This document shows positions 1-64,000 of a DNA stretch of 64,000 nt, in pieces. The position numbers and the translations under genes were made by a program. Origin of the DNA: Nitrospira sp. (lineage in GTDB: Bacteria; Nitrospirota; Nitrospiria; Nitrospirales; Nitrospiraceae). The DNA lies in assembly GCA_022226955.1 (NCBI GenBank), contig CP092079.1:2280984-2344983 (forward strand), in the 5' to 3' direction. A model generated the notes under the pieces. That model was not told the origin of the DNA, searched no databases, and saw only the letters and a program-made list of their open reading frames with translations. Numbering within the stretch: position 1 is the stretch's first letter; the number at the start of each line of letters is the position of its first letter.

Positions 1-2
1 CC

Positions 3-77
3 GCCACCGCGGCCACCGTTCCCGCAGAGACTTTCAAAAACTGTCTGCGTGACAAAAACATTGTGCACACCTCCTAA
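3..77 (+). CDS. 3' end of an unidentified gene (partial)
   Basis: A frame open from the window edge ends at a TAA at 75-77. It encodes about 24 residues ending in CLRDKNIVHTS. A GC-rich hairpin follows six bases later, as expected after a gene. The fragment is too short to identify and could be chance. Confidence 0.25.
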   Translation, partial: ATAATVPAETFKNCLRDKNIVHTS

Positions 78-82
78 GTTGA

Positions 83-97
83 GGGCTCACCGAGCCC
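83..97. terminator. Short GC hairpin after the partial gene
   Basis: GGGCTC-ACC-GAGCCC forms a perfect 6 bp stem with a 3-base loop just after the TAA at 77. There is no T-run on either side, so it is at best a weak terminator. Confidence 0.3.
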
Positions 98-507
98 ACG
101 GACCGCCTTCCTCTCTACAACCGACCCCACCACCCCCCTTCTGATAAATTCCACCCGCAGGCAAAACGAACACAACACCTCGAATGGTTCACGCCAAACA
201 ATTACAAGGCCCATGCCAATACAACGACTGGACACTTCACAGTCACAATCAATTTATAAGCGTGAAAACAATGTGTTATGAAGCAACAACGGAATCGTGT
301 CGCAGTGGAAATCTGAGCAAGAAAAACAGGCGTCAGTTATTACTGACTATCATTGCGGCAGACATAAATAACATGGCGAAAAATAATAGCTTTACGGTGT
401 CAGCTGAAGATGACAGGGTGAGATTGATCTCAAAAGCTTCTCCAATTCATTGATTTCGGCTGATTGCGCAGGAAACTGTCAGTAAAAAATGACATCGCTA
501 CCTGAAT
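98..507. other. AT-rich intergenic region
   Basis: About 410 bases lie between the partial gene and the stop of the sigma-54 regulator. From about 170 to 490 the stretch is clearly richer in A and T than its surroundings. An open frame of 89 codons at 184-453 has codon use unlike the neighbours, no good ribosome binding site and no recognisable domain, so I do not call it a gene. I see no clear promoter or RNA. Confidence 0.4.
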
Positions 508-1914
508 TCACTCTTTCAAATATCGCCGCATGATTTCATGGAAATAGGACCTCGGCAACCCTGCTTCGACCGCCGCATGCGTGACATTACCTTGATGATG
601 ATCGAGCTTGGCCTTGATATACCGGCGGCTAAATTCCTCCAGCACTTTCTCTTTGGCTTTGGCATAGGGTAACGAGAGATAATCGTCCTGCGATCGATCA
701 ACGGAATCAACGACCTGAAGAAGGCCGACAACGTCCGTACGGCTGATCCGATCCCCTTTTGCCAGCATCACCGCCCGCTCGATCACATTACGCAATTCAC
801 GCACATTGCCGGGCCAGGAATACGCCACAAGTTCTGTCACCGCTGAAGGATGCAACCCGTCCACATACTTTCCAAACTCTTTGGTGTACCGCGCAATAAA
901 ATGCCTGGCAATAAGAGGAATATCCTCTGTTCGCTCGCGCAACGGTGGCACTTTGATCGCCATGACATTGAGCCTAAAAAACAGATCCTTTCGGAACTCG
1001 TTCCGTTTGACCTTTTCTGTCAGCTCCTGATTCGTCGCGGCAATGAACCGCACACTGACCTTCTTCGGCGACACACTGCCCACGGCGCGCACTTCCCCGA
1101 CCTCCAGCACCCGCAGCAACTTTGTCTGCAACGCCAGCGGCAGATCGCCGATCTCATCCAAAAACACCGTCCCCCCGCCGCCATGCTCGATGAGCCCCAA
1201 TTTATTCGTCACCGCACCGGTGAAGGCGCCTCGCACGTGGCCGAATAATTCACTATCGGCGGTCCCTTCGGTGAAACTGGTGCAATCCACGACCTGAAAA
1301 GGCCCGTTACGATCCTCACTGCGTTCATGGATCGCCCTGGCAATCATTTCCTTTCCCGTTCCAGTCTCCCCGATAATCAGCGTGGTCGATTGCACCCGGG
1401 CGGCGCCTTCAATCATCGCCGCTACGTTCCTAAAGGCCGGACTGATGCCGATCAAATCGGTAAATGGCAGCGCCTCTTCCTGCTGCGAGGGCTCGTAGCG
1501 GTACAGGATTTCCGATATGCGCATGGCGCGATGAATGCGCGCCACAAGGTCCAGCTTTTCAAACGGCTTCATCACGTAATCGAACGCACCGCACCGCATG
1601 GCTTCGACCGCTACGTCGACCGTATCGACCCAGCTCACCATAATGACCGGGATGCGCCGATCCATGGCCTGAACCCGCTGCAACAGCTCAATCCCGCTCA
1701 TCCCGGGAAGGCGCACATCGGAAATGACGAGATCCACTCGGCGCTCGCTGAGAATCTGCAGGCCGCCTTCCGCGCGCGCGGCGATGACCAATTCAACATC
1801 CTCGTCCTCCCGCCTGGGCAAATCCTCCTCGACGGTGCGAAGGAACATTTCCACATCCCCGCCGTTATCCTCGACCAGCAAAATAGTAAAGACCTTGTCG
1901 GTGATACCGTACAT
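508..1914 (-). CDS. Sigma-54-dependent response regulator (NtrC/AtoC type)
   Basis: This is a 468-residue transcriptional activator that would open sigma-54 promoters when phosphorylated. The receiver domain (about 8-125) has acidic residues in LLVEDN, phospho-acceptor Asp66 (VISDVRLPG), Ser94 and Lys116 (VMKPF). The AAA+ domain has Walker A GETGTGKE at 182-189, the sigma-54 contact loop GAFTGA at 229-234 and Walker B FLDEIGD at 251-257. A Fis-type helix-turn-helix (GNVTHAAVEAGLPRSYFHEI) ends the protein. The ATG at 1914 is chosen because AGGAG lies 8 bases upstream; a longer frame upstream lacks both a site and homologous-looking sequence. It lies 46 bases after the kinase at 1961-4042 and forms a two-component pair with it. 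Targets are unknown. Confidence 0.93.
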   Translation of the reverse strand: MYGITDKVFTILLVEDNGGDVEMFLRTVEEDLPRREDEDVELVIAARAEGGLQILSERRVDLVISDVRLPGMSGIELLQRVQAMDRRIPVIMVSWVDTVDVAVEAMRCGAFDYVMKPFEKLDLVARIHRAMRISEILYRYEPSQQEEALPFTDLIGISPAFRNVAAMIEGAARVQSTTLIIGETGTGKEMIARAIHERSEDRNGPFQVVDCTSFTEGTADSELFGHVRGAFTGAVTNKLGLIEHGGGGTVFLDEIGDLPLALQTKLLRVLEVGEVRAVGSVSPKKVSVRFIAATNQELTEKVKRNEFRKDLFFRLNVMAIKVPPLRERTEDIPLIARHFIARYTKEFGKYVDGLHPSAVTELVAYSWPGNVRELRNVIERAVMLAKGDRISRTDVVGLLQVVDSVDRSQDDYLSLPYAKAKEKVLEEFSRRYIKAKLDHHQGNVTHAAVEAGLPRSYFHEIMRRYLKE

Positions 1915-1960
1915 CGCATTCACTCCTGGTTCAGTAATACATGCGCCCCTTGACGCCGGA

Positions 1961-4042
1961 TCACAATGCCGGAACGGGCGGGCTCTGAGAGTCGGGGATC
2001 CGCCGGGCCGTGGACAACACAGGAAGACGGATGAAGAACGTGCTCCCGGCGCCAGGAGCCGACTCCACACGGACCGTTCCCTCGTACTGCTCAACGACGG
2101 TTTTTACAATCGACAGGCCAATTCCCGACCCGGGAATGCCTTCGGCCGCCAGCCGCTGGAAGGGAAGGAAAATACGATCGAACATCGCGGCATCGATGCC
2201 CACTCCATTATCGCGCACGTAGAGCAGCACGCCGCGCTCATTTTCGGCTGTGCCGATTTCCACGTGCGGAGCCGGCTGATCGCCCATGTACTTGATGGCA
2301 TTTTCGATCAGGTTATCGAACACCTGCTTGACATGAATACGCCGGCACTCCAAGCGAGGCAGGTTCGGCGCGATGGTCACCCTGACCTGCTTTTTCACGC
2401 ACTCATCCTCCAGCACGGCAAGAACTTCGCGAATCACCGAATCGACGTCAACGCTTTCCATCGAAGACGGCTCGTGCTTAATCCGCGCAAGATCCAGCGT
2501 TCGCTCGGCGAGCGAGGCCAGATCTTTTCCTTCGTTCTTAATCCACGCGAGATATTGCAGCCCTTTGCTTTCAAGATGGTGTCCATAATCGCGTTCGATC
2601 CAGGACGCGAACTCGGCCACTCGCCCAGCCGGCGCTTTTACCTCATGGATCAATTCGGCGACCTTCCGTTCGACCGCCTCAAGTTTCGCGCGCAACGTGT
2701 TCGACTCGGACTCGACCGCCTCGAACAACCGCGCATTTTCCATCGTCACCGCCGCATAGGATGCGAATTGCTGGGCCAAGTGGATATCCCACTCCGTAAA
2801 CGTCCGCACCCGTGTCAGACTCAACAAGACCAGCACCCCGCAGCATTCATGCGGACCCACCAACGGAACCGCCATATAGCTCTTGGCTCCGAATTGATCG
2901 CGAAATCGAACGGCCCTGTCCGCGTATTCGGACAAATTTGTGACGACGACCGGCCGCTTGGTTTCAAACGCCTGGTTGGAAAACGGCGTCTCTTCGAAAA
3001 GCATGATCTGCTCCCGGATCCGGTCAAATGCGGTGCCGGATGCCGCCTCCACCAGCCAGCATTCCATCGTCGGATGGGGAACCATCACAAGCGCGAGATC
3101 GGCATCCAGAGACTCCGACGCCCGATCGACGATCCGGCGCAACACGCCCTCAAGCCCTCCCGGTTCCAGCATGCCGATTTCTTCTCCCGTCGCATGCAAG
3201 GCCTTTATTTCCTCAATGCGACTCTGAATGGTCTCCGCCATACGCTCAAATGTCCGCGCGAGCTGCCCCAATTCATCCTGTGTATCCACTTTGATGGTTG
3301 TGTGAAGCTCGCCAGCCGCCATGCGCTCAGCTCCCTCCGTCAATTGTTTGAGCGGTGCGCGCATCACCTTATGCAGAAACATCAGCGCCACCGCCGTCAA
3401 TCCGAAGGATGCCGCGAGAAACCCGACCTGCAACCGGTAGAGCCAATTCAGGCGAGCGGCTGACTCTTGCTCGACGGACTGCACGATGCCGTCCATGTCG
3501 GTGATGAAATCGTCGGTCAGCGTCAGGTACTCCTGCTGTTGCCGGACTAAATCTTCACCCCGCGCGGCTAACGCCCGTTCCAACACAGGCCGCAACTGAA
3601 TCGACCAACGATCCTGCACATGCTGCATCTGGCTTGAAAGCTTTGGATTGATATCCGCAACAGCCCCATGTTCAAGGGTCCCAAAGCGGAGCCCTGCCAA
3701 GACCCGCTCCAACTGCACGACTTCGGCTCGGATCAACTCCGCTTCTTTTCCTGATCCGGTACCCGGCAATCGCTGAATCAGAGAGGCCAGCCTGTACAGC
3801 CCCATTCGTTCCGCTCCCGCCTGTTCAATCGCTTTGCCCATCCCCATCAGTTGCTGTGTCAAGCTGGATGTGGTCAAGAGTATCAGGCCGAACGCCAGCG
3901 ACAGTCCGCCAAACACCAAGCCAACTTTTACAAGGATCGATATTGACCGGCCGCGCCACGAGCGCTGAAGCACGTTTGTAGGGGCTATGCTTGATGGCTC
4001 AGGTCCGTATTGACCGGGCTGGGACGTCGGCGGGCGGCTCAC
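1961..4042 (-). CDS. Membrane sensor histidine kinase (HAMP-GAF-HisKA-HATPase)
   Basis: A 693-residue sensor kinase, probable partner of the downstream sigma-54 regulator. Transmembrane helices at about 34-58 and 205-224 enclose a helical extracytoplasmic domain of about 145 residues. HAMP follows at about 225-280, a GAF domain at about 300-440 and a coiled segment leading to the H-box with His466 (LIHEVKAPAG). The ATPase domain has N-box DNLIENAIKYM, DNGVGID and GSGIGLSIV. The GTG at 4042 is preferred because GGGGAGG lies 7 bases upstream; a TTG 33 bases further out is possible. The ligand is unknown; the four-helix type sensory region only suggests a small-molecule or stress input. Confidence 0.9.
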   Translation of the reverse strand: MSRPPTSQPGQYGPEPSSIAPTNVLQRSWRGRSISILVKVGLVFGGLSLAFGLILLTTSSLTQQLMGMGKAIEQAGAERMGLYRLASLIQRLPGTGSGKEAELIRAEVVQLERVLAGLRFGTLEHGAVADINPKLSSQMQHVQDRWSIQLRPVLERALAARGEDLVRQQQEYLTLTDDFITDMDGIVQSVEQESAARLNWLYRLQVGFLAASFGLTAVALMFLHKVMRAPLKQLTEGAERMAAGELHTTIKVDTQDELGQLARTFERMAETIQSRIEEIKALHATGEEIGMLEPGGLEGVLRRIVDRASESLDADLALVMVPHPTMECWLVEAASGTAFDRIREQIMLFEETPFSNQAFETKRPVVVTNLSEYADRAVRFRDQFGAKSYMAVPLVGPHECCGVLVLLSLTRVRTFTEWDIHLAQQFASYAAVTMENARLFEAVESESNTLRAKLEAVERKVAELIHEVKAPAGRVAEFASWIERDYGHHLESKGLQYLAWIKNEGKDLASLAERTLDLARIKHEPSSMESVDVDSVIREVLAVLEDECVKKQVRVTIAPNLPRLECRRIHVKQVFDNLIENAIKYMGDQPAPHVEIGTAENERGVLLYVRDNGVGIDAAMFDRIFLPFQRLAAEGIPGSGIGLSIVKTVVEQYEGTVRVESAPGAGSTFFIRLPVLSTARRIPDSQSPPVPAL

Positions 4043-4467
4043 GCACAAACCTCCCCAACCGGTTGGAGAGGACAACCATTCGACAAATGTTCTTCCACTG
4101 AAGCGTGACAGCTTACAACCCTATACCGCCATCCACTCCACATCCGTTACCTCGCGTGTGTTGCGACAATCCTTCACACCCATCTCAGCCTGAGGCAACG
4201 GCCCCTGCAATCAGCTCAGAGAGCAAGAGATACGTCGCTGGCGTCAATTCTACAAAAATATTCGCCAAATAAAACAGACCCCCTACTTCAGAGTCAAGAC
4301 AACAGAGGCCAAAAACACCTCCATAGACATGCGACGAGCCCGGCGATCGCAAACCGAACGAAGCTCGAAAAACAGCCTGCATGCCGTCTTGCCTGGCTAT
4401 CTACTAGTTGGTGGGAAGGGATATTGACGCCGCGAGCTGGGTACTTGAAAGCGCTAGAGAGATGATG
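4043..4467. other. Intergenic region, no gene seen
   Basis: About 425 bases between the kinase start and the 3' end of tRNA-Lys. It should contain the promoter of the kinase/regulator operon. Open frames here are short and lack ribosome binding sites. I see no convincing RNA gene and no T-rich terminator directly after the tRNA. Confidence 0.35.
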
Positions 4468-4543
4468 TGGTGAGTCGGCTGGGACTCGAACCCAGGGCCC
4501 TCGCCTTAAAAGGGCGATGCTCTACCGACTGAGCTACCGACTC
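4468..4543 (-). tRNA. tRNA-Lys (anticodon TTT)
   Basis: The minus strand folds as a full cloverleaf: acceptor GAGTCGG/CCGACTC, D-arm GCTC/GAGC, anticodon stem TCGCC/GGCGA with loop CTTTTAA (anticodon TTT), T-arm CTGGG/CCCAG with TTCGAGT, discriminator A and an encoded CCA at 4468-4470. The 5' half, from the anticodon stem to the first base, lies in a 44 bp repeat whose other copy is at 18279-18322. The functional gene is therefore a hybrid: its 3' half is the original chromosome and its 5' half comes with the integrated element. The stop codon of the integrase overlaps its first two bases. Confidence 0.96.
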
Positions 4544-4546
4544 ACG
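4503..4546 (+). repeat. attL: left 44 bp direct repeat (inside tRNA-Lys)
   Basis: Begins GCCTTAAAAGGGCGATGCTC and is identical to 18279-18322 over 44 bases, diverging at both ends. It covers the tRNA from its first base into the 3' side of the anticodon stem, plus three bases upstream of the tRNA. Confidence 0.95.
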
Positions 4547-5675
4547 CCTGTTGTTCTGCGGATTTATGTGATTCTGCTGATGGCTCGGAAACCCTTGTGC
4601 CAGTGCTTGTGCCATCCAGGGAGGATTGCCAGTATTGGCTGAGCTGTGTCGTCGCCATCCGGAGCCTTCTATCATACTCCGGTGTGTCGTGGCTATAGAG
4701 GCTTACGAGGCCGGGGAGCTTGTGGCCCAGCAGGATCTCTCGCATCTCAAAATCCACCCCGAGGCCCTTGAGGGCTGTGGCGAACGTATGGCGCAGGTCA
4801 TGAAACGTGAGGCCATCGATCTGACATCGTCCACAGAGCTTTTGGAATTCATGGCTCAGGCTGGTGGGGCGGCTCCAGTTATCAAAGATGCGTTTGCGCT
4901 GCAAATACACCACGCCAACGGTCAACGCGTCAGCCGCCATCATATTGATTGGGATCTTGGGAGGGTTGCCCTTGGTGCGGGTCGTCGGGGCCGGCAGATG
5001 CAGCCACGGGCCGTCTGGAGCCGAGCGGATCCAGCCTTGCTCAATCGCAACGAGTTTACCCTGACGGAGTCCGATATTGATCGCCAGCACGATAGCCCTC
5101 CGCAAAGGTGGGCTGGCCTTCCCGAGGAGGCTCCTGAGTTCGTCGCGGGTAGCGACTCGCTCACGCTTAATCCCTTGGGGCACCGGCATGGCCCTGAGCC
5201 GGTTTCGCTCTACGTGCTCGTGCTCCACCGCTAGGTTGATAATGGCCGACAGGACCGCGCATTCGCGCTCGATCGTTCCATCCGCAACGGTTCTGGCGCC
5301 GGCGAGATCAACCAGACGCTGTCGGTGGTCAATATAGTCTTCGCCGTGGCTCAGGCGGATCTCCCGCAGAGACAGGCGACCGAAAAATGGAACCAGGTGT
5401 TGCTCTATGAGTTTCTGGTTTCGCGCGATCCCTGTTCGGCCCTTGATCCGCATACGCTTCAGATAGGTTGGAATAAATGCCGCAAATGTCAGGCCGTCGA
5501 CAGCCGACGCTTGGTGAACTTGATCGTGGATCTGTTGGATGACCGTCAGGGCTTCTCGACGTTCCTGGTCTGGCGTCAAGTTATACCCCAAGGTCGGTCG
5601 GTAGCGTATCCCCTGATAGTGATAGTCGAGGCGTGATCGCAGGCCCATCAGACATGGCTTGTGGTCGATCTTCAT
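4542..5675 (-). CDS. Tyrosine recombinase / integrase
   Basis: A 377-residue phage-type integrase that would recombine the tRNA-Lys attachment site. An N-terminal arm-binding and SAM-like core-binding region (to about 165) precedes the catalytic domain with Arg204 (GLRQGK), His292 and Arg295 (FHDLRHTFAT), His318 (LLGHK) and nucleophile Tyr327 (VSLYSHD); Lys235 or Lys240 is the likely beta-hairpin lysine. All catalytic residues are present. Box I has GLRQGK where most family members have a Glu. The ATG at 5675 overlaps the upstream stop (ATGA) and has GAGGAA upstream. It is the last gene of the leftward train and its stop lies within attL, so its transcript reads straight into tRNA-Lys. Confidence 0.95.
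   Translation of the reverse strand: MKIDHKPCLMGLRSRLDYHYQGIRYRPTLGYNLTPDQERREALTVIQQIHDQVHQASAVDGLTFAAFIPTYLKRMRIKGRTGIARNQKLIEQHLVPFFGRLSLREIRLSHGEDYIDHRQRLVDLAGARTVADGTIERECAVLSAIINLAVEHEHVERNRLRAMPVPQGIKRERVATRDELRSLLGKASPPLRRAIVLAINIGLRQGKLVAIEQGWIRSAPDGPWLHLPAPTTRTKGNPPKIPINMMAADALTVGVVYLQRKRIFDNWSRPTSLSHEFQKLCGRCQIDGLTFHDLRHTFATALKGLGVDFEMREILLGHKLPGLVSLYSHDTPEYDRRLRMATTQLSQYWQSSLDGTSTGTRVSEPSAESHKSAEQQA
4594..4614 (+). repeat. Tandem CTTGTGCCA, possible integrase arm sites (left)
   Basis: CTTGTGCCA occurs at 4594-4602 and 4606-4614, 12 bases apart, 48-68 bases inside the left repeat. A third copy is at 18174-18182, about 97 bases inside the right repeat. Repeats near both ends fit arm-type sites of phage integrases. 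The left pair also codes for the Gly-Thr-rich tail of the integrase, so coding constraint is an alternative. Confidence 0.3.
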
Positions 5676-6304
5676 CGCGCTTCCTCTGGCTCCGCGAGGG
5701 CCTGGGTGATTGCAGCCTTGACGTCTTGGCACTCCCGCCCACGCTTCCCATAATCCACATCTGTCGAGGTCCACCCCTGGATGTACTCCTGCGCGATCTC
5801 CAGCGCCTCCCGAAGCCGCGTGACGTCGGCCTCAACGTCGCGCATAGGATGCTTCGAGCAAACCTTGATATGTGCAGAAAGATCTTCATTGTGCTCGTCC
5901 ATCGGCGATTGCTCACCACAGAAGGCGCAGTACGTGAACGTACTGTCAGGGGTTTTCAGCGCTTTCAGTTCCGCCACCTGCCGCTCCAGCTCATCCCCTT
6001 TCGCCAACAGGTCATCGCGCTCGACGGTCACAGACGCGAGGTCCTGTTTCGTCCGCTCCAATACCGCGCACACCTGCTCATAGGCGGAGGCCGTGGGATA
6101 GGGTTGCCGGTCATGGGCGATGGCAAGATCGCGTTCCTCCTCCAATTCCTCCACCCGCGTCAGCAGATCGGTGTAGGCGTCGAGGAGCCGCACGACTTGG
6201 CAGCGTGGGTGGACCTCCCAACAGGCCTCGTAATGCGTGCTGCCGGGATTCGTCGCCCAGGCCTGCCGTAATGCGTGGATCTGCTCGCGCGTTAGGATGG
6301 TCAT
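5672..6304 (-). CDS. Coiled-coil C2HC zinc-finger protein, unknown function
   Basis: A 210-residue protein I do not recognise. Residues about 45-118 are strongly charged and heptad-like (coiled coil). A probable zinc finger follows: Cys126-X2-Cys129-X15-His145-X3-Cys149. A second helical segment covers 155-175. The ATG at 6304 has GGAGG five bases upstream and is preferred over one four codons earlier. Its stop overlaps the integrase start, so the two are translationally coupled. A role as DNA-binding or accessory factor is possible but unsupported. Confidence 0.75.
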   Translation of the reverse strand: MTILTREQIHALRQAWATNPGSTHYEACWEVHPRCQVVRLLDAYTDLLTRVEELEEERDLAIAHDRQPYPTASAYEQVCAVLERTKQDLASVTVERDDLLAKGDELERQVAELKALKTPDSTFTYCAFCGEQSPMDEHNEDLSAHIKVCSKHPMRDVEADVTRLREALEIAQEYIQGWTSTDVDYGKRGRECQDVKAAITQALAEPEEAR

Positions 6305-6387
6305 GACTTCCTCCATTTCTCAATCACCGTCTGGGCACGCTATAGTGCTCCGGCCCACATGCCAACGATAAGAATCCATTCCACGTC

Positions 6388-6645
6388 TCACCGTCCTTTC
6401 TTCTCCCGCCCCTTCAGCAGCGCGGCGAGGATGTCAGCGCACGCCTCGCGATATCCGTTGCAGTAGGCCGCATTCTCGTACCTCACGACCTCATCGTTCA
6501 GTAAGGCCCGCTCCACGATCCGCACGGCGCGGCGATGCTCGGCACGCACTTCCTTTGCGACAAGCTCATCAAGTGCATCTGTACCTGCCATCCATTTCTC
6601 TGTGAACCTCTCCCCAATCTTCTGCGCCCAGTCCGGTTGAGTCAT
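6388..6645 (-). CDS. Small hypothetical protein
   Basis: An 85-residue, charged, helix-rich protein (begins MTQPDWAQKIGERF) with no domain I recognise. The C-terminal part has YENAAYCNGYREACADIL followed by a basic tail. AAGGTG precedes the ATG at 6645. It lies 16 bases after the next gene upstream and belongs to the element's leftward train. Confidence 0.6.
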   Translation of the reverse strand: MTQPDWAQKIGERFTEKWMAGTDALDELVAKEVRAEHRRAVRIVERALLNDEVVRYENAAYCNGYREACADILAALLKGREKKGR

Positions 6646-6661
6646 GGCTGCACCTTGTGGG

Positions 6662-7036
6662 TTAATAATCTGGGAACGCCGTCTCCGCATTATTCGCGGT
6701 AATGAATACCTCGAAGCTCAGCGCGTCACTCGTCCGCACGTCCTCCCCCTCTTGAGGCTTACGGGTGTAGACCACACGATTCCTCACATCCACCACGACA
6801 TCATCATGCTCGAAATCATCTCGCTCGGTCGAAATCCCAAACCCCGCGGCATCATCCACGCGCCCCTTCACGAGTTCGCAAAACACCATCCGACTCAAAT
6901 AGGGGCTGTTATCCCATCGTTGACGACGGGCCAGCGCCGACCGCACCACCGTCAGCAGCTCCTCGCCACGCCATTGGGTGTAGAAAAATATTTCTTGATT
7001 GCCGTCCTTCATCACAATGTTTCCACGGTCCCCCAT
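6662..7036 (-). CDS. Conserved hypothetical phage/plasmid-type protein
   Basis: A 124-residue protein beginning MGDRGNIVMKDGNQEIFFYT, with the later motif FCELVKG and a GISTERDDFEHDDVVVDV stretch. This layout recalls a family of uncharacterised proteins seen in actinobacterial and phage genomes (from memory, not searched). AGGAGGGG precedes the ATG at 7036, which rules out an upstream extension. Function unknown. Confidence 0.7.
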   Translation of the reverse strand: MGDRGNIVMKDGNQEIFFYTQWRGEELLTVVRSALARRQRWDNSPYLSRMVFCELVKGRVDDAAGFGISTERDDFEHDDVVVDVRNRVVYTRKPQEGEDVRTSDALSFEVFITANNAETAFPDY

Positions 7037-7053
7037 GATCGCCCCTCCTATCG

Positions 7054-7173
7054 TTAAAACTGCCCCGCTCCATTCTCTCGCAACAACGCCCCCGGCAACA
7101 CACACCAGGCAAGGGTAATCGCGTTCACCGTGCCAGCTGAGATCTTCATGAACTGCCGACAGGAAATACTCAT
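7054..7173 (-). CDS. Small hydrophobic protein coupled to the DUF5131 gene
   Basis: A 39-codon frame whose ATG (7173) overlaps the stop of the DUF5131 gene as ATGA and which ends at TAA 7054-7056. The product begins MSISCRQFMKISAGTV and has one short hydrophobic stretch (NAITLAWCVLPGALL). Stop/start overlap is a common coupling signal in this train, but I cannot identify the protein and it could be fortuitous. Confidence 0.4.
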   Translation of the reverse strand: MSISCRQFMKISAGTVNAITLAWCVLPGALLRENGAGQF

Positions 7174-8216
7174 CGCGGAAATTCCCGAATCCGCAAATCG
7201 GCCGGCCACTCGGTCATATCCTTGCCTTTTCGGTTTCGGCAATGGATCTGCCCGGTATCATCCATCGGCGCGACAGCGGCATTGAATGCGCCCCATTCTC
7301 GCGCTGTCACTGAGCCCTCAACCGCATACGGCTTCGCCCCGAGCTGTTTGACGAAACAGGGCACCCCTGCCTCATCGCATTGCTGCACAACCGACCTGAT
7401 CCAGGCCACGTCACAGGGCCTGGCACGCGGGCCGCTTTCTCCGCCGCACACGACCCAATTGAGCCCGCCGGTCGCATTGGTTTCGGTATTATTCTCCGTG
7501 CTGCATTTGCCGCAGCTCTCTCGCAACAACTCTCTCCCGCAGCCCACGCAGTGATAGAGCGGGCGCGGGAAAAACTTCGTCACGTTCACCGCGCCCAACA
7601 ACGGTTCGAGGCTCACCCACCGCACGGCGGCGGGAGTCTGCAACAGAATCGGAATGCGCTCGTCCGCCGTCACCTGATCCTCCACCGACACGCCCAGGTG
7701 GACGTTGGGAAGGGGGCCATGCACCGCCAGCCCCATGCTTATCGCGTCACGGTTCTCCTCAGGGTGCTGCTCTGAATAGATGCGTTGCGCGTGCCCTTCC
7801 ACGAGTGACCAGAAAAAATAGTCCTTGTCGTCCAACAATTGCCGCATCCGCTCCGGTCGCTTTGTGAGAATCTGAAACGTGTACTGCGGCGACAGCGCCA
7901 TAACTGCGAACACTTCATGAATAAAATCCTGCGGCACATCCTCATGAAACAAATCGCTCATCGAATTCACGAAGATCCGTCTTGGTTGCCGCCGGCGCAA
8001 CGGTGCATCCAAGATCTCCGGCACCAGCGTGATCCTCCCGGTCCACCGTGGTCCCTGCGCCCCAATCTCCGTCAGGCCTGCGTAGGGTTGGCCGGGGCCG
8101 CTAAACCGATGCGCCTGCTTCATCGCATAGCAGTGTTCGCAGCCAGCGGAGACCATCGCGCAACCACGAACCGGATTCCAGGTAACGTCGGTCCATTCAA
8201 TGTTCGTGCGCGTCAT
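7170..8216 (-). CDS. DUF5131 (phage Gp37/Gp68) family protein
   Basis: A 348-residue member of the Gp37/Gp68 family, known from phages and mobile elements, with no settled function. It opens with MTRTNIEWTDVTWNPVRGC and has a Cys19-X6-Cys26-X2-Cys29-Tyr motif resembling metal or Fe-S cluster ligands. The family blocks FVNSMSDLFHEDVP, FQILTKRPERM and VVCGGESGPRARPC are all present. An insertion at about 215-235 carries two CxxC pairs (HCVGCG, SCGKCS), a likely zinc ribbon that not all relatives have. The ATG at 8216 has only a weak upstream GAGG. It is followed by a coupled 39-codon frame. Confidence 0.88.
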   Translation of the reverse strand: MTRTNIEWTDVTWNPVRGCAMVSAGCEHCYAMKQAHRFSGPGQPYAGLTEIGAQGPRWTGRITLVPEILDAPLRRRQPRRIFVNSMSDLFHEDVPQDFIHEVFAVMALSPQYTFQILTKRPERMRQLLDDKDYFFWSLVEGHAQRIYSEQHPEENRDAISMGLAVHGPLPNVHLGVSVEDQVTADERIPILLQTPAAVRWVSLEPLLGAVNVTKFFPRPLYHCVGCGRELLRESCGKCSTENNTETNATGGLNWVVCGGESGPRARPCDVAWIRSVVQQCDEAGVPCFVKQLGAKPYAVEGSVTAREWGAFNAAVAPMDDTGQIHCRNRKGKDMTEWPADLRIREFPR

Positions 8217-8274
8217 GAGATCAACCCCGCCTCAGCCTTTAACGTCCGAGGATTCTCGCATCGTTGTATTTTCA

Positions 8275-8901
8275 TCATCCCCCCACCCTCCTAAATCCGA
8301 TCACCCAGACCCAATCGTTGCGCGCCCAGCTACCTTGGCCGTAGATGGAGTCGTACAATTCCGCGAACGCGCCAAGGGCACAGATCGCATCCTCACACCC
8401 CTCCGCCCGCGCCTCCTCCGGTGTGATCGCCTGCACCCACTCAATGCGCAGCTCGGTAATCTCCACCACGGTGCGAGCCGCCCACTTCGGCATAAATCGC
8501 GCATGCCGACGGAACCAGCCATCAATCGCGAGCGGCCCGCGCAAGACACGGTTCGGCGCACGGTCAGGAAATCGCGCGCCCCGCGATGGATCGCAGGCGA
8601 ACCGCCATTTCTGCCGCCCCGTTTTTGTGGTGCCATTCTTCTTCCAGTGACCGTAGAGATAGTGAGGCTCGTTGATTCGCAGCCGATCCCCCACTTGACC
8701 ATAGGGACACCGGATCGACGCTCTTGCGGACCCCCTGCAACGGGAGAACTGCGCAAGTTCCCCGTCAAACAACATGAGGTCCCACTCATTGGGACGCTCG
8801 TTGATAATGGAGAGTCCACTCGTCCGCCGCGTCATCGTCTTCGTGCCGTCGTGACACTTCTGCGCGTTGCCCTGGGTCATGAGGATCGGGCGTTCAGTCA
8901 T
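8275..8901 (-). CDS. ASCH-like phage accessory protein
   Basis: A 208-residue protein. It begins TERPILMTQGNAQKCHDGTKT, typical of proteins with an ASCH/PUA-like fold, which often start with a PILF..M...I..G.KT block. Later blocks (YGQVGDRLRINEPHYL, MPKWAARTVVEITELRIEWV, ITPEEARAEGC, WARNDWVWVI) match the uncharacterised phage proteins of this type. ASCH domains are thought to bind RNA or modified nucleotides; no substrate can be inferred. GAGGAGG precedes the ATG at 8901 and the start overlaps the previous gene by 8 bases. Confidence 0.75.
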   Translation of the reverse strand: MTERPILMTQGNAQKCHDGTKTMTRRTSGLSIINERPNEWDLMLFDGELAQFSRCRGSARASIRCPYGQVGDRLRINEPHYLYGHWKKNGTTKTGRQKWRFACDPSRGARFPDRAPNRVLRGPLAIDGWFRRHARFMPKWAARTVVEITELRIEWVQAITPEEARAEGCEDAICALGAFAELYDSIYGQGSWARNDWVWVIGFRRVGG

Positions 8902-9103
8902 GGTACTGGTCCTCCTCACGATCATTTTCCCGCTGCTCTAGTTTCTCTAGTTTGTTGTCTATCCCACGCACGAGCAAGTCCAGCCCCCACCAGATTGTGC
9001 CGATCATGAACCCTATCCCCACCGCCCACAGTTCCCATCTCGAAACCGTGACTCGTCGCACTCCCCCCTCTGTCGTCCGTCGTGGTATTCTGCGTCCAAC
9101 CAT
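8894..9103 (-). CDS. Small single-pass membrane protein
   Basis: A 69-residue protein with a basic N-terminus, one transmembrane helix at about 25-46 (LWAVGIGFMIGTIWWGLDLLV) and a charged helical tail (IDNKLEKLEQRENDREEDQ). GGAGG lies 9 bases before the ATG at 9103. Its end overlaps the ASCH-like gene start by 8 bases. The topology resembles small phage membrane proteins, but no holin or spanin function can be claimed. Confidence 0.65.
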   Translation of the reverse strand: MVGRRIPRRTTEGGVRRVTVSRWELWAVGIGFMIGTIWWGLDLLVRGIDNKLEKLEQRENDREEDQYHD

Positions 9104-9178
9104 GTGTGCGGGCCTCCTATCGCCCGTGCCGTGGCCAGGGGCGGCGCCAGTGTCACCTGACGCCGCTCCGACCGATTG

Positions 9179-9841
9179 TTACAACCGCGCTATCAGCTCC
9201 TTCTCCGCTTCGCCGTACGCCCAATTCAGCTCCTGCATCTTGGCGTCGTCACCACCCTTGATATCGGGGTGATGCTGGAGGGCCAGCTTGTGGTATCGCG
9301 CTTTGACGGTGACGGCGAAATCTGGCGTTTCATCTTCCGCGAACCCCATCACGGCCCGCCACGTATTCGGCGCGGGCAACGCTTGAAATCCTTGGAACAC
9401 CCGCTCGAGAATGACGGCTCCCCCATGCCGTTCAATCGCACGCATGGCCTCCAGAGTCGCCGCAATCGCCGCCAGGTTGTCCGCGACCGTCGTGTATTGG
9501 TCGATCGCCATCACCTTATGCTGGGCATCCTTACGCTTCTTCCAATACACCGCTACGCCTTGATCGGCAGGGGCCTTCTGATTCGAGCGCGGAAGCCCAT
9601 CCTGGCGCAGCTCAAGATTGGTCGAAATTACGATGTCATCCTGGTGCATCCCCATCTTCTGAAGCTGTTCGAGTCCCCGCTTGGTCCCTTCGGCAATCGT
9701 GACCCGTGCTGTGCGGTAGTACCCGTCTCCAGGATTCATCGTCGATCGATTCCACACTTTCTTACTAAATCGCGCCTGCTGCCGATCCGCCGCCGCCGTC
9801 CGCTTCCATCCGGCCGGCCACGTCAGGGGATAGTTCGTCAT
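9179..9841 (-). CDS. J-domain protein of mobile-element type
   Basis: A 220-residue protein with a C-terminal J-domain: helix II KARYHKLALQHHPDIKGG with the diagnostic HPD, followed by MQELNWAYGEAEKEL. The first 150 residues have no domain I recognise (TMNPGDGYYRTARVTIAEG, DIVISTNLELRQDGLPRSNQ). J-domains stimulate the ATPase of Hsp70 chaperones, so this may recruit host DnaK. The ATG at 9841 has AAAGGAG seven bases upstream. It sits 16 bases after the methyltransferase gene. Confidence 0.8.
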   Translation of the reverse strand: MTNYPLTWPAGWKRTAAADRQQARFSKKVWNRSTMNPGDGYYRTARVTIAEGTKRGLEQLQKMGMHQDDIVISTNLELRQDGLPRSNQKAPADQGVAVYWKKRKDAQHKVMAIDQYTTVADNLAAIAATLEAMRAIERHGGAVILERVFQGFQALPAPNTWRAVMGFAEDETPDFAVTVKARYHKLALQHHPDIKGGDDAKMQELNWAYGEAEKELIARL

Positions 9842-9857
9842 CGTTGCTCCTTTCCGC

Positions 9858-11345
9858 TCATACCGCATTCTGTTGTGTGGTGGCCCCTACCCAATTCCGA
9901 CCGGCTGCGGCCGTGATGTTGAATCGATCCAGCAAGTCTTTCCGCTTCCAGACCAGATGCACCGTGCCCTTCTTGAAATAACGGATATGAAAGTAGGCAC
10001 TCTCGCAGGTGCCAGGCTGTCCACGTTTGGCATGGAAGGCATCTTGAAGGGACTGCACGACAGTCTGACACTCCTCGAACTTTGTCCCGTCCAGCACACA
10101 CAGCACCCGGTCCAGATCGCTATACACCGCTCCGGCATCTCGGTAGCTCCAAAGATCGAAGTGGCCATAGCTGAACCGGCAGCCATACGGAAACACGAGT
10201 TTGCGGTTGACCTTGTACGAGTCGTTGGTCTTCCACCCTGTCCGCCCGTCCCCACTGCCGATATCGCCAGTGGTGTTGCCCTTGTAATGCTGCGTCAACG
10301 CGACAAAGACGGTCCAGACCGACTGTTCAAACAGCTTCGTCCGTTGGAGAAAGATGTTCGTCAACGTCCCCTTGATGTTCTTCGCCGTGAATGGCACGGT
10401 GCTGCCTCGCTCCAAATCCCACAGTAATTCCTCGGTCTGTTTAGAGTCGAGCCACTTGGTAAACTCGACTTGCTCAAACACATGCATCCAGGCCCCGCGC
10501 CGAAGCTTGGTAGCAAACTCCGCTCGCGCGGCCGTCACATTGGTTTGGGCGAGCTTCATAATCCCGCCCATGTCTGGGCCTTCGCCATCACCTCGCGCGG
10601 CGCGGATCGGTGCGCCCAGCGCCTCCATGAACACCGAGGCTTTGCGGATATGCGCGAACCCCTTAAACATCTCTTCGAGCGCCTGATCGTAGTAGTGCTG
10701 CATGTTGCCCAGCGTATCGCGGAGCGCAGGCATTGACTCTGGAGAGCCAATGTCGTCATCGACTGATCGCTCCGTGGCTCGCGCATCCCAGAGATCAATT
10801 CGATCATCCCCCGACGTTTTCTTTAGGTAGACCAGCGCCACCTGCACATCCGTGGCCCGTTCCGCTTTCGCAAAGCAGGCCCCGAGTGATTCCATGGTGC
10901 CATGCTCGGCAATGAGCGTGACCAGTCGTTTCCGCTCGGCAGTATAGGGATTGTCGATTGTCTCCTGATTCAGCAGGCAGACAATTTCGCCTGTATGCAG
11001 AAAGTCCCAGGCCTTCAGGAGATGCGCGGCCCCTTCTGAAAACGGCGGGTTCATCACAATGGCGTCGTAGTACGAGACTCCGGCATAGGTGAGCCAGTCA
11101 TAGCCGACGATGGTTAGGCCTTCCTTGGCACGTAAGACGTTGACCAAATCAGGCTGCGCCTCGATGACATCGATGCGGTATCGGCTACGGCCGTGGTAAC
11201 CCATCTCGCCAGCTCTGAGCACGGCCATGGCCAGATCGCCTTTCCCGGCGCTCGGCTCCAGGAAGTGGATCGCCTCCGGATTGATCTTTTTCAGCATGGC
11301 GTTCGCCACAGTTCTCGGCGTTGGATAAAAATCAGGTCCGAACAT
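9858..11345 (-). CDS. DUF4942 N6-adenine DNA methyltransferase-like protein
   Basis: A 495-residue protein with an N-terminal class I methyltransferase fold: FYPTP near the start, the SAM-binding motif FLEPSAGKGDLA at about 28-40, an acidic loop (VIEAQPDL) and the catalytic NPPF at about 98-101 typical of N6-adenine enzymes. The C-terminal half (YFHIRYFKKGTVHLVWKR-like end) matches DUF4942, which accompanies such domains on phages and islands. No restriction enzyme lies next to it, so it may protect element DNA from host systems or act as an orphan methyltransferase. The ATG at 11345 has only a poor ribosome binding site. Confidence 0.85.
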   Translation of the reverse strand: MFGPDFYPTPRTVANAMLKKINPEAIHFLEPSAGKGDLAMAVLRAGEMGYHGRSRYRIDVIEAQPDLVNVLRAKEGLTIVGYDWLTYAGVSYYDAIVMNPPFSEGAAHLLKAWDFLHTGEIVCLLNQETIDNPYTAERKRLVTLIAEHGTMESLGACFAKAERATDVQVALVYLKKTSGDDRIDLWDARATERSVDDDIGSPESMPALRDTLGNMQHYYDQALEEMFKGFAHIRKASVFMEALGAPIRAARGDGEGPDMGGIMKLAQTNVTAARAEFATKLRRGAWMHVFEQVEFTKWLDSKQTEELLWDLERGSTVPFTAKNIKGTLTNIFLQRTKLFEQSVWTVFVALTQHYKGNTTGDIGSGDGRTGWKTNDSYKVNRKLVFPYGCRFSYGHFDLWSYRDAGAVYSDLDRVLCVLDGTKFEECQTVVQSLQDAFHAKRGQPGTCESAYFHIRYFKKGTVHLVWKRKDLLDRFNITAAAGRNWVGATTQQNAV

Positions 11346-11408
11346 GTATGCGTCTCATTGGATAAGATTTATCAGGTCCGACTATTCGGCTACGGCTGTG
11401 TTGGGCCT

Positions 11409-14219
11409 TCATCCCAACACCTCCACCTGGCTGCCACGCTGGTCCTTCGTCACCATGATCTGGCTGGGGAACGTTGCCTTCATGGCATCGACGTGTGTGA
11501 TGACCAGGATCTGCTTGAAATCGTCCCCCAGAGCCGTGAGGCATTCCCGCAGCTGGTTCAGTCCGTCCTCATCCAAGCTGCCGAGACCTTCATCGATCAC
11601 AAGGGTTTCGATCTTTGATCCGGCACGCCGGGCCAACAGCTTCGAGAGGCCGATCCGGATCGCCAGGTCGAGCCTGAATCGCTCCCCTCCGCTGTAGTTC
11701 TCGAGCGGCCGCTCCCCGGCCTGATCACGAACCGCAATATCGAGCGTTTCGGCGAGGCCGTCCCGGCTCTTCAGAGCTTTTTGCGTATCGAACCGAACCC
11801 TCATTCCAGTCCGACTTACCTTACCCAGTATGGTATTCGCTTCATACTCCAAGATAGGGAGGGCGTTTTCCAACACGAGGGTCGGGATCATCGCGTAGGC
11901 CTCGGCTAGGGATCGGTATTGCCTGAGGTCTCGCTCCATCGTCTCGATCTCCAGGCGCAGCTCGGCGCCGGCCGCGACTCTCTGCTCGGCCTGCTCAACA
12001 GTGGCCTTGCGTTTCCCGATGGCCTCGCTCAACCGGGCCTGATCCCGGACGTTATCGGCCTGACAGGATTCGACATGCCGCAGGCGCGCGAGGGTCTGGT
12101 CGATCTCTGCCTGAATATCGTCGATCCCCATCAGCTCTAGCTCCTGGGCCTTGATGATCTGTTCCAGGCTGGCCCGTTCTTCGATCACGCGGGCCAGGTC
12201 TCTGGCGACCACTGGGAGATCTCGCTCGGCCGTCGAAATCTGTTCGGTTATCTGACCGATAGAGAGGGTCAGGCTCTGGATCCTGGTGGCTGTATCGGCC
12301 CTGGCCCGTTCGTTCTCTGTCAGCGCGACCAGGAGGCTCGCCAGGCCCTGCTGGACCCCTTGGAGGTCGAGCAGTTTGGCCTCCAGGGAGGAGATGTTCT
12401 TTTGGGCAATATCCTGGGCCGTGATCGCGTCGTCGAGGTCTTTGCAGACCGCCGGGATCTCCCTGGCGGCCAGCTCCAGCTCAGGCACCAAGACCGTGAA
12501 ACGCTCGAGGGCTTTCATGGATGTCCGGTGGGTCTCGATTGCGACTCGCCCCAATTGGGCTTGCGCCTGGATGGCGTCCCGCTTCCGCTGTCCCGTCGCA
12601 ATTCGCTCAGCCCAATCGACCAACCGGAACGCCTCAAGCTCAGCCGTCATCTGCACCCGTCGCTCAGCCAGGTCAGGACGCTGCGCGGCTATAATATCAG
12701 CGTCACTTTTCAACCTGGCATCTAGGGCCTGTTGCTGCCGTGGGATCCTGGCTTGAGCCTCGACGGCGTTCCTCGTGAACTGGCAGCGGCCCTGCAGGAC
12801 TGGGTCGCAGGGGACTTGCCCAAGGAGCCGTGCCTGCTCGCGATCGTATTCTATTTCTCTGGCTATATTCGCGGTCTGAATGTGATAGGCCGCAACCGTT
12901 TTCTCTAGGTCTAGCTGGATGACCGCCATGGTCGTCTCGATCGTCTGGATGCGTGATTGGTTCGCCCTGGCATCCAGGAGATACTCAGTGGCACTAGAGA
13001 TCAATCGCTCCCGATCGGCCTGCTCTTCCTCGATTTCGACCATCGCACGCGTAGCATCTGCATGCTCCTGCACTTTCGCCTCGATCGTCTGGCGGTTTTG
13101 CAGGATCTTCTCCCAGCGGCCCATTTTCTCTTGGAGCTGCTGGATCCTGGGCTGCGCGGCGCGTTGCTCGGCCCGGCGCCCGTCTAGCTCGGCCGTCAGG
13201 CTATTCGCCGTAATGGCCTGGTTCTCCAGGGAGGCCCGGTCCCGCAGGAGCTGCTCGCGTGTCTCGGCCAAACGCGCGAGCAGCTCCTCTAGGTGCGTAA
13301 TGGTCAGGCGATCATGATCCACCACGGCTTGTTTGGCCTTAGCCTCCTCCATCCGGCCGTGCCGCTCCAGCAGCTCCTGCTCCTGCTGTCGGAGGCGTGG
13401 GAGCTTCGTCAAGTTCAGCGAACATTGTTCTGTGATGGTGGATAGGCTATCCATCCGGCCCTGCAACGTAGCCCTTTGCTCGAGGTGCTGGGCATGGGCC
13501 GCATCCAATGCTCGATATGCCTCGACGGCATCCTGTTGTTGCTGGGCCAGGGCCTGGATCCAGGCTCGCTCATCAACGAGCTGGTTCTCAGTGGCCTGCA
13601 GATCGTTCAGTTGGGTGGCCTTGACGGTCTTCCGGTCCTCGATCCTGGAAGCGGCTCGGCTGGCGGCCTGTTTCAGAATTGCGTATAGATCGAGCCGCAA
13701 GATGGAGGCCAGGATCGTTTTTCGCTCTGATGGGGTCGCTCGACTGAATCGATCCGCTTGCCCTTGCAGGAAGAACGCCGTCGCGGTCAAGAGGTCCTGA
13801 TCGCAATTCAGCAGTTGGATAATTTTCTCCTGGGTCTCGTTAAGCCGTCCGCCGCTGATCGGAGTCCACTCGACATCGACCGTGCCGGTCTCTTCTGTCT
13901 GGCCACCCTGTTGGACCTGGAGTTCCAGGTCACTTTTGCCGGCTTTGGTCCTGACGCTGCGCTTGCGTATGACCCGGTAACGTTGTCCAGCGAGCGAAAA
14001 AATCACCGAGACCATCATGTCGGTCTCGCCGGTCATGATCATGTCGTCCATACTACTTCGAGCCTTCCCGTATAGTCCCGCTAAGACGGCATCGATAAAA
14101 GCCGTGCTCTTGCCAGCGCCGTTCTGCCCCAACACGACGGCCTGAGCGATGCGACGCAGATCGATTGAGGCCTCTCGGTATGATCCAAAATTCTTCAGGT
14201 GAATCTGTTCAAGTTTCAT
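11409..14219 (-). CDS. SbcC/Rad50-like SMC-type ATPase
   Basis: A 936-residue ATPase of the SbcC/Rad50 class. Walker A GQNGAGKST is at 31-39 and the Q-loop region FFLQGQADRF near 150. Long coiled coils follow, with a central Cys pair (CDPVLQGRC) where Rad50 has its CxxC zinc hook; here the spacing is seven residues. The C-terminal lobe has signature YSGGERFRLDLA and Walker B TLVIDEGLGSLDE. GGGAGA precedes the ATG at 14219. It lies 55 bases after the SbcD-like gene, and the two should form a nuclease-ATPase complex acting on DNA ends or hairpins. A phage-type recombination function or a defence role are both possible. Confidence 0.9.
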   Translation of the reverse strand: MKLEQIHLKNFGSYREASIDLRRIAQAVVLGQNGAGKSTAFIDAVLAGLYGKARSSMDDMIMTGETDMMVSVIFSLAGQRYRVIRKRSVRTKAGKSDLELQVQQGGQTEETGTVDVEWTPISGGRLNETQEKIIQLLNCDQDLLTATAFFLQGQADRFSRATPSERKTILASILRLDLYAILKQAASRAASRIEDRKTVKATQLNDLQATENQLVDERAWIQALAQQQQDAVEAYRALDAAHAQHLEQRATLQGRMDSLSTITEQCSLNLTKLPRLRQQEQELLERHGRMEEAKAKQAVVDHDRLTITHLEELLARLAETREQLLRDRASLENQAITANSLTAELDGRRAEQRAAQPRIQQLQEKMGRWEKILQNRQTIEAKVQEHADATRAMVEIEEEQADRERLISSATEYLLDARANQSRIQTIETTMAVIQLDLEKTVAAYHIQTANIAREIEYDREQARLLGQVPCDPVLQGRCQFTRNAVEAQARIPRQQQALDARLKSDADIIAAQRPDLAERRVQMTAELEAFRLVDWAERIATGQRKRDAIQAQAQLGRVAIETHRTSMKALERFTVLVPELELAAREIPAVCKDLDDAITAQDIAQKNISSLEAKLLDLQGVQQGLASLLVALTENERARADTATRIQSLTLSIGQITEQISTAERDLPVVARDLARVIEERASLEQIIKAQELELMGIDDIQAEIDQTLARLRHVESCQADNVRDQARLSEAIGKRKATVEQAEQRVAAGAELRLEIETMERDLRQYRSLAEAYAMIPTLVLENALPILEYEANTILGKVSRTGMRVRFDTQKALKSRDGLAETLDIAVRDQAGERPLENYSGGERFRLDLAIRIGLSKLLARRAGSKIETLVIDEGLGSLDEDGLNQLRECLTALGDDFKQILVITHVDAMKATFPSQIMVTKDQRGSQVEVLG

Positions 14220-14274
14220 GGCGGTGTCTCCCTTGGTTGCGGTCGCATTACATGGCCCACAGATCCATCAGATA

Positions 14275-15456
14275 TCAACCAACCTCTTGCTCGATAGCCC
14301 GATGTTTGGCCAGCAGCTCCGGCAACTCGGACGGATCGGCGTGCCCGGTTAGGGCCCGCAGGAGCGCGTCGTCGGTGCTCATGACGGCCGTCATGCCGGT
14401 ATCGCGCGCGCGGGTCTCCTCGACCCGGTCGACCGAGACCTGAAACCAGGGGGTGCTGGCGGCCAGACGGTCGAGTGTCGGCTTGATCGCCTGGTGTTGC
14501 TCATCGGTCAGGCGGTCTCGGAATCGCCAGACAATGCCGTCCTTGAGACCCTCCGGGTAGGCATTGGCGGCCTCCAGGGATTGGCTGGTGATCGTGCAGT
14601 AGGTCCGGGCGTGCGGGTTGTGGACGTGCCGCACGACCGGCGGCTGGCCGGCCTCCAGCTCGACCACGTTGAAGCCCTTATCTTCATTCTCTTCACCGAA
14701 GCTGGCCCGCATCAGGCTCCCGCTGTAATGAGCATTGGGCGTGATCACCTGGGGCTGGTGGATGTGGTTGAGTGCCACATAGTCGAAGGCGCCGAAGTCG
14801 TCCCGCGGGATCAGGATGTCGTGCGAGAGGTCCCTTGGCTGGTCTCCCACGCGGGCACTGGCGACCGAGCCGTGGGCCAGCAGGACATGCAAGACGCCGG
14901 ATTCCCGCTCGGCCGCAAAGTTCCGCACGATCGCGGCCAGGCTCTGATTGATCAGAGCCGTGATCTCCTCGGGGCTCTTGTCGATCAAGGCCTCCTGGGT
15001 GAGGAGCCGGCCCTTCGTGGGATACGGCAGACAGCAAATCCGCACCGGTGCTCCTCCGATCGTCATCAACAGGCTCTCGGGCCGCTCCACGACGTAGACG
15101 TTGTCGAGGCCCTTTAGGGCCTCCAGGGCCGTCGCGTCCATCGGGTTCTGGCTCATGTCGTGGTTCCCTGGAATCATCACGACCGGCATGTAGTCCGTGA
15201 GGCGCTCCACAAACGACCTCAGGATCCGGATCTCGTTGGGATGAGGCTTGTGGGAATCGAACACATCGCCCGGCAGGAGCGCCAGGTCGAATCGCTTGGC
15301 TTTGTTCTGCGTGGCATGGGCGTAGACGAACTCCAGGCTCTTGTGCAGGTCCGTCAGGGCCAGATTTTGTCCAGTGTCGGGATCGATCGCCATCTTGCCG
15401 GCGAACGTCGCGCTGTTGTTGGGGTGAATGTCGCCGAGGTGCAGGGCTCTGATCAT
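14275..15456 (-). CDS. SbcD/Mre11-like metallophosphoesterase nuclease
   Basis: A 393-residue calcineurin-type phosphoesterase, the nuclease partner of the SbcC-like protein. Metal-binding motifs are complete: Asp9 and His11 (LGDIH), Asp64 (PGDVFDS), Asn98-His99-Asp100 (PGNHD), LLAHGS and ALNHIHQP. A C-terminal capping region of about 130 residues follows. Two adjacent ATGs are possible; 15456 is chosen because GGAGG then lies 6 bases away. Mre11/SbcD enzymes cut DNA ends and hairpins with Mn2+; the substrate here is inferred. Confidence 0.9.
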   Translation of the reverse strand: MIRALHLGDIHPNNSATFAGKMAIDPDTGQNLALTDLHKSLEFVYAHATQNKAKRFDLALLPGDVFDSHKPHPNEIRILRSFVERLTDYMPVVMIPGNHDMSQNPMDATALEALKGLDNVYVVERPESLLMTIGGAPVRICCLPYPTKGRLLTQEALIDKSPEEITALINQSLAAIVRNFAAERESGVLHVLLAHGSVASARVGDQPRDLSHDILIPRDDFGAFDYVALNHIHQPQVITPNAHYSGSLMRASFGEENEDKGFNVVELEAGQPPVVRHVHNPHARTYCTITSQSLEAANAYPEGLKDGIVWRFRDRLTDEQHQAIKPTLDRLAASTPWFQVSVDRVEETRARDTGMTAVMSTDDALLRALTGHADPSELPELLAKHRAIEQEVG

Positions 15457-15506
15457 CATGAACCTCCAGGTTAAATGGCGCACCCTACGAAAGCCCGCCG
15501 TAGGGG

Positions 15507-16589
15507 TTATTCAAACGGGAGCGGATCGCCTCCAGGCTTCTGGACATCCGGCATGACGACTAGCCGCTCGAAAAATCCTGACCGCTGTGGGGCCGACCAT
15601 TTTTCCATGTCGCCCGTGACCTTCCCGCGATAGCCCTTCTGCTGAATCAGACGATCCAGAACCTCTTTTTGGCCCTTGGGGTCCGCCGCCGAAAAATCCA
15701 TCCGGAGGCCGTCGTCCAGGGCTGGGAGCGAACCGACAGGAGGGCTATCGGGCGGGGCATGAAATTCGATCGCCGGGGCCGTGGCTGCCGTCTGTTCTGG
15801 CAAGGCCACGAGGGCCACTTGCGGTTCAGTGGCCCGCTGGACCGGCTGATAGAGCTGGTCGATGGCTCCGGCGGCTTGCGCGCGCAGAAAAGCCCGGTCC
15901 TCAGGATGATTCAGATCGAATTCGGCGACCAGCTTTGGGAACACAAACGGCTTAGCCAGTTCGGCTGGCTTATATGTCTCGCGGATCCCAATCGACTTAA
16001 TTGCCCTGGCCATCGCGCCGGTCTGGGCTCGACTCAGCAGGTGCTTTTTGATCTGCAGCGCTTCCTGCCGGACCTGCTCCCTGATCCAGGCTTCGGTGTC
16101 CGGGAAGGCCCGGAGGAATCCAGGGCCATCCTTCGGGTCGTCGAGGTACTTCTGCGCCTTCTCCCGCTTGCTGTCGGTCAGCTCCTCGATGACGTTCTCC
16201 ATCCGGATTTCCTTGTCGCCCATGATTTGACGCCAGGTCCCGTCGAGCGCTTTCACCCGCCCCACCATCCGGTACTCACAGCGGTTCGGATCGCGGGCAC
16301 CATCGCGGCGTCCGCACTGTTTAGCGTCCCACTGGATCCCCATGGCGTCGGCCAGTTTTTCCCAGCCGATCGCGGAGAGCGAGACGCCGCCGCCTTTTTG
16401 CGGATATACTTCTTTATTGTCTGGGTTTGGGTCGATCTGGACCACCACCACGACTGGTCGATGCATCGCCGGGATCGTTTGGAGCGTGACAGGAGCCAGG
16501 ATGTGGGCTCCTTTTTGTTTCCACTCAGCCAGCTGCTCGGTAGTCATTAGGGCCGCATCATCGGCAATGGCCGGAAGGTCAGGCCTCAC
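15507..16589 (-). CDS. Element protein of unknown function, possible annealing/recombination factor
   Basis: A 360-residue protein. The segment LLSRAQTGAMARAIKSIGIRE followed by YKPAELAKPFVFP resembles the TGA..RAIR..LGI pattern of phage single-strand annealing families (ERF/Rad52-like), but the similarity is short and I hold it loosely. The C-terminal 90 residues are Pro-rich, then a compact RLIQQKGYRGKVTGD domain. The start is a GTG at 16589 inside GTGA, overlapping the stop of the small regulator, so both are coupled. Position just upstream of the SbcD/SbcC pair fits a recombination module. Confidence 0.6.
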   Translation of the reverse strand: MRPDLPAIADDAALMTTEQLAEWKQKGAHILAPVTLQTIPAMHRPVVVVVQIDPNPDNKEVYPQKGGGVSLSAIGWEKLADAMGIQWDAKQCGRRDGARDPNRCEYRMVGRVKALDGTWRQIMGDKEIRMENVIEELTDSKREKAQKYLDDPKDGPGFLRAFPDTEAWIREQVRQEALQIKKHLLSRAQTGAMARAIKSIGIRETYKPAELAKPFVFPKLVAEFDLNHPEDRAFLRAQAAGAIDQLYQPVQRATEPQVALVALPEQTAATAPAIEFHAPPDSPPVGSLPALDDGLRMDFSAADPKGQKEVLDRLIQQKGYRGKVTGDMEKWSAPQRSGFFERLVVMPDVQKPGGDPLPFE

Positions 16590-16858
16590 GGTTTCGGGGC
16601 CCCTACTGTCTTACCCGGTAGGGTAATTGTTGGTGAAAAAAACGTATCCGTCGAAACCTTGAGGGCTTGGGCGATGGCCCAGATGGTGTCAGCCCCCCAG
16701 GTTTCCTTGGAAAACTTGATAGAAATGTGCTGGCGGCTCCAATCGTACCCAATGGCCCTGAGGCGCCGCCCCAGTTCTGCTTGGGTCCATCCACGGTCGA
16801 TCAAGATGGCTTCGAGCCGATCCCCCATATGCGTCCTGGGCAATGGTTTCAGTTTCAC
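16586..16858 (-). CDS. Cro/C1-type HTH regulator
   Basis: A 90-residue protein made almost entirely of an XRE-family helix-turn-helix (about 13-66: GWTQAELGRRL, WSRQHISIKFSKETWGADTIWAIAQAL). It is the first gene of the leftward element operon and its stop overlaps the next start. A strong promoter with an inverted repeat between its -35 and -10 lies upstream (16922-16950), and the perfect palindrome TTACCCGGTAGGGTAA lies in its own 3' end. Autoregulation is therefore likely. CGCAGGAGGACC-type sequence precedes the ATG at 16858. Confidence 0.88.
   Translation of the reverse strand: MKLKPLPRTHMGDRLEAILIDRGWTQAELGRRLRAIGYDWSRQHISIKFSKETWGADTIWAIAQALKVSTDTFFSPTITLPGKTVGAPKP
16611..16626. promoter_or_regulatory. 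Palindrome TTACCCGGTAGGGTAA
   Basis: TTACCC-GGTA-GGGTAA is a perfect inverted repeat within the 3' end of the small regulator gene. Its TACCC/GGGTA half-sites are those of the promoter operator at 16926-16944, so it may be a second site for the same repressor. Confidence 0.45.
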
Positions 16859-16921
16859 GTTCGGTCCTCCTGCGATCAGTTGCTGCTCGTTCGTGTCGGT
16901 TGTTAGGGTGGCCGCGGTGTT

Positions 16922-16950
16922 GTTTTACCCTACCAGGTTGGGTATGTCAA
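16922..16950 (-). promoter_or_regulatory. Promoter and operator of the leftward element operon
   Basis: On the minus strand TTGACA (16945-16950) and TAAAAC (16922-16927) are 17 bases apart. The spacer is framed by the inverted repeat TACCC-N9-GGGTA (16926-16944). A repressor bound there would block RNA polymerase, the classic arrangement for a phage-type switch. Confidence 0.65.
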
Positions 16951-16976
16951 CGCTCAAATACTACTATGTAATTAAA

Positions 16977-17029
16977 TTGACATTTCAGCGTCTCGGCGGC
17001 TATCTTTTCTCGGTAGTCTTACTAGGTAA
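16977..17029 (+). promoter_or_regulatory. Promoter and operator of the divergent regulator
   Basis: TTGACA (16977-16982) and TATCTT (17001-17006) are 18 bases apart and drive the gene at 17077. The palindrome TTAC-TAG-GTAA (17019-17029) overlaps or follows the start of transcription and is a candidate operator of related but not identical sequence to the leftward one. Confidence 0.55.
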
Positions 17030-17076
17030 CGTGCAGTGGAAACCGTTGATGTATCCCATATTTATCGAGGCGTAAC

Positions 17077-17640
17077 ATGAGTGCTACGCGATCACATCTC
17101 GGAAAGGTCATACGCGAATCCAGAGAGCACTTAAGTTGGTCTCAGGATCAATTGAAAGTGGAGTTAAAGCTCGCCCGAGCGATCTCGATCTCCAAATGGG
17201 AGCGCGGCGAAGCACCTGTCCCAGTACATCATTGGCAGGACCTGATGCGGATCCTCAATATTCCCAAACCGTTATTTTTAGAAGCCGCGACAAAAGATCG
17301 ACACCGACAGCTATCGCTATTCATGGCCCTCAGTCAGTCGGTCCGTGGTTCAGCCAGCGAGATCGGCTCGTTTACGTGGGAATATATTGTGCGGGCGTTG
17401 GCCCCAGAGATGGCAGCCAAGATGGAGCAGCTCCGGGAGCGGTATCGAGATCTGTCGCCAGCTGAATTTGCCCAGGCGGCGTTTTCATATTTCCTCGAGC
17501 AAGCATCGGAGGGATTAGATCGAAATAATCGCCCCATCGCGACCCGCAACGTTTCGAACAGCCCACCGGCTTCAGTCCCTATCCAGGGGGCGACCGAGCA
17601 GTTGCGTGGACGGACAGCCCTCAAAAAACACCATCGCTGA
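17077..17640 (+). CDS. HTH transcriptional regulator, divergent
   Basis: A 187-residue protein with an N-terminal XRE-like helix-turn-helix (about 8-60: HLSWSQDQLKVELKLARAISISKWERGEAPVP) and a mainly helical C-terminal region (about 95-150). It is divergent from the leftward operon and shares its control region, so it is probably the counter-regulator of the switch. It lacks the Ser/Lys dyad of LexA-type self-cleaving repressors, so induction would need another route. Confidence 0.82.
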   Translation: MSATRSHLGKVIRESREHLSWSQDQLKVELKLARAISISKWERGEAPVPVHHWQDLMRILNIPKPLFLEAATKDRHRQLSLFMALSQSVRGSASEIGSFTWEYIVRALAPEMAAKMEQLRERYRDLSPAEFAQAAFSYFLEQASEGLDRNNRPIATRNVSNSPPASVPIQGATEQLRGRTALKKHHR

Positions 17641-17714
17641 TAGGAATTGATCGCTTCCTCCCATCGATTAATCCTCCCGCATTCTCATTTTGCCTCAAAA
17701 AGAAAGTCGCGATC

Positions 17715-18155
17715 TTGGGCGGAATTCTTCCGTGTCTCGATTGCGCGACCATCTCGACCTGCCGTGGCCTCCAACCGAATTTCTGGATCGACATTACCCA
17801 TCCAGGCCATCTCCTAGATGCCCCGACCGGTTGGACCGCAGAGGTCGATGCCATCCTGGGGGTCCCGGCCGGGAAACTCCCTAGGTCCGTCTCCTCGTTT
17901 ATCCGATTTGTGCATCCTGACGACCTTGGACACGTCATCCAGATAATGGCGCAGGCGATGGCCCGTAGAGAGCCCTATAGGGTCTCCTATCGGCTTTTTC
18001 AGGACGATGGGGATGTAATCTTCGTGCGGGAGAATACCATCGTAGACTGCGATCAGGACGGCCAGCCCGTTCGGCTCATCGGCAACCTCCGGGACATCAC
18101 GGCTCAAGTGCAAACCTGGATAGCCCTACGGGACCAGCCGATCCCGGACGAGTAA
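17715..18155 (+). CDS. Single PAS-domain protein, start uncertain
   Basis: A product of up to 146 residues with one PAS fold of the PAS_3 type: VDAILGVPAGKLPRSVSSFIRFVHPDD, RVSYRLFQDDGDVIFVRENT and RLIGNLRDITAQV. No kinase or other output domain is attached. There is no ATG or GTG in the first part of the frame; TTG at 17715 is the best start, and the frame stays open upstream to 17529 without a start. It may be a gene with a rare start, a fragment of a larger sensor, or cargo at the right end of the element. Confidence 0.55.
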   Translation: MGGILPCLDCATISTCRGLQPNFWIDITHPGHLLDAPTGWTAEVDAILGVPAGKLPRSVSSFIRFVHPDDLGHVIQIMAQAMARREPYRVSYRLFQDDGDVIFVRENTIVDCDQDGQPVRLIGNLRDITAQVQTWIALRDQPIPDE

Positions 18156-18169
18156 TTCTATGGAAGGCT

Positions 18170-18183
18170 GGCACTTGTGCCAC
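18170..18183. repeat. Palindrome with CTTGTGCCA near attR
   Basis: TGGCAC-TT-GTGCCA is a perfect inverted repeat containing the CTTGTGCCA motif (18174-18182) also found twice near attL. It could bind integrase or an excision factor, or end transcription of the PAS gene; there is no T-run. Confidence 0.3.
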
Positions 18184-18278
18184 CCCATCCTGCAACTGAT
18201 TGTAATCGTTCCTAGCCGAAACTCTGGTTTGTGGCGCGAGCCGAAGCGTAACTAGTTGATTTGGTTGGCTTGCTGGCG

Positions 18279-18322
18279 GCCTTAAAAGGGCGATGCTCTA
18301 CCGACTGAGCTACCGACTCACG
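18279..18322 (+). repeat. attR: right 44 bp direct repeat (tRNA-Lys 5' half)
   Basis: Identical to 4503-4546. It is a dead copy of the 5' half of tRNA-Lys still attached to the chromosome upstream of the original gene; the rest of a tRNA does not follow. The ancestral empty site can be read as 4468-4502 joined to 18279 onward. Confidence 0.95.
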
Positions 18323-18328
18323 ATGCGA

Positions 18329-18358
18329 AATCTGTCATTCAGCCTGACTGATTGTCAA
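18329..18358 (-). promoter_or_regulatory. Possible ancestral tRNA-Lys promoter, now at attR
   Basis: On the minus strand a consensus TTGACA (18353-18358) is followed 18 bases later by CAGATT, about 10 bases before the first tRNA base of the attR copy. The -35 is strong and the -10 poor. If active, it now makes only a truncated tRNA 5' half and reads into the element. Confidence 0.35.
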
Positions 18359-18373
18359 CCCCGAACATCGGGG
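18359..18373. terminator. Hairpin after purA
   Basis: CCCCGA-ACA-TCGGGG is a perfect 6 bp stem 19-33 bases after the purA stop. It directly abuts the TTGACA above. It lacks a long T-run, so termination may be partial. Confidence 0.4.
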
Positions 18374-18391
18374 ATCGTCAATCCCGCTGAT

Positions 18392-19720
<1,329 letters not shown>

Positions 19721-19738
19721 TCAACCCGTTCCATCGCG

Positions 19739-19774
19739 AAAAAATGGCTCTGACCCGATGGGGAGATCAGAGCC
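19739..19774 (-). terminator. Terminator-like hairpin in the purA leader
   Basis: On the minus strand GGCTCTGA...TCAGAGCC forms an 8 bp stem with a 13-base loop (19746-19774) followed by six T residues (19739-19744). It lies only about 35 bases before the purA start and just after the predicted transcription start, an odd place for a terminator. It could attenuate purA or protect the 5' end. Confidence 0.45.
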
Positions 19775-19784
19775 GCGGGGGCTC

Positions 19785-19813
19785 ATCGTAGGTACGGCCC
19801 ATCCGTTTGTCAA
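19785..19813 (-). promoter_or_regulatory. purA sigma-70 promoter
   Basis: On the minus strand a consensus TTGACA (19808-19813) and TACGAT (19785-19790) are exactly 17 bases apart. Transcription should start near 19778, at the foot of the hairpin described above. Confidence 0.65.
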
Positions 19814-19999
19814 GCCAATGCTCGCCAACAACATCTAGAAAAGCCTCCACTCCAAGCAAGCCCGCGTCAACGCCGGCCTCTATTCTCAGTGGTTGCCGAA
19901 TCCCCCAAACTCTCATCTTTCCCTTTCTTGACTGAGTGAAACCCGCATGTTAGCATGCGGAACTTCTCGCGGAGTACGTATCTCTAGACACAACGGTGT

Positions 20000-20075
20000 G
20001 GGGCTGTAGCGCAGTTGGGAGCGCGCGTGAATGGCATTCACGAGGTCGCCGGTTCAATCCCGGCCAGCTCCACCA
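20000..20075 (+). tRNA. tRNA-Ala (anticodon GGC)
   Basis: A full cloverleaf: acceptor GGGGCTG/CAGCTCC, D-arm GCGC/GCGC, anticodon stem CGTGA/TCACG with loop ATGGCAT (anticodon GGC), T-arm GCCGG/CCGGC with TTCAATC, discriminator A and an encoded CCA ending at 20075. It appears undisturbed. Confidence 0.96.
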
Positions 20076-20177
20076 AACAAACCACCGAGTTGAAGAGCCG
20101 CGCCATCGAGATCGTCGAATGCGGGCGCGCGCGGATCGCCACTTCTCATTCATCTCTCATCTGATTGAATACTGACC

Positions 20178-22022
20178 ATGCTACAAATCGAATCGGTCTA
20201 TAAGCAATACTCGACGAGAATTCTGCTTGAAGGCGCATCGGCTCATCTGCGCCCGAATTCTCGAGTGGGACTCGTCGGACCGAACGGCGCCGGCAAAACC
20301 ACACTCTTCCGCATGATTCTCGGAGAGGAATCCCCTGACAAAGGTAATATTCGCAAACGCCCACGCCTCCGCATCGGGTACCTGCCGCAGGAACTCGAAA
20401 CGATCATCGGCAAAAATGTGCTGGATGCGACCCATCGCGACCTCTACCCCGAGCATGAGGCCGAACGAATCCTCATGGGACTGGGATTTTCTGAGATCGA
20501 TTTTACGCGCCAAGTTGAAAAGCTGTCCGGTGGCTATCGGATGCGCGTCGCGCTAGCTCACCTGCTACTGACCAATCCCGATGTCCTCATGCTCGACGAG
20601 CCGACTAACCACCTGGATAAACCAACCCAGCGCTGGTTCGAACAATTCCTGCTGGACTCAGAGATGACACTGTTGCTCATCAGCCACGACACCGCCTTTC
20701 TCGATCGCGTCGTGACTCACATCTGGGATCTCCGGCACCATAAGATCGAAGAATATCGCGGCAACTACACCACCTTCCAACGGCTCAAGGCCGAGCGGGA
20801 CGCGCAGCGTGAAGCCGCAGCCGGGCGCCAGGCCAAGGAAGTCGCACGGGTGCAAACATTTGTCGACCGGTTCCGATACCAAGCGAATAAAGCCAGCCAG
20901 GTTCAATCGCGCATCAAGCAGCTTGAGAAGGTCAAGATGATTGAAGTGAAGCGCGATCCGAAACGGGTGAAATTCAAATTCCCTCTCCCTGCCGCAAGCG
21001 GACGGCAAGTCCTGGAGCTGGAAGGCGCCGCCAAGCGCTATGGGGAGAAAATCGTCTACGAGCGCGTCGATTGCTCCATTGAACGGGGTCAGCGCGTCGC
21101 CCTAGTGGGAGAAAACGGCGCCGGGAAAAGCACGCTGCTCAAGATGCTGGCCGGCGCACTGGAACCGGATAAAGGCAAGCGATCGGTCGGCCATGGGGTC
21201 ACACTGCATTACTTCGCGCAACACCAGGCCGAGACGTTGAATCCGGAACACTCAATTCTTCAATCCCTCTCGGAAGTGTCCCATCAAGCGGAGATGAATT
21301 TCCTTCGTGGGATTGCCGGCGCCTTTCTCTTTACCGGCGACGATCAAAAGAAACCGATCAAGGCACTGAGCGGCGGCGAACGCAATCGCGTTGCGCTCGC
21401 GCGCATGCTCGTCGAACCAGCCAACACGTTGCTGCTGGACGAACCGACCAACCATCTCGACCCGGCCTCAGTCGATATGCTCACCGATGCCCTCTCGGAC
21501 TTCCCCGGCACGATCATCTTTATTTCCCATGACCCGACATTTCTGACCAGGGTCTGCACGCGCGTCATTGAAATCGAAGAGGGCAAGGCCCGCAGCTTTT
21601 CAGGCGACTATGAATATTATCTGTGGAAGAAAGCCCAGGAACTCGAATCCATCAAGGAATCGAGCGACGACTTGAAAGGCGCGGACCGCGGGAAAAACGC
21701 CGGGCCAACCAAAGCGATGGCATCGCAGACCGCGGCTAAATCTTCGTCCGGAGACCGGCGGGATTTGAACAAGACTCAGGCCCGGCTGGAAAAGCAGGTC
21801 GCGCGCGCCGAAGCCGAGATTGCCGAATGTGAAACCAAAATCAAAGCCAGAGATCTCGAACTGGCCGATCCTAAGCTCTACAAAGAGAAAGCCACCATGT
21901 GGAGCGAACTGCAGATCGAGTACGATGGGTGGAAGAAAGATCTCGTGCGACTTACCGCCCGCTGGGAAACTCTGTCTGCTGAGTTGGAAGACGTGAAACA
22001 GAAGCTGACGGCCTTCGCGTAA
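20178..22022 (+). CDS. ABC-F family ATPase
   Basis: A 614-residue soluble ABC protein with two nucleotide-binding domains and no membrane part, as in ABC-F translation factors that bind the ribosomal E site. Domain 1 has GPNGAGKTT at 34-42, LSGGYRMRVALA and LMLDEPTNHLD; domain 2 has GENGAGKST, LSGGERNRVALA and LLLDEPTNHLD. The linker between them is charged and basic. A C-terminal coiled coil (about 545-612) resembles that of Uup/YheS-type members. The exact subfamily, and whether it protects against antibiotics, cannot be read from the sequence. The ribosome binding site is weak. Confidence 0.93.
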   Translation: MLQIESVYKQYSTRILLEGASAHLRPNSRVGLVGPNGAGKTTLFRMILGEESPDKGNIRKRPRLRIGYLPQELETIIGKNVLDATHRDLYPEHEAERILMGLGFSEIDFTRQVEKLSGGYRMRVALAHLLLTNPDVLMLDEPTNHLDKPTQRWFEQFLLDSEMTLLLISHDTAFLDRVVTHIWDLRHHKIEEYRGNYTTFQRLKAERDAQREAAAGRQAKEVARVQTFVDRFRYQANKASQVQSRIKQLEKVKMIEVKRDPKRVKFKFPLPAASGRQVLELEGAAKRYGEKIVYERVDCSIERGQRVALVGENGAGKSTLLKMLAGALEPDKGKRSVGHGVTLHYFAQHQAETLNPEHSILQSLSEVSHQAEMNFLRGIAGAFLFTGDDQKKPIKALSGGERNRVALARMLVEPANTLLLDEPTNHLDPASVDMLTDALSDFPGTIIFISHDPTFLTRVCTRVIEIEEGKARSFSGDYEYYLWKKAQELESIKESSDDLKGADRGKNAGPTKAMASQTAAKSSSGDRRDLNKTQARLEKQVARAEAEIAECETKIKARDLELADPKLYKEKATMWSELQIEYDGWKKDLVRLTARWETLSAELEDVKQKLTAFA

Positions 22023-22095
22023 GACAATCAAAACCTGCGATATAAACAGCGATCTGCCGGAGGCGGAGCGAACCAGGAAGAGCGGTCCGTTTTAA

Positions 22096-22485
22096 CTAGA
22101 CGGAGGATTTGATCGTTTCTTCGAGATAGTAAAAAAGCCAGCGGTTCTTGTCTTTAGTCACCAGGTCGTCCCACACCACTCCTGTCAGAAACCCCTTTTC
22201 CCAATCCTTGACCCAAACGACTGTTCCCTCCAGCTTTTCCTGCTGGTCGGCGCCGTCTGAATCTAAAAACGCGAGAGAGACCGTCACTCGTTCATTGATG
22301 GTGAAACGATCCTTGGTCTGCAGCCCTGCGCCGATCTTGTTTACATTGTCGAGCACGGCGGTGCTGGCACGCCCACCGCTCTTTGGCGAAATGAGCGCCG
22401 AACCGACCAGCGTCGCGCGGACGAATTTCCGCCGTTCGGCGGCGATCGCCACTGCCACTGATTGCTTCGACTCTCCTCGCTTCAT
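22096..22485 (-). CDS. PilZ-domain protein
   Basis: A 129-residue single-domain protein with the c-di-GMP binding start RRKFVRA (RxxxR) and a beta-barrel pattern ending in GTVVWVKDWEKGFLTGVVW. The second motif is less clear than the usual D/NxSxxG (LDNVNKIGAGL). It may sense c-di-GMP, for which a diguanylate cyclase is present at 60615-62168. Confidence 0.75.
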   Translation of the reverse strand: MKRGESKQSVAVAIAAERRKFVRATLVGSALISPKSGGRASTAVLDNVNKIGAGLQTKDRFTINERVTVSLAFLDSDGADQQEKLEGTVVWVKDWEKGFLTGVVWDDLVTKDKNRWLFYYLEETIKSSV

Positions 22486-22533
22486 GGGTCTAAGTATAAC
22501 CGATTAGAAAACTTTGTAAACCACCTAGAAACC

Positions 22534-23829
22534 TTACGGACGAGACTTCGGCCGATAGTACTGCCGTTCTTTCAAAGCATCCGGGAGGTGCGCCTGTTCG
22601 CCCTTCGCCTGCGGATCATCGTGAACGTACCGATATCCCTTCCCATATCCAATCCCCTTCATAAGCGACGTCACGGCATTCCGCAAATGCAGCGGAACTC
22701 CAAGATTGCCATGGGCTTTGGCATCCTCTTTGGCTTCCAACAGACCGACATAGGACGCATTGTCTTTCCGTGCAGATGCGAGGTAGGTCGTCCCTTGCGC
22801 GAGATTGATCTGGGCTTCGGGAAGCCCGACAAATTGAACGGCCTGCGCCACGGCATTGGCCATCAAGAGCCCCATCGGATCGGCATTGCCGATGTCTTCC
22901 GATGCAAAAATGACCATGCGGCGAGCGATGAATTTCGGGTCTTCCCCCGCTTCCAACATTCGCGCAAGCCAGTAGAGGGCTCCGTTCGGATCGGAATCGC
23001 GCAGACTTTTAATATAGGCGGAAATGACGTTGTAATGCTCTTCTCCCGCCTTGTCGTAGCGAAGCGCCTGCTTATTCAGCGCAACCGCAAGCAGCGTTTC
23101 ATCGACCAGCCTGATACCGTCGGCACCCACCGGAGCCTGCGTGACGACAAACTCGGTGGCCGTCAATAACGCGCGCGCATCGCCGTTGCCGAACCCGATC
23201 AAGCGCTGCCGCGCCTCCGGCGACAGACGCGCCTTCCATTGCCCCAAACCGACTTCGGAATCGGTGAGGGCCCGGTCTAGAATCCGCCCCAGCGCGTCAT
23301 CGGAGAGCGCCGTAAGCACAACCAAAATCGATCGCGACATCAACGGACCGATCACTTCAAACGAAGGATTTTCGGTCGTAGCCCCGACGAGAATCACCGT
23401 ACCTCGTTCGACGTGGGGCAGGAAGGCGTCCTGTTGAGCTTTGTTAAAACGATGGATTTCATCGACGAACAACACCGTCTTCTGCTGCTGCAAGGCGAGC
23501 CGGTGCTCGGCCGCCTTGATGATCTCGCGCAATTCAGGAATCCCGCCCGTCACGGCCGAAAACGCCACAAAATGGGCTTTCGTATGCCGGGCGATAAGGT
23601 GGGCCAGCGTGGTCTTGCCCGATCCAGGCGGCCCCCAGAAAATCACCGAGGACAGGCGATCGGATTCGATGGCTTTTCGCAACGGCCGATCCTGCCCGAC
23701 GATCTCATCCTGCCCGACAAAATCAGCGAACTCCCGCGGGCGCATCCGCTCCGCCAGCGGCGCCTCAGCCTTCTTCCCTGTCTGGGGGGCAGCAAATAAA
23801 TCAGGCCCTGGATCGCGCGGGGTTGCCAT
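22534..23829 (-). CDS. rarA: Replication-associated recombination protein RarA (MgsA)
   Basis: A 431-residue AAA+ ATPase related to clamp loaders and RuvB that acts at stalled replication forks. Walker A GPPGSGKT is at 66-73, Walker B is VLFVDEIHRF, and sensor 1 GATTENPSFEV is present. The C-terminal tetramerisation region has the family block DPNGALYWLARMLEAGEDPKFIARR and ASEDIGNADP. The ATG at 23829 has GAGGAACG upstream. Length is normal for the family. Confidence 0.95.
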   Translation of the reverse strand: MATPRDPGPDLFAAPQTGKKAEAPLAERMRPREFADFVGQDEIVGQDRPLRKAIESDRLSSVIFWGPPGSGKTTLAHLIARHTKAHFVAFSAVTGGIPELREIIKAAEHRLALQQQKTVLFVDEIHRFNKAQQDAFLPHVERGTVILVGATTENPSFEVIGPLMSRSILVVLTALSDDALGRILDRALTDSEVGLGQWKARLSPEARQRLIGFGNGDARALLTATEFVVTQAPVGADGIRLVDETLLAVALNKQALRYDKAGEEHYNVISAYIKSLRDSDPNGALYWLARMLEAGEDPKFIARRMVIFASEDIGNADPMGLLMANAVAQAVQFVGLPEAQINLAQGTTYLASARKDNASYVGLLEAKEDAKAHGNLGVPLHLRNAVTSLMKGIGYGKGYRYVHDDPQAKGEQAHLPDALKERQYYRPKSRP

Positions 23830-23942
23830 CAATCGTTCCTCAGGATGAGCGGATTGTATACACCGCTGTATCTGAGCGCAAACGTTCTTGACCGAGAGAC
23901 ACCGCCGATGCTACGAACAGCGTCACCCGATGGAGAATCCGC

Positions 23943-24734
23943 ATGCAGGCAACAATCAACGGCATCACGCTGGCCTACAATGATACAGGACGCGGTCTTC
24001 CCATCGTATTCCTGCATGCCTTTCCATTGAACCGCACCATGTGGGCCGTGCAGGAATCCGCCCTTTCATCGCAGTTTCGCGTGATCGCCATCGATCTGCG
24101 TGGGCACGGCGAGTCCGATGCGCCGTTATGGCATTACAGTCTCGACCAGTCGGCAGACGACGTGCGCGCGTTGCTGGATCATCTCTCGATCCAACAAGCC
24201 CTCTTCGTCGGCCTCTCGATGGGCGGATACATCCTACTGGCGTTCTATCGAAAGCATGCCGACCGGGTGAAGGGAATGGTGCTGGCCGACACGAGAGCGC
24301 AGGCAGATACCGCCGAAGGCAAAGCGGGGCGATTCCAGATGGCGCAAATCGCCTACAAACAGGGACCTTCTGCTATTGCCGATATCATGATCCCCAAGCT
24401 GCTGAGCCCCGCAACGATTCAGACAAAGCCGGAGATCGTTCAGCAAGTCCGAACGATGATTGAGAGGAACCAGATCAGTGGAATTGCCGGAGATTTGATG
24501 GCGATGGCGGAGCGCCCCGATTCAGTGCCGTTCTTGAAACAGATTGGCTGCCCCACCCAGATTATCGTCGGCGAACTAGACCAAGCCACACCGCCTGCCG
24601 ACGCGAAACTGATGGCCAATCAGATCCCTCATGCGCGGCTAGCCCTCATTCCCAACGCTGCCCACCTGGCTAATCTAGAAGAACCCGAAGCGTTTACAAA
24701 GATTGTTGCAGAGTTTGCCGGTGAACTCGCTTAA
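23943..24734 (+). CDS. Alpha/beta hydrolase
   Basis: A 263-residue alpha/beta hydrolase. The nucleophile is Ser92 (VGLSMGG), with oxyanion segment [17 protein letters not shown], an acid in [10 protein letters not shown] and the final His in [15 protein letters not shown]. The arrangement resembles 3-oxoadipate enol-lactonase or esterase types, but the substrate is unknown. It is divergent from rarA and overlaps the end of folE by four bases on the other strand. Confidence 0.88.
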
Positions 24735-25375
24735 TCCGACGCGCCGACCCCGCCGCGCCTGATCAGCTTCAAAAACTCCAGCCTGGTTTGCGGCTGCGTC
24801 CGAAACGCGCCGAGCATCGAGCTGCTGACCGCGACGGTATTCTGCTTTTCCACACCCCGCATCATCATGCAAAGATGACGGGCTTCAACGACCACACCAA
24901 CGCCATGCGCGTTCAGTTTGGTCTTGAGGGTCTCCGCGATCTGCACGGTGAGCCGTTCTTGCACTTGGAGCCGGCGCGCGAAAGTATCGACGATGCGAGG
25001 AATCTTGCTCAGTCCGACGACTTTCTTGTTCGGCAAATACCCCACATGCACCTTGCCGAAGAACGGCAGCATGTGGTGCTCGCACATGCTGTAGAAATCG
25101 ATGTCTTTGACGATGACCATTTCATCGTACTCAATCGGGAAAAGTGCTCCGTTCAAGAGCTGGTCGATGTCGCGGTGATACCCCTGGGTCATAAACGCGA
25201 GGGCCTTGGCCACTCGCTCCGGCGTCTTGAGCAATCCATTGCGGCCCGGGTTCTCCCCAAGCGCCAGCAATTGCTCCGTGACGAGGGCCTGCAATACGCC
25301 GAGATCTGCAGGCCGTCCAGTCCCACTCACATCTTCTACCGGCTTCCGCCGTCGGCTCGCTGCTCGCTTCGCCAT
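24731..25375 (-). CDS. folE: GTP cyclohydrolase I
   Basis: A 214-residue enzyme converting GTP to 7,8-dihydroneopterin triphosphate, the entry to folate and related pterins. Zinc ligands Cys98, His101 (MCEHHMLPF) and Cys169 (RHLCMMMRG) have exactly the spacing of the E. coli enzyme. [12 protein letters not shown] and [15 protein letters not shown] are family signatures. It starts 9 bases after the PTPS-like gene; together they could supply folate, tetrahydropterin or deazapurine precursors. Confidence 0.96.
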
Positions 25376-25384
25376 AGTGTCTCC

Positions 25385-25816
25385 CTAGGATCTCGCCAAA
25401 ACCGAGGCCGATCCCGTATATTCAAAATAGTTGTCTCTCGTCTCGATGACCGCGACTTTCTTGAGTTGCCCTTCCGGGACCTGCGCGACAAGCAAATCCC
25501 ATATCAACAGCACCAAGTTTTCACCTGTCGTCGTTCGCGCAGCAAACTCAGGGTCCTGATTCAAATCCTGGTGATCGAATCGACTCACAATCCGCTCCGT
25601 GACAACTCGATCAAGCGCGTCGAGATCCATAGTCCGCTCAACCTGAGCGGCACCGGGACTCCCAATTGTCACGAGCACGACATAATTATGGCCATGCCCA
25701 TTGGAATTATTGCATTTGCCGAAGACCATCCGGTTTTTTTCAACCGATAAATGGTCGGTATGCAGCCGATGAGCGGCGCAGAATCGATACCGTCTGGTGA
25801 TACTGCCTTGTCCCAT
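25385..25816 (-). CDS. 6-pyruvoyl-tetrahydropterin synthase / QueD family
   Basis: A 143-residue T-fold enzyme. Zinc ligands are His16, His41 and His43 (NGHGHNY), and the catalytic Cys35 sits in GKCNN. The CNNxNGHGHNY form is that of PTPS enzymes more than of E. coli QueD, and a Glu in VIETRDNYFEY lies where the family binds the pterin. It acts on dihydroneopterin triphosphate, the product of the adjacent folE. Whether it makes pyruvoyl-tetrahydropterin, carboxytetrahydropterin (queuosine) or a folate intermediate is open. The ATG at 25816 is chosen over an upstream GTG. Confidence 0.87.
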   Translation of the reverse strand: MGQGSITRRYRFCAAHRLHTDHLSVEKNRMVFGKCNNSNGHGHNYVVLVTIGSPGAAQVERTMDLDALDRVVTERIVSRFDHQDLNQDPEFAARTTTGENLVLLIWDLLVAQVPEGQLKKVAVIETRDNYFEYTGSASVLARS

Positions 25817-25840
25817 GCCATCCACGCTGCACTCGGTGAA

Positions 25841-25881
25841 AAAGCGAAGCCAGGATTACCCTCACGGGCAACCCTGGCTTC
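25841..25881 (-). terminator. Rho-independent terminator after the A-type carrier gene
   Basis: GAAGCCAGG (25846-25854) pairs with CCTGGCTTC (25873-25881). On the minus strand the stem is followed by GCTTTTTC. It lies 57 bases after the stop of the A-type carrier gene and separates it from the PTPS gene. Confidence 0.75.
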
Positions 25882-25937
25882 GTACTATCTGAACACTGTA
25901 GGCAGAGTACGCGTCCTCTTCCTTCCGGTCGATCCGC

Positions 25938-26258
25938 TTAGGCGCTGAAAGAGCTGCCGCAGCCGCACGTCGTCTTGGCTTGCGGATTCTTGATCGAGAA
26001 TCCAGAGCCCTGAACACTGTCGACATAATCGACTTCGGCGCCCTGCAAGAGAGGGGCACTCTGGGAATCCATAATGACCTTCACATCGCCCTTTTCAATG
26101 ACGGTGTCGTCTTCGGCCATCTTGGACTCGAACGCCATGCCGTATTGATAGCCATGGCATCCGCCACCGCGAACATAGACGCGAAGACCGACCACGTCTT
26201 TTTCTTCCGCCATCAGCTCTCGAATTTTCTGTTCTGCAACTGCTGAAATGGTAACCAT
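25938..26258 (-). CDS. erpA: A-type Fe-S cluster carrier (ErpA/IscA/HesB family)
   Basis: A 106-residue protein that carries Fe-S clusters to target apoproteins. The three ligand cysteines are Cys34 (GGCHGY), Cys98 and Cys100 (TCGCGSSF). AGGAGG lies 6 bases before the ATG at 26258, so the apparent upstream extension is not real. It closes a leftward cluster with ferredoxin and NuoF, both Fe-S proteins that it may serve. The symbol is the best guess among close paralogues. Confidence 0.88.
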   Translation of the reverse strand: MVTISAVAEQKIRELMAEEKDVVGLRVYVRGGGCHGYQYGMAFESKMAEDDTVIEKGDVKVIMDSQSAPLLQGAEVDYVDSVQGSGFSIKNPQAKTTCGCGSSFSA

Positions 26259-26322
26259 TGTATTCCTCCTGTATCTCCAGATTCGCAACCAGCGATCCGG
26301 GTTGGCTTAGTGTAACACCTCT

Positions 26323-26685
26323 CTACCGAATATCAACTCCCTGGGAATCCGATTGTGCCTCCGGTGAAGCGGAAAACTTGGGATCCGCGAACTTGGATTC
26401 CGGAACCCGCACCACCACATCGCCTAACACTCTCGCCTGGCAGCCCAATCGATGCCAAGGCTGGCTCAAGTCTTCCCGATCCAGCAAATCCTGCTCATCG
26501 AAATCGATTTCGGACAAATGCTCGCTGCCGGACTGCACTTCGACCCGGCAGGTCGTGCAAGAGGCATTGCCACCGCAATCGTGATTGAGCGAGAAACCCA
26601 GCTCCTTGGCGGCATCCAGCAAAGTGAGGTTCCTCGTCACCGAGCCGCTTTTCCCCTGAGGATGCAAGAACGTCACTCTCGGCAC
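26323..26685 (-). CDS. 2Fe-2S ferredoxin
   Basis: A 120-residue plant/adrenodoxin-type ferredoxin with cluster ligands Cys37, Cys43, Cys46 (CGGNASCTTC) and Cys82 (RLGCQARV). It has an unusual acidic, Ser-rich tail of about 25 residues. It lies 9 bases after nuoF and likely exchanges electrons with that flavoprotein or with reductive biosynthetic enzymes. Confidence 0.92.
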   Translation of the reverse strand: MPRVTFLHPQGKSGSVTRNLTLLDAAKELGFSLNHDCGGNASCTTCRVEVQSGSEHLSEIDFDEQDLLDREDLSQPWHRLGCQARVLGDVVVRVPESKFADPKFSASPEAQSDSQGVDIR

Positions 26686-26694
26686 GGCATCTCC

Positions 26695-27993
26695 TCAGGA
26701 ATGGGCGCCCACGGCGGCCGGCTTGAACGGGCATCGCTGCAGCCGAAGATGCTCTTCATACTCTTGTCGGAAGAGCTTCACGCTGCTCTGCACGAGCACC
26801 GCGGCGCCGGTCACCAACGTACAGTACCCCGTTCCCTTCACAAAGCCACAGAGCTGCAAGAGACTGTCCATGTCCTTTTGCGTGCCCTGTCCCTCTTCAA
26901 TCTTCGCCATGAGCGTCGCCAGATTATTCGTTCCCATCCGGCAGGGCGGACATTGTCCGCAACTCTCGCCCTTAAAGAAGTTGGAATATTTCAGCGTCGC
27001 GGCAACCATGCAGGTCGCATCATCAATCACAATCGTTCCCGCGCTGCCTAATCCCGTTCCAGCCTTCTTGAGCGAATCGAAATCCATCTGCAAATCCAGC
27101 TGATCGGCCGTGACCATCGAGAACGCCGGCCCGCCAGGAAACACCGCCTTGATCTGCCGACCGCCCGCGACGCCGCCGCCGCATTTCTCGATCAACTCAC
27201 GGATGGTCACGCCCATTGGCATTTCATAAACTCCGGGACGATTCACTGAACCGCTCAGCGAAAACATCATCGTGCCGGGACATTTCTCCGTACCGACTTG
27301 CGTAAACCAGGCCGCGCCCTTGTACAAAATTCTCGGGATATTGCAGAGAGTCTCCACATTATTGACCAGCGTCGGCTTCCCGTAGAGACCAAAATCCGTC
27401 GGGTAAAACGGCGGCTTCTGCCGAGGCATCGCCGGACGGCCCTGCATCGACTCCAGCATCGCCGTCTCTTCGCCTGCCACGTAGCTTCCATAGCCGTCGA
27501 AGACCTGCAGCTCGATATCGTAGCCCTTTCCAAGCACGTTTTTCCCGACAAACCCTCGCGCCTGAGCCTGGGCGAGCGCTTTTTTCAGATTCTCCCGCTC
27601 TTCTTCATACTCATGATTCACATAAATGAACGCCGCTTTCGCCTGAACGGTATGCGCGGCAATCAAACAACCTTCGATCAACTGATGCGGAAGCGTTTTG
27701 AGCAAATACCGATCTTTGAACGTGCCCGGCTCATGCTCGCCCGCATTGCAGACGAAGTAGTGTTCTTTCACACGGTGATTCAATACCTTGTCCCATTTAA
27801 CCCCGGTCGGGAATCCGGCGCCGCCACGCCCTCGCAACCCGGCCTTCTTCAATTCAGCCACGACATCGTCGGCTTTTAAGCCGTCGATGCACCGCTTCCA
27901 CGCCTCGTAGCCCCCCACCTTGAGATAGCCTTCAATCTCCCAGGGAGCCCCTTCAAGCTTCTGGACTAGACGGGGGTCAGTCGCAATGGGCAT
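26695..27993 (-). CDS. nuoF: NuoF-like NADH-binding flavoprotein
   Basis: A 432-residue complex I 51 kDa-type subunit. It has the NADH/FMN region GLRGRGGAGFPTGVKW and CNAGEHEPGTFKDR, an SLBB segment (VIRELIEKCGGGV-like) and a C-terminal 4Fe-4S site (ESCGQCPPCRMG plus Cys in LLQLCGF). It is not with nuoE or nuoG here but with a ferredoxin and an Fe-S carrier. It may form a soluble NADH:ferredoxin oxidoreductase or pair with subunits elsewhere. The ATG at 27993 has GAAGGA 6 bases upstream; one two codons earlier is possible. Confidence 0.9.
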   Translation of the reverse strand: MPIATDPRLVQKLEGAPWEIEGYLKVGGYEAWKRCIDGLKADDVVAELKKAGLRGRGGAGFPTGVKWDKVLNHRVKEHYFVCNAGEHEPGTFKDRYLLKTLPHQLIEGCLIAAHTVQAKAAFIYVNHEYEEERENLKKALAQAQARGFVGKNVLGKGYDIELQVFDGYGSYVAGEETAMLESMQGRPAMPRQKPPFYPTDFGLYGKPTLVNNVETLCNIPRILYKGAAWFTQVGTEKCPGTMMFSLSGSVNRPGVYEMPMGVTIRELIEKCGGGVAGGRQIKAVFPGGPAFSMVTADQLDLQMDFDSLKKAGTGLGSAGTIVIDDATCMVAATLKYSNFFKGESCGQCPPCRMGTNNLATLMAKIEEGQGTQKDMDSLLQLCGFVKGTGYCTLVTGAAVLVQSSVKLFRQEYEEHLRLQRCPFKPAAVGAHS

Positions 27994-28150
27994 AGACATT
28001 CCTTCGAAAAAATCCGCGAGTTTAGAATCCGTACTATACGGCTGACCACGCGCCGCCGTCAAGGCAACTCATGGGGAATAGGCCTGAATCTCAAACAGTT
28101 AGGACAAGGGCCCTATGGCGATATAGGCCTGAGGAACCAGGCCGCCGGCA

Positions 28151-28196
28151 GGGGAAAAGCCTGTTCGCCGTCAAGAAGTTTCCTGCCGGCGAACAG
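28151..28196 (-). terminator. Terminator after the PuuD-like gene
   Basis: CTGTTCGCCG (28161-28170) pairs with CGGCGAACAG (28187-28196), and on the minus strand GCTTTTCCCC follows. GCCGGCAGG next to it can instead pair with the overlapping CCTGCCGGC, so two exclusive folds are possible upstream of nuoF. Confidence 0.5.
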
Positions 28197-28209
28197 ACGA
28201 TCAGAGACT

Positions 28210-28797
28210 CTACTTGAAGTGACTCCCCGCCCCCATGAAGAACAACATGGGAATCGAGAGCAGCACGTTGACACGGGACGCATAGAGCGCGGTCTTTCCC
28301 CAGCCCGCCATCTCGGCCGGCGCCGGAGTCCCTTGCGCCGCTGCCGTCACCGCCGCAATGATCTTCTTCTGATTGGGCCAGATGATCGCATGGACATTAA
28401 CCATCATAATGATGCCCAACAACCCGCCGATGCCCAACGCCATCGCTCCAGTCCCGCCCTTGGCATACAGATAAAAATACAGCCCAATCCCCGCCAGCAC
28501 CGTCACCGTCGCGCCATGGCGAAACCAGTTGAGCGCTAACGGCATCAGCTTCGGAATCACGATGTTTTTCGTGGGCCCATCCAGGCTTTTTAGAAACGCG
28601 GCGTTGACCAGATTAAAGAAATACAGCAACCCGATCCACGTGATGCCTGCAAGGAAATGCACCCAACGCATGACCATGCCAACCCAATCGACCTCACTGG
28701 CGCCGATTCCCGACATGCCGAGAAACAGCCCTATCAACACAACGGCCAGCGCGAATCCCGCGCCAATCGTTTGCATCGGATCTTCAAGAAATTTCAT
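28210..28797 (-). CDS. PuuD-like integral membrane protein
   Basis: A 195-residue membrane protein with about five helices, including MVMRWVHFLAGITWIGLLYFFNLVNAAFL, GATVTVLAGIGLYFYLY and IMMVNVHAIIWPNQKKII. These blocks match the membrane domain of urate hydroxylase PuuD, which lacks a haem domain here. Conserved His residues in RWVHFLAG, NWFRHGA and VNVHAIIW suggest haem or quinone binding. In nitrifiers such proteins occur without purine degradation genes, so urate is unlikely as substrate. GGGGAGG precedes the ATG at 28797. Confidence 0.82.
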   Translation of the reverse strand: MKFLEDPMQTIGAGFALAVVLIGLFLGMSGIGASEVDWVGMVMRWVHFLAGITWIGLLYFFNLVNAAFLKSLDGPTKNIVIPKLMPLALNWFRHGATVTVLAGIGLYFYLYAKGGTGAMALGIGGLLGIIMMVNVHAIIWPNQKKIIAAVTAAAQGTPAPAEMAGWGKTALYASRVNVLLSIPMLFFMGAGSHFK

Positions 28798-28894
28798 CGC
28801 GTCCTCCCCTCACACGGTTTATTGTCCGGCCGCACACTGCCCTGCAGCCCACTCAAAATTGCCACGCCACCGGCACGATACCGGCGCACTGACA

Positions 28895-29833
28895 CTATGC
28901 CATCAATCGATCGACATTCGCGCACAACTCCCGAACGGCCGTTGCGGACGCATCCAGCGCCGCCCGCTCGTCCGCCGTCAAATCGTACTCGACAATCTGC
29001 TCGGCTCCGCCGCGGCCCAATTTCACCGGCACCCCGACAATGACATTCTTCAACCCATATTCGCCTTCACACAGCACCGCGGAGGGAAGCACGCGCTTCT
29101 GATCCTGCATCATGGCATCGACCATATCGACGGCCGACGCCGACGGCGCGTAGAACGCGCTGCCGGTTTTCAGCAGTCCCACGATCTCAGCCCCTCCCTC
29201 ACGCGTGCGCTTCACAATCGCATCGAGCCGGTCCTTGGCGATCAGCTCCGACACCGGCTTCCCCTTGACCGTCGTGTGGCGAGGCAGCGGCACCATTGTA
29301 TCGCCATGGCCGCCCAACACCATTGCTTCGACATCCGGCCCCGGCACATTCAATTCGCTCGCAATAAACGCACGCATGCGCGCCGAATCGAGCACGCCCG
29401 CCATGCCGATGACCCGCGACTTGGGAAACTTGCTGACCTTCAACGCCACATGCACCATGGCGTCCAGCGGGTTGGTCACGAGCAAAAGGATCACCTCGGG
29501 CGAACGGGCAACCAGCTCCTTCACCACCGATTGCACGATCTTGGCATTCGTCGCCAGCAATTCGTCCCGGCTCATACCCGGCTTTCGCGCGATTCCCGAC
29601 GTGATGACCGCCACCGACGATCCAGCCGTTTCCTCATATCCATTGGTCCCGACCACGCGGGTGCTATAACCACACACCGGCCCGGCCTGCGCCATGTCGA
29701 GCGCCTTTCCCTGCGGAACGCCTTCGACAATATCGACCAGCACCACATCGTACCGGTCCCGCTCGGCTAACCGTTGCGCCGCCGTCCCACCCACATTGCC
29801 CGCGCCTACCACCGTAATCTTCGGTCGCTTCAT
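28895..29833 (-). CDS. mdh: Malate dehydrogenase (LDH-like type)
   Basis: A 312-residue NAD-dependent enzyme interconverting malate and oxaloacetate, used in the oxidative or reductive TCA cycle. It has the Rossmann motif GAGNVGGT, substrate and loop residues [26 protein letters not shown], and catalytic His in [12 protein letters not shown]. Of three adjacent starts, the ATG at 29833 has GAGG 7 bases upstream. A long inverted-repeat element (29888-30006) lies just before its promoter region. Confidence 0.95.
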
Positions 29834-29887
29834 CATCACACCTCAGCTTCTAAGTCTTGTCCGCTTCTCTCCCTACTCTCTATTCCC

Positions 29888-30006
29888 TTGAGGGGTTCAG
29901 CGCATCCTTCACTGCGCGCATGCACCGAGCGCCGCCCGCAACAGCTCTTCCATCAATCAATCTCGCGCGCGGGGCGCGAGCACAAAGGATGCGCTGAACC
30001 CCTCAA
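29888..30006 (-). repeat. Hairpin repeat copy A (gene-specific arms, conserved loop boxes)
   Basis: Perfect 22 bp inverted arms at 29888-29909 and 29985-30006 enclose 75 bases. The right arm contains the stop codon of the gene at 30003. Read in that gene's direction, the loop has a GTGCTCGCGCC box near the first arm and GGCGCTCGGTGCATGCGCGC before the second. The boxes recur in copies B, C and D; the arm sequence does not. Confidence 0.85.
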
Positions 30007-30413
30007 TGCCCGCCCTCGTGCTCCGTCCAACCCGCCACCTTGAAATTGATCGTGCAGACGAAATTATCGCCGTCGTAGAAATTGACCTTGATCTTCTTCT
30101 TGCCGTAGGTCGCAGCCAAAAAGGTTTCTGGATTATCCACCAACGCCTGATAGCCGCCTGCCGGATATTCCCCAAGGTCGTGGAACACCACGATCATGCC
30201 GACTTTCACCTCTTGCAGTACCTTGGCCCAACAACGTGGATAGACTTCCCAGAACTTGGCCTCAATCATATCCTTCGTCGGCTCCGGACGGTCTTCGCCT
30301 GGATTCACCGGCTGGGCAAACTTCGCCAGCCGGCGCACATAGGGGTACTGGTGTCCGGTAAATAATTTATAGAGCCAGGGCGGCACCACTGGCCGTGCAG
30401 ATGTATCGGACAT
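30003..30413 (-). CDS. Conserved hypothetical protein after the VWA gene
   Basis: A 136-residue soluble protein that I do not recognise. It begins MSDTSARPVVPPWLYKLFTG, has an aromatic-rich middle (FWEVYPRCWAKVLQEV, VVFHDLGEYPAGGYQAL) and ends in a beta-rich basic segment and EHEGGH. It starts 4 bases after the CbbO/NorD-like gene, so it is almost certainly in the same operon and may work with it. Its stop codon lies in the arm of hairpin repeat A. Confidence 0.75.
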   Translation of the reverse strand: MSDTSARPVVPPWLYKLFTGHQYPYVRRLAKFAQPVNPGEDRPEPTKDMIEAKFWEVYPRCWAKVLQEVKVGMIVVFHDLGEYPAGGYQALVDNPETFLAATYGKKKIKVNFYDGDNFVCTINFKVAGWTEHEGGH

Positions 30414-30417
30414 AACG

Positions 30418-33400
30418 TTACGTCGTCAATCGTTGATAAATTCGTGGCAACCGGGCCGGCAACGACTCCACCCGGTCGATCACGGCAAACCGCACATCGC
30501 CATACATGCGCCGAAGATACGCATCGGCCTCCCGGTCGATCGTGACACAGAAGGGATTGATCCCGGCCTGCCGGGCCTCGCGCAGCGCGACCTTCGTGTC
30601 TTCGAGCGAATAGTCATCTTTATAGTCCCCATCGAGCGGACGTCCGTCGCTGACCAATACGAGCAGTTTCGTCCTGGCCTCGCAGGCCTGCAATTTCGCT
30701 GTCGCGTGACGAATCGCCGCGCCGTCGCGATTTTGCTGCCGCGGGACCAAGCCGCCAAGCCGGTGCGCCGTGGCGCGCCCCAAGGGCTCGTTGAATTCCT
30801 TGACCACCGAGAACTCGACCTGCGCCCGGCCCTGTCCGGAGTAGGCATACACTCCGTACTGATCGCCGACCGCCTCCAATGCCTCGCACAGAAGTACCAG
30901 ACTTTCCTTCTCGATGTCGATCACCCGCCGCCCGCTTTCCAGTTGCCGGCTGGTCGATCCGCTCACATCCACCAAAAAGGCCACCGCGACATCCCGCTCT
31001 TTTTTCTCATGCCGGATATAGATGCGATCACTGCCTTCCATGCCCGCCTGCTGTTCCGCCACTCGGCGGACCAGCGCGTCGATATCCAACTCCTCGCCAT
31101 CGGCCTGCGCCGCCGTGCGCCGGAATGCCGGCGGACGAAGGCTTTCAAAGAACCGGCGCAGCGCGGTCACTGCGCTCCGATGGGTCGTCAGCGCCGCCTC
31201 AACCGCTTCATCCGACCCGGACTCGGCCAATTGCTCGACGACCTGGCACCACTGGACACGATAGTCCTGAATCGTTACATCCCATTCCGGATACCGAACC
31301 CGCTTCGCGCCCAGTCCACCGGTCTCCGCCAATAGCTGTTCTTCCACCGGCAAGGCCAGCAACTCATCGACGACGGCAGGCAACGCACGGCCACCGCCCA
31401 TCACGTCGCTCATCGTCTCGTGCCGCTCACCGCCTGAACTGTTCCGATCGCCGCCCTGCTCTTTGGAACCGCCGCTGCCGCTGCGCTTTCCCGCGGCCTG
31501 CTGTTCGGCCGCTTCATGGCCCGGGGCTTGATCTCGCGAAATAAACTCGGGATTCATCTCTCCCCGGTACACCCAATTGGTCATGGGGCGGTAAGGATCG
31601 CCGGTTTCTTCCAACCCCGTCGGCCCGACGCCTATCTCCTCCGGATTGTCCTGAACCGGGTCGCCCTGGATCATCTCGGCTTTGGGCTGTAGCAATTCCT
31701 CCATGCGAACATACACCGCATGCACGAGGCGCAGCGCTTCCTCCGCCGACGCGCCTGGCGCCAGCACCGGCCCGCACATTGACCAAAGCAAGGCCACTTC
31801 GCCCTGAACCGCACGAGGCACCGCCGACTCAACCGATTCGCCGGTCGAGAGCCGCAAGAGGCAATCGACCAACAGTTCTTTCACCGTCAAACCATGCGCC
31901 GGATCGCGTGGCGTCACCGCTTCTCCCGCTATCCGTTGAAGATCCCGCTGAAGTCCAGGGTATTCCCATTGAAGATGTGCCTCGACTCGCGCATCTTCCA
32001 GCACCGTCCAGAGATCTTGCACCAATCGGGGATGCGGATAGAGCCGGAACAATGCCGCCAGCGAGGCCGGTTGTTGCGCGCCACGCGCATAGCGCTCACA
32101 GACCGCCGTCACGACATCCTGAAGCGGTTCCAGTGTCAGCCGATAGGTGCCGAACTCGATATGCCCCGCCTCATGCGCCGCCATCACCAGGTAGAGCCGG
32201 ACGTTTTCATCGTACGTCTGATATTTTCTGAGCAATGCTGGAAGCGCAATTGTTCGTCCATCGGCGCTGACCGTCGCGCGAGCAGGCACATCCGTAACCG
32301 TTTCCGGGAGCGCTTGGATCTGCACATCCGACCCGCAAAGCCCCTGCACAAATAGTTTAATGGTTCGCGCCACTTGCCGGAGCGGCACACCGCTCAACGC
32401 CTGCTCCACCGATGCCAGCGACCGCTGAGACTCCAGCCCGAAATAGGCCCGGGCGCCGTCCACACTGTAGGCCAGCACTTCCATACCGGCTTTGAACCAG
32501 TTTTCAAATCGCGCAACAGCGTCGGCTGAAACCCCGATCATGCCGACAATCTCCGGGGCACGGCGCAGATAAGCCAGCGTCGCTACCGCATCTTGTTCGC
32601 CGAGCAAGGCCCCGTACTGCACGACTTTGAGCTGCCACTCGACCGAGGGCAGCGCGCGCAGCAGCGCCGGAGCCTCCACCAGCCAGGCAATCGCCGACTC
32701 CGGCGATTGTTCTGCAAACCCCGCCCCGAGGGATAAGACTTTGGGGCGCAGGGCCGGATGCTCCAGATCGCCAAGAATCGCCGGGCTGGTCCGGAGAAAC
32801 TCGATCGTGCCGAGATAGTCGGGCTTCCCGATGGCATTCGGTTGAATCAACTTCATCCCGAATCCAACCCACGGCCGGATCTCGCCCAGCGGAAGAATCG
32901 GCGCGATGGCGGCGAGTTGCCGGATATACTCCAGCCCCACCACCACATCGATCTGCGTCAGCTCCACGCCGATTTCCAGCCAGGGCTGCAACTGCTCTGC
33001 GGGAATGACGTCGAGAAGCAGCGGCGCCGTTCGGAGATATTCCAACGTGACGTTGGCATCCTGCTCGGCCAGATCCGCCCCGATGGCGAGGATCGCGCTG
33101 CGTACTTCCGGCCGATCCACCAGCCCCAGCATGCGCGGACTTTCCTTGAAATATTTCAACGCAGAGGCGCCGGAAGACTCCACAAGGACGATGCCGAGAT
33201 TGAGCCAGGCGACGACCGGCACGAGGCCGGCCCGGCGGGCTAATTCAGGCAGCGCCTCGACGGCGGCGCGACCGACCTTTTCCGACACATCGGTTAATTC
33301 TTCCAACAGCGACAACACCGCCGCCACAGGCTCAGGCTTACCGCCGATATGAGCAAGTTGGGCAACCAATTGCTCCGCCGACGCCCGGCCCAGGTCATCG

Positions 33401-33444
33401 GCCAACCGCTCGATCAGCGCTGTATGTGCGTGAGATTCCGCCAT
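30418..33444 (-). CDS. CbbO/NorD-like VWA-domain protein
   Basis: A 1008-residue protein. The first 330 residues are helical repeats with recurring YLRTAP/FLRTSP/YLRRAPEI units. A middle region holds a metalloprotease-like MAAHEAGHIEFG. A C-terminal von Willebrand A domain (about 820-1005) has the MIDAS motif DVSGSTS. CbbO/NorD proteins pair with the AAA+ CbbQ/NorQ to remodel RuBisCO or nitric oxide reductase; a CbbQ-like gene lies at 36168-36986. No RuBisCO or NO reductase is in the window, so the client is unknown. The start at 33444 is a plausible ATG with GAGGAC very close; it is not certain. Confidence 0.88.
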   Translation of the reverse strand: MAESHAHTALIERLADDLGRASAEQLVAQLAHIGGKPEPVAAVLSLLEELTDVSEKVGRAAVEALPELARRAGLVPVVAWLNLGIVLVESSGASALKYFKESPRMLGLVDRPEVRSAILAIGADLAEQDANVTLEYLRTAPLLLDVIPAEQLQPWLEIGVELTQIDVVVGLEYIRQLAAIAPILPLGEIRPWVGFGMKLIQPNAIGKPDYLGTIEFLRTSPAILGDLEHPALRPKVLSLGAGFAEQSPESAIAWLVEAPALLRALPSVEWQLKVVQYGALLGEQDAVATLAYLRRAPEIVGMIGVSADAVARFENWFKAGMEVLAYSVDGARAYFGLESQRSLASVEQALSGVPLRQVARTIKLFVQGLCGSDVQIQALPETVTDVPARATVSADGRTIALPALLRKYQTYDENVRLYLVMAAHEAGHIEFGTYRLTLEPLQDVVTAVCERYARGAQQPASLAALFRLYPHPRLVQDLWTVLEDARVEAHLQWEYPGLQRDLQRIAGEAVTPRDPAHGLTVKELLVDCLLRLSTGESVESAVPRAVQGEVALLWSMCGPVLAPGASAEEALRLVHAVYVRMEELLQPKAEMIQGDPVQDNPEEIGVGPTGLEETGDPYRPMTNWVYRGEMNPEFISRDQAPGHEAAEQQAAGKRSGSGGSKEQGGDRNSSGGERHETMSDVMGGGRALPAVVDELLALPVEEQLLAETGGLGAKRVRYPEWDVTIQDYRVQWCQVVEQLAESGSDEAVEAALTTHRSAVTALRRFFESLRPPAFRRTAAQADGEELDIDALVRRVAEQQAGMEGSDRIYIRHEKKERDVAVAFLVDVSGSTSRQLESGRRVIDIEKESLVLLCEALEAVGDQYGVYAYSGQGRAQVEFSVVKEFNEPLGRATAHRLGGLVPRQQNRDGAAIRHATAKLQACEARTKLLVLVSDGRPLDGDYKDDYSLEDTKVALREARQAGINPFCVTIDREADAYLRRMYGDVRFAVIDRVESLPARLPRIYQRLTT

Positions 33445-33568
33445 GTCCTCGTTTATCTGCCAGTGCCAATATTGCACCAAATTTGCGAAGTGGTGGATTG
33501 TAAAGGACGCCCTGGCGCTTGTAAACTACTGCTCATGCGCCGGATGCGCAGATGTGAAGGGAGACCGC

Positions 33569-34000
33569 ATGGCTGAGCCCAAGCAAGAGAACCTCGAAAA
33601 AATGTGGAAGTACGTGAAGAATTGCGCGGAAAAGAGCGGAACCAGCATGCACCCGACTCCCGCCGTCACCGAAGCGGTCGTAAAGGGGCTGGCGATGCAC
33701 ATTGAAGAGCTTGGCAAGCCGCTATGTCCCTGCAACTTTTACAAAGACAAGCAGGCCGAAGCCAAGCTCCGGCGATGGATGTGCGCCTGCGATGAGATGC
33801 AGATCTACAAATACTGCCACTGCCTCCTATTCGTCCGGGAAGACGGGCTGCCGATCACCGAATATCTCCCGGAAGGGCATGAAGGACGGGAGATCTACGG
33901 CCTCGTCACCGATCCAACACCGGACAAAGGCCGCGCACTGAGGCATAAGGCCGTTGCGACAACGGTTCCTCCAGGCGAGCCCACGCCGTCCAGCAAATGA
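33569..34000 (+). CDS. ftrB: Ferredoxin:thioredoxin reductase catalytic subunit
   Basis: A 143-residue protein with the full FTR signature: Cys53-Pro-Cys55, 16 residues, Cys72-Ala-Cys74, 8 residues, Cys83-His-Cys85. These ligate a 4Fe-4S cluster and form the active disulfide that passes electrons from ferredoxin to thioredoxin. The usual second motif is CPC; here it is CAC. No variable (alpha) subunit gene is seen, as in many non-photosynthetic FTRs. AAGGGAG precedes the ATG at 33569. It is divergent from the CbbO-like gene and its stop overlaps the next start. Confidence 0.93.
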   Translation: MAEPKQENLEKMWKYVKNCAEKSGTSMHPTPAVTEAVVKGLAMHIEELGKPLCPCNFYKDKQAEAKLRRWMCACDEMQIYKYCHCLLFVREDGLPITEYLPEGHEGREIYGLVTDPTPDKGRALRHKAVATTVPPGEPTPSSK

Positions 34001-34614
34001 CCACCCTGTGGCCAGGCCGGTGCCTCTCGCTCGGAGTAGCGGCACTGCTCTTGGCCAGCAGTATCGGCCTGAGCCAGGGTGCGGCCGTCGAATCGCCCTC
34101 CGCAGCTCTTCCGGTGTTCAATGAAAAGGAATTCCTGCCCTATAAGCAGAAAGGCCAGGGCACCGTGGCAGGCCAGGCCTTCCTTGGAGCCTCTTCAGGA
34201 AAGGCCATCACCCAAGCCGGCGCGCCGGTTCATTTGATCCCGATTACACGCTACACCCGTGCTTGGTTCGACCGCACCGTGAGGACCGCCGCCTGTTCAC
34301 CGCCGGGCGATTCACCAGTAGCCGATTCCACAGCGGCACCACACCCGCCGATGAACTGCGCCCATGAGGCTCTCCGACAATTGGAATCGGACAAGCGAAT
34401 TCTGCCCTATCTCCGCACCACCAGAGCAAACCCAACCGGCCACTTCTGGTTCACCAAAATCCCGGCCGGCCGCTACTACATCGTCAGCGCAATCGAAGGC
34501 AGTTTACAAAAAGAAGACGGACCGGCAGGCATCGCGTGGCTGACTATCGATCTTGAGGCAGGAGAAAAAGCAACCAACCTCGTCGTCACCGACTGCAAAG
34601 CCGGCCTGTGTTAG
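33997..34614 (+). CDS. Exported protein with carboxypeptidase-regulatory-like fold
   Basis: A 205-residue protein with a signal peptide (LSLGVAALLLASSIGLSQGAA) and probable cleavage near residue 29. The rest has the pattern of a beta-sandwich regulatory domain (VAGQAFLGASSGKAITQAGAPVHLIP ... FWFTKIPAGRYYIVSA). A central insertion has paired cysteines (TAACSPPG, MNCAHEA) and the end has DCKAGLC, possible disulfides. ATGA overlap with ftrB couples the two. Function unknown. Confidence 0.75.
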   Translation: MTTLWPGRCLSLGVAALLLASSIGLSQGAAVESPSAALPVFNEKEFLPYKQKGQGTVAGQAFLGASSGKAITQAGAPVHLIPITRYTRAWFDRTVRTAACSPPGDSPVADSTAAPHPPMNCAHEALRQLESDKRILPYLRTTRANPTGHFWFTKIPAGRYYIVSAIEGSLQKEDGPAGIAWLTIDLEAGEKATNLVVTDCKAGLC

Positions 34615-34664
34615 CAGAATACTCTTCCTTCTCTTTCACTAGGGCTTCCGTTGGCGATTGGTTT

Positions 34665-34687
34665 CACTGCGCGCATTGTCCGAGCAC
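34665..34687 (-). repeat. Hairpin-repeat half box B1
   Basis: On the minus strand this reads GTGCTCGGACAATGCGCGCAGTG, the second conserved box of the hairpin family, but without inverted arms. It follows copy B2 in the direction of the gene at 34818, just as the solo box at 48890 follows copy D. Both solo boxes continue with GAAACCAA. Confidence 0.7.
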
Positions 34688-34714
34688 ATCCTTACCTAAT
34701 CATCTCATTTAACG

Positions 34715-34807
34715 CCTGAGCCTGGAGGTTGTTTCCTTGCGCGCATCCAACGAGGGCCTTCTCAGGCCGCGCGTTGGGCGAGCATCGAAACAGCCTCCCG
34801 AATCAGG
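34715..34807 (-). repeat. Hairpin repeat copy B2
   Basis: Arms at 34715-34735 and 34787-34807 pair over 17 of 21 positions. The 51-base loop has ATGCTCGCCCAACGCGCGG and CCCTCGTTGGATGCGCGCAA on the minus strand, plus an internal GGCC hairpin. It starts 10 bases after the stop of the lipoprotein gene at 34818. It is the most diverged complete copy. Confidence 0.75.
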
Positions 34808-34817
34808 CCGCACCCCT

Positions 34818-35252
34818 TCACTCCCATCCACTCACCTCATAGCCCTTCTCGATAAGACAACGCACGACACTATCGGCATAGGCCGGATCGGGATCGGCCG
34901 GTTTGTACGCACCGGCCGCCATGCCGCCGATCAAGCCCAGCCCGCCGCCGGCGGCCGCGCCGATCGCCACACCGATGCCACCGCCGATCAAGCCGGTAGA
35001 GGCTCCGCCGGCGGCCCCGATAATCAATCCCAATACGCCGCCGCTGACAATGCTGCCGGTCCGGTTCACTCCGGATGTCAGCCCGGCCCGCTCGGCTTTC
35101 CCCTGACAAGCGGCAATATCCTGCTCCGCCCCTTCTTTCCCGTTCAGTTGCAAATGCTTATTCGACCGCAACACCGGCCCCGGCGCCGCACAAGCCCCAA
35201 GACTCACGAGCAATAGAACCGCAACGACACGATGAGCCACACGATTTCCCAC
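34818..35252 (-). CDS. Glycine-zipper lipoprotein (paralogue 1)
   Basis: A 144-residue predicted lipoprotein: basic start, hydrophobic stretch and lipobox LVSLGAC. The mature part has a conserved Lys/Gln-rich segment (NKHLQLNGKEGAEQDIAACQ), a long glycine-zipper region of GxxxG repeats, and ends IEKGYEVSGWE. Glycine zippers of this kind insert in or span the outer membrane. The GTG at 35252 with GGGAG 6 bases upstream is preferred; the longer frame would run through repeat copy C. It is a tandem paralogue of the gene at 35389. Confidence 0.83.
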   Translation of the reverse strand: MGNRVAHRVVAVLLLVSLGACAAPGPVLRSNKHLQLNGKEGAEQDIAACQGKAERAGLTSGVNRTGSIVSGGVLGLIIGAAGGASTGLIGGGIGVAIGAAAGGGLGLIGGMAAGAYKPADPDPAYADSVVRCLIEKGYEVSGWE

Positions 35253-35290
35253 AATCCTCTCCCTTCCCCACTTTTCCTTTTCTCTCTTGG

Positions 35291-35380
35291 CTTCCGGTAC
35301 CGATGGATTCACTGCGCGCATTGACCGAGCACATTCGGATCGTGCGCGGGCAGCGAGCAAGAATCCATCAGTACCGGAAG
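35291..35380 (-). repeat. Hairpin repeat copy C
   Basis: Arms CTTCCGGTACCGATGGATTC (35291-35310) and GAATCCATCAGTACCGGAAG (35361-35380) pair over 19 of 20 positions, the exception being a G-U pair in the gene's RNA. The 50-base loop on the minus strand has TTGCTCGCTGCCCGCGCAC and TGTGCTCGGTCAATGCGCGC. It starts 8 bases after the stop of the gene at 35389. Confidence 0.85.
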
Positions 35381-35388
35381 TCTCACCC

Positions 35389-35823
35389 TCACTGCCATCC
35401 CGTCACCTCATAGCCCTTTTCCTGAAGGCACCGATTGACGAAATTCGTGTAGGCCTGATTCGGCTGCGGGGAGCCTGCGAATGCGTAATAGATTCCAGTA
35501 AGGAGTCCCCAGACTGCGCCGCTCGCGGCGCCGATCATCGATCCACTCCCGGCCGCCCCGGAAATGGCACCTCCGACAGCGCCACTCGCGGCGCCGACAC
35601 CCGCTCCGACCGCCGTGCTCGTCGCGACCCTGGCTCCCTTTCCGCTCGCTTCTTCCGCACCGGCCGACTCCGCCAATTGTCTGCACGATTCGATGTCCTG
35701 CTCCGCCGCTTCTTTCCCAGCCGCTTGCAAATGCTGATTGGGATACAAGATCGGCTTCGCGCCGGAACAAGCCGATGTCACGAGCAGGAGCGATGCGAAT
35801 ACCAGCTGTGTCCGCCTTTTCAT
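35389..35823 (-). CDS. Glycine-zipper lipoprotein (paralogue 2)
   Basis: A 144-residue predicted lipoprotein with lipobox LLVTSAC. It shares with its neighbour the PN/SN-QHLQ..GKE.AEQDI..C segment, a glycine-zipper core (VGAGVGAASGAVGGAISGAAG) and the end LQEKGYEVTGWQ, so the two arose by duplication. Each is followed by its own hairpin repeat with different arms. Its start overlaps the stop of the YggU gene (ATGA). Confidence 0.85.
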   Translation of the reverse strand: MKRRTQLVFASLLLVTSACSGAKPILYPNQHLQAAGKEAAEQDIESCRQLAESAGAEEASGKGARVATSTAVGAGVGAASGAVGGAISGAAGSGSMIGAASGAVWGLLTGIYYAFAGSPQPNQAYTNFVNRCLQEKGYEVTGWQ

Positions 35824-36140
35824 GAAACCACCGGCCCTTTCTCTCCAGTCAAGCCCAATCGCGCCAGCACATCCACCGCCGCCAGCGTCTGACAGAGGAT
35901 GCGTTTCCGCCGTCCCCCGGCGCCGGAGTGAATTGCTAGTGTGGATGGAGGCACCGCCAGACGCTGCGCCAAGAATGCGAGTACCGCCTCATTCGCTTTT
36001 CCATCCACCGGCGGCGCCGCAATGCGAATCTTGAGCGCATCCCCGTGCAGACCGACGCATTCGGACTTGGAGGCTTTCGGCTGAACTTGGATCGTGAGAA
36101 TCGCGCCGCCTTTGGTATCTTGCACGATCGGATGAGTCAT
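35820..36140 (-). CDS. YggU/DUF167 (UPF0235) family protein
   Basis: A 106-residue member of the UPF0235 family: IQVQPKASKSE near the start, IRIAAPPVDGKANEAVLAFLAQ in the middle and IHSGAGGRRKRI after. The family has a small alpha/beta fold and no established function. It lies 27 bases after the CbbQ-like gene and overlaps the lipoprotein start. Confidence 0.9.
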   Translation of the reverse strand: MTHPIVQDTKGGAILTIQVQPKASKSECVGLHGDALKIRIAAPPVDGKANEAVLAFLAQRLAVPPSTLAIHSGAGGRRKRILCQTLAAVDVLARLGLTGEKGPVVS

Positions 36141-36167
36141 GGGCGAGAGGACTCGCGGCGGCAGCCG

Positions 36168-36986
36168 CTAAAAGATTGCTTTGACCAGCTCAAGAATACT
36201 GCGCTGCATATCCGCATCGTCGGTAATCGGCCGGGCGATGGCCACATCGCAGGCCTGCGCGGGCGCAACCCCCTGCCTGATCAAGGTGCCGGCATAGATC
36301 AGCAGTCTGGTGCTTACGCCTTCTTCCAACCCGTGATTCTTGAGGTTGCGGACTTTCCCACCGAGCTTCACCAGCTTCTCAGCGAGCTCGCGGTTCACAC
36401 CGGCCTCTCGCTCCACCACCGTCGTTTCGATGGCAGGAGAGGGATAGTCAAACTCGATTGCCATGAACCGCTGCTTGGTGCTTTGCTTCAGATCTTTTAA
36501 AACACTCTGATAGCCGGGATTGTAGGAGATCACCAGCATGAAATCGTCCGCCGCCTCGACGATCTGGCCCTTCTTTTCAATCGGCAGCACCCGGCGGTCA
36601 TCGCTGAGCGGATGGATGATCACCGTTGTGTCTTTCCGCGCCTCGACCACTTCGTCGAGATAAACGATCGCGCCATGCTTCACGCCGACTGTCAGCGGAC
36701 CGTCCACCCACACCGTCTCCTGCCCCTTCAGCAAATAGCGCCCGACGAGGTCGGATGCCGTCAGATCTTCATGGCAGGCCACCGTAATCAACGGCCGGCC
36801 GAGTTTGTGGGCCATGTGCTGGACAAACCGAGTCTTCCCACAGCCGGTCGGCCCCTTCAGCATCACCGGCATTTTGCTCTTGGCGGCAATCGTAAACAAA
36901 CCGACCTCGCCGCGCACCTCGGCGTAGAACGGTTCCCTGTCGATACGAAAGCCCTGAATATCGAGTTCGCGTCCTGCCTGACTCAT
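36168..36986 (-). CDS. CbbQ/NorQ-type MoxR AAA+ ATPase
   Basis: A 272-residue AAA+ protein. Walker A GPTGCGKT is at 45-52, with [18 protein letters not shown] following, Walker B IVYLDEV at 107-113, and [19 protein letters not shown] with the arginine finger. The C-terminal CbbQ_C domain is present. It should form hexamers that work with the CbbO/NorD-like VWA protein encoded at 30418. The client complex is unknown; RuBisCO is not expected in an organism using the reductive TCA cycle. Confidence 0.92.
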
Positions 36987-37079
36987 AGCGAATCCATCCT
37001 ACAGTGGAATAGTTTGGGGCACGATAAACGGAACCGAGGAGGAAGATCAAGCCAATCGAAAAAGGATCGGATGGCCCGG

Positions 37080-40000
37080 CTAGGCTACCTTCACACCGTC
37101 CAACACCTCGCGAACCTTCTGGACCAAGACGTTCGGGGTAAACGGCTTTTGGAGAAACGCCGTGTCCCGCTTAATCCCGCCTTGCACAAAGACAGGATGG
37201 TCGGGATAACCCGACATGTACAGCACTTTGATTTCCGGCCTGACCGACGTGAGCTTTTCCGCGACTTCCGGCCCGCTCATCTGCGGCATCACCACATCGG
37301 TCAGCAAGAGGTGAATCGGGCCGAGATGACGAGTGCCGGTCAGCAGCGCTTCGATGCCATGGCGGGCTTCCAGCACCGTATAGCCATGCAACCGCAGCGT
37401 CTCATGGACCAGCCCTCTGACAGCCGGCTCATCCTCGACCAGCAGGATCGTCTCGCGACCGTGCACGCGATCGGCATTCGCGGGAGCGGCCTGGCCGCTC
37501 TGCGCCACGCCATCCACCCGCGGAAAGAAAATCTTAAATGTCGTGCCTTTATCAATCTTGCTCTCGACCCCGATCGTGCCGCCGCTTTGCTTCACAATGC
37601 CGTAGACCGTGGACAAGCCCAGTCCTGTTCCTTTTCCTTTGGCCTTGGTCGTAAAAAACGGCTCAAAGAGATGCGACTGCGTCTCCTCGCTCATCCCCTG
37701 TCCGGTATCCTTGACGGCCAGCAACACATAGTCGCCTGGTTCTAGGGGCATCGTCTCGCGGCGCGGGCCCCTGCCGATCGAGACATTCCGCGTTTCAACG
37801 GTCAACCGGCCCCCGGTCGGCATCGCATCGCGGGCATTCACCGCCAGGTTCATCACAATTTGTTCGATCTGCCCAGGATCCGCCTTGATGGCCCCCAAAT
37901 TCTGCTCCAGCTCCGAACAGAGCTCAATGATATCCTCGCCCAACAGGCGCCGCAGCATCCCGTCCATATTCATGACAATCGCGTTCAGATCGACTACCTT
38001 CGTCGCGACAAATTGGCGGCGGCTGAAGGCCAGGAGTTGACTCGTCAGGCCGGCCGCTCGATCCGCGGCTTTCTTGACCTCTTCCATCTCGCGCTTGGCC
38101 GGATCGCTGGCGCCCAGGCGCCCCAAGATCAACTCGCTGTATCCGCGAATCACCGTCAGCAAATTATTGAAGTCGTGCGCGACGCCGCCGGCGAGCCGGC
38201 CTACCGCCTCCATCTTCTGCGATTGCCGGAGCTGCGCCTCGGTCTGTTGCAGCGCGTCTTCCGCCTTGGTGCGCTCGCCGAACTGGCCGATTTTGAGCCC
38301 GATATCCGTGACCATCTTCAACAGCTCGTCGTCCGGCTCCCGCACATACCGGCTGAAGAACTCAATGACCCCCTCGATCTCGCCGGCGATGCGAATCGGA
38401 AACCCGAACCCTCCATGCAGCCCGGCCTGGGCCGCTGCCTCGGTCCGAAGAAATTGAGGGTCCAGCCCGACATTCGCGACCCAACAAGGCTGGCCACTCG
38501 CCAAGATCCGCCCCGGCAACCCTTCCCCCGGCGCAAACGACTGCTGCCACGCCGCCAGCGCAAAGGCATCGCCCTGAAACGCCGACGCCTGCCATTGATC
38601 CAAACACCGCAGCACATTGGTCTGTTTATCCAACCGCCAGAACAATCCGAGATCCCAGTCCAGGCTTTCACCGACCGCCTGAACGATCTTGGGCACGGCT
38701 TCTTCCAATGTCGAAGACTCGGACAAAACCCGGGTTACGGCATACTGCGACGCCAATCGCCGCTCGGCCTTCCGCCGGTCGGTGATGTCGCGGACGAACG
38801 CGCTGAAAATATAGGCTTCGCCAATCCGGGCCGGAGACACGGACAACTCCACAGGAAACTCCCGCCCGTCATGATGGCGCGCCGTGATTTCGATCCGGCG
38901 ATTGAGAATCGGCCCAACGCCGGTCCTGAGAAACTCCTGGAGCCCATGGACATGCGCCGCGCGATCCTGCTCAGGGATGACCGTCTCCGACAAAATTCTC
39001 CCCAGCACTTCACCGCGAGACCAGCCGAAAATCGCCGTCGCCTGAGCGTTCCAATCGGTAATCACGCCCGCCGCATCAATGGTGATCACCCCATCAAGCG
39101 CCGTATCGACAATGGCGCGATTACGCTCTTGACTCTGAAGCAACGCGGCTTCAGCCGCGCGCGCCCAGGCGCTCTCCTGCTGGGCTTGGCGGTATTCCGC
39201 CCGCAGCCGCACGGTCGACCACAGCAGCAACATCAGAAGCGGAAACCAGATGACCAGCGCCGCGCCGCCGACCTTCCAGAGTACGCCAGATCGTATCGGC
39301 ATTAGAATCGCGTCACGGTCGATCCGCACCAGCACCGTCCAGCCCAGGCCGGGGAAGTCTCCGTACCCCTTCGTCGCCGCATAGCCCGTCACGACCTGTG
39401 TGTGCCGGCGGAAATGTTCTTCGATCACATAACCCGGCTCTCCCGCCTGACTCAGTGTTACGGAGGGCAATCTCAGCTCAAGCAGATTGATCCGTTCTTG
39501 TAACGGCGATTTTGAATCGACGAACACTTCGCCGGATTTCGCGAGCATCTGATATTCGACCGCTCCACCGAACCCTTCGCGCCGTTGGAGCGCCCGGATG
39601 GTCCGAGTCGTGACATCTTCTAGCACCGGCACCGCCACCCGCGTGGTGACGGCCCCTAAGAACGTCCCATCGGCATCGAGAATTGGCGCCGTAAAAGCCA
39701 CCATTCCCACCCCTTGATTGGACTCAGGCCTCGCCACGTCCCCCACCTGGCCCCGTCGCAACTCGCGCGCGCTCCGAAACCACTCGCTCTGGCTGAAATT
39801 CTGCCCAACCAGAGACGCCTCCGTTGAGGCGATCATGATGCCCTGCGAGTCCGTGACGCCCAGCCAGTGATACATCGGCGCGTAGGCCGTCTTCATCCAT
39901 GCCAAGTAACTGCTGAGATACTGCCGATCCGGCGAACGAAGCGCCACGCCATGAGCCATCATCTTCACATCGCCATAGCGCTCGAACAGCAACCGGTCCA

Positions 40001-40190
40001 AATTGTCCGACACTTCCGCCGCCGCGAGCGTCAACTGCTCTCCCGCGGACCAGACCAACCGCCGCTCAACATACCGCAGCAGCACCGCCCCGATGCCGAG
40101 CGCAAGAATCGTGACCACGACAATCAGAAACGGAAGCCACCCATAGCGGCGCGAGGACTGGGCAAGCGGTGAGGCGACGGGAAAGCTCAT
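37080..40190 (-). CDS. Hybrid sensor histidine kinase (Cache-PAS-GAF-HisKA-HATPase-REC)
   Basis: A 1036-residue membrane kinase. Helices at about 17-38 and 310-335 enclose a periplasmic dCache-type sensor (MYHWLGVTDSQGIMIAST, LGAVTTRVAVPVL). A PAS domain (ITDWNAQATAIFGWSRGEVLG), a GAF domain, the H-box GGVAHDFNNLLTVIRGYSEL, the ATPase (NLAVNARDAMP, DTGQGMS, GTGLGLSTVYGIV) and a C-terminal receiver (LLVEDEP, LLTDVVMPQMSG, LQKPF) follow. The receiver is the only output, so a separate regulator or phosphotransfer protein is needed. The ATG at 40190 overlaps the stop of the upstream gene. Confidence 0.93.
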   Translation of the reverse strand: MSFPVASPLAQSSRRYGWLPFLIVVVTILALGIGAVLLRYVERRLVWSAGEQLTLAAAEVSDNLDRLLFERYGDVKMMAHGVALRSPDRQYLSSYLAWMKTAYAPMYHWLGVTDSQGIMIASTEASLVGQNFSQSEWFRSARELRRGQVGDVARPESNQGVGMVAFTAPILDADGTFLGAVTTRVAVPVLEDVTTRTIRALQRREGFGGAVEYQMLAKSGEVFVDSKSPLQERINLLELRLPSVTLSQAGEPGYVIEEHFRRHTQVVTGYAATKGYGDFPGLGWTVLVRIDRDAILMPIRSGVLWKVGGAALVIWFPLLMLLLWSTVRLRAEYRQAQQESAWARAAEAALLQSQERNRAIVDTALDGVITIDAAGVITDWNAQATAIFGWSRGEVLGRILSETVIPEQDRAAHVHGLQEFLRTGVGPILNRRIEITARHHDGREFPVELSVSPARIGEAYIFSAFVRDITDRRKAERRLASQYAVTRVLSESSTLEEAVPKIVQAVGESLDWDLGLFWRLDKQTNVLRCLDQWQASAFQGDAFALAAWQQSFAPGEGLPGRILASGQPCWVANVGLDPQFLRTEAAAQAGLHGGFGFPIRIAGEIEGVIEFFSRYVREPDDELLKMVTDIGLKIGQFGERTKAEDALQQTEAQLRQSQKMEAVGRLAGGVAHDFNNLLTVIRGYSELILGRLGASDPAKREMEEVKKAADRAAGLTSQLLAFSRRQFVATKVVDLNAIVMNMDGMLRRLLGEDIIELCSELEQNLGAIKADPGQIEQIVMNLAVNARDAMPTGGRLTVETRNVSIGRGPRRETMPLEPGDYVLLAVKDTGQGMSEETQSHLFEPFFTTKAKGKGTGLGLSTVYGIVKQSGGTIGVESKIDKGTTFKIFFPRVDGVAQSGQAAPANADRVHGRETILLVEDEPAVRGLVHETLRLHGYTVLEARHGIEALLTGTRHLGPIHLLLTDVVMPQMSGPEVAEKLTSVRPEIKVLYMSGYPDHPVFVQGGIKRDTAFLQKPFTPNVLVQKVREVLDGVKVA

Positions 40191-41791
40191 GGCTGTAATG
40201 GACTCGCAATCCAACTCTTGACGGTCGCCACGGGATGGTACGTGAGCTTGGCGGCTCGCAGGCCGGGCAACCCGGCATCGTCCATGGCATTGATATACTC
40301 GGCGCCGGCGTGGTGCGCGGCGCGGCACGTCTCGCGAAACAGATATTGCGCCAATCCGGGCACGGCTCGGTCGGCAACTTCGACCAGCACCGCAAACGTC
40401 TCGGGCGCCAGCCGGTAGCCAAACGTATAGCCCATCACCCGATCCTGCACACAGACCACGCTGCCAGCGAGTCCCTGCCGGTCGGCCAGTTCCCAGACCA
40501 GCTCATGCGCCGCTGCGGCATCCTCTAAAAGAAATTGCCCCATCGCATCCAGTTGCCCTGATTGCTTCTGCGACACCCATCGACGGAACAGATCGCGGCA
40601 GGCAGGCCGGTCGGCCGCCCTATACGGACGGAGCGCGACCGAGGCCATCCGCTCGACCCGGTTGCACAGCGCGCGTTGCGACCGATAGGAATCTCCGGCG
40701 AGCCGCGCCAGCGAGCCAGTCCGGTACAGATAGTCCGGAGACTTCTCCGACCAACGCAGACGGCTGCCGGCGAGACGCGCCTGCTGGCGATCCGTCATAC
40801 TCTCAATCCGGCTGACCGGAGAACCATGATTCCATCGATGCAAATCGGCAAGCCCCTCCTCGACCGATTCTTCGAGCGGTCGTGGCCCAATCGGAGGCAA
40901 CGGCATAAACCACCCATCGGGGGAAGAGGCGAACAGGAAGAATACACCGTCCCGTTCCATCCACCAATAGGGCAGCGTCGCCGTCCATATATAGTGATAC
41001 TCAAAGGCATAGGCTGCTAGTGCCTCATGGCCTAGACATTCGGACCTCTCCAACGCCTCCTTCATCCGAGGCGCATCTTCCATCCGAAGCGGACGGAGAC
41101 GCGAGTCCGGCTGCAAAACCGGCTGACAAGAACGCAGCCGGCCTGTCACCTCCGGAAGCGAGGCGAGCACGATCACATCCTCCTGGAACCGTCCAATGAG
41201 GCGAGGATTCTTCGAAAGAAGCTGGAGCATGCGATCGTGCTGAAGAAGCGCCTGAACCCGCCCGGCATGCCGGCGGATCTCTTCGGGAACGGCCTCCCGC
41301 ATGAAAGGACACTTGGTATCCCATCCCAGCTCGATCTCTGAACCATCGGCACTCCACATCAGCGCCAGCGGATAGAGCTGGCAGTCGAGCGGCCGCTGTT
41401 CATAGATGCCGCAGTGCGACGTCGCCGGATCGAAGGCGGGACAGAGATAGCCCTCGCTCTCTGCGTCTTTGACCAGCGCAATTTGAGAGCCAGCGGGATC
41501 GATAAACAACGCCGGCGATAGTCCCTGCGCCACCGCCGCATCAATCTCATCCCGCGTAAAGTAGGGGCGCAGGAAACTGTCCGATTCGGGAAATCGGCAA
41601 CAGACATCGCAGCACAGACATACAGAGCCTGGAATGAATTGAGGCAGTGGGTCGAACGGGCTCACGTGCGAGTTGCACTCCAGCAGATCAAGCGCCATGG
41701 CGAGCCCATCATACGATGGGCTCGCCAATCGAGCAAGGAATGATCGCTCAGCCGCATCGCCAAAAACTTTCTCAGCATCCTCCGCTTCCAT
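40187..41791 (-). CDS. YkgJ-type Cys-cluster domain fused to a DUF2156/GNAT-like acyltransferase
   Basis: A 534-residue two-part protein. The N-terminal about 180 residues are a YkgJ-type zinc/iron-binding domain with Cys58, Cys60, Cys61, Cys64, Cys65 (CLCCDVCCRFPES), then CPAFDPATSHCGIYEQRPLDCQ-like cysteines. The rest resembles DUF2156, the acyltransferase domain of lysyl-phosphatidylglycerol synthase (HALAAYAFEYHYIW-type segment, WWMERDGVFFLF, then a GNAT-like C-terminus ending in LTYHPVATVKSW). I do not know this pairing from named proteins. It is coupled to the hybrid kinase downstream and divergent from the ATP-grasp-like gene. Confidence 0.75.
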   Translation of the reverse strand: MEAEDAEKVFGDAAERSFLARLASPSYDGLAMALDLLECNSHVSPFDPLPQFIPGSVCLCCDVCCRFPESDSFLRPYFTRDEIDAAVAQGLSPALFIDPAGSQIALVKDAESEGYLCPAFDPATSHCGIYEQRPLDCQLYPLALMWSADGSEIELGWDTKCPFMREAVPEEIRRHAGRVQALLQHDRMLQLLSKNPRLIGRFQEDVIVLASLPEVTGRLRSCQPVLQPDSRLRPLRMEDAPRMKEALERSECLGHEALAAYAFEYHYIWTATLPYWWMERDGVFFLFASSPDGWFMPLPPIGPRPLEESVEEGLADLHRWNHGSPVSRIESMTDRQQARLAGSRLRWSEKSPDYLYRTGSLARLAGDSYRSQRALCNRVERMASVALRPYRAADRPACRDLFRRWVSQKQSGQLDAMGQFLLEDAAAAHELVWELADRQGLAGSVVCVQDRVMGYTFGYRLAPETFAVLVEVADRAVPGLAQYLFRETCRAAHHAGAEYINAMDDAGLPGLRAAKLTYHPVATVKSWIASPLQP

Positions 41792-41920
41792 AATCTCTCG
41801 ACAACAAGAACACGCACGATAAGAACACCCCTTGTCCGCTTCTGACCCCCATGGTAGCATTTGCGACAGATGTCCTTAATACTCTGACACTCACACAGTC
41901 CTCTACTAAAGGACCGCTCT

Positions 41921-43369
41921 TTGGCCCATACACCGTTACCCTGTTCGTCTCTGGCGTCAGACCTCGCCATCCGCCGCTGTGCCGACTTACAGACACAGCT
42001 GGAAGCAGCCGGCCTCTTTGCCTCGGATGCCGCGCCGCTGGCCACGAACTCCTGGCGAGTCAGTCCTTGCCCGCTCGTCCTTTCTCCGGAACAGGTCGCC
42101 TTCTTTACCAAACTGGGCCCCCAGCTCCTAGCCTTCTACCGGGCTCACAACCGCCTGTATCTCGACAGCGTGAAGGGCGCTCAGCCGGAATGGGTCGCGC
42201 AGTACCTCGATCAGGGCAAACCCGACGCCTTGATCGCCTATAGCCGAATGAAGCGCTTTCGGAATGAGCTGCCTGCGGTGATTCGCCCGGATGTCATTCC
42301 CACTCAAGATGGCATGGTCATTACGGAACTGGACTCGGTTCCCGGCGGGATCGGTCTGACGGCCTGCCTGTCCTCCCTCTATAGCGGACTCGATGACCGG
42401 CCGCTGCCGCTGGTCGGCGGCCGCGACGGCATGGTGCGAGGATTTGCCGCCATGTTGCAGGCGATCCGGCAAGAACGACCCGGCTGCATTGCCATCGTCG
42501 CCTCGGAAGAGGCGAAGGAATACCGGCCGGAAATGACCTGGCTGGCCGCCCGGCTCCGCGAACAGGGCCTTTCCGCCTACTGCATCGAGCCGAAGGAGAT
42601 CCACTTCACCGAAGAAGGGTTGCGGCTTCACACGGCAATCGGCGAAGAACCCATCGCCGTGCTCTACCGTTTTTACGAACTATTCGATCTCTTGAATATC
42701 CCGAAGGCCGAGTTGATCCAGTACGCCGCCAAAAAGGAATTGGTGACGGTCACGCCGCCCTATAAACCGGCCTTGGAGGAAAAGTCGGCCTTTGCGCTGC
42801 TGCACCACCCCGTGCTCCGGCCCTTCTGGGAAAAAGAGCTCGGCGAAGCCACCTTGCTCGACCTGACCACGATTATGCCGCGCACCTGGTTGCTCGACCC
42901 GGCGCCGATTCCGCCGAGCGCTACCATTCCTGGCCTGCACATGGGCGGCCGCGCCGTCACCAATTGGCGCGATCTCGCCGCCGCCACGCAAAAAGAACGG
43001 CATTACGTCATCAAGCCGTCGGGCTTCTCCGAGCTGGCCTGGGGCAGCCGGGGCGTGTCCGTTGGGCACGATCTCCCGCAGACCGAATGGGCCGCGGCCC
43101 TCGATCATGCGCTCGCGTCGTTTCCGACGACGCCGTACATTCTTCAGGAGTTTCACAAGGGCCGTCTCTACGAGCTCGACTACTGGGATCCGGCGGCGAA
43201 CCAGCTGGTAAAAATGAACGGCCGCGCGCGCCTGTCCCCCTACTATTTTGTGGCCAACGGGCAGGCCGAACTGGCCGGAATCCTCGCCACCGTCTGCTCC
43301 GCGGAAAAGAAAATTATCCATGGGATGAAAGATGCCATCATGGTCCCCTGCGCGCTGCCACAAGCGTAA
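41921..43369 (+). CDS. ATP-grasp-like protein, unknown substrate
   Basis: A 482-residue protein. Its C-terminal half has ATP-grasp features: HYVIKPSGFSELAWGSRGVSVG, ILQEFHKGRLYELDYW and VKMNGRARLSPYYF. The N-terminal half has VITELDSVPGGIGLT and AIVASEEAKEYRPEM, recalling carboxylate-amine ligases of the glutathionylspermidine synthase type, but the match is loose. The start is a TTG with AAAGGA 9 bases upstream; ATG codons lie much further in. It may make an amide or peptide bond; substrate and product are unknown. Confidence 0.65.
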   Translation: MAHTPLPCSSLASDLAIRRCADLQTQLEAAGLFASDAAPLATNSWRVSPCPLVLSPEQVAFFTKLGPQLLAFYRAHNRLYLDSVKGAQPEWVAQYLDQGKPDALIAYSRMKRFRNELPAVIRPDVIPTQDGMVITELDSVPGGIGLTACLSSLYSGLDDRPLPLVGGRDGMVRGFAAMLQAIRQERPGCIAIVASEEAKEYRPEMTWLAARLREQGLSAYCIEPKEIHFTEEGLRLHTAIGEEPIAVLYRFYELFDLLNIPKAELIQYAAKKELVTVTPPYKPALEEKSAFALLHHPVLRPFWEKELGEATLLDLTTIMPRTWLLDPAPIPPSATIPGLHMGGRAVTNWRDLAAATQKERHYVIKPSGFSELAWGSRGVSVGHDLPQTEWAAALDHALASFPTTPYILQEFHKGRLYELDYWDPAANQLVKMNGRARLSPYYFVANGQAELAGILATVCSAEKKIIHGMKDAIMVPCALPQA

Positions 43370-43442
43370 CGCACAGGCCGTCTCCTTTTCCCCCAATGCC
43401 TCATTCCACTTTGACTGTTTTCCGTGGTAGCCTAAGACCATT

Positions 43443-43688
43443 ATGGCGCTGACGCTCTATCATGTGGATTGGTGTCCCGACTGCAAAGCCGTTCGGAACA
43501 AACTGGCGGAACTCGGAGTCCCCTATACCGGCATCGTCGTGCCGGACATCCGCCCAATGCGGAAAGTCGTCCATGACGTCTCCGGCCAATATTATGTGCC
43601 CGTGCTGGTAGACGGAAACAAGATCTTGACCGAGACGCACGACATCTTGGCCCACCTCGACAGCCACTATGCCAAGACTGCTTCCTAA
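43443..43688 (+). CDS. Glutaredoxin-like thioredoxin-fold protein
   Basis: An 81-residue thioredoxin-fold protein with active site Cys11-Pro-Asp-Cys14 (VDWCPDCKAV) and the cis-Pro segment YYVPVLVDG. This resembles glutaredoxins and GST N-terminal domains. CPDC is unusual; most dithiol glutaredoxins have CPYC. It is 73 bases after the ATP-grasp-like gene and probably reduces disulfides in the cytoplasm. Confidence 0.85.
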   Translation: MALTLYHVDWCPDCKAVRNKLAELGVPYTGIVVPDIRPMRKVVHDVSGQYYVPVLVDGNKILTETHDILAHLDSHYAKTAS

Positions 43689-43778
43689 ATCCTCGCTGCA
43701 ATCTGACGTGCCCGCGCAATCGACGACAGGATGCGTCCGCCCCTGTCGCCGGCGGTTTCATCTCTTACACAGGAGGCC

Positions 43779-44960
43779 ATGACGCCCGTGGAGGAATGGA
43801 GACGAATCCTCGCTGAGAGCATCGTGAAACCAAAAGATCTGGCCGACCGGTTCGGACTCGACGAGAAAGAAATCGAAGCCATCGTCGGTCCATACCCTAT
43901 GCGGATCACCCCGACCGTCCTCGGGACGATGAAAGAAAAAGGCGATGCCATCTGGAAGCAAGTCGTCCCGGAGATCGCGGAGCTGGACGACATCGACGCG
44001 GAAGACGATCCCCTCGAAGAAGACCTGATGAGTCCGGTGCCTCACCTGGTCCATCGGTACCCCGACCGCGTCCTCCTCATGGTGACCAACCAATGTCCGA
44101 TCTACTGCCGCTTCTGCACCAGAAAACGGCTGGTGGGCAAACCAGGCTTTCTGAAGCAAGGCGAACTGGATCGCGCCATCGCCTATCTGCGGGAGCATAC
44201 CGAAGTCCGGGACGTCATCCTCTCGGGCGGCGATCCACTGCTGCTCCCCGACCATTTGCTGGACCGTATTCTGAAGGCTCTGCGGACGATCCCTCATTTG
44301 GAGCTTATTCGCATCGGATCCCGTGTGCCGGGCACGCTGCCGCAGCGGATTACGGCGAAGCTCTGCGAGATCGTCAAGAAGTATCACCCGATCTATATGA
44401 ACCTGCATTTCAATCACCCCGACGAGCTGACGCCCGAAGTCAAAGCCGCTTGCGGCATGCTGGCGGATGCGGGCGTGCCACTTGGCGCGCAAACCGTCCT
44501 GTTGAAAGGGGTGAACGACGATCCGGAGATTATGAAACGCCTGGTGCATCAGTTGCTCCTGGCGCGGGTCAAGCCCTATTATCTCTATCAGGCGGACTTG
44601 ACGAAGGGGACAAATCATTTTCGCACGACCGTGGAAACCGGGCTGAACATCGTCAAGGCGTTGCAAGGCCATACCAGCGGCATGGCCGTTCCGCATTTCG
44701 TCATCGACGCGCCCGGCGGGGGCGGGAAGATTCCGCTGCTGCCCAGCGACTATCTCGTCAATTTGGATGAGGACGGAGCCGTGCTCCGCAACTACGAACG
44801 CAAGACGTTCCACTATCCGCAACCGACATCCGGCCGCGAACTGCCAATGGTCGGCGCCCGCGCCGGATTCGAGTACGACGCGAACGAAAATAGTTATCCC
44901 GATCGCGACGGGTTCTCCTCATGGGGCAATAGTTGCGGAGGCAATACGGACGATCTGTGA
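43779..44960 (+). CDS. kamA: Lysine 2,3-aminomutase family radical SAM enzyme
   Basis: A 393-residue enzyme that would convert L-lysine to beta-lysine with SAM, a 4Fe-4S cluster and PLP. Cluster ligands are Cys106, Cys110 and Cys113 (CPIYCRFC), the SAM-binding GGDP follows, and the PLP lysine is Lys317 (APGGGGKIP). Substrate-side DLTKGTNHFR is typical of KamA. AGGAGG lies just before the ATG at 43779. Shorter EpmB proteins modify elongation factor P; this one has the size and C-terminus of KamA. Its stop overlaps the next start as GTGA. Confidence 0.9.
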   Translation: MTPVEEWRRILAESIVKPKDLADRFGLDEKEIEAIVGPYPMRITPTVLGTMKEKGDAIWKQVVPEIAELDDIDAEDDPLEEDLMSPVPHLVHRYPDRVLLMVTNQCPIYCRFCTRKRLVGKPGFLKQGELDRAIAYLREHTEVRDVILSGGDPLLLPDHLLDRILKALRTIPHLELIRIGSRVPGTLPQRITAKLCEIVKKYHPIYMNLHFNHPDELTPEVKAACGMLADAGVPLGAQTVLLKGVNDDPEIMKRLVHQLLLARVKPYYLYQADLTKGTNHFRTTVETGLNIVKALQGHTSGMAVPHFVIDAPGGGGKIPLLPSDYLVNLDEDGAVLRNYERKTFHYPQPTSGRELPMVGARAGFEYDANENSYPDRDGFSSWGNSCGGNTDDL

Positions 44961-46111
44961 GCACACCATCGACCCACGGCATTCTCCCATATCAGGATAT
45001 TAAGCAGCTGGTCGCCACGCAGGCGATTGCGGCCTCTCCCGCCGTCGAAGACCGGCAGATTCAACCGGCCAGCCTCGACCTGCGCCTGGGGCACAAAGCC
45101 TACCGGCTGATCAGCAGTTTTCTGCCTGAATTGTCCGCCATTTCCTCGCGGCTCGATGTCCTCGACTTCTATCAATCCGATCTGGTCATGTACGAGGTGG
45201 ATTTGACGGAAGGGGCCATTCTGGAAAAAGGCCATGTCTACCTCGTGCCGCTGCTGGAAAGCCTGAAGCTCCCCAAAACCCTGCGCGCCAGGGCGAACCC
45301 GAAAAGCACCACCGGTCGATTGGATGTCTTCACCCGTGTCGTGACGGACCTGAATGCGGGCTTCGACGAAATCCGCGCCGGCTATCGCGGGCCGTTATTT
45401 CTTGAAGTCGTGCCGCGCTCGTTCGCCGTCAAAGTCCGCACCGGCCAGTCGCTGAATCAGATTCGGTTCGTCCGCGGCGACGCGACCGTCAGCGACGCGT
45501 CGTTGAAAACGCTGCACCGCAAATCGCCGCTGCTCTATCACAACAGCCCGGCCAGAACCACGCTGGAACAAGGCGAGTTCCGCGCCGAGCGCGGGCTCTT
45601 CCTGCGCATCGACCTCAAGGGCGGCGACCGGACGGGCTCCCGCATCATCGGGTATCGAGCCAAGAAAAACAGCCACGTCATCGATCTGGCCAAAGTCGGG
45701 CACTATCGCGCGGCGGACTTTTGGGAACCGCTCTACCGCCACCGGAACGACAGCCTGCTCCTGGAACCGGAAGAGTTTTATATTCTGGCGTCCAAGGAGC
45801 GCATTCGCGTGCCAGCCGGGTACGCCGCCGAAATGGTCGCGTATGAAGCGGCCTGCGGAGAGTTGCGCACGCACTACGCCGGATTCTTCGACCCGGGCTT
45901 CGGCTATGGCGCGAAGGGCGAGATCAAGGGGACGCAGGTGGTGCTGGAAGTCCGCCCCCACGATGTGCCGTTCCTGATCCACGACGGGCAGACGTTTTTT
46001 AAGGTTGTATATGACCGCATGCTCGACGTACCCTCACAGCTCTACGGCACCACGTTAGGATCGTCGTATCAAGGACAGGCCCTCACGCTCAGCAAACATT
46101 TTAAAGTGTAA
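44957..46111 (+). CDS. dcd: Double-domain dCTP deaminase family protein
   Basis: A 384-residue protein with two dCTP deaminase/dUTPase-like domains in tandem. The first has QIQPASLDLRLG, NPKSTTGRLDVFTRVV and GYRGPLFLEV; the second has FYILASKERIRVP, AGFFDPGFGYG and TQVVLEVRPHDVPF. Such fused forms occur in alphaproteobacteria and others and deaminate dCTP to dUTP for thymidylate synthesis. The start is a GTG overlapping the kamA stop. Which domain keeps catalysis is not clear by eye. Confidence 0.87.
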   Translation: MSTPSTHGILPYQDIKQLVATQAIAASPAVEDRQIQPASLDLRLGHKAYRLISSFLPELSAISSRLDVLDFYQSDLVMYEVDLTEGAILEKGHVYLVPLLESLKLPKTLRARANPKSTTGRLDVFTRVVTDLNAGFDEIRAGYRGPLFLEVVPRSFAVKVRTGQSLNQIRFVRGDATVSDASLKTLHRKSPLLYHNSPARTTLEQGEFRAERGLFLRIDLKGGDRTGSRIIGYRAKKNSHVIDLAKVGHYRAADFWEPLYRHRNDSLLLEPEEFYILASKERIRVPAGYAAEMVAYEAACGELRTHYAGFFDPGFGYGAKGEIKGTQVVLEVRPHDVPFLIHDGQTFFKVVYDRMLDVPSQLYGTTLGSSYQGQALTLSKHFKV

Positions 46112-46113
46112 CC

Positions 46114-46518
46114 ATGGCACCGACAGACCTCCCGACAAAAGATCCCGCGCCGCCTTCGTCGCCGGGCCACGTGGACGGCGAGACCAGCGAGGACAAGCAG
46201 CTGAGCGTCGCCGGCATGATGACCGGCACTGCGCTGATCTTCATCGGTTTTCTGAACGTCTTTCTGTCGATCAGCGGCGGCTTCGAGATCAATGCCGTCC
46301 CGCTGCTCATCTATTTCGGCGGCATCGCCGTCTGGGCCAATGCGGTCGTCGAGAACCCCACATGGCGCTACAGCGTCATGATCGCCGCCATCGCCATCGG
46401 GCTGGGATTTTTCCACTATGGCGAAGTGCTTTTCTGGCACAAGCAAGTCGTCTTCTGGGTAACCGTCGTGGTCGTCATGTACTTCATGTTCCGAGAGCCC
46501 AAGACACCGGACCGCTAA
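46114..46518 (+). CDS. Small integral membrane protein
   Basis: A 134-residue protein with a Pro/Asp-rich soluble N-terminus of about 33 residues and four probable transmembrane helices (GMMTGTALIFIGFLNVFLSI, VPLLIYFGGIAVWANAVV, YSVMIAAIAIGLGFFHYG, VVFWVTVVVVMYFMF). I recognise no family. It starts two bases after the dcd stop, so it is in the same rightward operon. Confidence 0.75.
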   Translation: MAPTDLPTKDPAPPSSPGHVDGETSEDKQLSVAGMMTGTALIFIGFLNVFLSISGGFEINAVPLLIYFGGIAVWANAVVENPTWRYSVMIAAIAIGLGFFHYGEVLFWHKQVVFWVTVVVVMYFMFREPKTPDR

Positions 46519-46527
46519 GCCTCGGTG

Positions 46528-47217
46528 ATGATTGCCGTCATCATCCCCACCCTGAACGAATCCTCGACCATCGCGCACACACTGGCGCACACCGTTGCAT
46601 TGGGATTCGACGACATTATTGTCAGCGACGGCGGCAGCACCGACTCGACCATCCAAATCGTTCAGACCTGCTGTGCCAAGATGCAGACCATCAAGCTGAT
46701 CACCGCGCCGACCGGCCGCGCCCGTCAAATGAACGAGGGCGTGAAGGCCTGCCGCAACGACATCCTCCTGTTTCTCCATGCCGACACGGAGCTGCCTCCA
46801 CAGGCCAAGCAGGCCATTGAATCTGCCTTGAACGATCCACAGATCGTCGGAGGCCGGTTCGATGTCCGCTTCGACCGGCCCTCCCGTTGGGGCACGGTGA
46901 TCAGCTGGCTGATGAACCGGCGCTCGCGCCTCACCGGCATCGCCACCGGCGATCAAGCCCTCTTCGTCCGCCGCCGGATTTTTGAACAGATGGGCGGCTT
47001 CCCGGAAATCCCGCTGATGGAAGATATTGCCTTCAGCCGGCGATTGAAGCGCCAGGGACCAACCGCCGCGCTCACCGACTGCGTGACGACCTCGTTTCGC
47101 CGCTGGGAGCAGAATGGCCCGCTCCGCACAATTCTCTTGATGTGGACCCTGCGGTTCCTGTATTGGCTGGGGGTCAGCCCAGCACGACTCAACCATTTTT
47201 ACAGGGCCATCCGATGA
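46528..47217 (+). CDS. Family 2 glycosyltransferase (TIGR04283 type)
   Basis: A 229-residue GT2 enzyme: IAVIIPTLNESSTI, IIVSDGGSTDSTI, the GRARQMNEG block, LLFLHADTELPP with the DXD-like metal site, and GIATGDQALFVRR. These match the TIGR04283 group, which genome context links to arsenosugar or related lipid synthesis. A GTG one codon earlier is possible. Its stop overlaps the start of a TIGR04282-type gene, the usual partner. No ArsM methyltransferase lies nearby, so the product is uncertain. Confidence 0.87.
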   Translation: MIAVIIPTLNESSTIAHTLAHTVALGFDDIIVSDGGSTDSTIQIVQTCCAKMQTIKLITAPTGRARQMNEGVKACRNDILLFLHADTELPPQAKQAIESALNDPQIVGGRFDVRFDRPSRWGTVISWLMNRRSRLTGIATGDQALFVRRRIFEQMGGFPEIPLMEDIAFSRRLKRQGPTAALTDCVTTSFRRWEQNGPLRTILLMWTLRFLYWLGVSPARLNHFYRAIR

Positions 47218-47999
47218 AGCAGCAGACTCCTTCTTCGCCCCAGGCCGCGCACAACGCCGCACTCGTTATTTTTGCCAAGGCGCCGATTGCCGGACAGGTC
47301 AAAACCCGTCTCTGTCCACCCCTCACCCACGACGAAGCTGCCACGTTACACGGCAGCTTTGTCCTCGACATGCTGGAGCGCACCAAGGCCGGCGCCGCCA
47401 AACTCAAGCTGCCGGTCGATCGCTATCTGGCCTGCGCGCCATCTTCCACGCTCGTCTTTTTCCAAATCATGGAAGAACGGCAACGCGTGAAGTTGATCGA
47501 CCAGGTGGGCGACGATCTGGGCGCGCGCATGCAGCAGGCGTTCGCAGCCCTGTTCGCCAAGGGCTACCGGAAGGTCATCGTCGTCGGCACCGATATCCCG
47601 TCGCTCCCGCTCGATCATTACCAGCAGGCCCTGGCTTTGCTGGATACGCACGACATCGTGCTAGGACCGGCAATGGATGGCGGTTACTATTTGATCGGGC
47701 TCACGCAACCGAGGCCGGAGCTCTTTGCCGGCATCGCCTGGTCCACCGAGCGCGTGCTCGCCGCCACACAAGAGAAAGCGGCCAGCCTCAGCTTGAAAAC
47801 GGCGCTGCTGCCTCCATGGCGCGATGTCGATACCATCGACGACCTGCGCGCATTGATCGAAGCCAGCGCGTTGGATGCAAAAAATCCAAAACACGAACAG
47901 GCCTTTTCACAACGGACCGCCGGCGCATTGCAACATCTCGCGAAGAGCCTTCGGGCAAGAGCTGGCAGCCCTCCACCATCGAACGGATATCCCGCATGA
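47214..47999 (+). CDS. TIGR04282 (DUF2064) glycosyltransferase-like protein
   Basis: A 261-residue nucleotidyltransferase-fold protein with LVIFAKAPIAGQVKTRLCPPL, VIVVGTDIPSLPLDHYQQAL, VLGPAMDGGYYLIGL and PPWRDVDTIDDLRAL, all diagnostic of TIGR04282. It is coupled to the GT2 gene by ATGA overlap, and the next SDR gene overlaps in turn. The pair likely makes a glycosylated small molecule; the nature of the sugar is not readable. Confidence 0.88.
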   Translation: MKQQTPSSPQAAHNAALVIFAKAPIAGQVKTRLCPPLTHDEAATLHGSFVLDMLERTKAGAAKLKLPVDRYLACAPSSTLVFFQIMEERQRVKLIDQVGDDLGARMQQAFAALFAKGYRKVIVVGTDIPSLPLDHYQQALALLDTHDIVLGPAMDGGYYLIGLTQPRPELFAGIAWSTERVLAATQEKAASLSLKTALLPPWRDVDTIDDLRALIEASALDAKNPKHEQAFSQRTAGALQHLAKSLRARAGSPPPSNGYPA

Positions 48000-48730
48000 A
48001 TGAACGGATTGCCCTGATTACCGGCGGAGCCAAGGGGATCGGAAGAGGGATTGCCCTCGACTTGGCCGCGCAGCACTGGAAGATCGCCATCTGCTATCGG
48101 ACGAGCGAGGCGGAGGCTCAGAAAACGGCGTTGGCCATCACCGAACGGGGCGGACAGGCGCTCGCCATTCGCTGCGATGTCTCGGACCCCGTTGCGGCAA
48201 AAGACCTGGTGGCCCAGATCGAACGAACCTGGGGGCACATCGATGCCCTCATCAACGGAGCCGGCCCCTACCATCGCGTAAATCTGTTCGACGAAACAGT
48301 CGAAGGCTGGAACGAGATGTTCGACGGCAATCTCCACCCTATTTTCTATCTAGCCAAAGCCGCAGCCCCTGGAATGCAAGCGCGCAAGAGCGGCCGCATC
48401 ATCAATTTCAGCATGGCCAACACCGAGCAGATGATCTCGCAACCGGACGTGACCGCGCATTATATCGCCAAAGCGGGCGTGCTGATTCTAACCCGGACGC
48501 TGGCGAAGCTGCTGGCGCCCCATGGCATCACCGTGAACGCGATCTCGCCGGGATTCATCGATTCCGGCAGCGCGCCGCCGGGAGAGTTGGCCAGCATGAT
48601 GAAGCGCATTCCCGCCGGCTATATCGGCACCGTCGACGACATCGTCGCCGCCGTGCGATACTTGCTGAGTGAAGACGCGCGCTACGTGAATGGCGCGAAT
48701 ATTCAGATCAGCGGCGCCTGGGGAATTTAG
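47996..48730 (+). CDS. SDR family oxidoreductase with altered YxxxK motif
   Basis: A 244-residue short-chain dehydrogenase with cofactor motif GGAKGIGRG, NGAG at 87-90, Ser139 and the C-terminal ISPGFIDSGS and GANIQISGAWGI. The catalytic region reads TAHYIAKAG: Lys159 has His155 four residues before it and Tyr156 only three before. The usual YxxxK is therefore shortened by one residue. The gene may still work with shifted geometry, or be altered in activity. It is coupled to the TIGR04282 gene and followed after 7 bases by hairpin repeat D. Confidence 0.87.
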   Translation: MNERIALITGGAKGIGRGIALDLAAQHWKIAICYRTSEAEAQKTALAITERGGQALAIRCDVSDPVAAKDLVAQIERTWGHIDALINGAGPYHRVNLFDETVEGWNEMFDGNLHPIFYLAKAAAPGMQARKSGRIINFSMANTEQMISQPDVTAHYIAKAGVLILTRTLAKLLAPHGITVNAISPGFIDSGSAPPGELASMMKRIPAGYIGTVDDIVAAVRYLLSEDARYVNGANIQISGAWGI

Positions 48731-48737
48731 GAAGAAT

Positions 48738-48856
48738 GGGACTGTGCCCGTGGCGTTTTCTTGCTCACTGAACGCGCACCGGGAACAATCGAAATTTTTG
48801 ATTACGGGCGGTGCTCGCTCAATGTGCGCAGGGAAAACCGCCACGAGCACAGTCCC
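48738..48856 (+). repeat. Hairpin repeat copy D
   Basis: Arms at 48738-48760 and 48833-48856 pair with one mismatch and one bulge. The 72-base loop has TTGCTCACTGAACGCGCACC and GGTGCTCGCTCAATGTGCGC, with an inner AT-rich hairpin (AATCGAAATTTTTGATT). It starts 8 bases after the SDR stop, in the same orientation to its gene as copies A-C. Confidence 0.85.
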
Positions 48857-48889
48857 TAAGAAGGGATGAGAGAAAGGATCGTTGAAGAC

Positions 48890-48913
48890 GGCGCTCGGTC
48901 AATGCGCGCAGTC
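48890..48913 (+). repeat. Hairpin-repeat half box E
   Basis: GGCGCTCGGTCAATGCGCGC followed by AGTC is the second loop box of the hairpin family without arms, 33 bases after copy D. Its downstream GAAACCAA is shared with the solo box at 34665-34687. Confidence 0.7.
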
Positions 48914-48964
48914 TGAAACCAACCCGCTCACCTCGCTGAGTGAGTGGAAGGGGAGAAAAAACAT

Positions 48965-49369
48965 ATGAAAACCGATCAAGAACGGGAAGCGCATCGTCGA
49001 TTTGTCCAGGCGCTGCAGCATGAGCACCTCACTTGCTCCAAGCCTGGCTGCGGGGGTGCGATGGATGTCGCCGACCTCACGCCGCACAACGCCCGCATTA
49101 AATCCTATGAAGCGACTTGCGAGCGCTGCCACTTGGTCGAAAAGATTACCGGCAAGGAAGAGCATCAGCCGGCGTGGGACATCGCCTCGATTACGATGAT
49201 GGCGGAAGTGCATCTTCTCCACGACCAGCCGACCTGTCCCTTCGACGACACCCCTATCACCTTCATCTCCATGCCCAACCCCCGCCGCAAAGCCCGCTAT
49301 CGCCTCGCCTGCTTCTACTGCGGCCGCCACACCGAAATGAACTGGCCGCCGCCGGAAGCCAAGGGATAA
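48965..49369 (+). CDS. Zinc-ribbon-type hypothetical protein
   Basis: A 134-residue protein with several Cys pairs: LTCSKPGCGG, TCERCHLVE, TCPFDDTP and ACFYCGRH, which could form two zinc ribbons. No catalytic motif is visible. GGGGAG lies about 10 bases before the ATG at 48965. It is separated from the SDR operon by repeats D and E and probably has its own promoter. Confidence 0.72.
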   Translation: MKTDQEREAHRRFVQALQHEHLTCSKPGCGGAMDVADLTPHNARIKSYEATCERCHLVEKITGKEEHQPAWDIASITMMAEVHLLHDQPTCPFDDTPITFISMPNPRRKARYRLACFYCGRHTEMNWPPPEAKG

Positions 49370-49401
49370 GCTCTCTTCTCCCAACACCAACTCGGCAAAA
49401 G

Positions 49402-49440
49402 AAAACCGGCGGACCGCCACAAGAGCGTCCGCCGGTTTAT
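49402..49440. terminator. Bidirectional terminator
   Basis: AAACCGGCGGAC (49403-49414) pairs with GTCCGCCGGTTT (49426-49437), with an A-run before and T-rich sequence after. It lies between two convergent genes (ends 49369 and 49480) and should serve both. Confidence 0.85.
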
Positions 49441-49479
49441 TGCTGTCCCGGCTCATGCCGGTCTATATGCGGCTTGGCG

Positions 49480-49803
49480 TTACTTGCCGAATGCTTTCTT
49501 TAGCAGCGGTTCCATCTCGCCCTTCTTTTCCATCGGGTCCAGGATATCGGTGTCGCCGTAGAAGGTCCCATCGATGAACACCTTGGGCAACGTCGGCCAG
49601 TTGGTCATCTTGGTCAGCGCTTCCCGCTTGACCGGCTGCGACAGCACATCGACCAATTCGTACGGATAGCCGTACTTGTCGAAAAACTGCATCGTTTCGC
49701 GCGTGAATCCACACATCGGCATGGTCTTCGTTCCCTTGCCATAGATCAGAATCTTATGCGCTTTCACTTCCTTCTGGATTTCCTCTTCTATCGGTTCAGC
49801 CAT
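49480..49803 (-). CDS. grxD: Monothiol glutaredoxin (Grx4 type)
   Basis: A 107-residue monothiol glutaredoxin that binds a shared 2Fe-2S cluster with BolA proteins. The active site is Cys31-Gly-Phe-Thr (MPMCGFT) where nearly all relatives have CGFS. GTKTMP, NWPTLPKVFIDG and GDTDIL are otherwise normal. It lies 9 bases after the BolA-like gene. It likely takes part in Fe-S trafficking or iron sensing. Confidence 0.92.
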   Translation of the reverse strand: MAEPIEEEIQKEVKAHKILIYGKGTKTMPMCGFTRETMQFFDKYGYPYELVDVLSQPVKREALTKMTNWPTLPKVFIDGTFYGDTDILDPMEKKGEMEPLLKKAFGK

Positions 49804-49812
49804 CGTCCCCTC

Positions 49813-50052
49813 CTAAGCTTCGTCTCTCGTTCGGGCGGTCAACTCCAAGGCGTGAATACGCCCATCCTTCATCGGCACATCGAGCGCCTGATAGATAAGC
49901 CGGTGCCGGTCCAGAAGACTTTTCTCACGAAACGCCTCCGACACCACGGTCACTTTCAAATGATCCATCGTCCCGGTGCGATCGGTCACCGTCACCGCCG
50001 CGTCCGGCAGGCTCTTCTGAACGTACTGGGTCAACACTTCCGGTGTAATCAT
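49813..50052 (-). CDS. BolA family protein
   Basis: A 79-residue BolA-fold protein with DHLKVTVVSEAF, LLDRHRLIYQALD and an invariant-type His at the end (GRIHALELTAR). BolA proteins pair with monothiol glutaredoxins to hold a 2Fe-2S cluster; the adjacent grxD gene supports this. GGAGG before the ATG at 50052 fixes the start. Confidence 0.92.
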   Translation of the reverse strand: MITPEVLTQYVQKSLPDAAVTVTDRTGTMDHLKVTVVSEAFREKSLLDRHRLIYQALDVPMKDGRIHALELTARTRDEA

Positions 50053-50183
50053 GCCCGGCCTCCATCTATGAGTCTGAGGATACCCGAGGGCAGACTGGAA
50101 ACGCAATTCACTTAAATTGAACCATGACCGCACAACTCCGTCGTTCATACCGTTGCACCTGGTGTCTATGAGCCAACGATGGT

Positions 50184-50199
50184 GGTGGATATCCACCAG
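50184..50199. promoter_or_regulatory. Perfect 16 bp palindrome, candidate operator
   Basis: TGGTGGATATCCACCA is a perfect inverted repeat in the 257-base gap between bolA and the leader of the signalling operon. It could bind a dimeric regulator of either side. No partner regulator can be named. Confidence 0.4.
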
Positions 50200-50309
50200 A
50201 GAAATTCACTCCATCCATCGGCCAGCTGCAATCTATTCATTTGCAATGGACTTTCACAATCTCATGTCCGGCATCGAGATTGCTCAATGACGACAGCAGG
50301 AGTTCAACC

Positions 50310-50378
50310 ATGAACCACATGAATCGTACTCATCCAAAGCCTTCCATCATTCACCATCAAGGAGGTTGCCATGGCTGA
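50310..50378 (+). CDS. Histidine-rich leader peptide before the signalling operon
   Basis: A 22-codon frame with AGGAG 7 bases before its ATG. It encodes MNHMNRTHPKPSIIHH and ends GGCHG, with five His and one Cys. It overlaps the start of the receiver gene (50371), whose ribosome binding site lies inside it. Translation of the leader could control access to that site, perhaps by metal or by histidine supply. It may also be fortuitous. Confidence 0.4.
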   Translation: MNHMNRTHPKPSIIHHQGGCHG

Positions 50379-50805
50379 CTTTAAATCGGGATTCTTTGTC
50401 GGAGGAGATGCGTGCAACGGGCGAGTCCTTGTCGTGGACGATGAGCCGGATATCCGCAAAGTCGTCAAGATGACCTTACAGAAAGCTGGGTACGACGTGC
50501 TGGAGGCCGAGAATGGCGAGAAGGCCATTGAAGCCATCAACAGCGGAGAAAACCGGCTGCTGCTCGACGTCATGGTCTGCGATATCCGCATGCCGAAGGT
50601 CAATGGGATCGAAGCGATCGCCTACTTCCGGCAGAATTATCCCCGCGTGCCCTTGATTGTTCTCACCGGGTTCCCCGATACCGACATGGCCACGTCGTTG
50701 CTCAGGCAGGGGGTGGTCGACTATCTGGTGAAACCCGTTGAAGGAGAGAAGCTGAAAGCCGCCGTCGCCCGTGCGATGGAGCAACGCGAACTGGCGCCCT
50801 TATGA
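50371..50805 (+). CDS. Single-domain response regulator
   Basis: A 144-residue receiver with no output domain. It has Asp23/Asp24 (VVDDEPD), phospho-acceptor Asp71 (VCDIRMPKVNG), Thr99 (VLTGFPD) and Lys121 (LVKPV). AAGGAGG lies just before the ATG. Its stop overlaps the next kinase (ATGA). It probably shuttles phosphate between the two downstream kinases and an unlinked output. Confidence 0.92.
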   Translation: MADFKSGFFVGGDACNGRVLVVDDEPDIRKVVKMTLQKAGYDVLEAENGEKAIEAINSGENRLLLDVMVCDIRMPKVNGIEAIAYFRQNYPRVPLIVLTGFPDTDMATSLLRQGVVDYLVKPVEGEKLKAAVARAMEQRELAPL

Positions 50806-51953
50806 ACTCATCGGCGCCGCGGCTATCCGGGAAGGATCAGGCGGGGAGGACCGCGCATCGGCCCTCCCCGGCCTCACGAGAGAAGGATCCCGTCAACCCT
50901 ATGCTGACGACCACCACGCATCCCACAAACATGACACCCACCAAAGTGGCTATTCTTGGAGCCGGTCGAGGAGGCACCGCGCTCCTCAACTTACTCCACC
51001 AAATTCAGGCCATCGAGATTGTCGGCATCGCCGACTGCAACCCCGAAGCCTCCGGCCTGCAACGGGCCCGCGACCTGCGCGTGCCGGTCGTGACTCACGT
51101 CGCTGAGCTCATCCAAAACCACGCGGTGCAGCTGATTCTCGACGTGACCGGCGATCCCGACGTAGAGGCGATGCTCCGCCGCCACGCCCGGCCTGAAACG
51201 GATGCACTCAGCGGCTCCGCGTCCCGCATGCTCTGGGAACTGGTTCAACATGAATCGACGCTGCAAGCCGAACTGCTTCAAGCCGAAAAACTCGCGGGCA
51301 TCGGGTCCTTCGCCGCCGGCATCGCCCACGACATCAATAACCCGCTGCAGCTGATTCTCGGACTCGCAGAAAATTTGGAGGACGAGACCGACCTGGAGAC
51401 CGTTCATGCGCAAGCCGCCGACATCATTACCGCCGTCAAGCGCACCACGGCCATTTGCAGAGATCTGACGTCCTATGCCCGGCGCTCGGCCTCTCATAAC
51501 CATAGCCTGATTCATCTCAATACCAGGCTCGACGAAGCGCTCAAGATCGCCCGGTATGCCGTCGGGCTCCACGATATCGACATCGTCAAGCACTATGCGC
51601 CCGACGCCGCCGCCGCAGGACATCCGGACGAACTCCTCCATGTCTTTGTCAACCTCATCACCAACGCCGTCCAGGCCATGAGCGACGGCGGCACGTTGAC
51701 GCTGCGCACGGCCATCGGATCGGACCGCGTCACCATACAAGTCTCCGATACCGGCTGCGGCATTCCCTCCGATCTCTTCAACGCGATTTTCGAACCATTT
51801 TTTACCACCAAGCCACCGGGGAAAGGCACCGGATTAGGCCTGTATAACATCAAGCACGTCATCCACCAGATGCACGGCACCATTGCCGTGGCCAGCGACG
51901 TCGGCATCGGCAGCACCTTTACCGTCACCTTGCCGCGAACAGCACAGACATGA
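50802..51953 (+). CDS. Histidine kinase with N-terminal Rossmann-type domain
   Basis: A 383-residue soluble kinase. Residues about 47-130 read like a dinucleotide-binding domain: VAILGAGRGGTALLNLL, IEIVGIADCNPEASGLQRA, LILDVTGDPDVEAML. Then come a short coiled segment, the H-box with His176 (AAGIAHDINNPL) and an ATPase with NLITNAVQAMS, DTGCGIPSDLF and GTGLGLYNIKHVI. There is no membrane segment. The Rossmann-like part may sense NAD(P)(H) or another nucleotide. The first 43 residues look unconserved, so the true start may be further in. Confidence 0.85.
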   Translation: MNSSAPRLSGKDQAGRTAHRPSPASREKDPVNPMLTTTTHPTNMTPTKVAILGAGRGGTALLNLLHQIQAIEIVGIADCNPEASGLQRARDLRVPVVTHVAELIQNHAVQLILDVTGDPDVEAMLRRHARPETDALSGSASRMLWELVQHESTLQAELLQAEKLAGIGSFAAGIAHDINNPLQLILGLAENLEDETDLETVHAQAADIITAVKRTTAICRDLTSYARRSASHNHSLIHLNTRLDEALKIARYAVGLHDIDIVKHYAPDAAAAGHPDELLHVFVNLITNAVQAMSDGGTLTLRTAIGSDRVTIQVSDTGCGIPSDLFNAIFEPFFTTKPPGKGTGLGLYNIKHVIHQMHGTIAVASDVGIGSTFTVTLPRTAQT

Positions 51954-54472
51954 CTCCCATGACCACACCAAGGCCGGCGCGCGCGCCGCGGACGCCGCGA
52001 GAAACGCGGTGGGGACTGAAAAGCAAACTGATTCTCTCCATGCTCTTGGTCGGCATCGTGCCGCTCGTCGTGGGATTGGGCATGGCCTTCTGGCAGGGAT
52101 CGCAAGAAATTCGCGACGTCAACGGCGAAAGTTTCAAGGCTCTCGCCACAGAAGCCGCGAGAAAACTCGATCTGCTGGTGGCCGACGAAGTGGCCCGCAC
52201 CGCCCGCATCGCCAATGATCCCGCCGTCGTCCGGGAACTGGAGCGCCGTCGGGATCTCGTGCAAAACCATCCCCCTTCCTCCTCCCCGCCGGCCAAAGCC
52301 GACGCGGCGGCCCGCTGGGCCGCTCACGACCCGGCGCTGCTCAAGGAGATCAACGGCAGTCCATTGGCCACGCTACTGCAAGAGCATTACACCGGCACAC
52401 ACAGCACCCCCGACCAACTACTGCCGTCAGTCGTCCGTTCGGCCACGAAAATGCTGTTCTTGACCGATATCCAGGGCGCGCTGATGGCCGCCATGACCAC
52501 CCTGCCGGAATTCCGGCACGACCACACTGTCTGGTGGCAAGGCGCGTATAACCACGGCGCGGGGAAGCTCTACATTGAAGACGTCCACTTCGACGAAAAG
52601 ATCGACGCGTATGCGTTCACCATTTCCATCCCTGTCATGGACAGTCTCCGATACGAAGTGGTCGGCGTGTTGCATCGTGTGGTCGACGCCAAAGAGTTCT
52701 TTTCGCCCTCGACCCATGTCATCCGGTTTGGGAAAACTGGGCACGTCATGCTGATCGACAGCCGCGGCATTGTCATGAGCTGCCCCATCCTGCCGACCGG
52801 CATCGCCCTCTCCGACAGCAGCCTGATCCCGCAGATCACCCCGTTGCAGCCGGGCTGGGTGCAGGCCGCAAGCGACGGACACGGAAGCCATGCAACCTCG
52901 ATCATCGGGTTTGCGCCGCTGCCGGAAACCAGCCGCGCGACGAACGGCTCCCTGAGCGGCGGCTCGTGGCATACCTTCGTCTGGCAATCGTCCGATGAAC
53001 TGTTTGCGCCGATCCAGCATCTCTTTACGTGGATGGTCATCTTCGGCGGCATCGCCCTCGTGCTCCTCGCCATCCTGGGCTACGTCGCCGCCAGCCGCAT
53101 CGTCACGCCGGTCCGCGCGCTGCAACAAGCCGCCCAGGCGATTGGGCGGGGAGAACTCCACACTACCATCGACATTCGCACCGGCGACGAATTAGAAGAC
53201 CTGGCCAACGAATTCACTCGAATGAATGCCCAACTGGAAGCCGCCTTCGCCGGCTTGACCGACCAAGTCACCTTGAAGACACAAGAAGTGGATTACCTCC
53301 GGCAGTCGACCGATCAAATTCTCGATACCGTCCCGACACCGATCATCCTGATCGACGCTCAGGAATCGGTTCACTACATGAATCAGGCTGCCCGCGAGAC
53401 CTTCCACCTCGCGCCTGGCGCGACGCTGCCGCTCTCGTTGTTTGCCCTGCTTCCGCTCGACGCGGCCAGCCAAACCAAGCTGCGCCAAGAGTTTTCCGGA
53501 ACCGCCGCCTCAGCGAATGACTCCGCGGCACTGGTCCGAAACGCGCCCCCGCGGGATCCTCTGGCTCAAACCAGAACCCACGAGGACGCCCACGACCGGC
53601 CGGAGCTTCAGATCGGCGCACGGACATACCACTATCTCCGATTTCATCTGCCAGGCCGCCCAGGAGAAGACTCGCACAGTGGGCTGGTGCTCCGCGACAT
53701 CACCGAGGACAGCCGGATGCAGGATCAACTTATTCAAGCGGAAAAATCCGGCAGTCTCGGCGTGCTCACCGCCGGCATCGGCCATGAGCTGAACAATCCC
53801 TTGTTTGGAATCCTGGGGATGGGAGAAGCCATTCAAGACGAAACCGATCTGGCGCGCGCGCGCTTGTACGCGCAAGATATCGTCGCCCAAGGGCGACGGA
53901 TGGCCGCCATCATCCGGGACTTCACCGGCGTCACGGCTCGGGAAACTTCCGTCCAGCGCATCCCGGTGTGCGTGGAAACCGCCATCGAGCGCGCGCTCGA
54001 CGCCATGCACATCTCGGTCGATTTAACCCACATAGCCATCCACAAGACCTTCGCCGGAGAGACCATGGTGCTAGCAATCCCCGATCAACTCCAGCAAGTG
54101 ATGATGAATCTCTTCATGAATGCCGTCCAGGCCATGAAAGGCGTTGGAGCCTTGACGATCCTTACCGCGCAGACCGATCAACTGGCCACCGTCCGAATCG
54201 CGGACAGCGGTCCGGGGATTGCCCCACAATATCTTGCACGAATTTTCGACCCGTTTTTTACGACGAAAGAACAAGGCGACGGCTCAGGCTTGGGCCTGAC
54301 GGTCGCCCGGCGCATCATCAGAAAATTCGGCGGAGAGTTGCGGATCGAAAGCCGCGAGGGAGCAGGCGCGACCTGCGTGGTCACCCTGCCGATTCTCCGC
54401 AACCAGCCGCCAGAGGAGGGGCCATGCACCGCTTCGCCGCCACGCTCGGAACCACAGCCGGCGCGTTCCTAA
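51950..54472 (+). CDS. Membrane histidine kinase (dCache-HAMP-PAS-HisKA-HATPase)
   Basis: An 840-residue sensor kinase. Helices at about 26-48 and 355-383 enclose a large periplasmic dCache-like domain (MLFLTDIQGALMAAM, GHVMLIDSRGIVMSCP). HAMP, a PAS domain (DTVPTPIILIDAQESVHYMNQAA), the H-box GIGHELNNPLFGILG and the ATPase (NLFMNAVQAMK, DSGPGIAP, GSGLGLTVARRII) follow. Its start overlaps the previous kinase stop, and its last 49 bases overlap the next gene, so all four genes form one operon. Confidence 0.92.
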   Translation: MTPMTTPRPARAPRTPRETRWGLKSKLILSMLLVGIVPLVVGLGMAFWQGSQEIRDVNGESFKALATEAARKLDLLVADEVARTARIANDPAVVRELERRRDLVQNHPPSSSPPAKADAAARWAAHDPALLKEINGSPLATLLQEHYTGTHSTPDQLLPSVVRSATKMLFLTDIQGALMAAMTTLPEFRHDHTVWWQGAYNHGAGKLYIEDVHFDEKIDAYAFTISIPVMDSLRYEVVGVLHRVVDAKEFFSPSTHVIRFGKTGHVMLIDSRGIVMSCPILPTGIALSDSSLIPQITPLQPGWVQAASDGHGSHATSIIGFAPLPETSRATNGSLSGGSWHTFVWQSSDELFAPIQHLFTWMVIFGGIALVLLAILGYVAASRIVTPVRALQQAAQAIGRGELHTTIDIRTGDELEDLANEFTRMNAQLEAAFAGLTDQVTLKTQEVDYLRQSTDQILDTVPTPIILIDAQESVHYMNQAARETFHLAPGATLPLSLFALLPLDAASQTKLRQEFSGTAASANDSAALVRNAPPRDPLAQTRTHEDAHDRPELQIGARTYHYLRFHLPGRPGEDSHSGLVLRDITEDSRMQDQLIQAEKSGSLGVLTAGIGHELNNPLFGILGMGEAIQDETDLARARLYAQDIVAQGRRMAAIIRDFTGVTARETSVQRIPVCVETAIERALDAMHISVDLTHIAIHKTFAGETMVLAIPDQLQQVMMNLFMNAVQAMKGVGALTILTAQTDQLATVRIADSGPGIAPQYLARIFDPFFTTKEQGDGSGLGLTVARRIIRKFGGELRIESREGAGATCVVTLPILRNQPPEEGPCTASPPRSEPQPARS

Positions 54473-55023
54473 TCGCGGGGCTCGCGCTCGCGCCCCTGCC
54501 ACCGCTGGCGAAAGAACCTCCGCCCCCGCAAGGGATCCCACCGGAGAAAGTCGCCGATTACGTCCATGCCATCGTCCAGGCCGATCGAACGACTTATACG
54601 ATGCTCGTGGTGACCCGGATGCAGGACAAACATATCGTCAACGCCACTGAACATTGGGAGCAAGACAACGCCCTGCCGCTTCCCGCCCAATTCCTGCAAC
54701 ACTCGGGAAAAATCGTCGCGGAAAGCGGTCGCGGCATCCGCTACCGCCTCATCGGCCTCTCTCCGATTTATCAACGCAACGCCCCGGCGACGGAGTTCGA
54801 ACGAAAGGCCCTGACCACCTTGACCAAACAGCCGGACAGCCCCGTCACTGGAATCGTATCGAGCGGGAAGAAACAATTCTTCCAGGCCATTTACCCAGAT
54901 CGCGCCGTCTCAGCCGCTTGTGTGTCGTGCCATAACAGCCATCCCCTCAGCCCGAAACGAGATTTCAAGGCGAACGACGTCATGGGCGGAATCGCCATTA
55001 CCATTCCATTGGATGAACGATAG
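54424..55023 (+). CDS. Periplasmic DUF3365 haem-binding protein
   Basis: A 199-residue exported protein with a signal peptide (about 1-29) and a DUF3365/Tll0287-like sensor fold. A single c-type haem site is Cys166-X2-Cys169-His170 (CVSCHNSHPLSP). Haem-bearing domains of this kind act as redox or gas sensors, often within kinases. Here it is a separate protein whose gene overlaps a periplasmic-sensor kinase, so it may present the redox state to that kinase. GAGGAGG before the ATG at 54424 fixes the start. Confidence 0.88.
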   Translation: MHRFAATLGTTAGAFLIAGLALAPLPPLAKEPPPPQGIPPEKVADYVHAIVQADRTTYTMLVVTRMQDKHIVNATEHWEQDNALPLPAQFLQHSGKIVAESGRGIRYRLIGLSPIYQRNAPATEFERKALTTLTKQPDSPVTGIVSSGKKQFFQAIYPDRAVSAACVSCHNSHPLSPKRDFKANDVMGGIAITIPLDER

Positions 55024-55056
55024 GCTTAGGGGAGATCCGCGCCGCCTGGAGGACGG

Positions 55057-56166
55057 TTAGGCCGGTGGAGACGAGCCGGAGGCCGCGTGCTCGGGAACGA
55101 AATACTCTTCCCGATAAATCTGGATCGCCGTCATGAAGAGACTGATGATAATCGGACCGACAAACAATCCCAACAGCCCATACAATCCGAGGCCGCCGAA
55201 CACGGACAGGACCAACAGCAGCACTGGAATCTGGACATCCTGACCGATGAGCCAGGGCCGGAGAAACTGATCGACCATCGAGACGACGCCGACTCCCCAG
55301 GCGAGCATGGCCAGCGCCTTGCCGACGGACCCGATGGCGAACAAGTACAACGCGACCGGCCCCCAGACCAAGGCCGTCCCGCCAAAGGGAATCGGCGCCA
55401 GCACAATCGTCAAGGCCGTCCAGACGATCGGGAACGGCACGCGCAACACGACATAGGCCAGCCCGGCCAGCGCGCCCTGCACCAACGCGGTGACCAATAC
55501 GCCCTTCACGACCGCCCGGACCGTTTGATCGAGCCGCGTGAGAATTTTTCGTTTATGCGACTCCTCCATCGGAATCAGCTCATACAACGACCCCATCCAG
55601 CTCTCGCCGTCCTTGAGCAGGAAAAACAACACCAGCAGCATGATGAAAAAGTTGCTGACGAGGATGGCGGCATTCGTCAAGAGATCCCCCATCTGGCTGA
55701 CCACAAACTGGCTGAGCCATTTAGCCCCCGACACCATGGAATCCTCCAGCGGCACTTGCTGCCCATTGCCGCCCGACAGCAAGGAGTGCAACCAGCTCCC
55801 GATGACCGGCACCGTAGCCAGTTGGCCCGGCAGCTGCTGGACGCCCCCAGCGACGATCCATTCGCGAATCGCCTGCTCCGCAGCCACCGCTTCACGAACG
55901 AACACCACACTCATCGAGACCACGGGAACCACCACCACCGTCAATACGCCGACCGTCAAGCAACCGGCGGACCAACAACAGGCGGACGCCATGTCCCGCC
56001 CGCCTAGCAGCGCCGTCAATCGACGATGCAGCGGAAACACCCAATGCGCCAGCAATGCCGCCCAGATGGCCGGGAAGAGAAAGGGCTGTAAGATGAGTCC
56101 GATCTGATAGAGCAGCAGCGCGAGAAGGACGAAGAACACGGCCGTAAAGAGGTGTGGACGAGTCAT
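55057..56166 (-). CDS. AI-2E family transporter (PerM type)
   Basis: A 369-residue membrane protein with about eight helices and the family blocks FVVSQMGDLLTNAAILVSNF, FFLLKDGESW, ALVQGALAGLAYVVLRVPFP and LIGQDVQIPVLLLVLSVFGG. Members have been linked to autoinducer-2 export and to Na+(Li+)/H+ antiport; the substrate here is unknown. It converges with the signalling operon, with only 33 bases between stops. Confidence 0.9.
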   Translation of the reverse strand: MTRPHLFTAVFFVLLALLLYQIGLILQPFLFPAIWAALLAHWVFPLHRRLTALLGGRDMASACCWSAGCLTVGVLTVVVVPVVSMSVVFVREAVAAEQAIREWIVAGGVQQLPGQLATVPVIGSWLHSLLSGGNGQQVPLEDSMVSGAKWLSQFVVSQMGDLLTNAAILVSNFFIMLLVLFFLLKDGESWMGSLYELIPMEESHKRKILTRLDQTVRAVVKGVLVTALVQGALAGLAYVVLRVPFPIVWTALTIVLAPIPFGGTALVWGPVALYLFAIGSVGKALAMLAWGVGVVSMVDQFLRPWLIGQDVQIPVLLLVLSVFGGLGLYGLLGLFVGPIIISLFMTAIQIYREEYFVPEHAASGSSPPA

Positions 56167-56448
56167 ACGTGACTGGGAAACCCATGCATAGCTGGAATGT
56201 TGATAGCAGATCTGCGGGACGTTGTCACGAGAGCCGGATACGCACCCGAGTCAATTACAGGAGAGTCTGACAGCCTTACGTATCAGTATCGTCGATTCAG
56301 GCCGCCGAACCTGCGGCTTCTTCAAACCCACTCACAAGATCATCATGCACACATGACAGTGCCCCTGCAAGCAGCGACATCGCATCGAGCGATGCGTCAC
56401 CACCATTCGGCTAAAGACTGCGCCGGCTGGCAATTACTCATCACACCA

Positions 56449-57184
56449 TCAGTGTGTCGTGCGCGCGCCGTCAATGGAATAGACAGCACCGGTTATAATA
56501 CTGGCATGATCGGACGCCAGGAACAGCACGAGGCCGGCGATGTCCTCCGGTTCCGAATTCAGGATCGTTGAGCCAGCGTTCGATCATCGGCGTGCGCACC
56601 AAGCCGGGTGCGATCGCGTTGACACGGATGCCCTGCGTTGCATAATCGATTGCAGCGGCTTTACTCAGCCCTACAACGGCATGTTTCGCCGCAACGTAGG
56701 GCGCCATGCCAGGATCGGCGCGCAACCCTGCGACCGAAGCCGTATTCACGATAGCGCCCCGGCCGACCGTCGTCATATGAGCCAGCTGGTGCTTCAAACA
56801 CAGAAACACGCCCGTGACATCGACGCGCTGGATGCGGTCCCAGTCTTCCTCGGTCTGCTCGGCCAGCGGCGCGGTCGGCGGCAGCAGGCCGGCATTATTG
56901 AAGGCGACATCCAGCGAGCCGAACTCCGCTAACGCCTTGTCGACCAACGCCTTGACTTGTGCGCTGTTGCCGACATCTGTTTTCTGAAACACGGCCTTAC
57001 CGCCCGCCGCGATGATCTCGCTGACGGTTCCTTCGGCGCGCGAATCGACGTCGCCGATCACCACGGAAGCACCCGCGCCCGCAAAGGCCAATGCCGTTGC
57101 GCGGCCGATTCCCGTTGCCGCGCCAGTAATGAGCACCGTGCGACCGGAAAAATTGAACTCTAGCTTCTTGTAATTCTCTTTCAT
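56449..57184 (-). pseudogene. SDR oxidoreductase gene broken by deletion and frameshift
   Basis: The frame from the ATG at 57184 gives a good short-chain dehydrogenase: TGAATGIGRA, NNAG, Ser in NTASVAG and Tyr/Lys in YVAAKHA. It is normal to IERWLNDPE, then runs out of phase and stops at 56471. In another frame the sequence resumes with EPEDIAGLVLFLASDHA and TGAVYSIDGART, the usual SDR end, stopping at 56449-56451. About 15-20 residues expected between these parts are missing. The gene therefore has a small out-of-frame deletion and is likely inactive. Confidence 0.85.
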
Positions 57185-57645
57185 GCGAATATCCTTTCAC
57201 AACGTTCACACAGATACCGCGCCAGGGCAGCGCGCGTGGCAGAACCGACTCATAAGGCTCAAGAAGGCTCGCGCTTCTGATAACTGTTTACAGAACATCG
57301 ATCAAATATGGCATGAGGCGCTCATTGAACTATCTCGCTGTTTCACTGGGAAGACGATTGACGCCACGCTGTCCGCGGAGATCACCGCCGCCGATCTACA
57401 TCTGAGTTAGAAGTGCGGTCGGTTTTCTTGGAGATGGCAATATCGAGAGGAGCAGCCCGGCAATGCCACAAGAGCCCTGCGGAGTGCTGCCCCGAAGGCT
57501 ACTCGCCGCCTCTGGAGTAGAGGCACGGAACTAGACGTTCATGCATGTAACCCGAAATCGCCCACTTGAAAGGACAAACAATCATCGGCAGGACGTGAGC
57601 GTTGTCCGGCAGCAACGCTCGCGGACATAGCGATTGGGCCGTGTA
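57185..57645. other. Intergenic region with one hairpin, no clear gene
   Basis: About 460 bases between the broken SDR gene and the bactofilin stop. A 75-codon rightward frame near 57183-57410 has no ribosome binding site or recognisable content. The perfect hairpin GAGCGTTG-TCCGGCAG-CAACGCTC lies at 57598-57621, 25 bases after the bactofilin stop, without a T-run; it may end that transcript. Confidence 0.4.
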
Positions 57646-58089
57646 TCAGAGTCCCAGCTTTTTCCCCACTACCGCGACAGGACGATTACGATTGGCGTTC
57701 ATGTCCCGCACCGCACCCGGCAGCCGCGGCGCATCCTCAGGCCAGGTTGTGACGCCCATGTCGCTGGTGCCTTGAAACTTCGCCCCTTCTTCCATCGAAA
57801 AGATCGGCGCATGCACTTCTCCCATGATGATGCCAGGCTTGAGCAATTGTACCCGGTCGCTGGCGGTGATCGTGGCCTTGATGCGGCCACTGCTGATCAA
57901 CACACCGGCGGTAATCGTTCCTTTCACGACGCCGTCTTCGCCGACGATGACTTGTCCTTTGGTGTAAATATCCCCTTCCAGGCGGCCGTCGATGCGAACG
58001 GTGCCGTCGACGCGGATTTCCCCTTTGAGCTCCACCCCTTTCGCCAGCAGCGTGATATTCCCGTCGTCCATATACGCACTGTGTTTCAT
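57646..58089 (-). CDS. Bactofilin (polymer-forming cytoskeletal protein)
   Basis: A 147-residue bactofilin. The beta-helix core is read from NITLLAKGVELKGEIRVDGT, VRIDGRLEGDIYTKGQVIVG, GTITAGVLISSGRIKATITA. Bactofilins self-assemble without nucleotides and organise cell-shape and wall enzymes; a class A penicillin-binding protein gene lies directly upstream. GGGAG five bases before the ATG at 58089 is preferred to starts further out. Confidence 0.9.
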   Translation of the reverse strand: MKHSAYMDDGNITLLAKGVELKGEIRVDGTVRIDGRLEGDIYTKGQVIVGEDGVVKGTITAGVLISSGRIKATITASDRVQLLKPGIIMGEVHAPIFSMEEGAKFQGTSDMGVTTWPEDAPRLPGAVRDMNANRNRPVAVVGKKLGL

Positions 58090-58208
58090 AGCGGCTCCCG
58101 GTTGAACGAACATTCGCAACTCAGGATACCCCAGGGAGATATCGACACCTAGCAGTTTGTCAAAACAGGCAAGTCCATATCGAGCTGCGTGCACCCATCA
58201 GGCAGCGG

Positions 58209-60515
58209 CTAAGAAAATCCGAGGGTGTGCTTGACTCGCTCCCACAGTCCTTCGCCATGAACCTCGCAATACACGCTCGGTTCCGTTCCTTCGAGAAACA
58301 CTTCCATCACACGCTCGGGGCATTGCGCCGTCGCCAATTGCCCAGTGCGTGGGTCAATCGCTCGCGAGACGATCCCGCTGGGAACGGGAAAGTCCGGCGA
58401 GTCGGCAGGAATGAGCCGTCTCGCCATATCCACCCAAATCGGCAGCGCCGCCTGCGAGCCGGTCAGGCGAATCGCCCGTTCGTCGTCGAATCCCACCCAC
58501 ACTCCGATCACCAGTTCCGGTGTATACCCGACAAACCAGGCATCGCGATACCCGTCCGTCGTGCCGGTCTTCCCGGCGACCGGCCCCCGCAATCCCCAGG
58601 CTCTCGCCTTCGAGCCGGTTCCTCGATCCAATACGCCTTTCAACAGAGAGGTCGCCAGATAGGCACCCTGCGACGAGGCCGCCTGATGCCGGTCCACCAG
58701 CGGGCTCCAGACCGTCTCTCCCGAATCACGCACCAAGTTGGTCAAGGCGACAGGCTTTACCGCCACGCCCGCATTCGCCAGTCCGCCATAAGCCGCCGTG
58801 ATGTCGAGAAGCGACACCGACGCGCTCCCGAGAGCCATCGACAAGTTGTCGGGGAGCGTGCCTTGGATGCCGAACTCCCTCAGCAGCCGGTTGATCGATC
58901 CAATCCCAAGCCGATGCGCCATCCGCACCGCCGGCACATTCAGCGACTGTTCGAGCGCCGCCCGCACCGTGACCTGTCCATGAAACTGGCGATCGTAGTT
59001 CTGCGGCGACCAGGGGCCGGTCCCGGACTCGAAGCTCACCGGTTCATCCGCCAGCATCGTCGCCGGAGTGATCCCCGCGCTTCCATCGGCGCGAGCCGCC
59101 TCAAATGCGGCAAGATACACAAAGGGCTTGAACAACGATCCGGCCTGCCGGCGCGCCTGCGCCGCCCGGTTGAATTGACTCGTGCGATACTCGCGCCCCC
59201 CCACCATCGCGCGCAGATGCCCCGTGCGCGCGTCGAGCGCCACCACCGCCCCCTGCAGCGGCGAGTCCCCCTCGCGCAACGCCGGATACTGCTGCTCCAG
59301 CTTGGCCAGCCCTTTGCGCAACGAATCCGTTGCCAGCTGTTGTGTATACGGATCGAGGGTCGAATAGATTCGGGCGCCTTCAGGAATGCCCATCCCGGTT
59401 CCCGTTTCAACCTGCCGCAGCAAATAGTCGACAAAATAGGGCGCATCCGTCACGACATCTTCTGGCAGCGACACCTGGACCGGCCGATTGATAGCTTCCT
59501 TCCAGGCGTCCTCGGTCAGCACTCCCTCTTCGCGCAGCCGGCGGAGCACCACATTTCGACGGTGCGTCGCCTGCTCCAGGTTTTTCGTCGGAGAGTAGGT
59601 ATTCGGCCCCTTGATCAATCCGCCGATCAATGCGACTTCCTCGACCGAGAGGCTTTCGAGGGATTTTCCAAAATAGCGGTGCGCCGCTTCACCGATCCCA
59701 TAGATCGATACGGAGCCAGCCTGCCCGAGATAAATCTCATTGAGATAGCTTTCGAGAATCTCCTCCTTGCGATACTTCCACTCCATGACGAACGCCGCCA
59801 CCACCTCGCGCAACTTTCGTCCCATCGTCCGTTGCGGCGAATAAAACAGATTCTTGGCCAGCTGCTGAGTAATCGTGCTCCCACCCTGCACCACCGCGCC
59901 TCGCGCCACATTCGCCCACAACGCCCGGCCGATAGCCACGGGATCGACACCATAGTGGGAAAAGAACCGCCGATCCTCTACTGCCAGCACCGTCTTGATA
60001 ACCACCGGAGGAATCTGGTTATAGGGCACCCACTCTCGCACCTGTCGCGACCCGCCTCGCATTCCACTCAGCAACGGCGGCTCCAACGTCACAAAGGGCA
60101 GCGGCTCTCGCTCCCGCACCGCCAGCACATTCGCGATCACGCCATTTTTCAGTTCCATGCGCACGCGCCGGGACGGTTGATGACTTTCTTCTTGCGCATG
60201 CAGATACAGATCGAGGACATTCGGCGACGCCAAATAGTCGCCGGGCGCCTGCACCTCCGAGACGGCGCGATAGCCTAAGCGATGCAGCCGGTCGAAGACC
60301 CCGGTCTCGACCACCGGATCTCCAGGCTTCAACAGATGCGGCGCTCCGAAGATCAATAGGGGTGGATGCTCATCGCTCTTAGGAAGCGCCAGACTGGCCG
60401 ACAGCATCGCGCCATAGATTACGAGCGCACCGAAGCCTAACGCTGCGAGCGCCACGCCTGCACCCACGGCCCGCCGGGCCCATCGCCGAGATGCACCGAT
60501 GATCCCCAACTTCAT
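58209..60515 (-). CDS. mrcB: Class A penicillin-binding protein (PBP1B-like)
   Basis: A 768-residue bifunctional peptidoglycan synthase anchored by one N-terminal helix (about 20-42). A UB2H-like region (HRLGYRAVSEVQAPGDYL) marks it as PBP1B-type. The glycosyltransferase has VLAVEDRRFFSHYGVD, GGSTITQQLAKNLF and KYRKEEILESYLNEIYLG. The transpeptidase has the Ser of AGSLFKPF, the SLN motif and KTGT. The ATG at 60515 has only a weak ribosome binding site. The symbol reflects architecture, not proven orthology. Confidence 0.93.
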   Translation of the reverse strand: MKLGIIGASRRWARRAVGAGVALAALGFGALVIYGAMLSASLALPKSDEHPPLLIFGAPHLLKPGDPVVETGVFDRLHRLGYRAVSEVQAPGDYLASPNVLDLYLHAQEESHQPSRRVRMELKNGVIANVLAVREREPLPFVTLEPPLLSGMRGGSRQVREWVPYNQIPPVVIKTVLAVEDRRFFSHYGVDPVAIGRALWANVARGAVVQGGSTITQQLAKNLFYSPQRTMGRKLREVVAAFVMEWKYRKEEILESYLNEIYLGQAGSVSIYGIGEAAHRYFGKSLESLSVEEVALIGGLIKGPNTYSPTKNLEQATHRRNVVLRRLREEGVLTEDAWKEAINRPVQVSLPEDVVTDAPYFVDYLLRQVETGTGMGIPEGARIYSTLDPYTQQLATDSLRKGLAKLEQQYPALREGDSPLQGAVVALDARTGHLRAMVGGREYRTSQFNRAAQARRQAGSLFKPFVYLAAFEAARADGSAGITPATMLADEPVSFESGTGPWSPQNYDRQFHGQVTVRAALEQSLNVPAVRMAHRLGIGSINRLLREFGIQGTLPDNLSMALGSASVSLLDITAAYGGLANAGVAVKPVALTNLVRDSGETVWSPLVDRHQAASSQGAYLATSLLKGVLDRGTGSKARAWGLRGPVAGKTGTTDGYRDAWFVGYTPELVIGVWVGFDDERAIRLTGSQAALPIWVDMARRLIPADSPDFPVPSGIVSRAIDPRTGQLATAQCPERVMEVFLEGTEPSVYCEVHGEGLWERVKHTLGFS

Positions 60516-60614
60516 ATGGCGGACAGCATACGCGAGGAGGCAGGAGGATGCGACAGAAGAAGCGCACTGGCTGGCACACACCGGCTCGACAGGGATCGCG
60601 CGCCGCGCGCCGTC

Positions 60615-62168
60615 TTAGGCCGCACGAACCGGGATGGAAAGAGAAACTGGCTCAGGCTGCGCCCGCTCCCGATTGAACAAAGCGACCCGATTGCGTCCAT
60701 GCTGTTTCGCGAAATACAGCGCCTGATCCGCCTGGCTGAGCAACCCATGAATATCCGCAGGACCGGCCGCATAGGCGACGCCAAGACTCGCCGTCACCTG
60801 CAGCCCCGCCGGTGTGCGCACCGCAGCCCCGCTCTCCGCCGCAATCTTGCGCCGAATCCGTTCGGCGGTCTGAAGAACCACCTCCAGCGGCACGCCCACC
60901 AGCACCAGGCAGAACTCCTCCCCGCCATAGCGCCCGAGCAAATCCTCGTCGCGAATCGATCCCCCCATCGTCTGCGCGACCGCGACCAGCACCTGATCGC
61001 CGACCGCATGCCCATGACGGTCATTGAAGGATTTGAAGTGATCGATGTCGATCATCACACAGCCCACCCCCGCCGCGATTCGGACAGGCTCCTGGATCGC
61101 CACCTCGACTTGTTCAAAAAACGCTCGCCGATTCAAGCAGCCCGTCAAAGGATCTCGCGTCGCCAGCCGGCGCAACTCGTCGGCCCGTTGCGTCAACTCC
61201 GCTTGCGCCGCCACAAGATCAACGACCGTTTTGGCCAGATCCACGCTCTTCGTTTCCAGCTCTGTCACATCGTGAAACGCCACAATCGTCCCGCGCCGGC
61301 CGCCACCGTCATCGAGAATCGGCGAAGCGGTGACCATAAACAACCGCCGCCCCCCGCCCGGCTGCTGAAGATCCAGGCGCATCCCCTGTTGCGGGCCACG
61401 CGGCGTCACCGTCCGATGCCATGGCAGCTCACCACCCTGCCTGCCATCTTGGCCTTCCGCCAGCACCCAGGGAAACAGCGTGAGCGGCTGGCCGAGAATC
61501 GCCGGCAACGGCCGCCCGACCTGTGCGAGAAAGGCCTCGTTCGCCAGCACGATCATGCCGTTCACATCGAGCATCGCCACGCCTTCCACCAGCGTATCCA
61601 GCGCCGCCTTGACACGCGGCGGCACGACTGCGGACGGATCGAGATGGCGCAGCACGCGCTTCAACAACAGCCGGTAAGCCACAAACCCCACCACCGCGAC
61701 AAAGCCGACAAACCGGACCCACGGCTGGGACAACCAATCCCATGGACCGCCCTGTTCCGGCTGGCGATAGACAATCTGCAACGCCCCCCACGAATCCGCC
61801 CCGCGATAAATCGGCACGAGCACATGAAGGCCGGTCGAGACAGCGCGTTGCGAGGCATCCCAGGCCGGCACCGCTCCCCCCGCCTGCGCCAGAATGTTCC
61901 CGTTGGCGGTGATCAGCGCCGCGCTCGCGATCTCAGGCGTTCGCTCCACCAACGCCCCGAGCGCGGGCTGAAGAAGCGCCAGATCGCCGCGCTCGGCCAG
62001 CAGCGAAAATTGAACCGCCAGCATCTCGCTGAACGCTTTGCGGTACGGCGCGATGCGCTGCTGCGGCGCGGGGATCAACCCCATTATCGCATCGCCGGCC
62101 AGCAGAAGGCTCACCGTCAGGCTGACCAGCCCGATACTTAAGAGCGTGAGCGGAGACAAGCGTCGCAT
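60615..62168 (-). CDS. Membrane diguanylate cyclase (PAS-GGDEF)
   Basis: A 517-residue protein: a helix at about 10-30, a periplasmic domain of about 120 residues, a second helix (VRFVGFVAVVGFVAYRLLL), a PAS domain (MLDVNGMIVLANEAFLAQVG) and a C-terminal GGDEF domain. The active site is RYGGEEF, and RDED five residues before it is an intact inhibitory I-site. DHFKSFNDRHGHAVGD is present. It should make c-di-GMP under product inhibition; the PilZ protein at 22096 is a possible receptor. Confidence 0.93.
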   Translation of the reverse strand: MRRLSPLTLLSIGLVSLTVSLLLAGDAIMGLIPAPQQRIAPYRKAFSEMLAVQFSLLAERGDLALLQPALGALVERTPEIASAALITANGNILAQAGGAVPAWDASQRAVSTGLHVLVPIYRGADSWGALQIVYRQPEQGGPWDWLSQPWVRFVGFVAVVGFVAYRLLLKRVLRHLDPSAVVPPRVKAALDTLVEGVAMLDVNGMIVLANEAFLAQVGRPLPAILGQPLTLFPWVLAEGQDGRQGGELPWHRTVTPRGPQQGMRLDLQQPGGGRRLFMVTASPILDDGGGRRGTIVAFHDVTELETKSVDLAKTVVDLVAAQAELTQRADELRRLATRDPLTGCLNRRAFFEQVEVAIQEPVRIAAGVGCVMIDIDHFKSFNDRHGHAVGDQVLVAVAQTMGGSIRDEDLLGRYGGEEFCLVLVGVPLEVVLQTAERIRRKIAAESGAAVRTPAGLQVTASLGVAYAAGPADIHGLLSQADQALYFAKQHGRNRVALFNRERAQPEPVSLSIPVRAA

Positions 62169-62177
62169 CGGTCCTTC

Positions 62178-64000
62178 CTACACCGGCCGCTGTGGGCGGC
62201 CAGGCTCCTCCTCATCGTCCCAGAGAGCTTTGATCCCTCGATACTCAGCCTGTTCCCGGCGAGCCGCCTCGCGCTGCGCCTGTTTGCGCTGCTCGCGTTC
62301 CTCGCGGCGTAACGCCACCACCGGCAGCGGATCGATCGTCTGCCAGGCCGGCAGCGTGGCCACGAGACTGGCTAACACGGCCGTGCTGCGCAGCGCCCAG
62401 ACGACAAATCCGACGGACAAGGCCCCGCCGGAGACAGCCGCGACCCTGGTGGAGAAGACCTGCTGCTTGTCCTCCGCCGCCAGCGCATCCAGCAGCGACG
62501 CGGTCACCGCATCCAGCTTGGCCATGAGCAGGTCGTTGACTGGCGGCGGAGATCCGACAGCAGGTGGCAAGGTGGCGCCCGGCTCTTCGGCAGGTCCGGC
62601 ATCGGCGGCACTCACCGCCGTTTCGTTCGTTTCGTAATCCGCTGTACGCTCGTACCGATCGGTGTCCGCCGCAGCGCTGAGAGGGAGCGCCTCTGGCACA
62701 TTGCTCACCCGCGCGGCCGGCTCTTGCACCAGTCCTTCAGGCACCCACCCGGCTGAAACCGGCGCCACGTCTATCGGCTGCAAACTGCCAGGTTCAGGCG
62801 GCGGGGCGATTCCCGCTGGCGGAACGACGAACGGCAGCGGCGGCGCGGCGGACACACCCACTGGCGTCGTGGGCACCAGAGACGGCGGCACGGCATCCGC
62901 CACCCCCGTCACCGTGACCTGAAGGGTTTGCGTCGCACTGCCCCCCTGGCTGTCGGTCACACGGACTTGAACCACGTAGACATTGTCCCCATTCGCATCG
63001 GTGGCGGCTTCAAAATCGCGCGGGGCGGTGAAGCGCAGCGCGCCCGTTGCGGCATCGATCGTGAAAAGCGCCTGGTCGGCTCCCCCGCTAATGGCATAGG
63101 TCAAGGCCTGCGCCGGAAGATCGACGTCCTGGCCGATCACAATGGTGACGGCGCTGATGTGTTCCGCCACAGTGATGGCGGCGGTCGGTCCGCCTCCAGT
63201 GCTCGTGATCGTCGGCGCATCGTTCACCGGAGTAATCGTCAGAGTCACCGTCGTCGAGCCCAGCGTGCCGCCCGCCCCATCGCTCACCGTGAAGGTGAAG
63301 CTGTCGCTGGTCGTCTCCGATCCATCATGCCTATAGACAAGGCGATTAGCCGCGATATCCGCCTGTGTAAATGTGGCGGCGGAGACGCCTGGATTGGTCG
63401 TCAACTCCAGCCTGCCGTGCGCCGGGCCGGTTCCAATCGAGTAGGACAGCTGGACGTCAGCGCTGTCGACATCCGTCACCGCCAATTCGCCGCCGCTGAT
63501 CGTATCGGTTCCTCCTTCCGCACCCGTGCTGCCGGCATTCACGGACAAGACTGGCGCTTCGTTCACGTTCGTCAGCGCGACCGCGAACGTCTCGTCGTAC
63601 ATCAGCCCACCGCTGTCGCTCACTCGCACAGTCACGTTATGGCTCGCCGCCGCTTCATAGTCCAACAGACCGCCATTCGCGACCGTGATGACTCCCGTCG
63701 TGCTGTCGATCGCAAACCGCCCCCCCGCATTGTCGGTCAAGCTATAGGTCTTCGTATCGCCGGCGTCTGGATCGGCCCCCGTCACCGTGCCCACCGCCGT
63801 GCCATTGGCCGCGTTCTCCGCGACCGTATTCGTGGAGAGACTCAGTCCCGTCGGCGCTTCGTTCACAGACGTCACCGTGAGAGAGACCGACGCGGTCTCG
63901 TTGGACATCGGCTGAGCCGCCCCATAGGCAAACTGGCTGGCATGATACTGCGGACTGCCATTGAATGATGGCGACCCAAGGCCGGTCTGATCCCAAGCAT
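62178..64000 (-). CDS. Cadherin-repeat surface protein, C-terminal part
   Basis: The frame runs off the window at 64000, so only the last 607 residues are seen. They contain repeated cadherin/VCBS-type domains (VNEAPTGLSLSTNTVAENAANG, FTVSDGAGGTLGSTTVTLTITPVNDAPTITS, YAISGGADQALFTID with DFEAATDANGD), which normally bind Ca2+. A Pro/Ala-rich linker of about 150 residues, one hydrophobic segment (GGALSVGFVVWALRSTAVLASLVATLPAW) and a charged, Arg/Glu-rich tail end the protein. This C-terminus is typical of giant adhesins anchored in the inner membrane or exported by type I systems. Confidence 0.88.
   Translation of the reverse strand, partial: AWDQTGLGSPSFNGSPQYHASQFAYGAAQPMSNETASVSLTVTSVNEAPTGLSLSTNTVAENAANGTAVGTVTGADPDAGDTKTYSLTDNAGGRFAIDSTTGVITVANGGLLDYEAAASHNVTVRVSDSGGLMYDETFAVALTNVNEAPVLSVNAGSTGAEGGTDTISGGELAVTDVDSADVQLSYSIGTGPAHGRLELTTNPGVSAATFTQADIAANRLVYRHDGSETTSDSFTFTVSDGAGGTLGSTTVTLTITPVNDAPTITSTGGGPTAAITVAEHISAVTIVIGQDVDLPAQALTYAISGGADQALFTIDAATGALRFTAPRDFEAATDANGDNVYVVQVRVTDSQGGSATQTLQVTVTGVADAVPPSLVPTTPVGVSAAPPLPFVVPPAGIAPPPEPGSLQPIDVAPVSAGWVPEGLVQEPAARVSNVPEALPLSAAADTDRYERTADYETNETAVSAADAGPAEEPGATLPPAVGSPPPVNDLLMAKLDAVTASLLDALAAEDKQQVFSTRVAAVSGGALSVGFVVWALRSTAVLASLVATLPAWQTIDPLPVVALRREEREQRKQAQREAARREQAEYRGIKALWDDEEEPGRPQRPV

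Follow-up and report, generated by a model that had tools for sequence, protein, structure and literature searches.

The genes for a 360-residue protein (P360), an SbcD/Mre11-like nuclease and an SbcC/Rad50-like ATPase, lying in that order on the minus strand (16589 to 11409), are a conserved phage unit. This unit is carried here by an integrated, phage-derived element of 13.8 kb in the complete 3.64-Mb chromosome of a Nitrospirota bacterium. We think it likely that the three-gene core served homologous recombination in a temperate phage lineage, as a module acting by end resection and single-strand annealing, and that the element is a cryptic prophage or satellite. An integrated element with a recombination module of phage type is an ordinary setting; the new point is a candidate annealing family consistently paired with SbcCD.

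Within the window (the whole stretch of 64,000 nucleotides analysed), the ends of the element were a perfect 44-bp direct repeat (4503-4546 and 18279-18322), the sequence of which is the 5′ half of a tRNA-Lys gene (4468-4543) plus 3 bases. A query joining the two flanks was aligned without a break over ~280 bp, at 87-90% identity, in six congeneric genomes with an intact empty site (G259, G245, G115, G285, G088 and G270), whereas in the host genome the same query was split, with the 44-bp core at both ends. The insertion and its empty site were thus shown directly and, with an integrase and direct-repeat att sites, the element is an integrated prophage or satellite. All genes named in the original prediction were open on the minus strand at the positions listed below; the divergent HTH gene (17077-17640, plus strand) and the exact borders of the element had been overlooked there. 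The features of the element were as follows:

4503-4546, no strand: left copy of the 44-bp att core (perfect direct repeat, tRNA-Lys gene, empty site in congeners)
4542-5774, minus strand: tyrosine integrase (PF00589 1.6e-8, phrog_1 8e-38)
5672-6316, minus strand: open reading frame of 214 aa, without a PHROG match
6662-7105, minus strand: open reading frame of 147 aa, phrog_31860 (9.6e-12)
7170-8216, minus strand: DUF5131 protein (phrog_2045), accessory (PF07505 2.6e-79, phrog_2045 1.3e-94)
8275-8925, minus strand: phrog_874 protein, accessory (7.4e-37)
9179-9868, minus strand: phrog_9210 protein with a partial C-terminal J-domain, accessory (phrog_9210 1.7e-43; DnaJ 1.3e-4, under the cut-off)
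9858-11345, minus strand: DUF4942 DNA methyltransferase without a partner nuclease, a passenger (PF13708 4.9e-39)
11409-14219, minus strand: SbcC/Rad50-like ATPase with a CX7C hook at residues 471-479 (phrog_77 3.6e-67, motifs)
14275-15483, minus strand: SbcD/Mre11-like nuclease (TIGR00619 over the cut-off, motifs)
15507-16589, minus strand: P360 of the phrog_13782 family, candidate Rad52-superfamily annealing protein (phrog_13782 1.7e-18, models, fold searches, linkage)
16586-16858, minus strand: small Cro-like HTH regulator (PF20075, phrog_3)
16859-17076, no strand: divergent intergenic region between the opposed HTH genes, a likely switch or operator (one sigma-70-like match, plus strand)
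17077-17640, plus strand: divergent HTH regulator, candidate repressor of the element (PF13560 4.8e-6; a homologue adjoins the G151 copy of the unit)
18279-18322, no strand: right copy of the 44-bp att core (direct repeat, empty site in congeners)

From left to right the element thus ran from the integrase through small frames and the DUF5131, phrog_874, phrog_9210, DUF4942, SbcC, SbcD, P360 and Cro-like HTH genes, all on the minus strand, to the divergent HTH gene. The Cro-like HTH gene overlapped the GTG start of P360 by 4 nt (...CCGTGAGG...), which makes the translational coupling proposed for this pair plausible. Between the candidate repressor gene and the right att site there was an open reading frame (17715-18155, plus strand) that looked PAS-like by eye and had no PHROG match; it may be cargo or a fragment. 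The DUF5131 protein (7170-8216, minus strand) matched the PADLOC candidate-defence models PDC-M41B and PDC-M30B, and its family, phrog_2045, also occurs in phages. Extra ~45-bp copies of the 3′ half of tRNA-Lys were seen in many congeneric genomes (around ten in G288). The att core of the present element is the 5′ half, so different elements seem to use both ends of this gene.

No structural, packaging or replication-initiation genes were recognised by Pfam or PHROGs among the element proteins scanned, and by these profiles the element is not a complete prophage with structural and packaging genes. Instead of a decayed prophage it may be a phage satellite, which would exploit a helper phage and make use of the module; this is compatible with a recombination module, and we regard it as possible but lean the other way. 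The 13.8-kb length, the perfect att repeats, the presence of two regulators, the lack of structural genes and the intactness of the integrase and the long frames fit a satellite. So does the integrase position, which is distal in the operon here and upstream of, and divergent from, P360 in L060, L066, L067 and G151. However, the element showed no gene for a primase/rep, a small terminase subunit or capsid remodelling, 175 genomes of the family gave G151 as the single other case of the unit, and an internally deleted prophage would look alike.

The core had been described as a repressor, an uncharacterised protein, SbcCD and a methyltransferase; the conserved unit was instead the three genes P360-SbcD-SbcC. 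Homologues of SbcD and SbcC followed P360 in the same order and orientation in all 15 loci found with P360 queries that had downstream sequence, namely 11 virus contigs (L059-L065 and L067-L070), three genomes (G151, G190 and G186) and a MAG contig (L010); the window itself was excluded and a cut contig (L066) was left out. Two further P360 genes lay directly upstream of SbcD in contigs reached through SbcD (L021 and L027). SbcD and SbcC were fused as one gene behind P360 in L067 and L068, the L070 contig stopped within its SbcDC frame, and at some loci other genes (e.g. RuvC-like or PIN) intervened. Many phage SbcD-SbcC pairs had no P360 in the flanks read; the association therefore seems to run one way, P360 going with SbcCD. 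L025 was not counted among the P360 loci, as the family HMM failed to recover it.

With P360 or a four-row alignment as query the first two virus scans were empty; matches came through SbcC and then with a five-row alignment. A tblastn search of 50,697 phage records gave nothing with the P360 of the window and one weak match with a distant homologue. Natural phage SbcD-SbcC fusions, some immediately following a P360 homologue, were seen at L067:6644-10519, L068:6840-10409, L014:38-3472 and L021:7905-11420; such fusions are known (PMC3175470).

The best virus relative of the unit (L017/L059) was a 62-kb contig with a P360 64% identical over the alignment. It encoded terminase, portal, tape measure and tail proteins, a DnaD-like loader and SSB, and a homologue of the Cro-like HTH of the window lay near its unit; this gene content places the unit in a tailed phage. 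The order in G190 and G186 was P360-RuvC-SbcD-SbcC, including a RuvC-like resolvase, and neighbours there were read by eye as ribonucleotide reductase (RNR) and dUTPase; an SSB gene was also among the neighbours at other loci. One of the suggested roles, recombination machinery of the element's own, is therefore favoured by the phage-conserved unit, by its recombination and nucleotide-metabolism neighbours and by the virus contig with structural genes.

The SbcD protein (14275-15483) matched Metallophos of Pfam (1.7e-10), phrog_100 (6e-30) and TIGR00619 (98 bits, cut-off 78), and the phosphoesterase motifs GDIH, GDVFD, GNHD, AHG and NHIH were found; by motifs and family profile it is assigned as an Mre11/SbcD nuclease. 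Its true start is probably an internal ATG ~9 codons in, where the homologues begin. At its two ends the SbcC protein (936 aa) carried a Walker A motif (GQNGAGKST), the signature YSGGE, a Walker B motif (LVIDE) and an H-loop, and it is assigned to the Rad50/SbcC ATPases. It scored 166 bits with TIGR00618, against a cut-off of 478, and had CX7C rather than CXXC; it was therefore filed as a phage-type SbcC-like protein, not a canonical one.

The CX7C hook noticed earlier is real, C471-X7-C479 being the only closely spaced Cys pair in SbcC, but it failed as a marker of the cassette. It was also present in SbcC of Moorella phage MTATph1, P360 not being detected in the 14-kb stretch read there, and hooks of P360-linked SbcC ranged from CXXC to CX8C. 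CX7C was found in G151, L059, L060, L067, L070 and L027, CX8C in G190, G186, L065 and L069, CX4C in L063 and L064, and CXXC in L061, L068 and L021 as well as in SPO1 and phage G; SbcC of L062 had no hook. Wide hooks were enriched in P360-linked SbcC (13/16 vs. 2/26; Fisher p = 2e-6 by a hand tally ignoring kinship).

P360 fell into phrog_13782, a family listed in PHROGs with function unknown, P360 and its homologues matching it at 1e-17 to 1e-100. It had no Pfam match at E 0.01, and searches of NCBIfam and PDB sequences gave nothing useful. The ERF, Rad52 and RecT models named beforehand as those to compare with P360 gave no sequence match: RecT (PF03837), ERF (PF04404) and Rad52 (PF04098) found none of five P360 homologues at E 5. 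A low-power hhalign comparison of the P360 alignment with only three ERF sequences showed no similarity; ERF/Rad52 searches of 295 Nitrospirota genomes returned too few sequences for a good profile, and the last virus scan, queried with ERF, contributed a single further one.

AlphaFold models of P360 were made from 12 aligned homologues and, for the core, from 16 (mean pLDDT 90.9, pTM 0.81). As modelled, the core comprised a hairpin (strands 38-40 and 46-48), a helix (50-60), a short strand (62-63) and two long antiparallel strands (80-90 and 96-106), a helical insertion of ~50 residues and a helix (161-175), taken as alpha3, bearing the most conserved motif, A-x-T-G-A-x-x-R. The Rad52 superfamily is characterised by the order beta-hairpin, alpha2, antiparallel three-stranded sheet and alpha3 (PMC9870868), and the predicted order of P360 agrees with it, order rather than packing being compared.

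The structural match to Rad52 was weak but consistent. In a Foldseek search of PDB with the core model, ranks 1-11 were all human RAD52 (E 0.008-0.04, TM 0.2 to <0.45), and VIA-align gave Z values of 6.0-7.1 for human RAD52, 7.0 for yeast Rad52 and 5.2-5.5 for Mgm101 over up to ~130 residues, all Z values (≤ 7.3) and Foldseek PDB E values (≥ 0.008) being in a range also reached by unrelated folds. With the full model, human RAD52 occupied ranks 1-13. Rad52, RecT, Sak3 and Erf proteins were among the top matches in a viral structure library, where the best E (9e-4) belonged to an unnamed protein and 1.4e-3 to a Rad52-annotated one; the sole fold match over the strict threshold was that unnamed protein. 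Since nearly all fold scores were below threshold, membership of P360 in the Rad52 superfamily, as judged from models, is probable rather than proven.

An SSB-like C-terminal tip (D-x-L/I-P-F and near variants) was present in 6 of 18 P360 homologues, which are not independent of each other, including that of the window (D-P-L-P-F-E), and in 0.8% of background frames; the other 12 were without it. A Nitrospirota protein of the ERF family (L109:1126-1959) had such a tip as well. The only SSB found in the host genome (L113:1405-1818) appears to end in ...EPSYEYDEQH, without the usual DDDIPF tip.

We propose that the two divergent HTH regulators hold the operon off until induction. SbcC-SbcD, by family and motifs an ATP-driven nuclease of the Mre11-Rad50 type, would then open hairpins or blocked ends and expose single strands at the DNA ends of the element or phage and at broken forks. 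P360, with its predicted fold and its SSB-like tip, would coat the exposed strand and anneal complementary strands, and the outcome could be circularisation, concatemers or recombination-dependent replication. The DUF4942 methyltransferase, acquired separately, probably modifies the DNA of the element.

P360 might instead serve phage SbcCD as its own cofactor (one that binds ends, acts as a loader or inhibits a host nuclease), like the accessory factors of Mre11-Rad50, rather than as an annealer. Strict linkage to SbcCD predicts a partner and no particular activity, and the structural scores of P360 were weak. We nevertheless consider a cofactor unlikely: in two libraries the top structural matches were annealing proteins, and the presence of RuvC, SSB and RNR genes nearby is in keeping with a full recombination module.

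The methyltransferase had been counted as part of one cassette with the repressor, P360 and SbcCD. It had, besides the DUF4942 profile, the motifs EPSAGKG and NPPF. With the methyltransferase as query, none of eight virus contigs had P360 or SbcCD within the flanks, and the unit was absent from both readable loci in related bacteria (G290 and G217). The unit being absent from all ten readable DUF4942 loci, the methyltransferase is a passenger, and the notion of a defence cassette is corrected accordingly. In two related genomes (L105:4559-7412 and L106:8517-11370) a DUF4942 methyltransferase 70% identical to that of the window adjoined a primase gene of phage type. A joint role of SbcCD, P360 and the methyltransferase in defence against phages or plasmids, cutting unmethylated foreign DNA and methylating self, is unsupported and very improbable: PADLOC models (LmuB, mad3, AriA and others) matched the SbcC ATPase, and mad2/MTase_II weakly the methyltransferase, but these were shared single domains only (ATPase, MTase, HTH, DUF5131) with no complete system, methyltransferase and unit travel apart, and a virus contig with structural genes carries the unit.

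Returning to the recombination module, we suggest tentatively, as something that could well prove true, that phrog_13782 is an undescribed Rad52-superfamily annealing family working only with phage SbcCD, a one-operon counterpart of Mre11-Rad50-Rad52 in which the wide CX4C to CX8C hooks common among its SbcC partners would belong to the adaptation. An uncharacterised phage family is given a testable function and tied to SbcCD, for which phages offer no other evident annealing partner. Should P360 prove to anneal DNA, the operon would be a compact bacterial counterpart of the Mre11-Rad50-Rad52 route and P360 a possible recombineering tool for bacteria lacking one (e.g. nitrite oxidisers).

Among known systems, the SbcCD part resembles phage SbcCD and T4 gp46-gp47 nucleases (phrog_77 and phrog_100) in its operon order (SbcD first, then SbcC), its full set of catalytic motifs and its phage recombination context, but differs in CX7C for CXXC, a 936-aa SbcC and, always ahead of the pair in this lineage, P360. 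With the Rad52-superfamily annealers (Rad52, Sak, Erf, RecT and Redbeta) P360 shares, as modelled, the succession of hairpin, helix, three strands and helix, RAD52 being the top-ranked though sub-threshold structural match, but it has no sequence match to a named family, a helical stretch inserted ahead of the final core helix and an SSB-like tip in a third of its homologues. RecT and Redbeta genes sit beside a recombination nuclease gene. The P360 gene likewise adjoins one, but its partner is SbcCD and not a lambda-type or RecE-type exonuclease. By analogy, an end-processing nuclease with a Rad52-like annealer would recall the eukaryotic pathway of Mre11-Rad50 plus Rad52, here as a compact phage operon.
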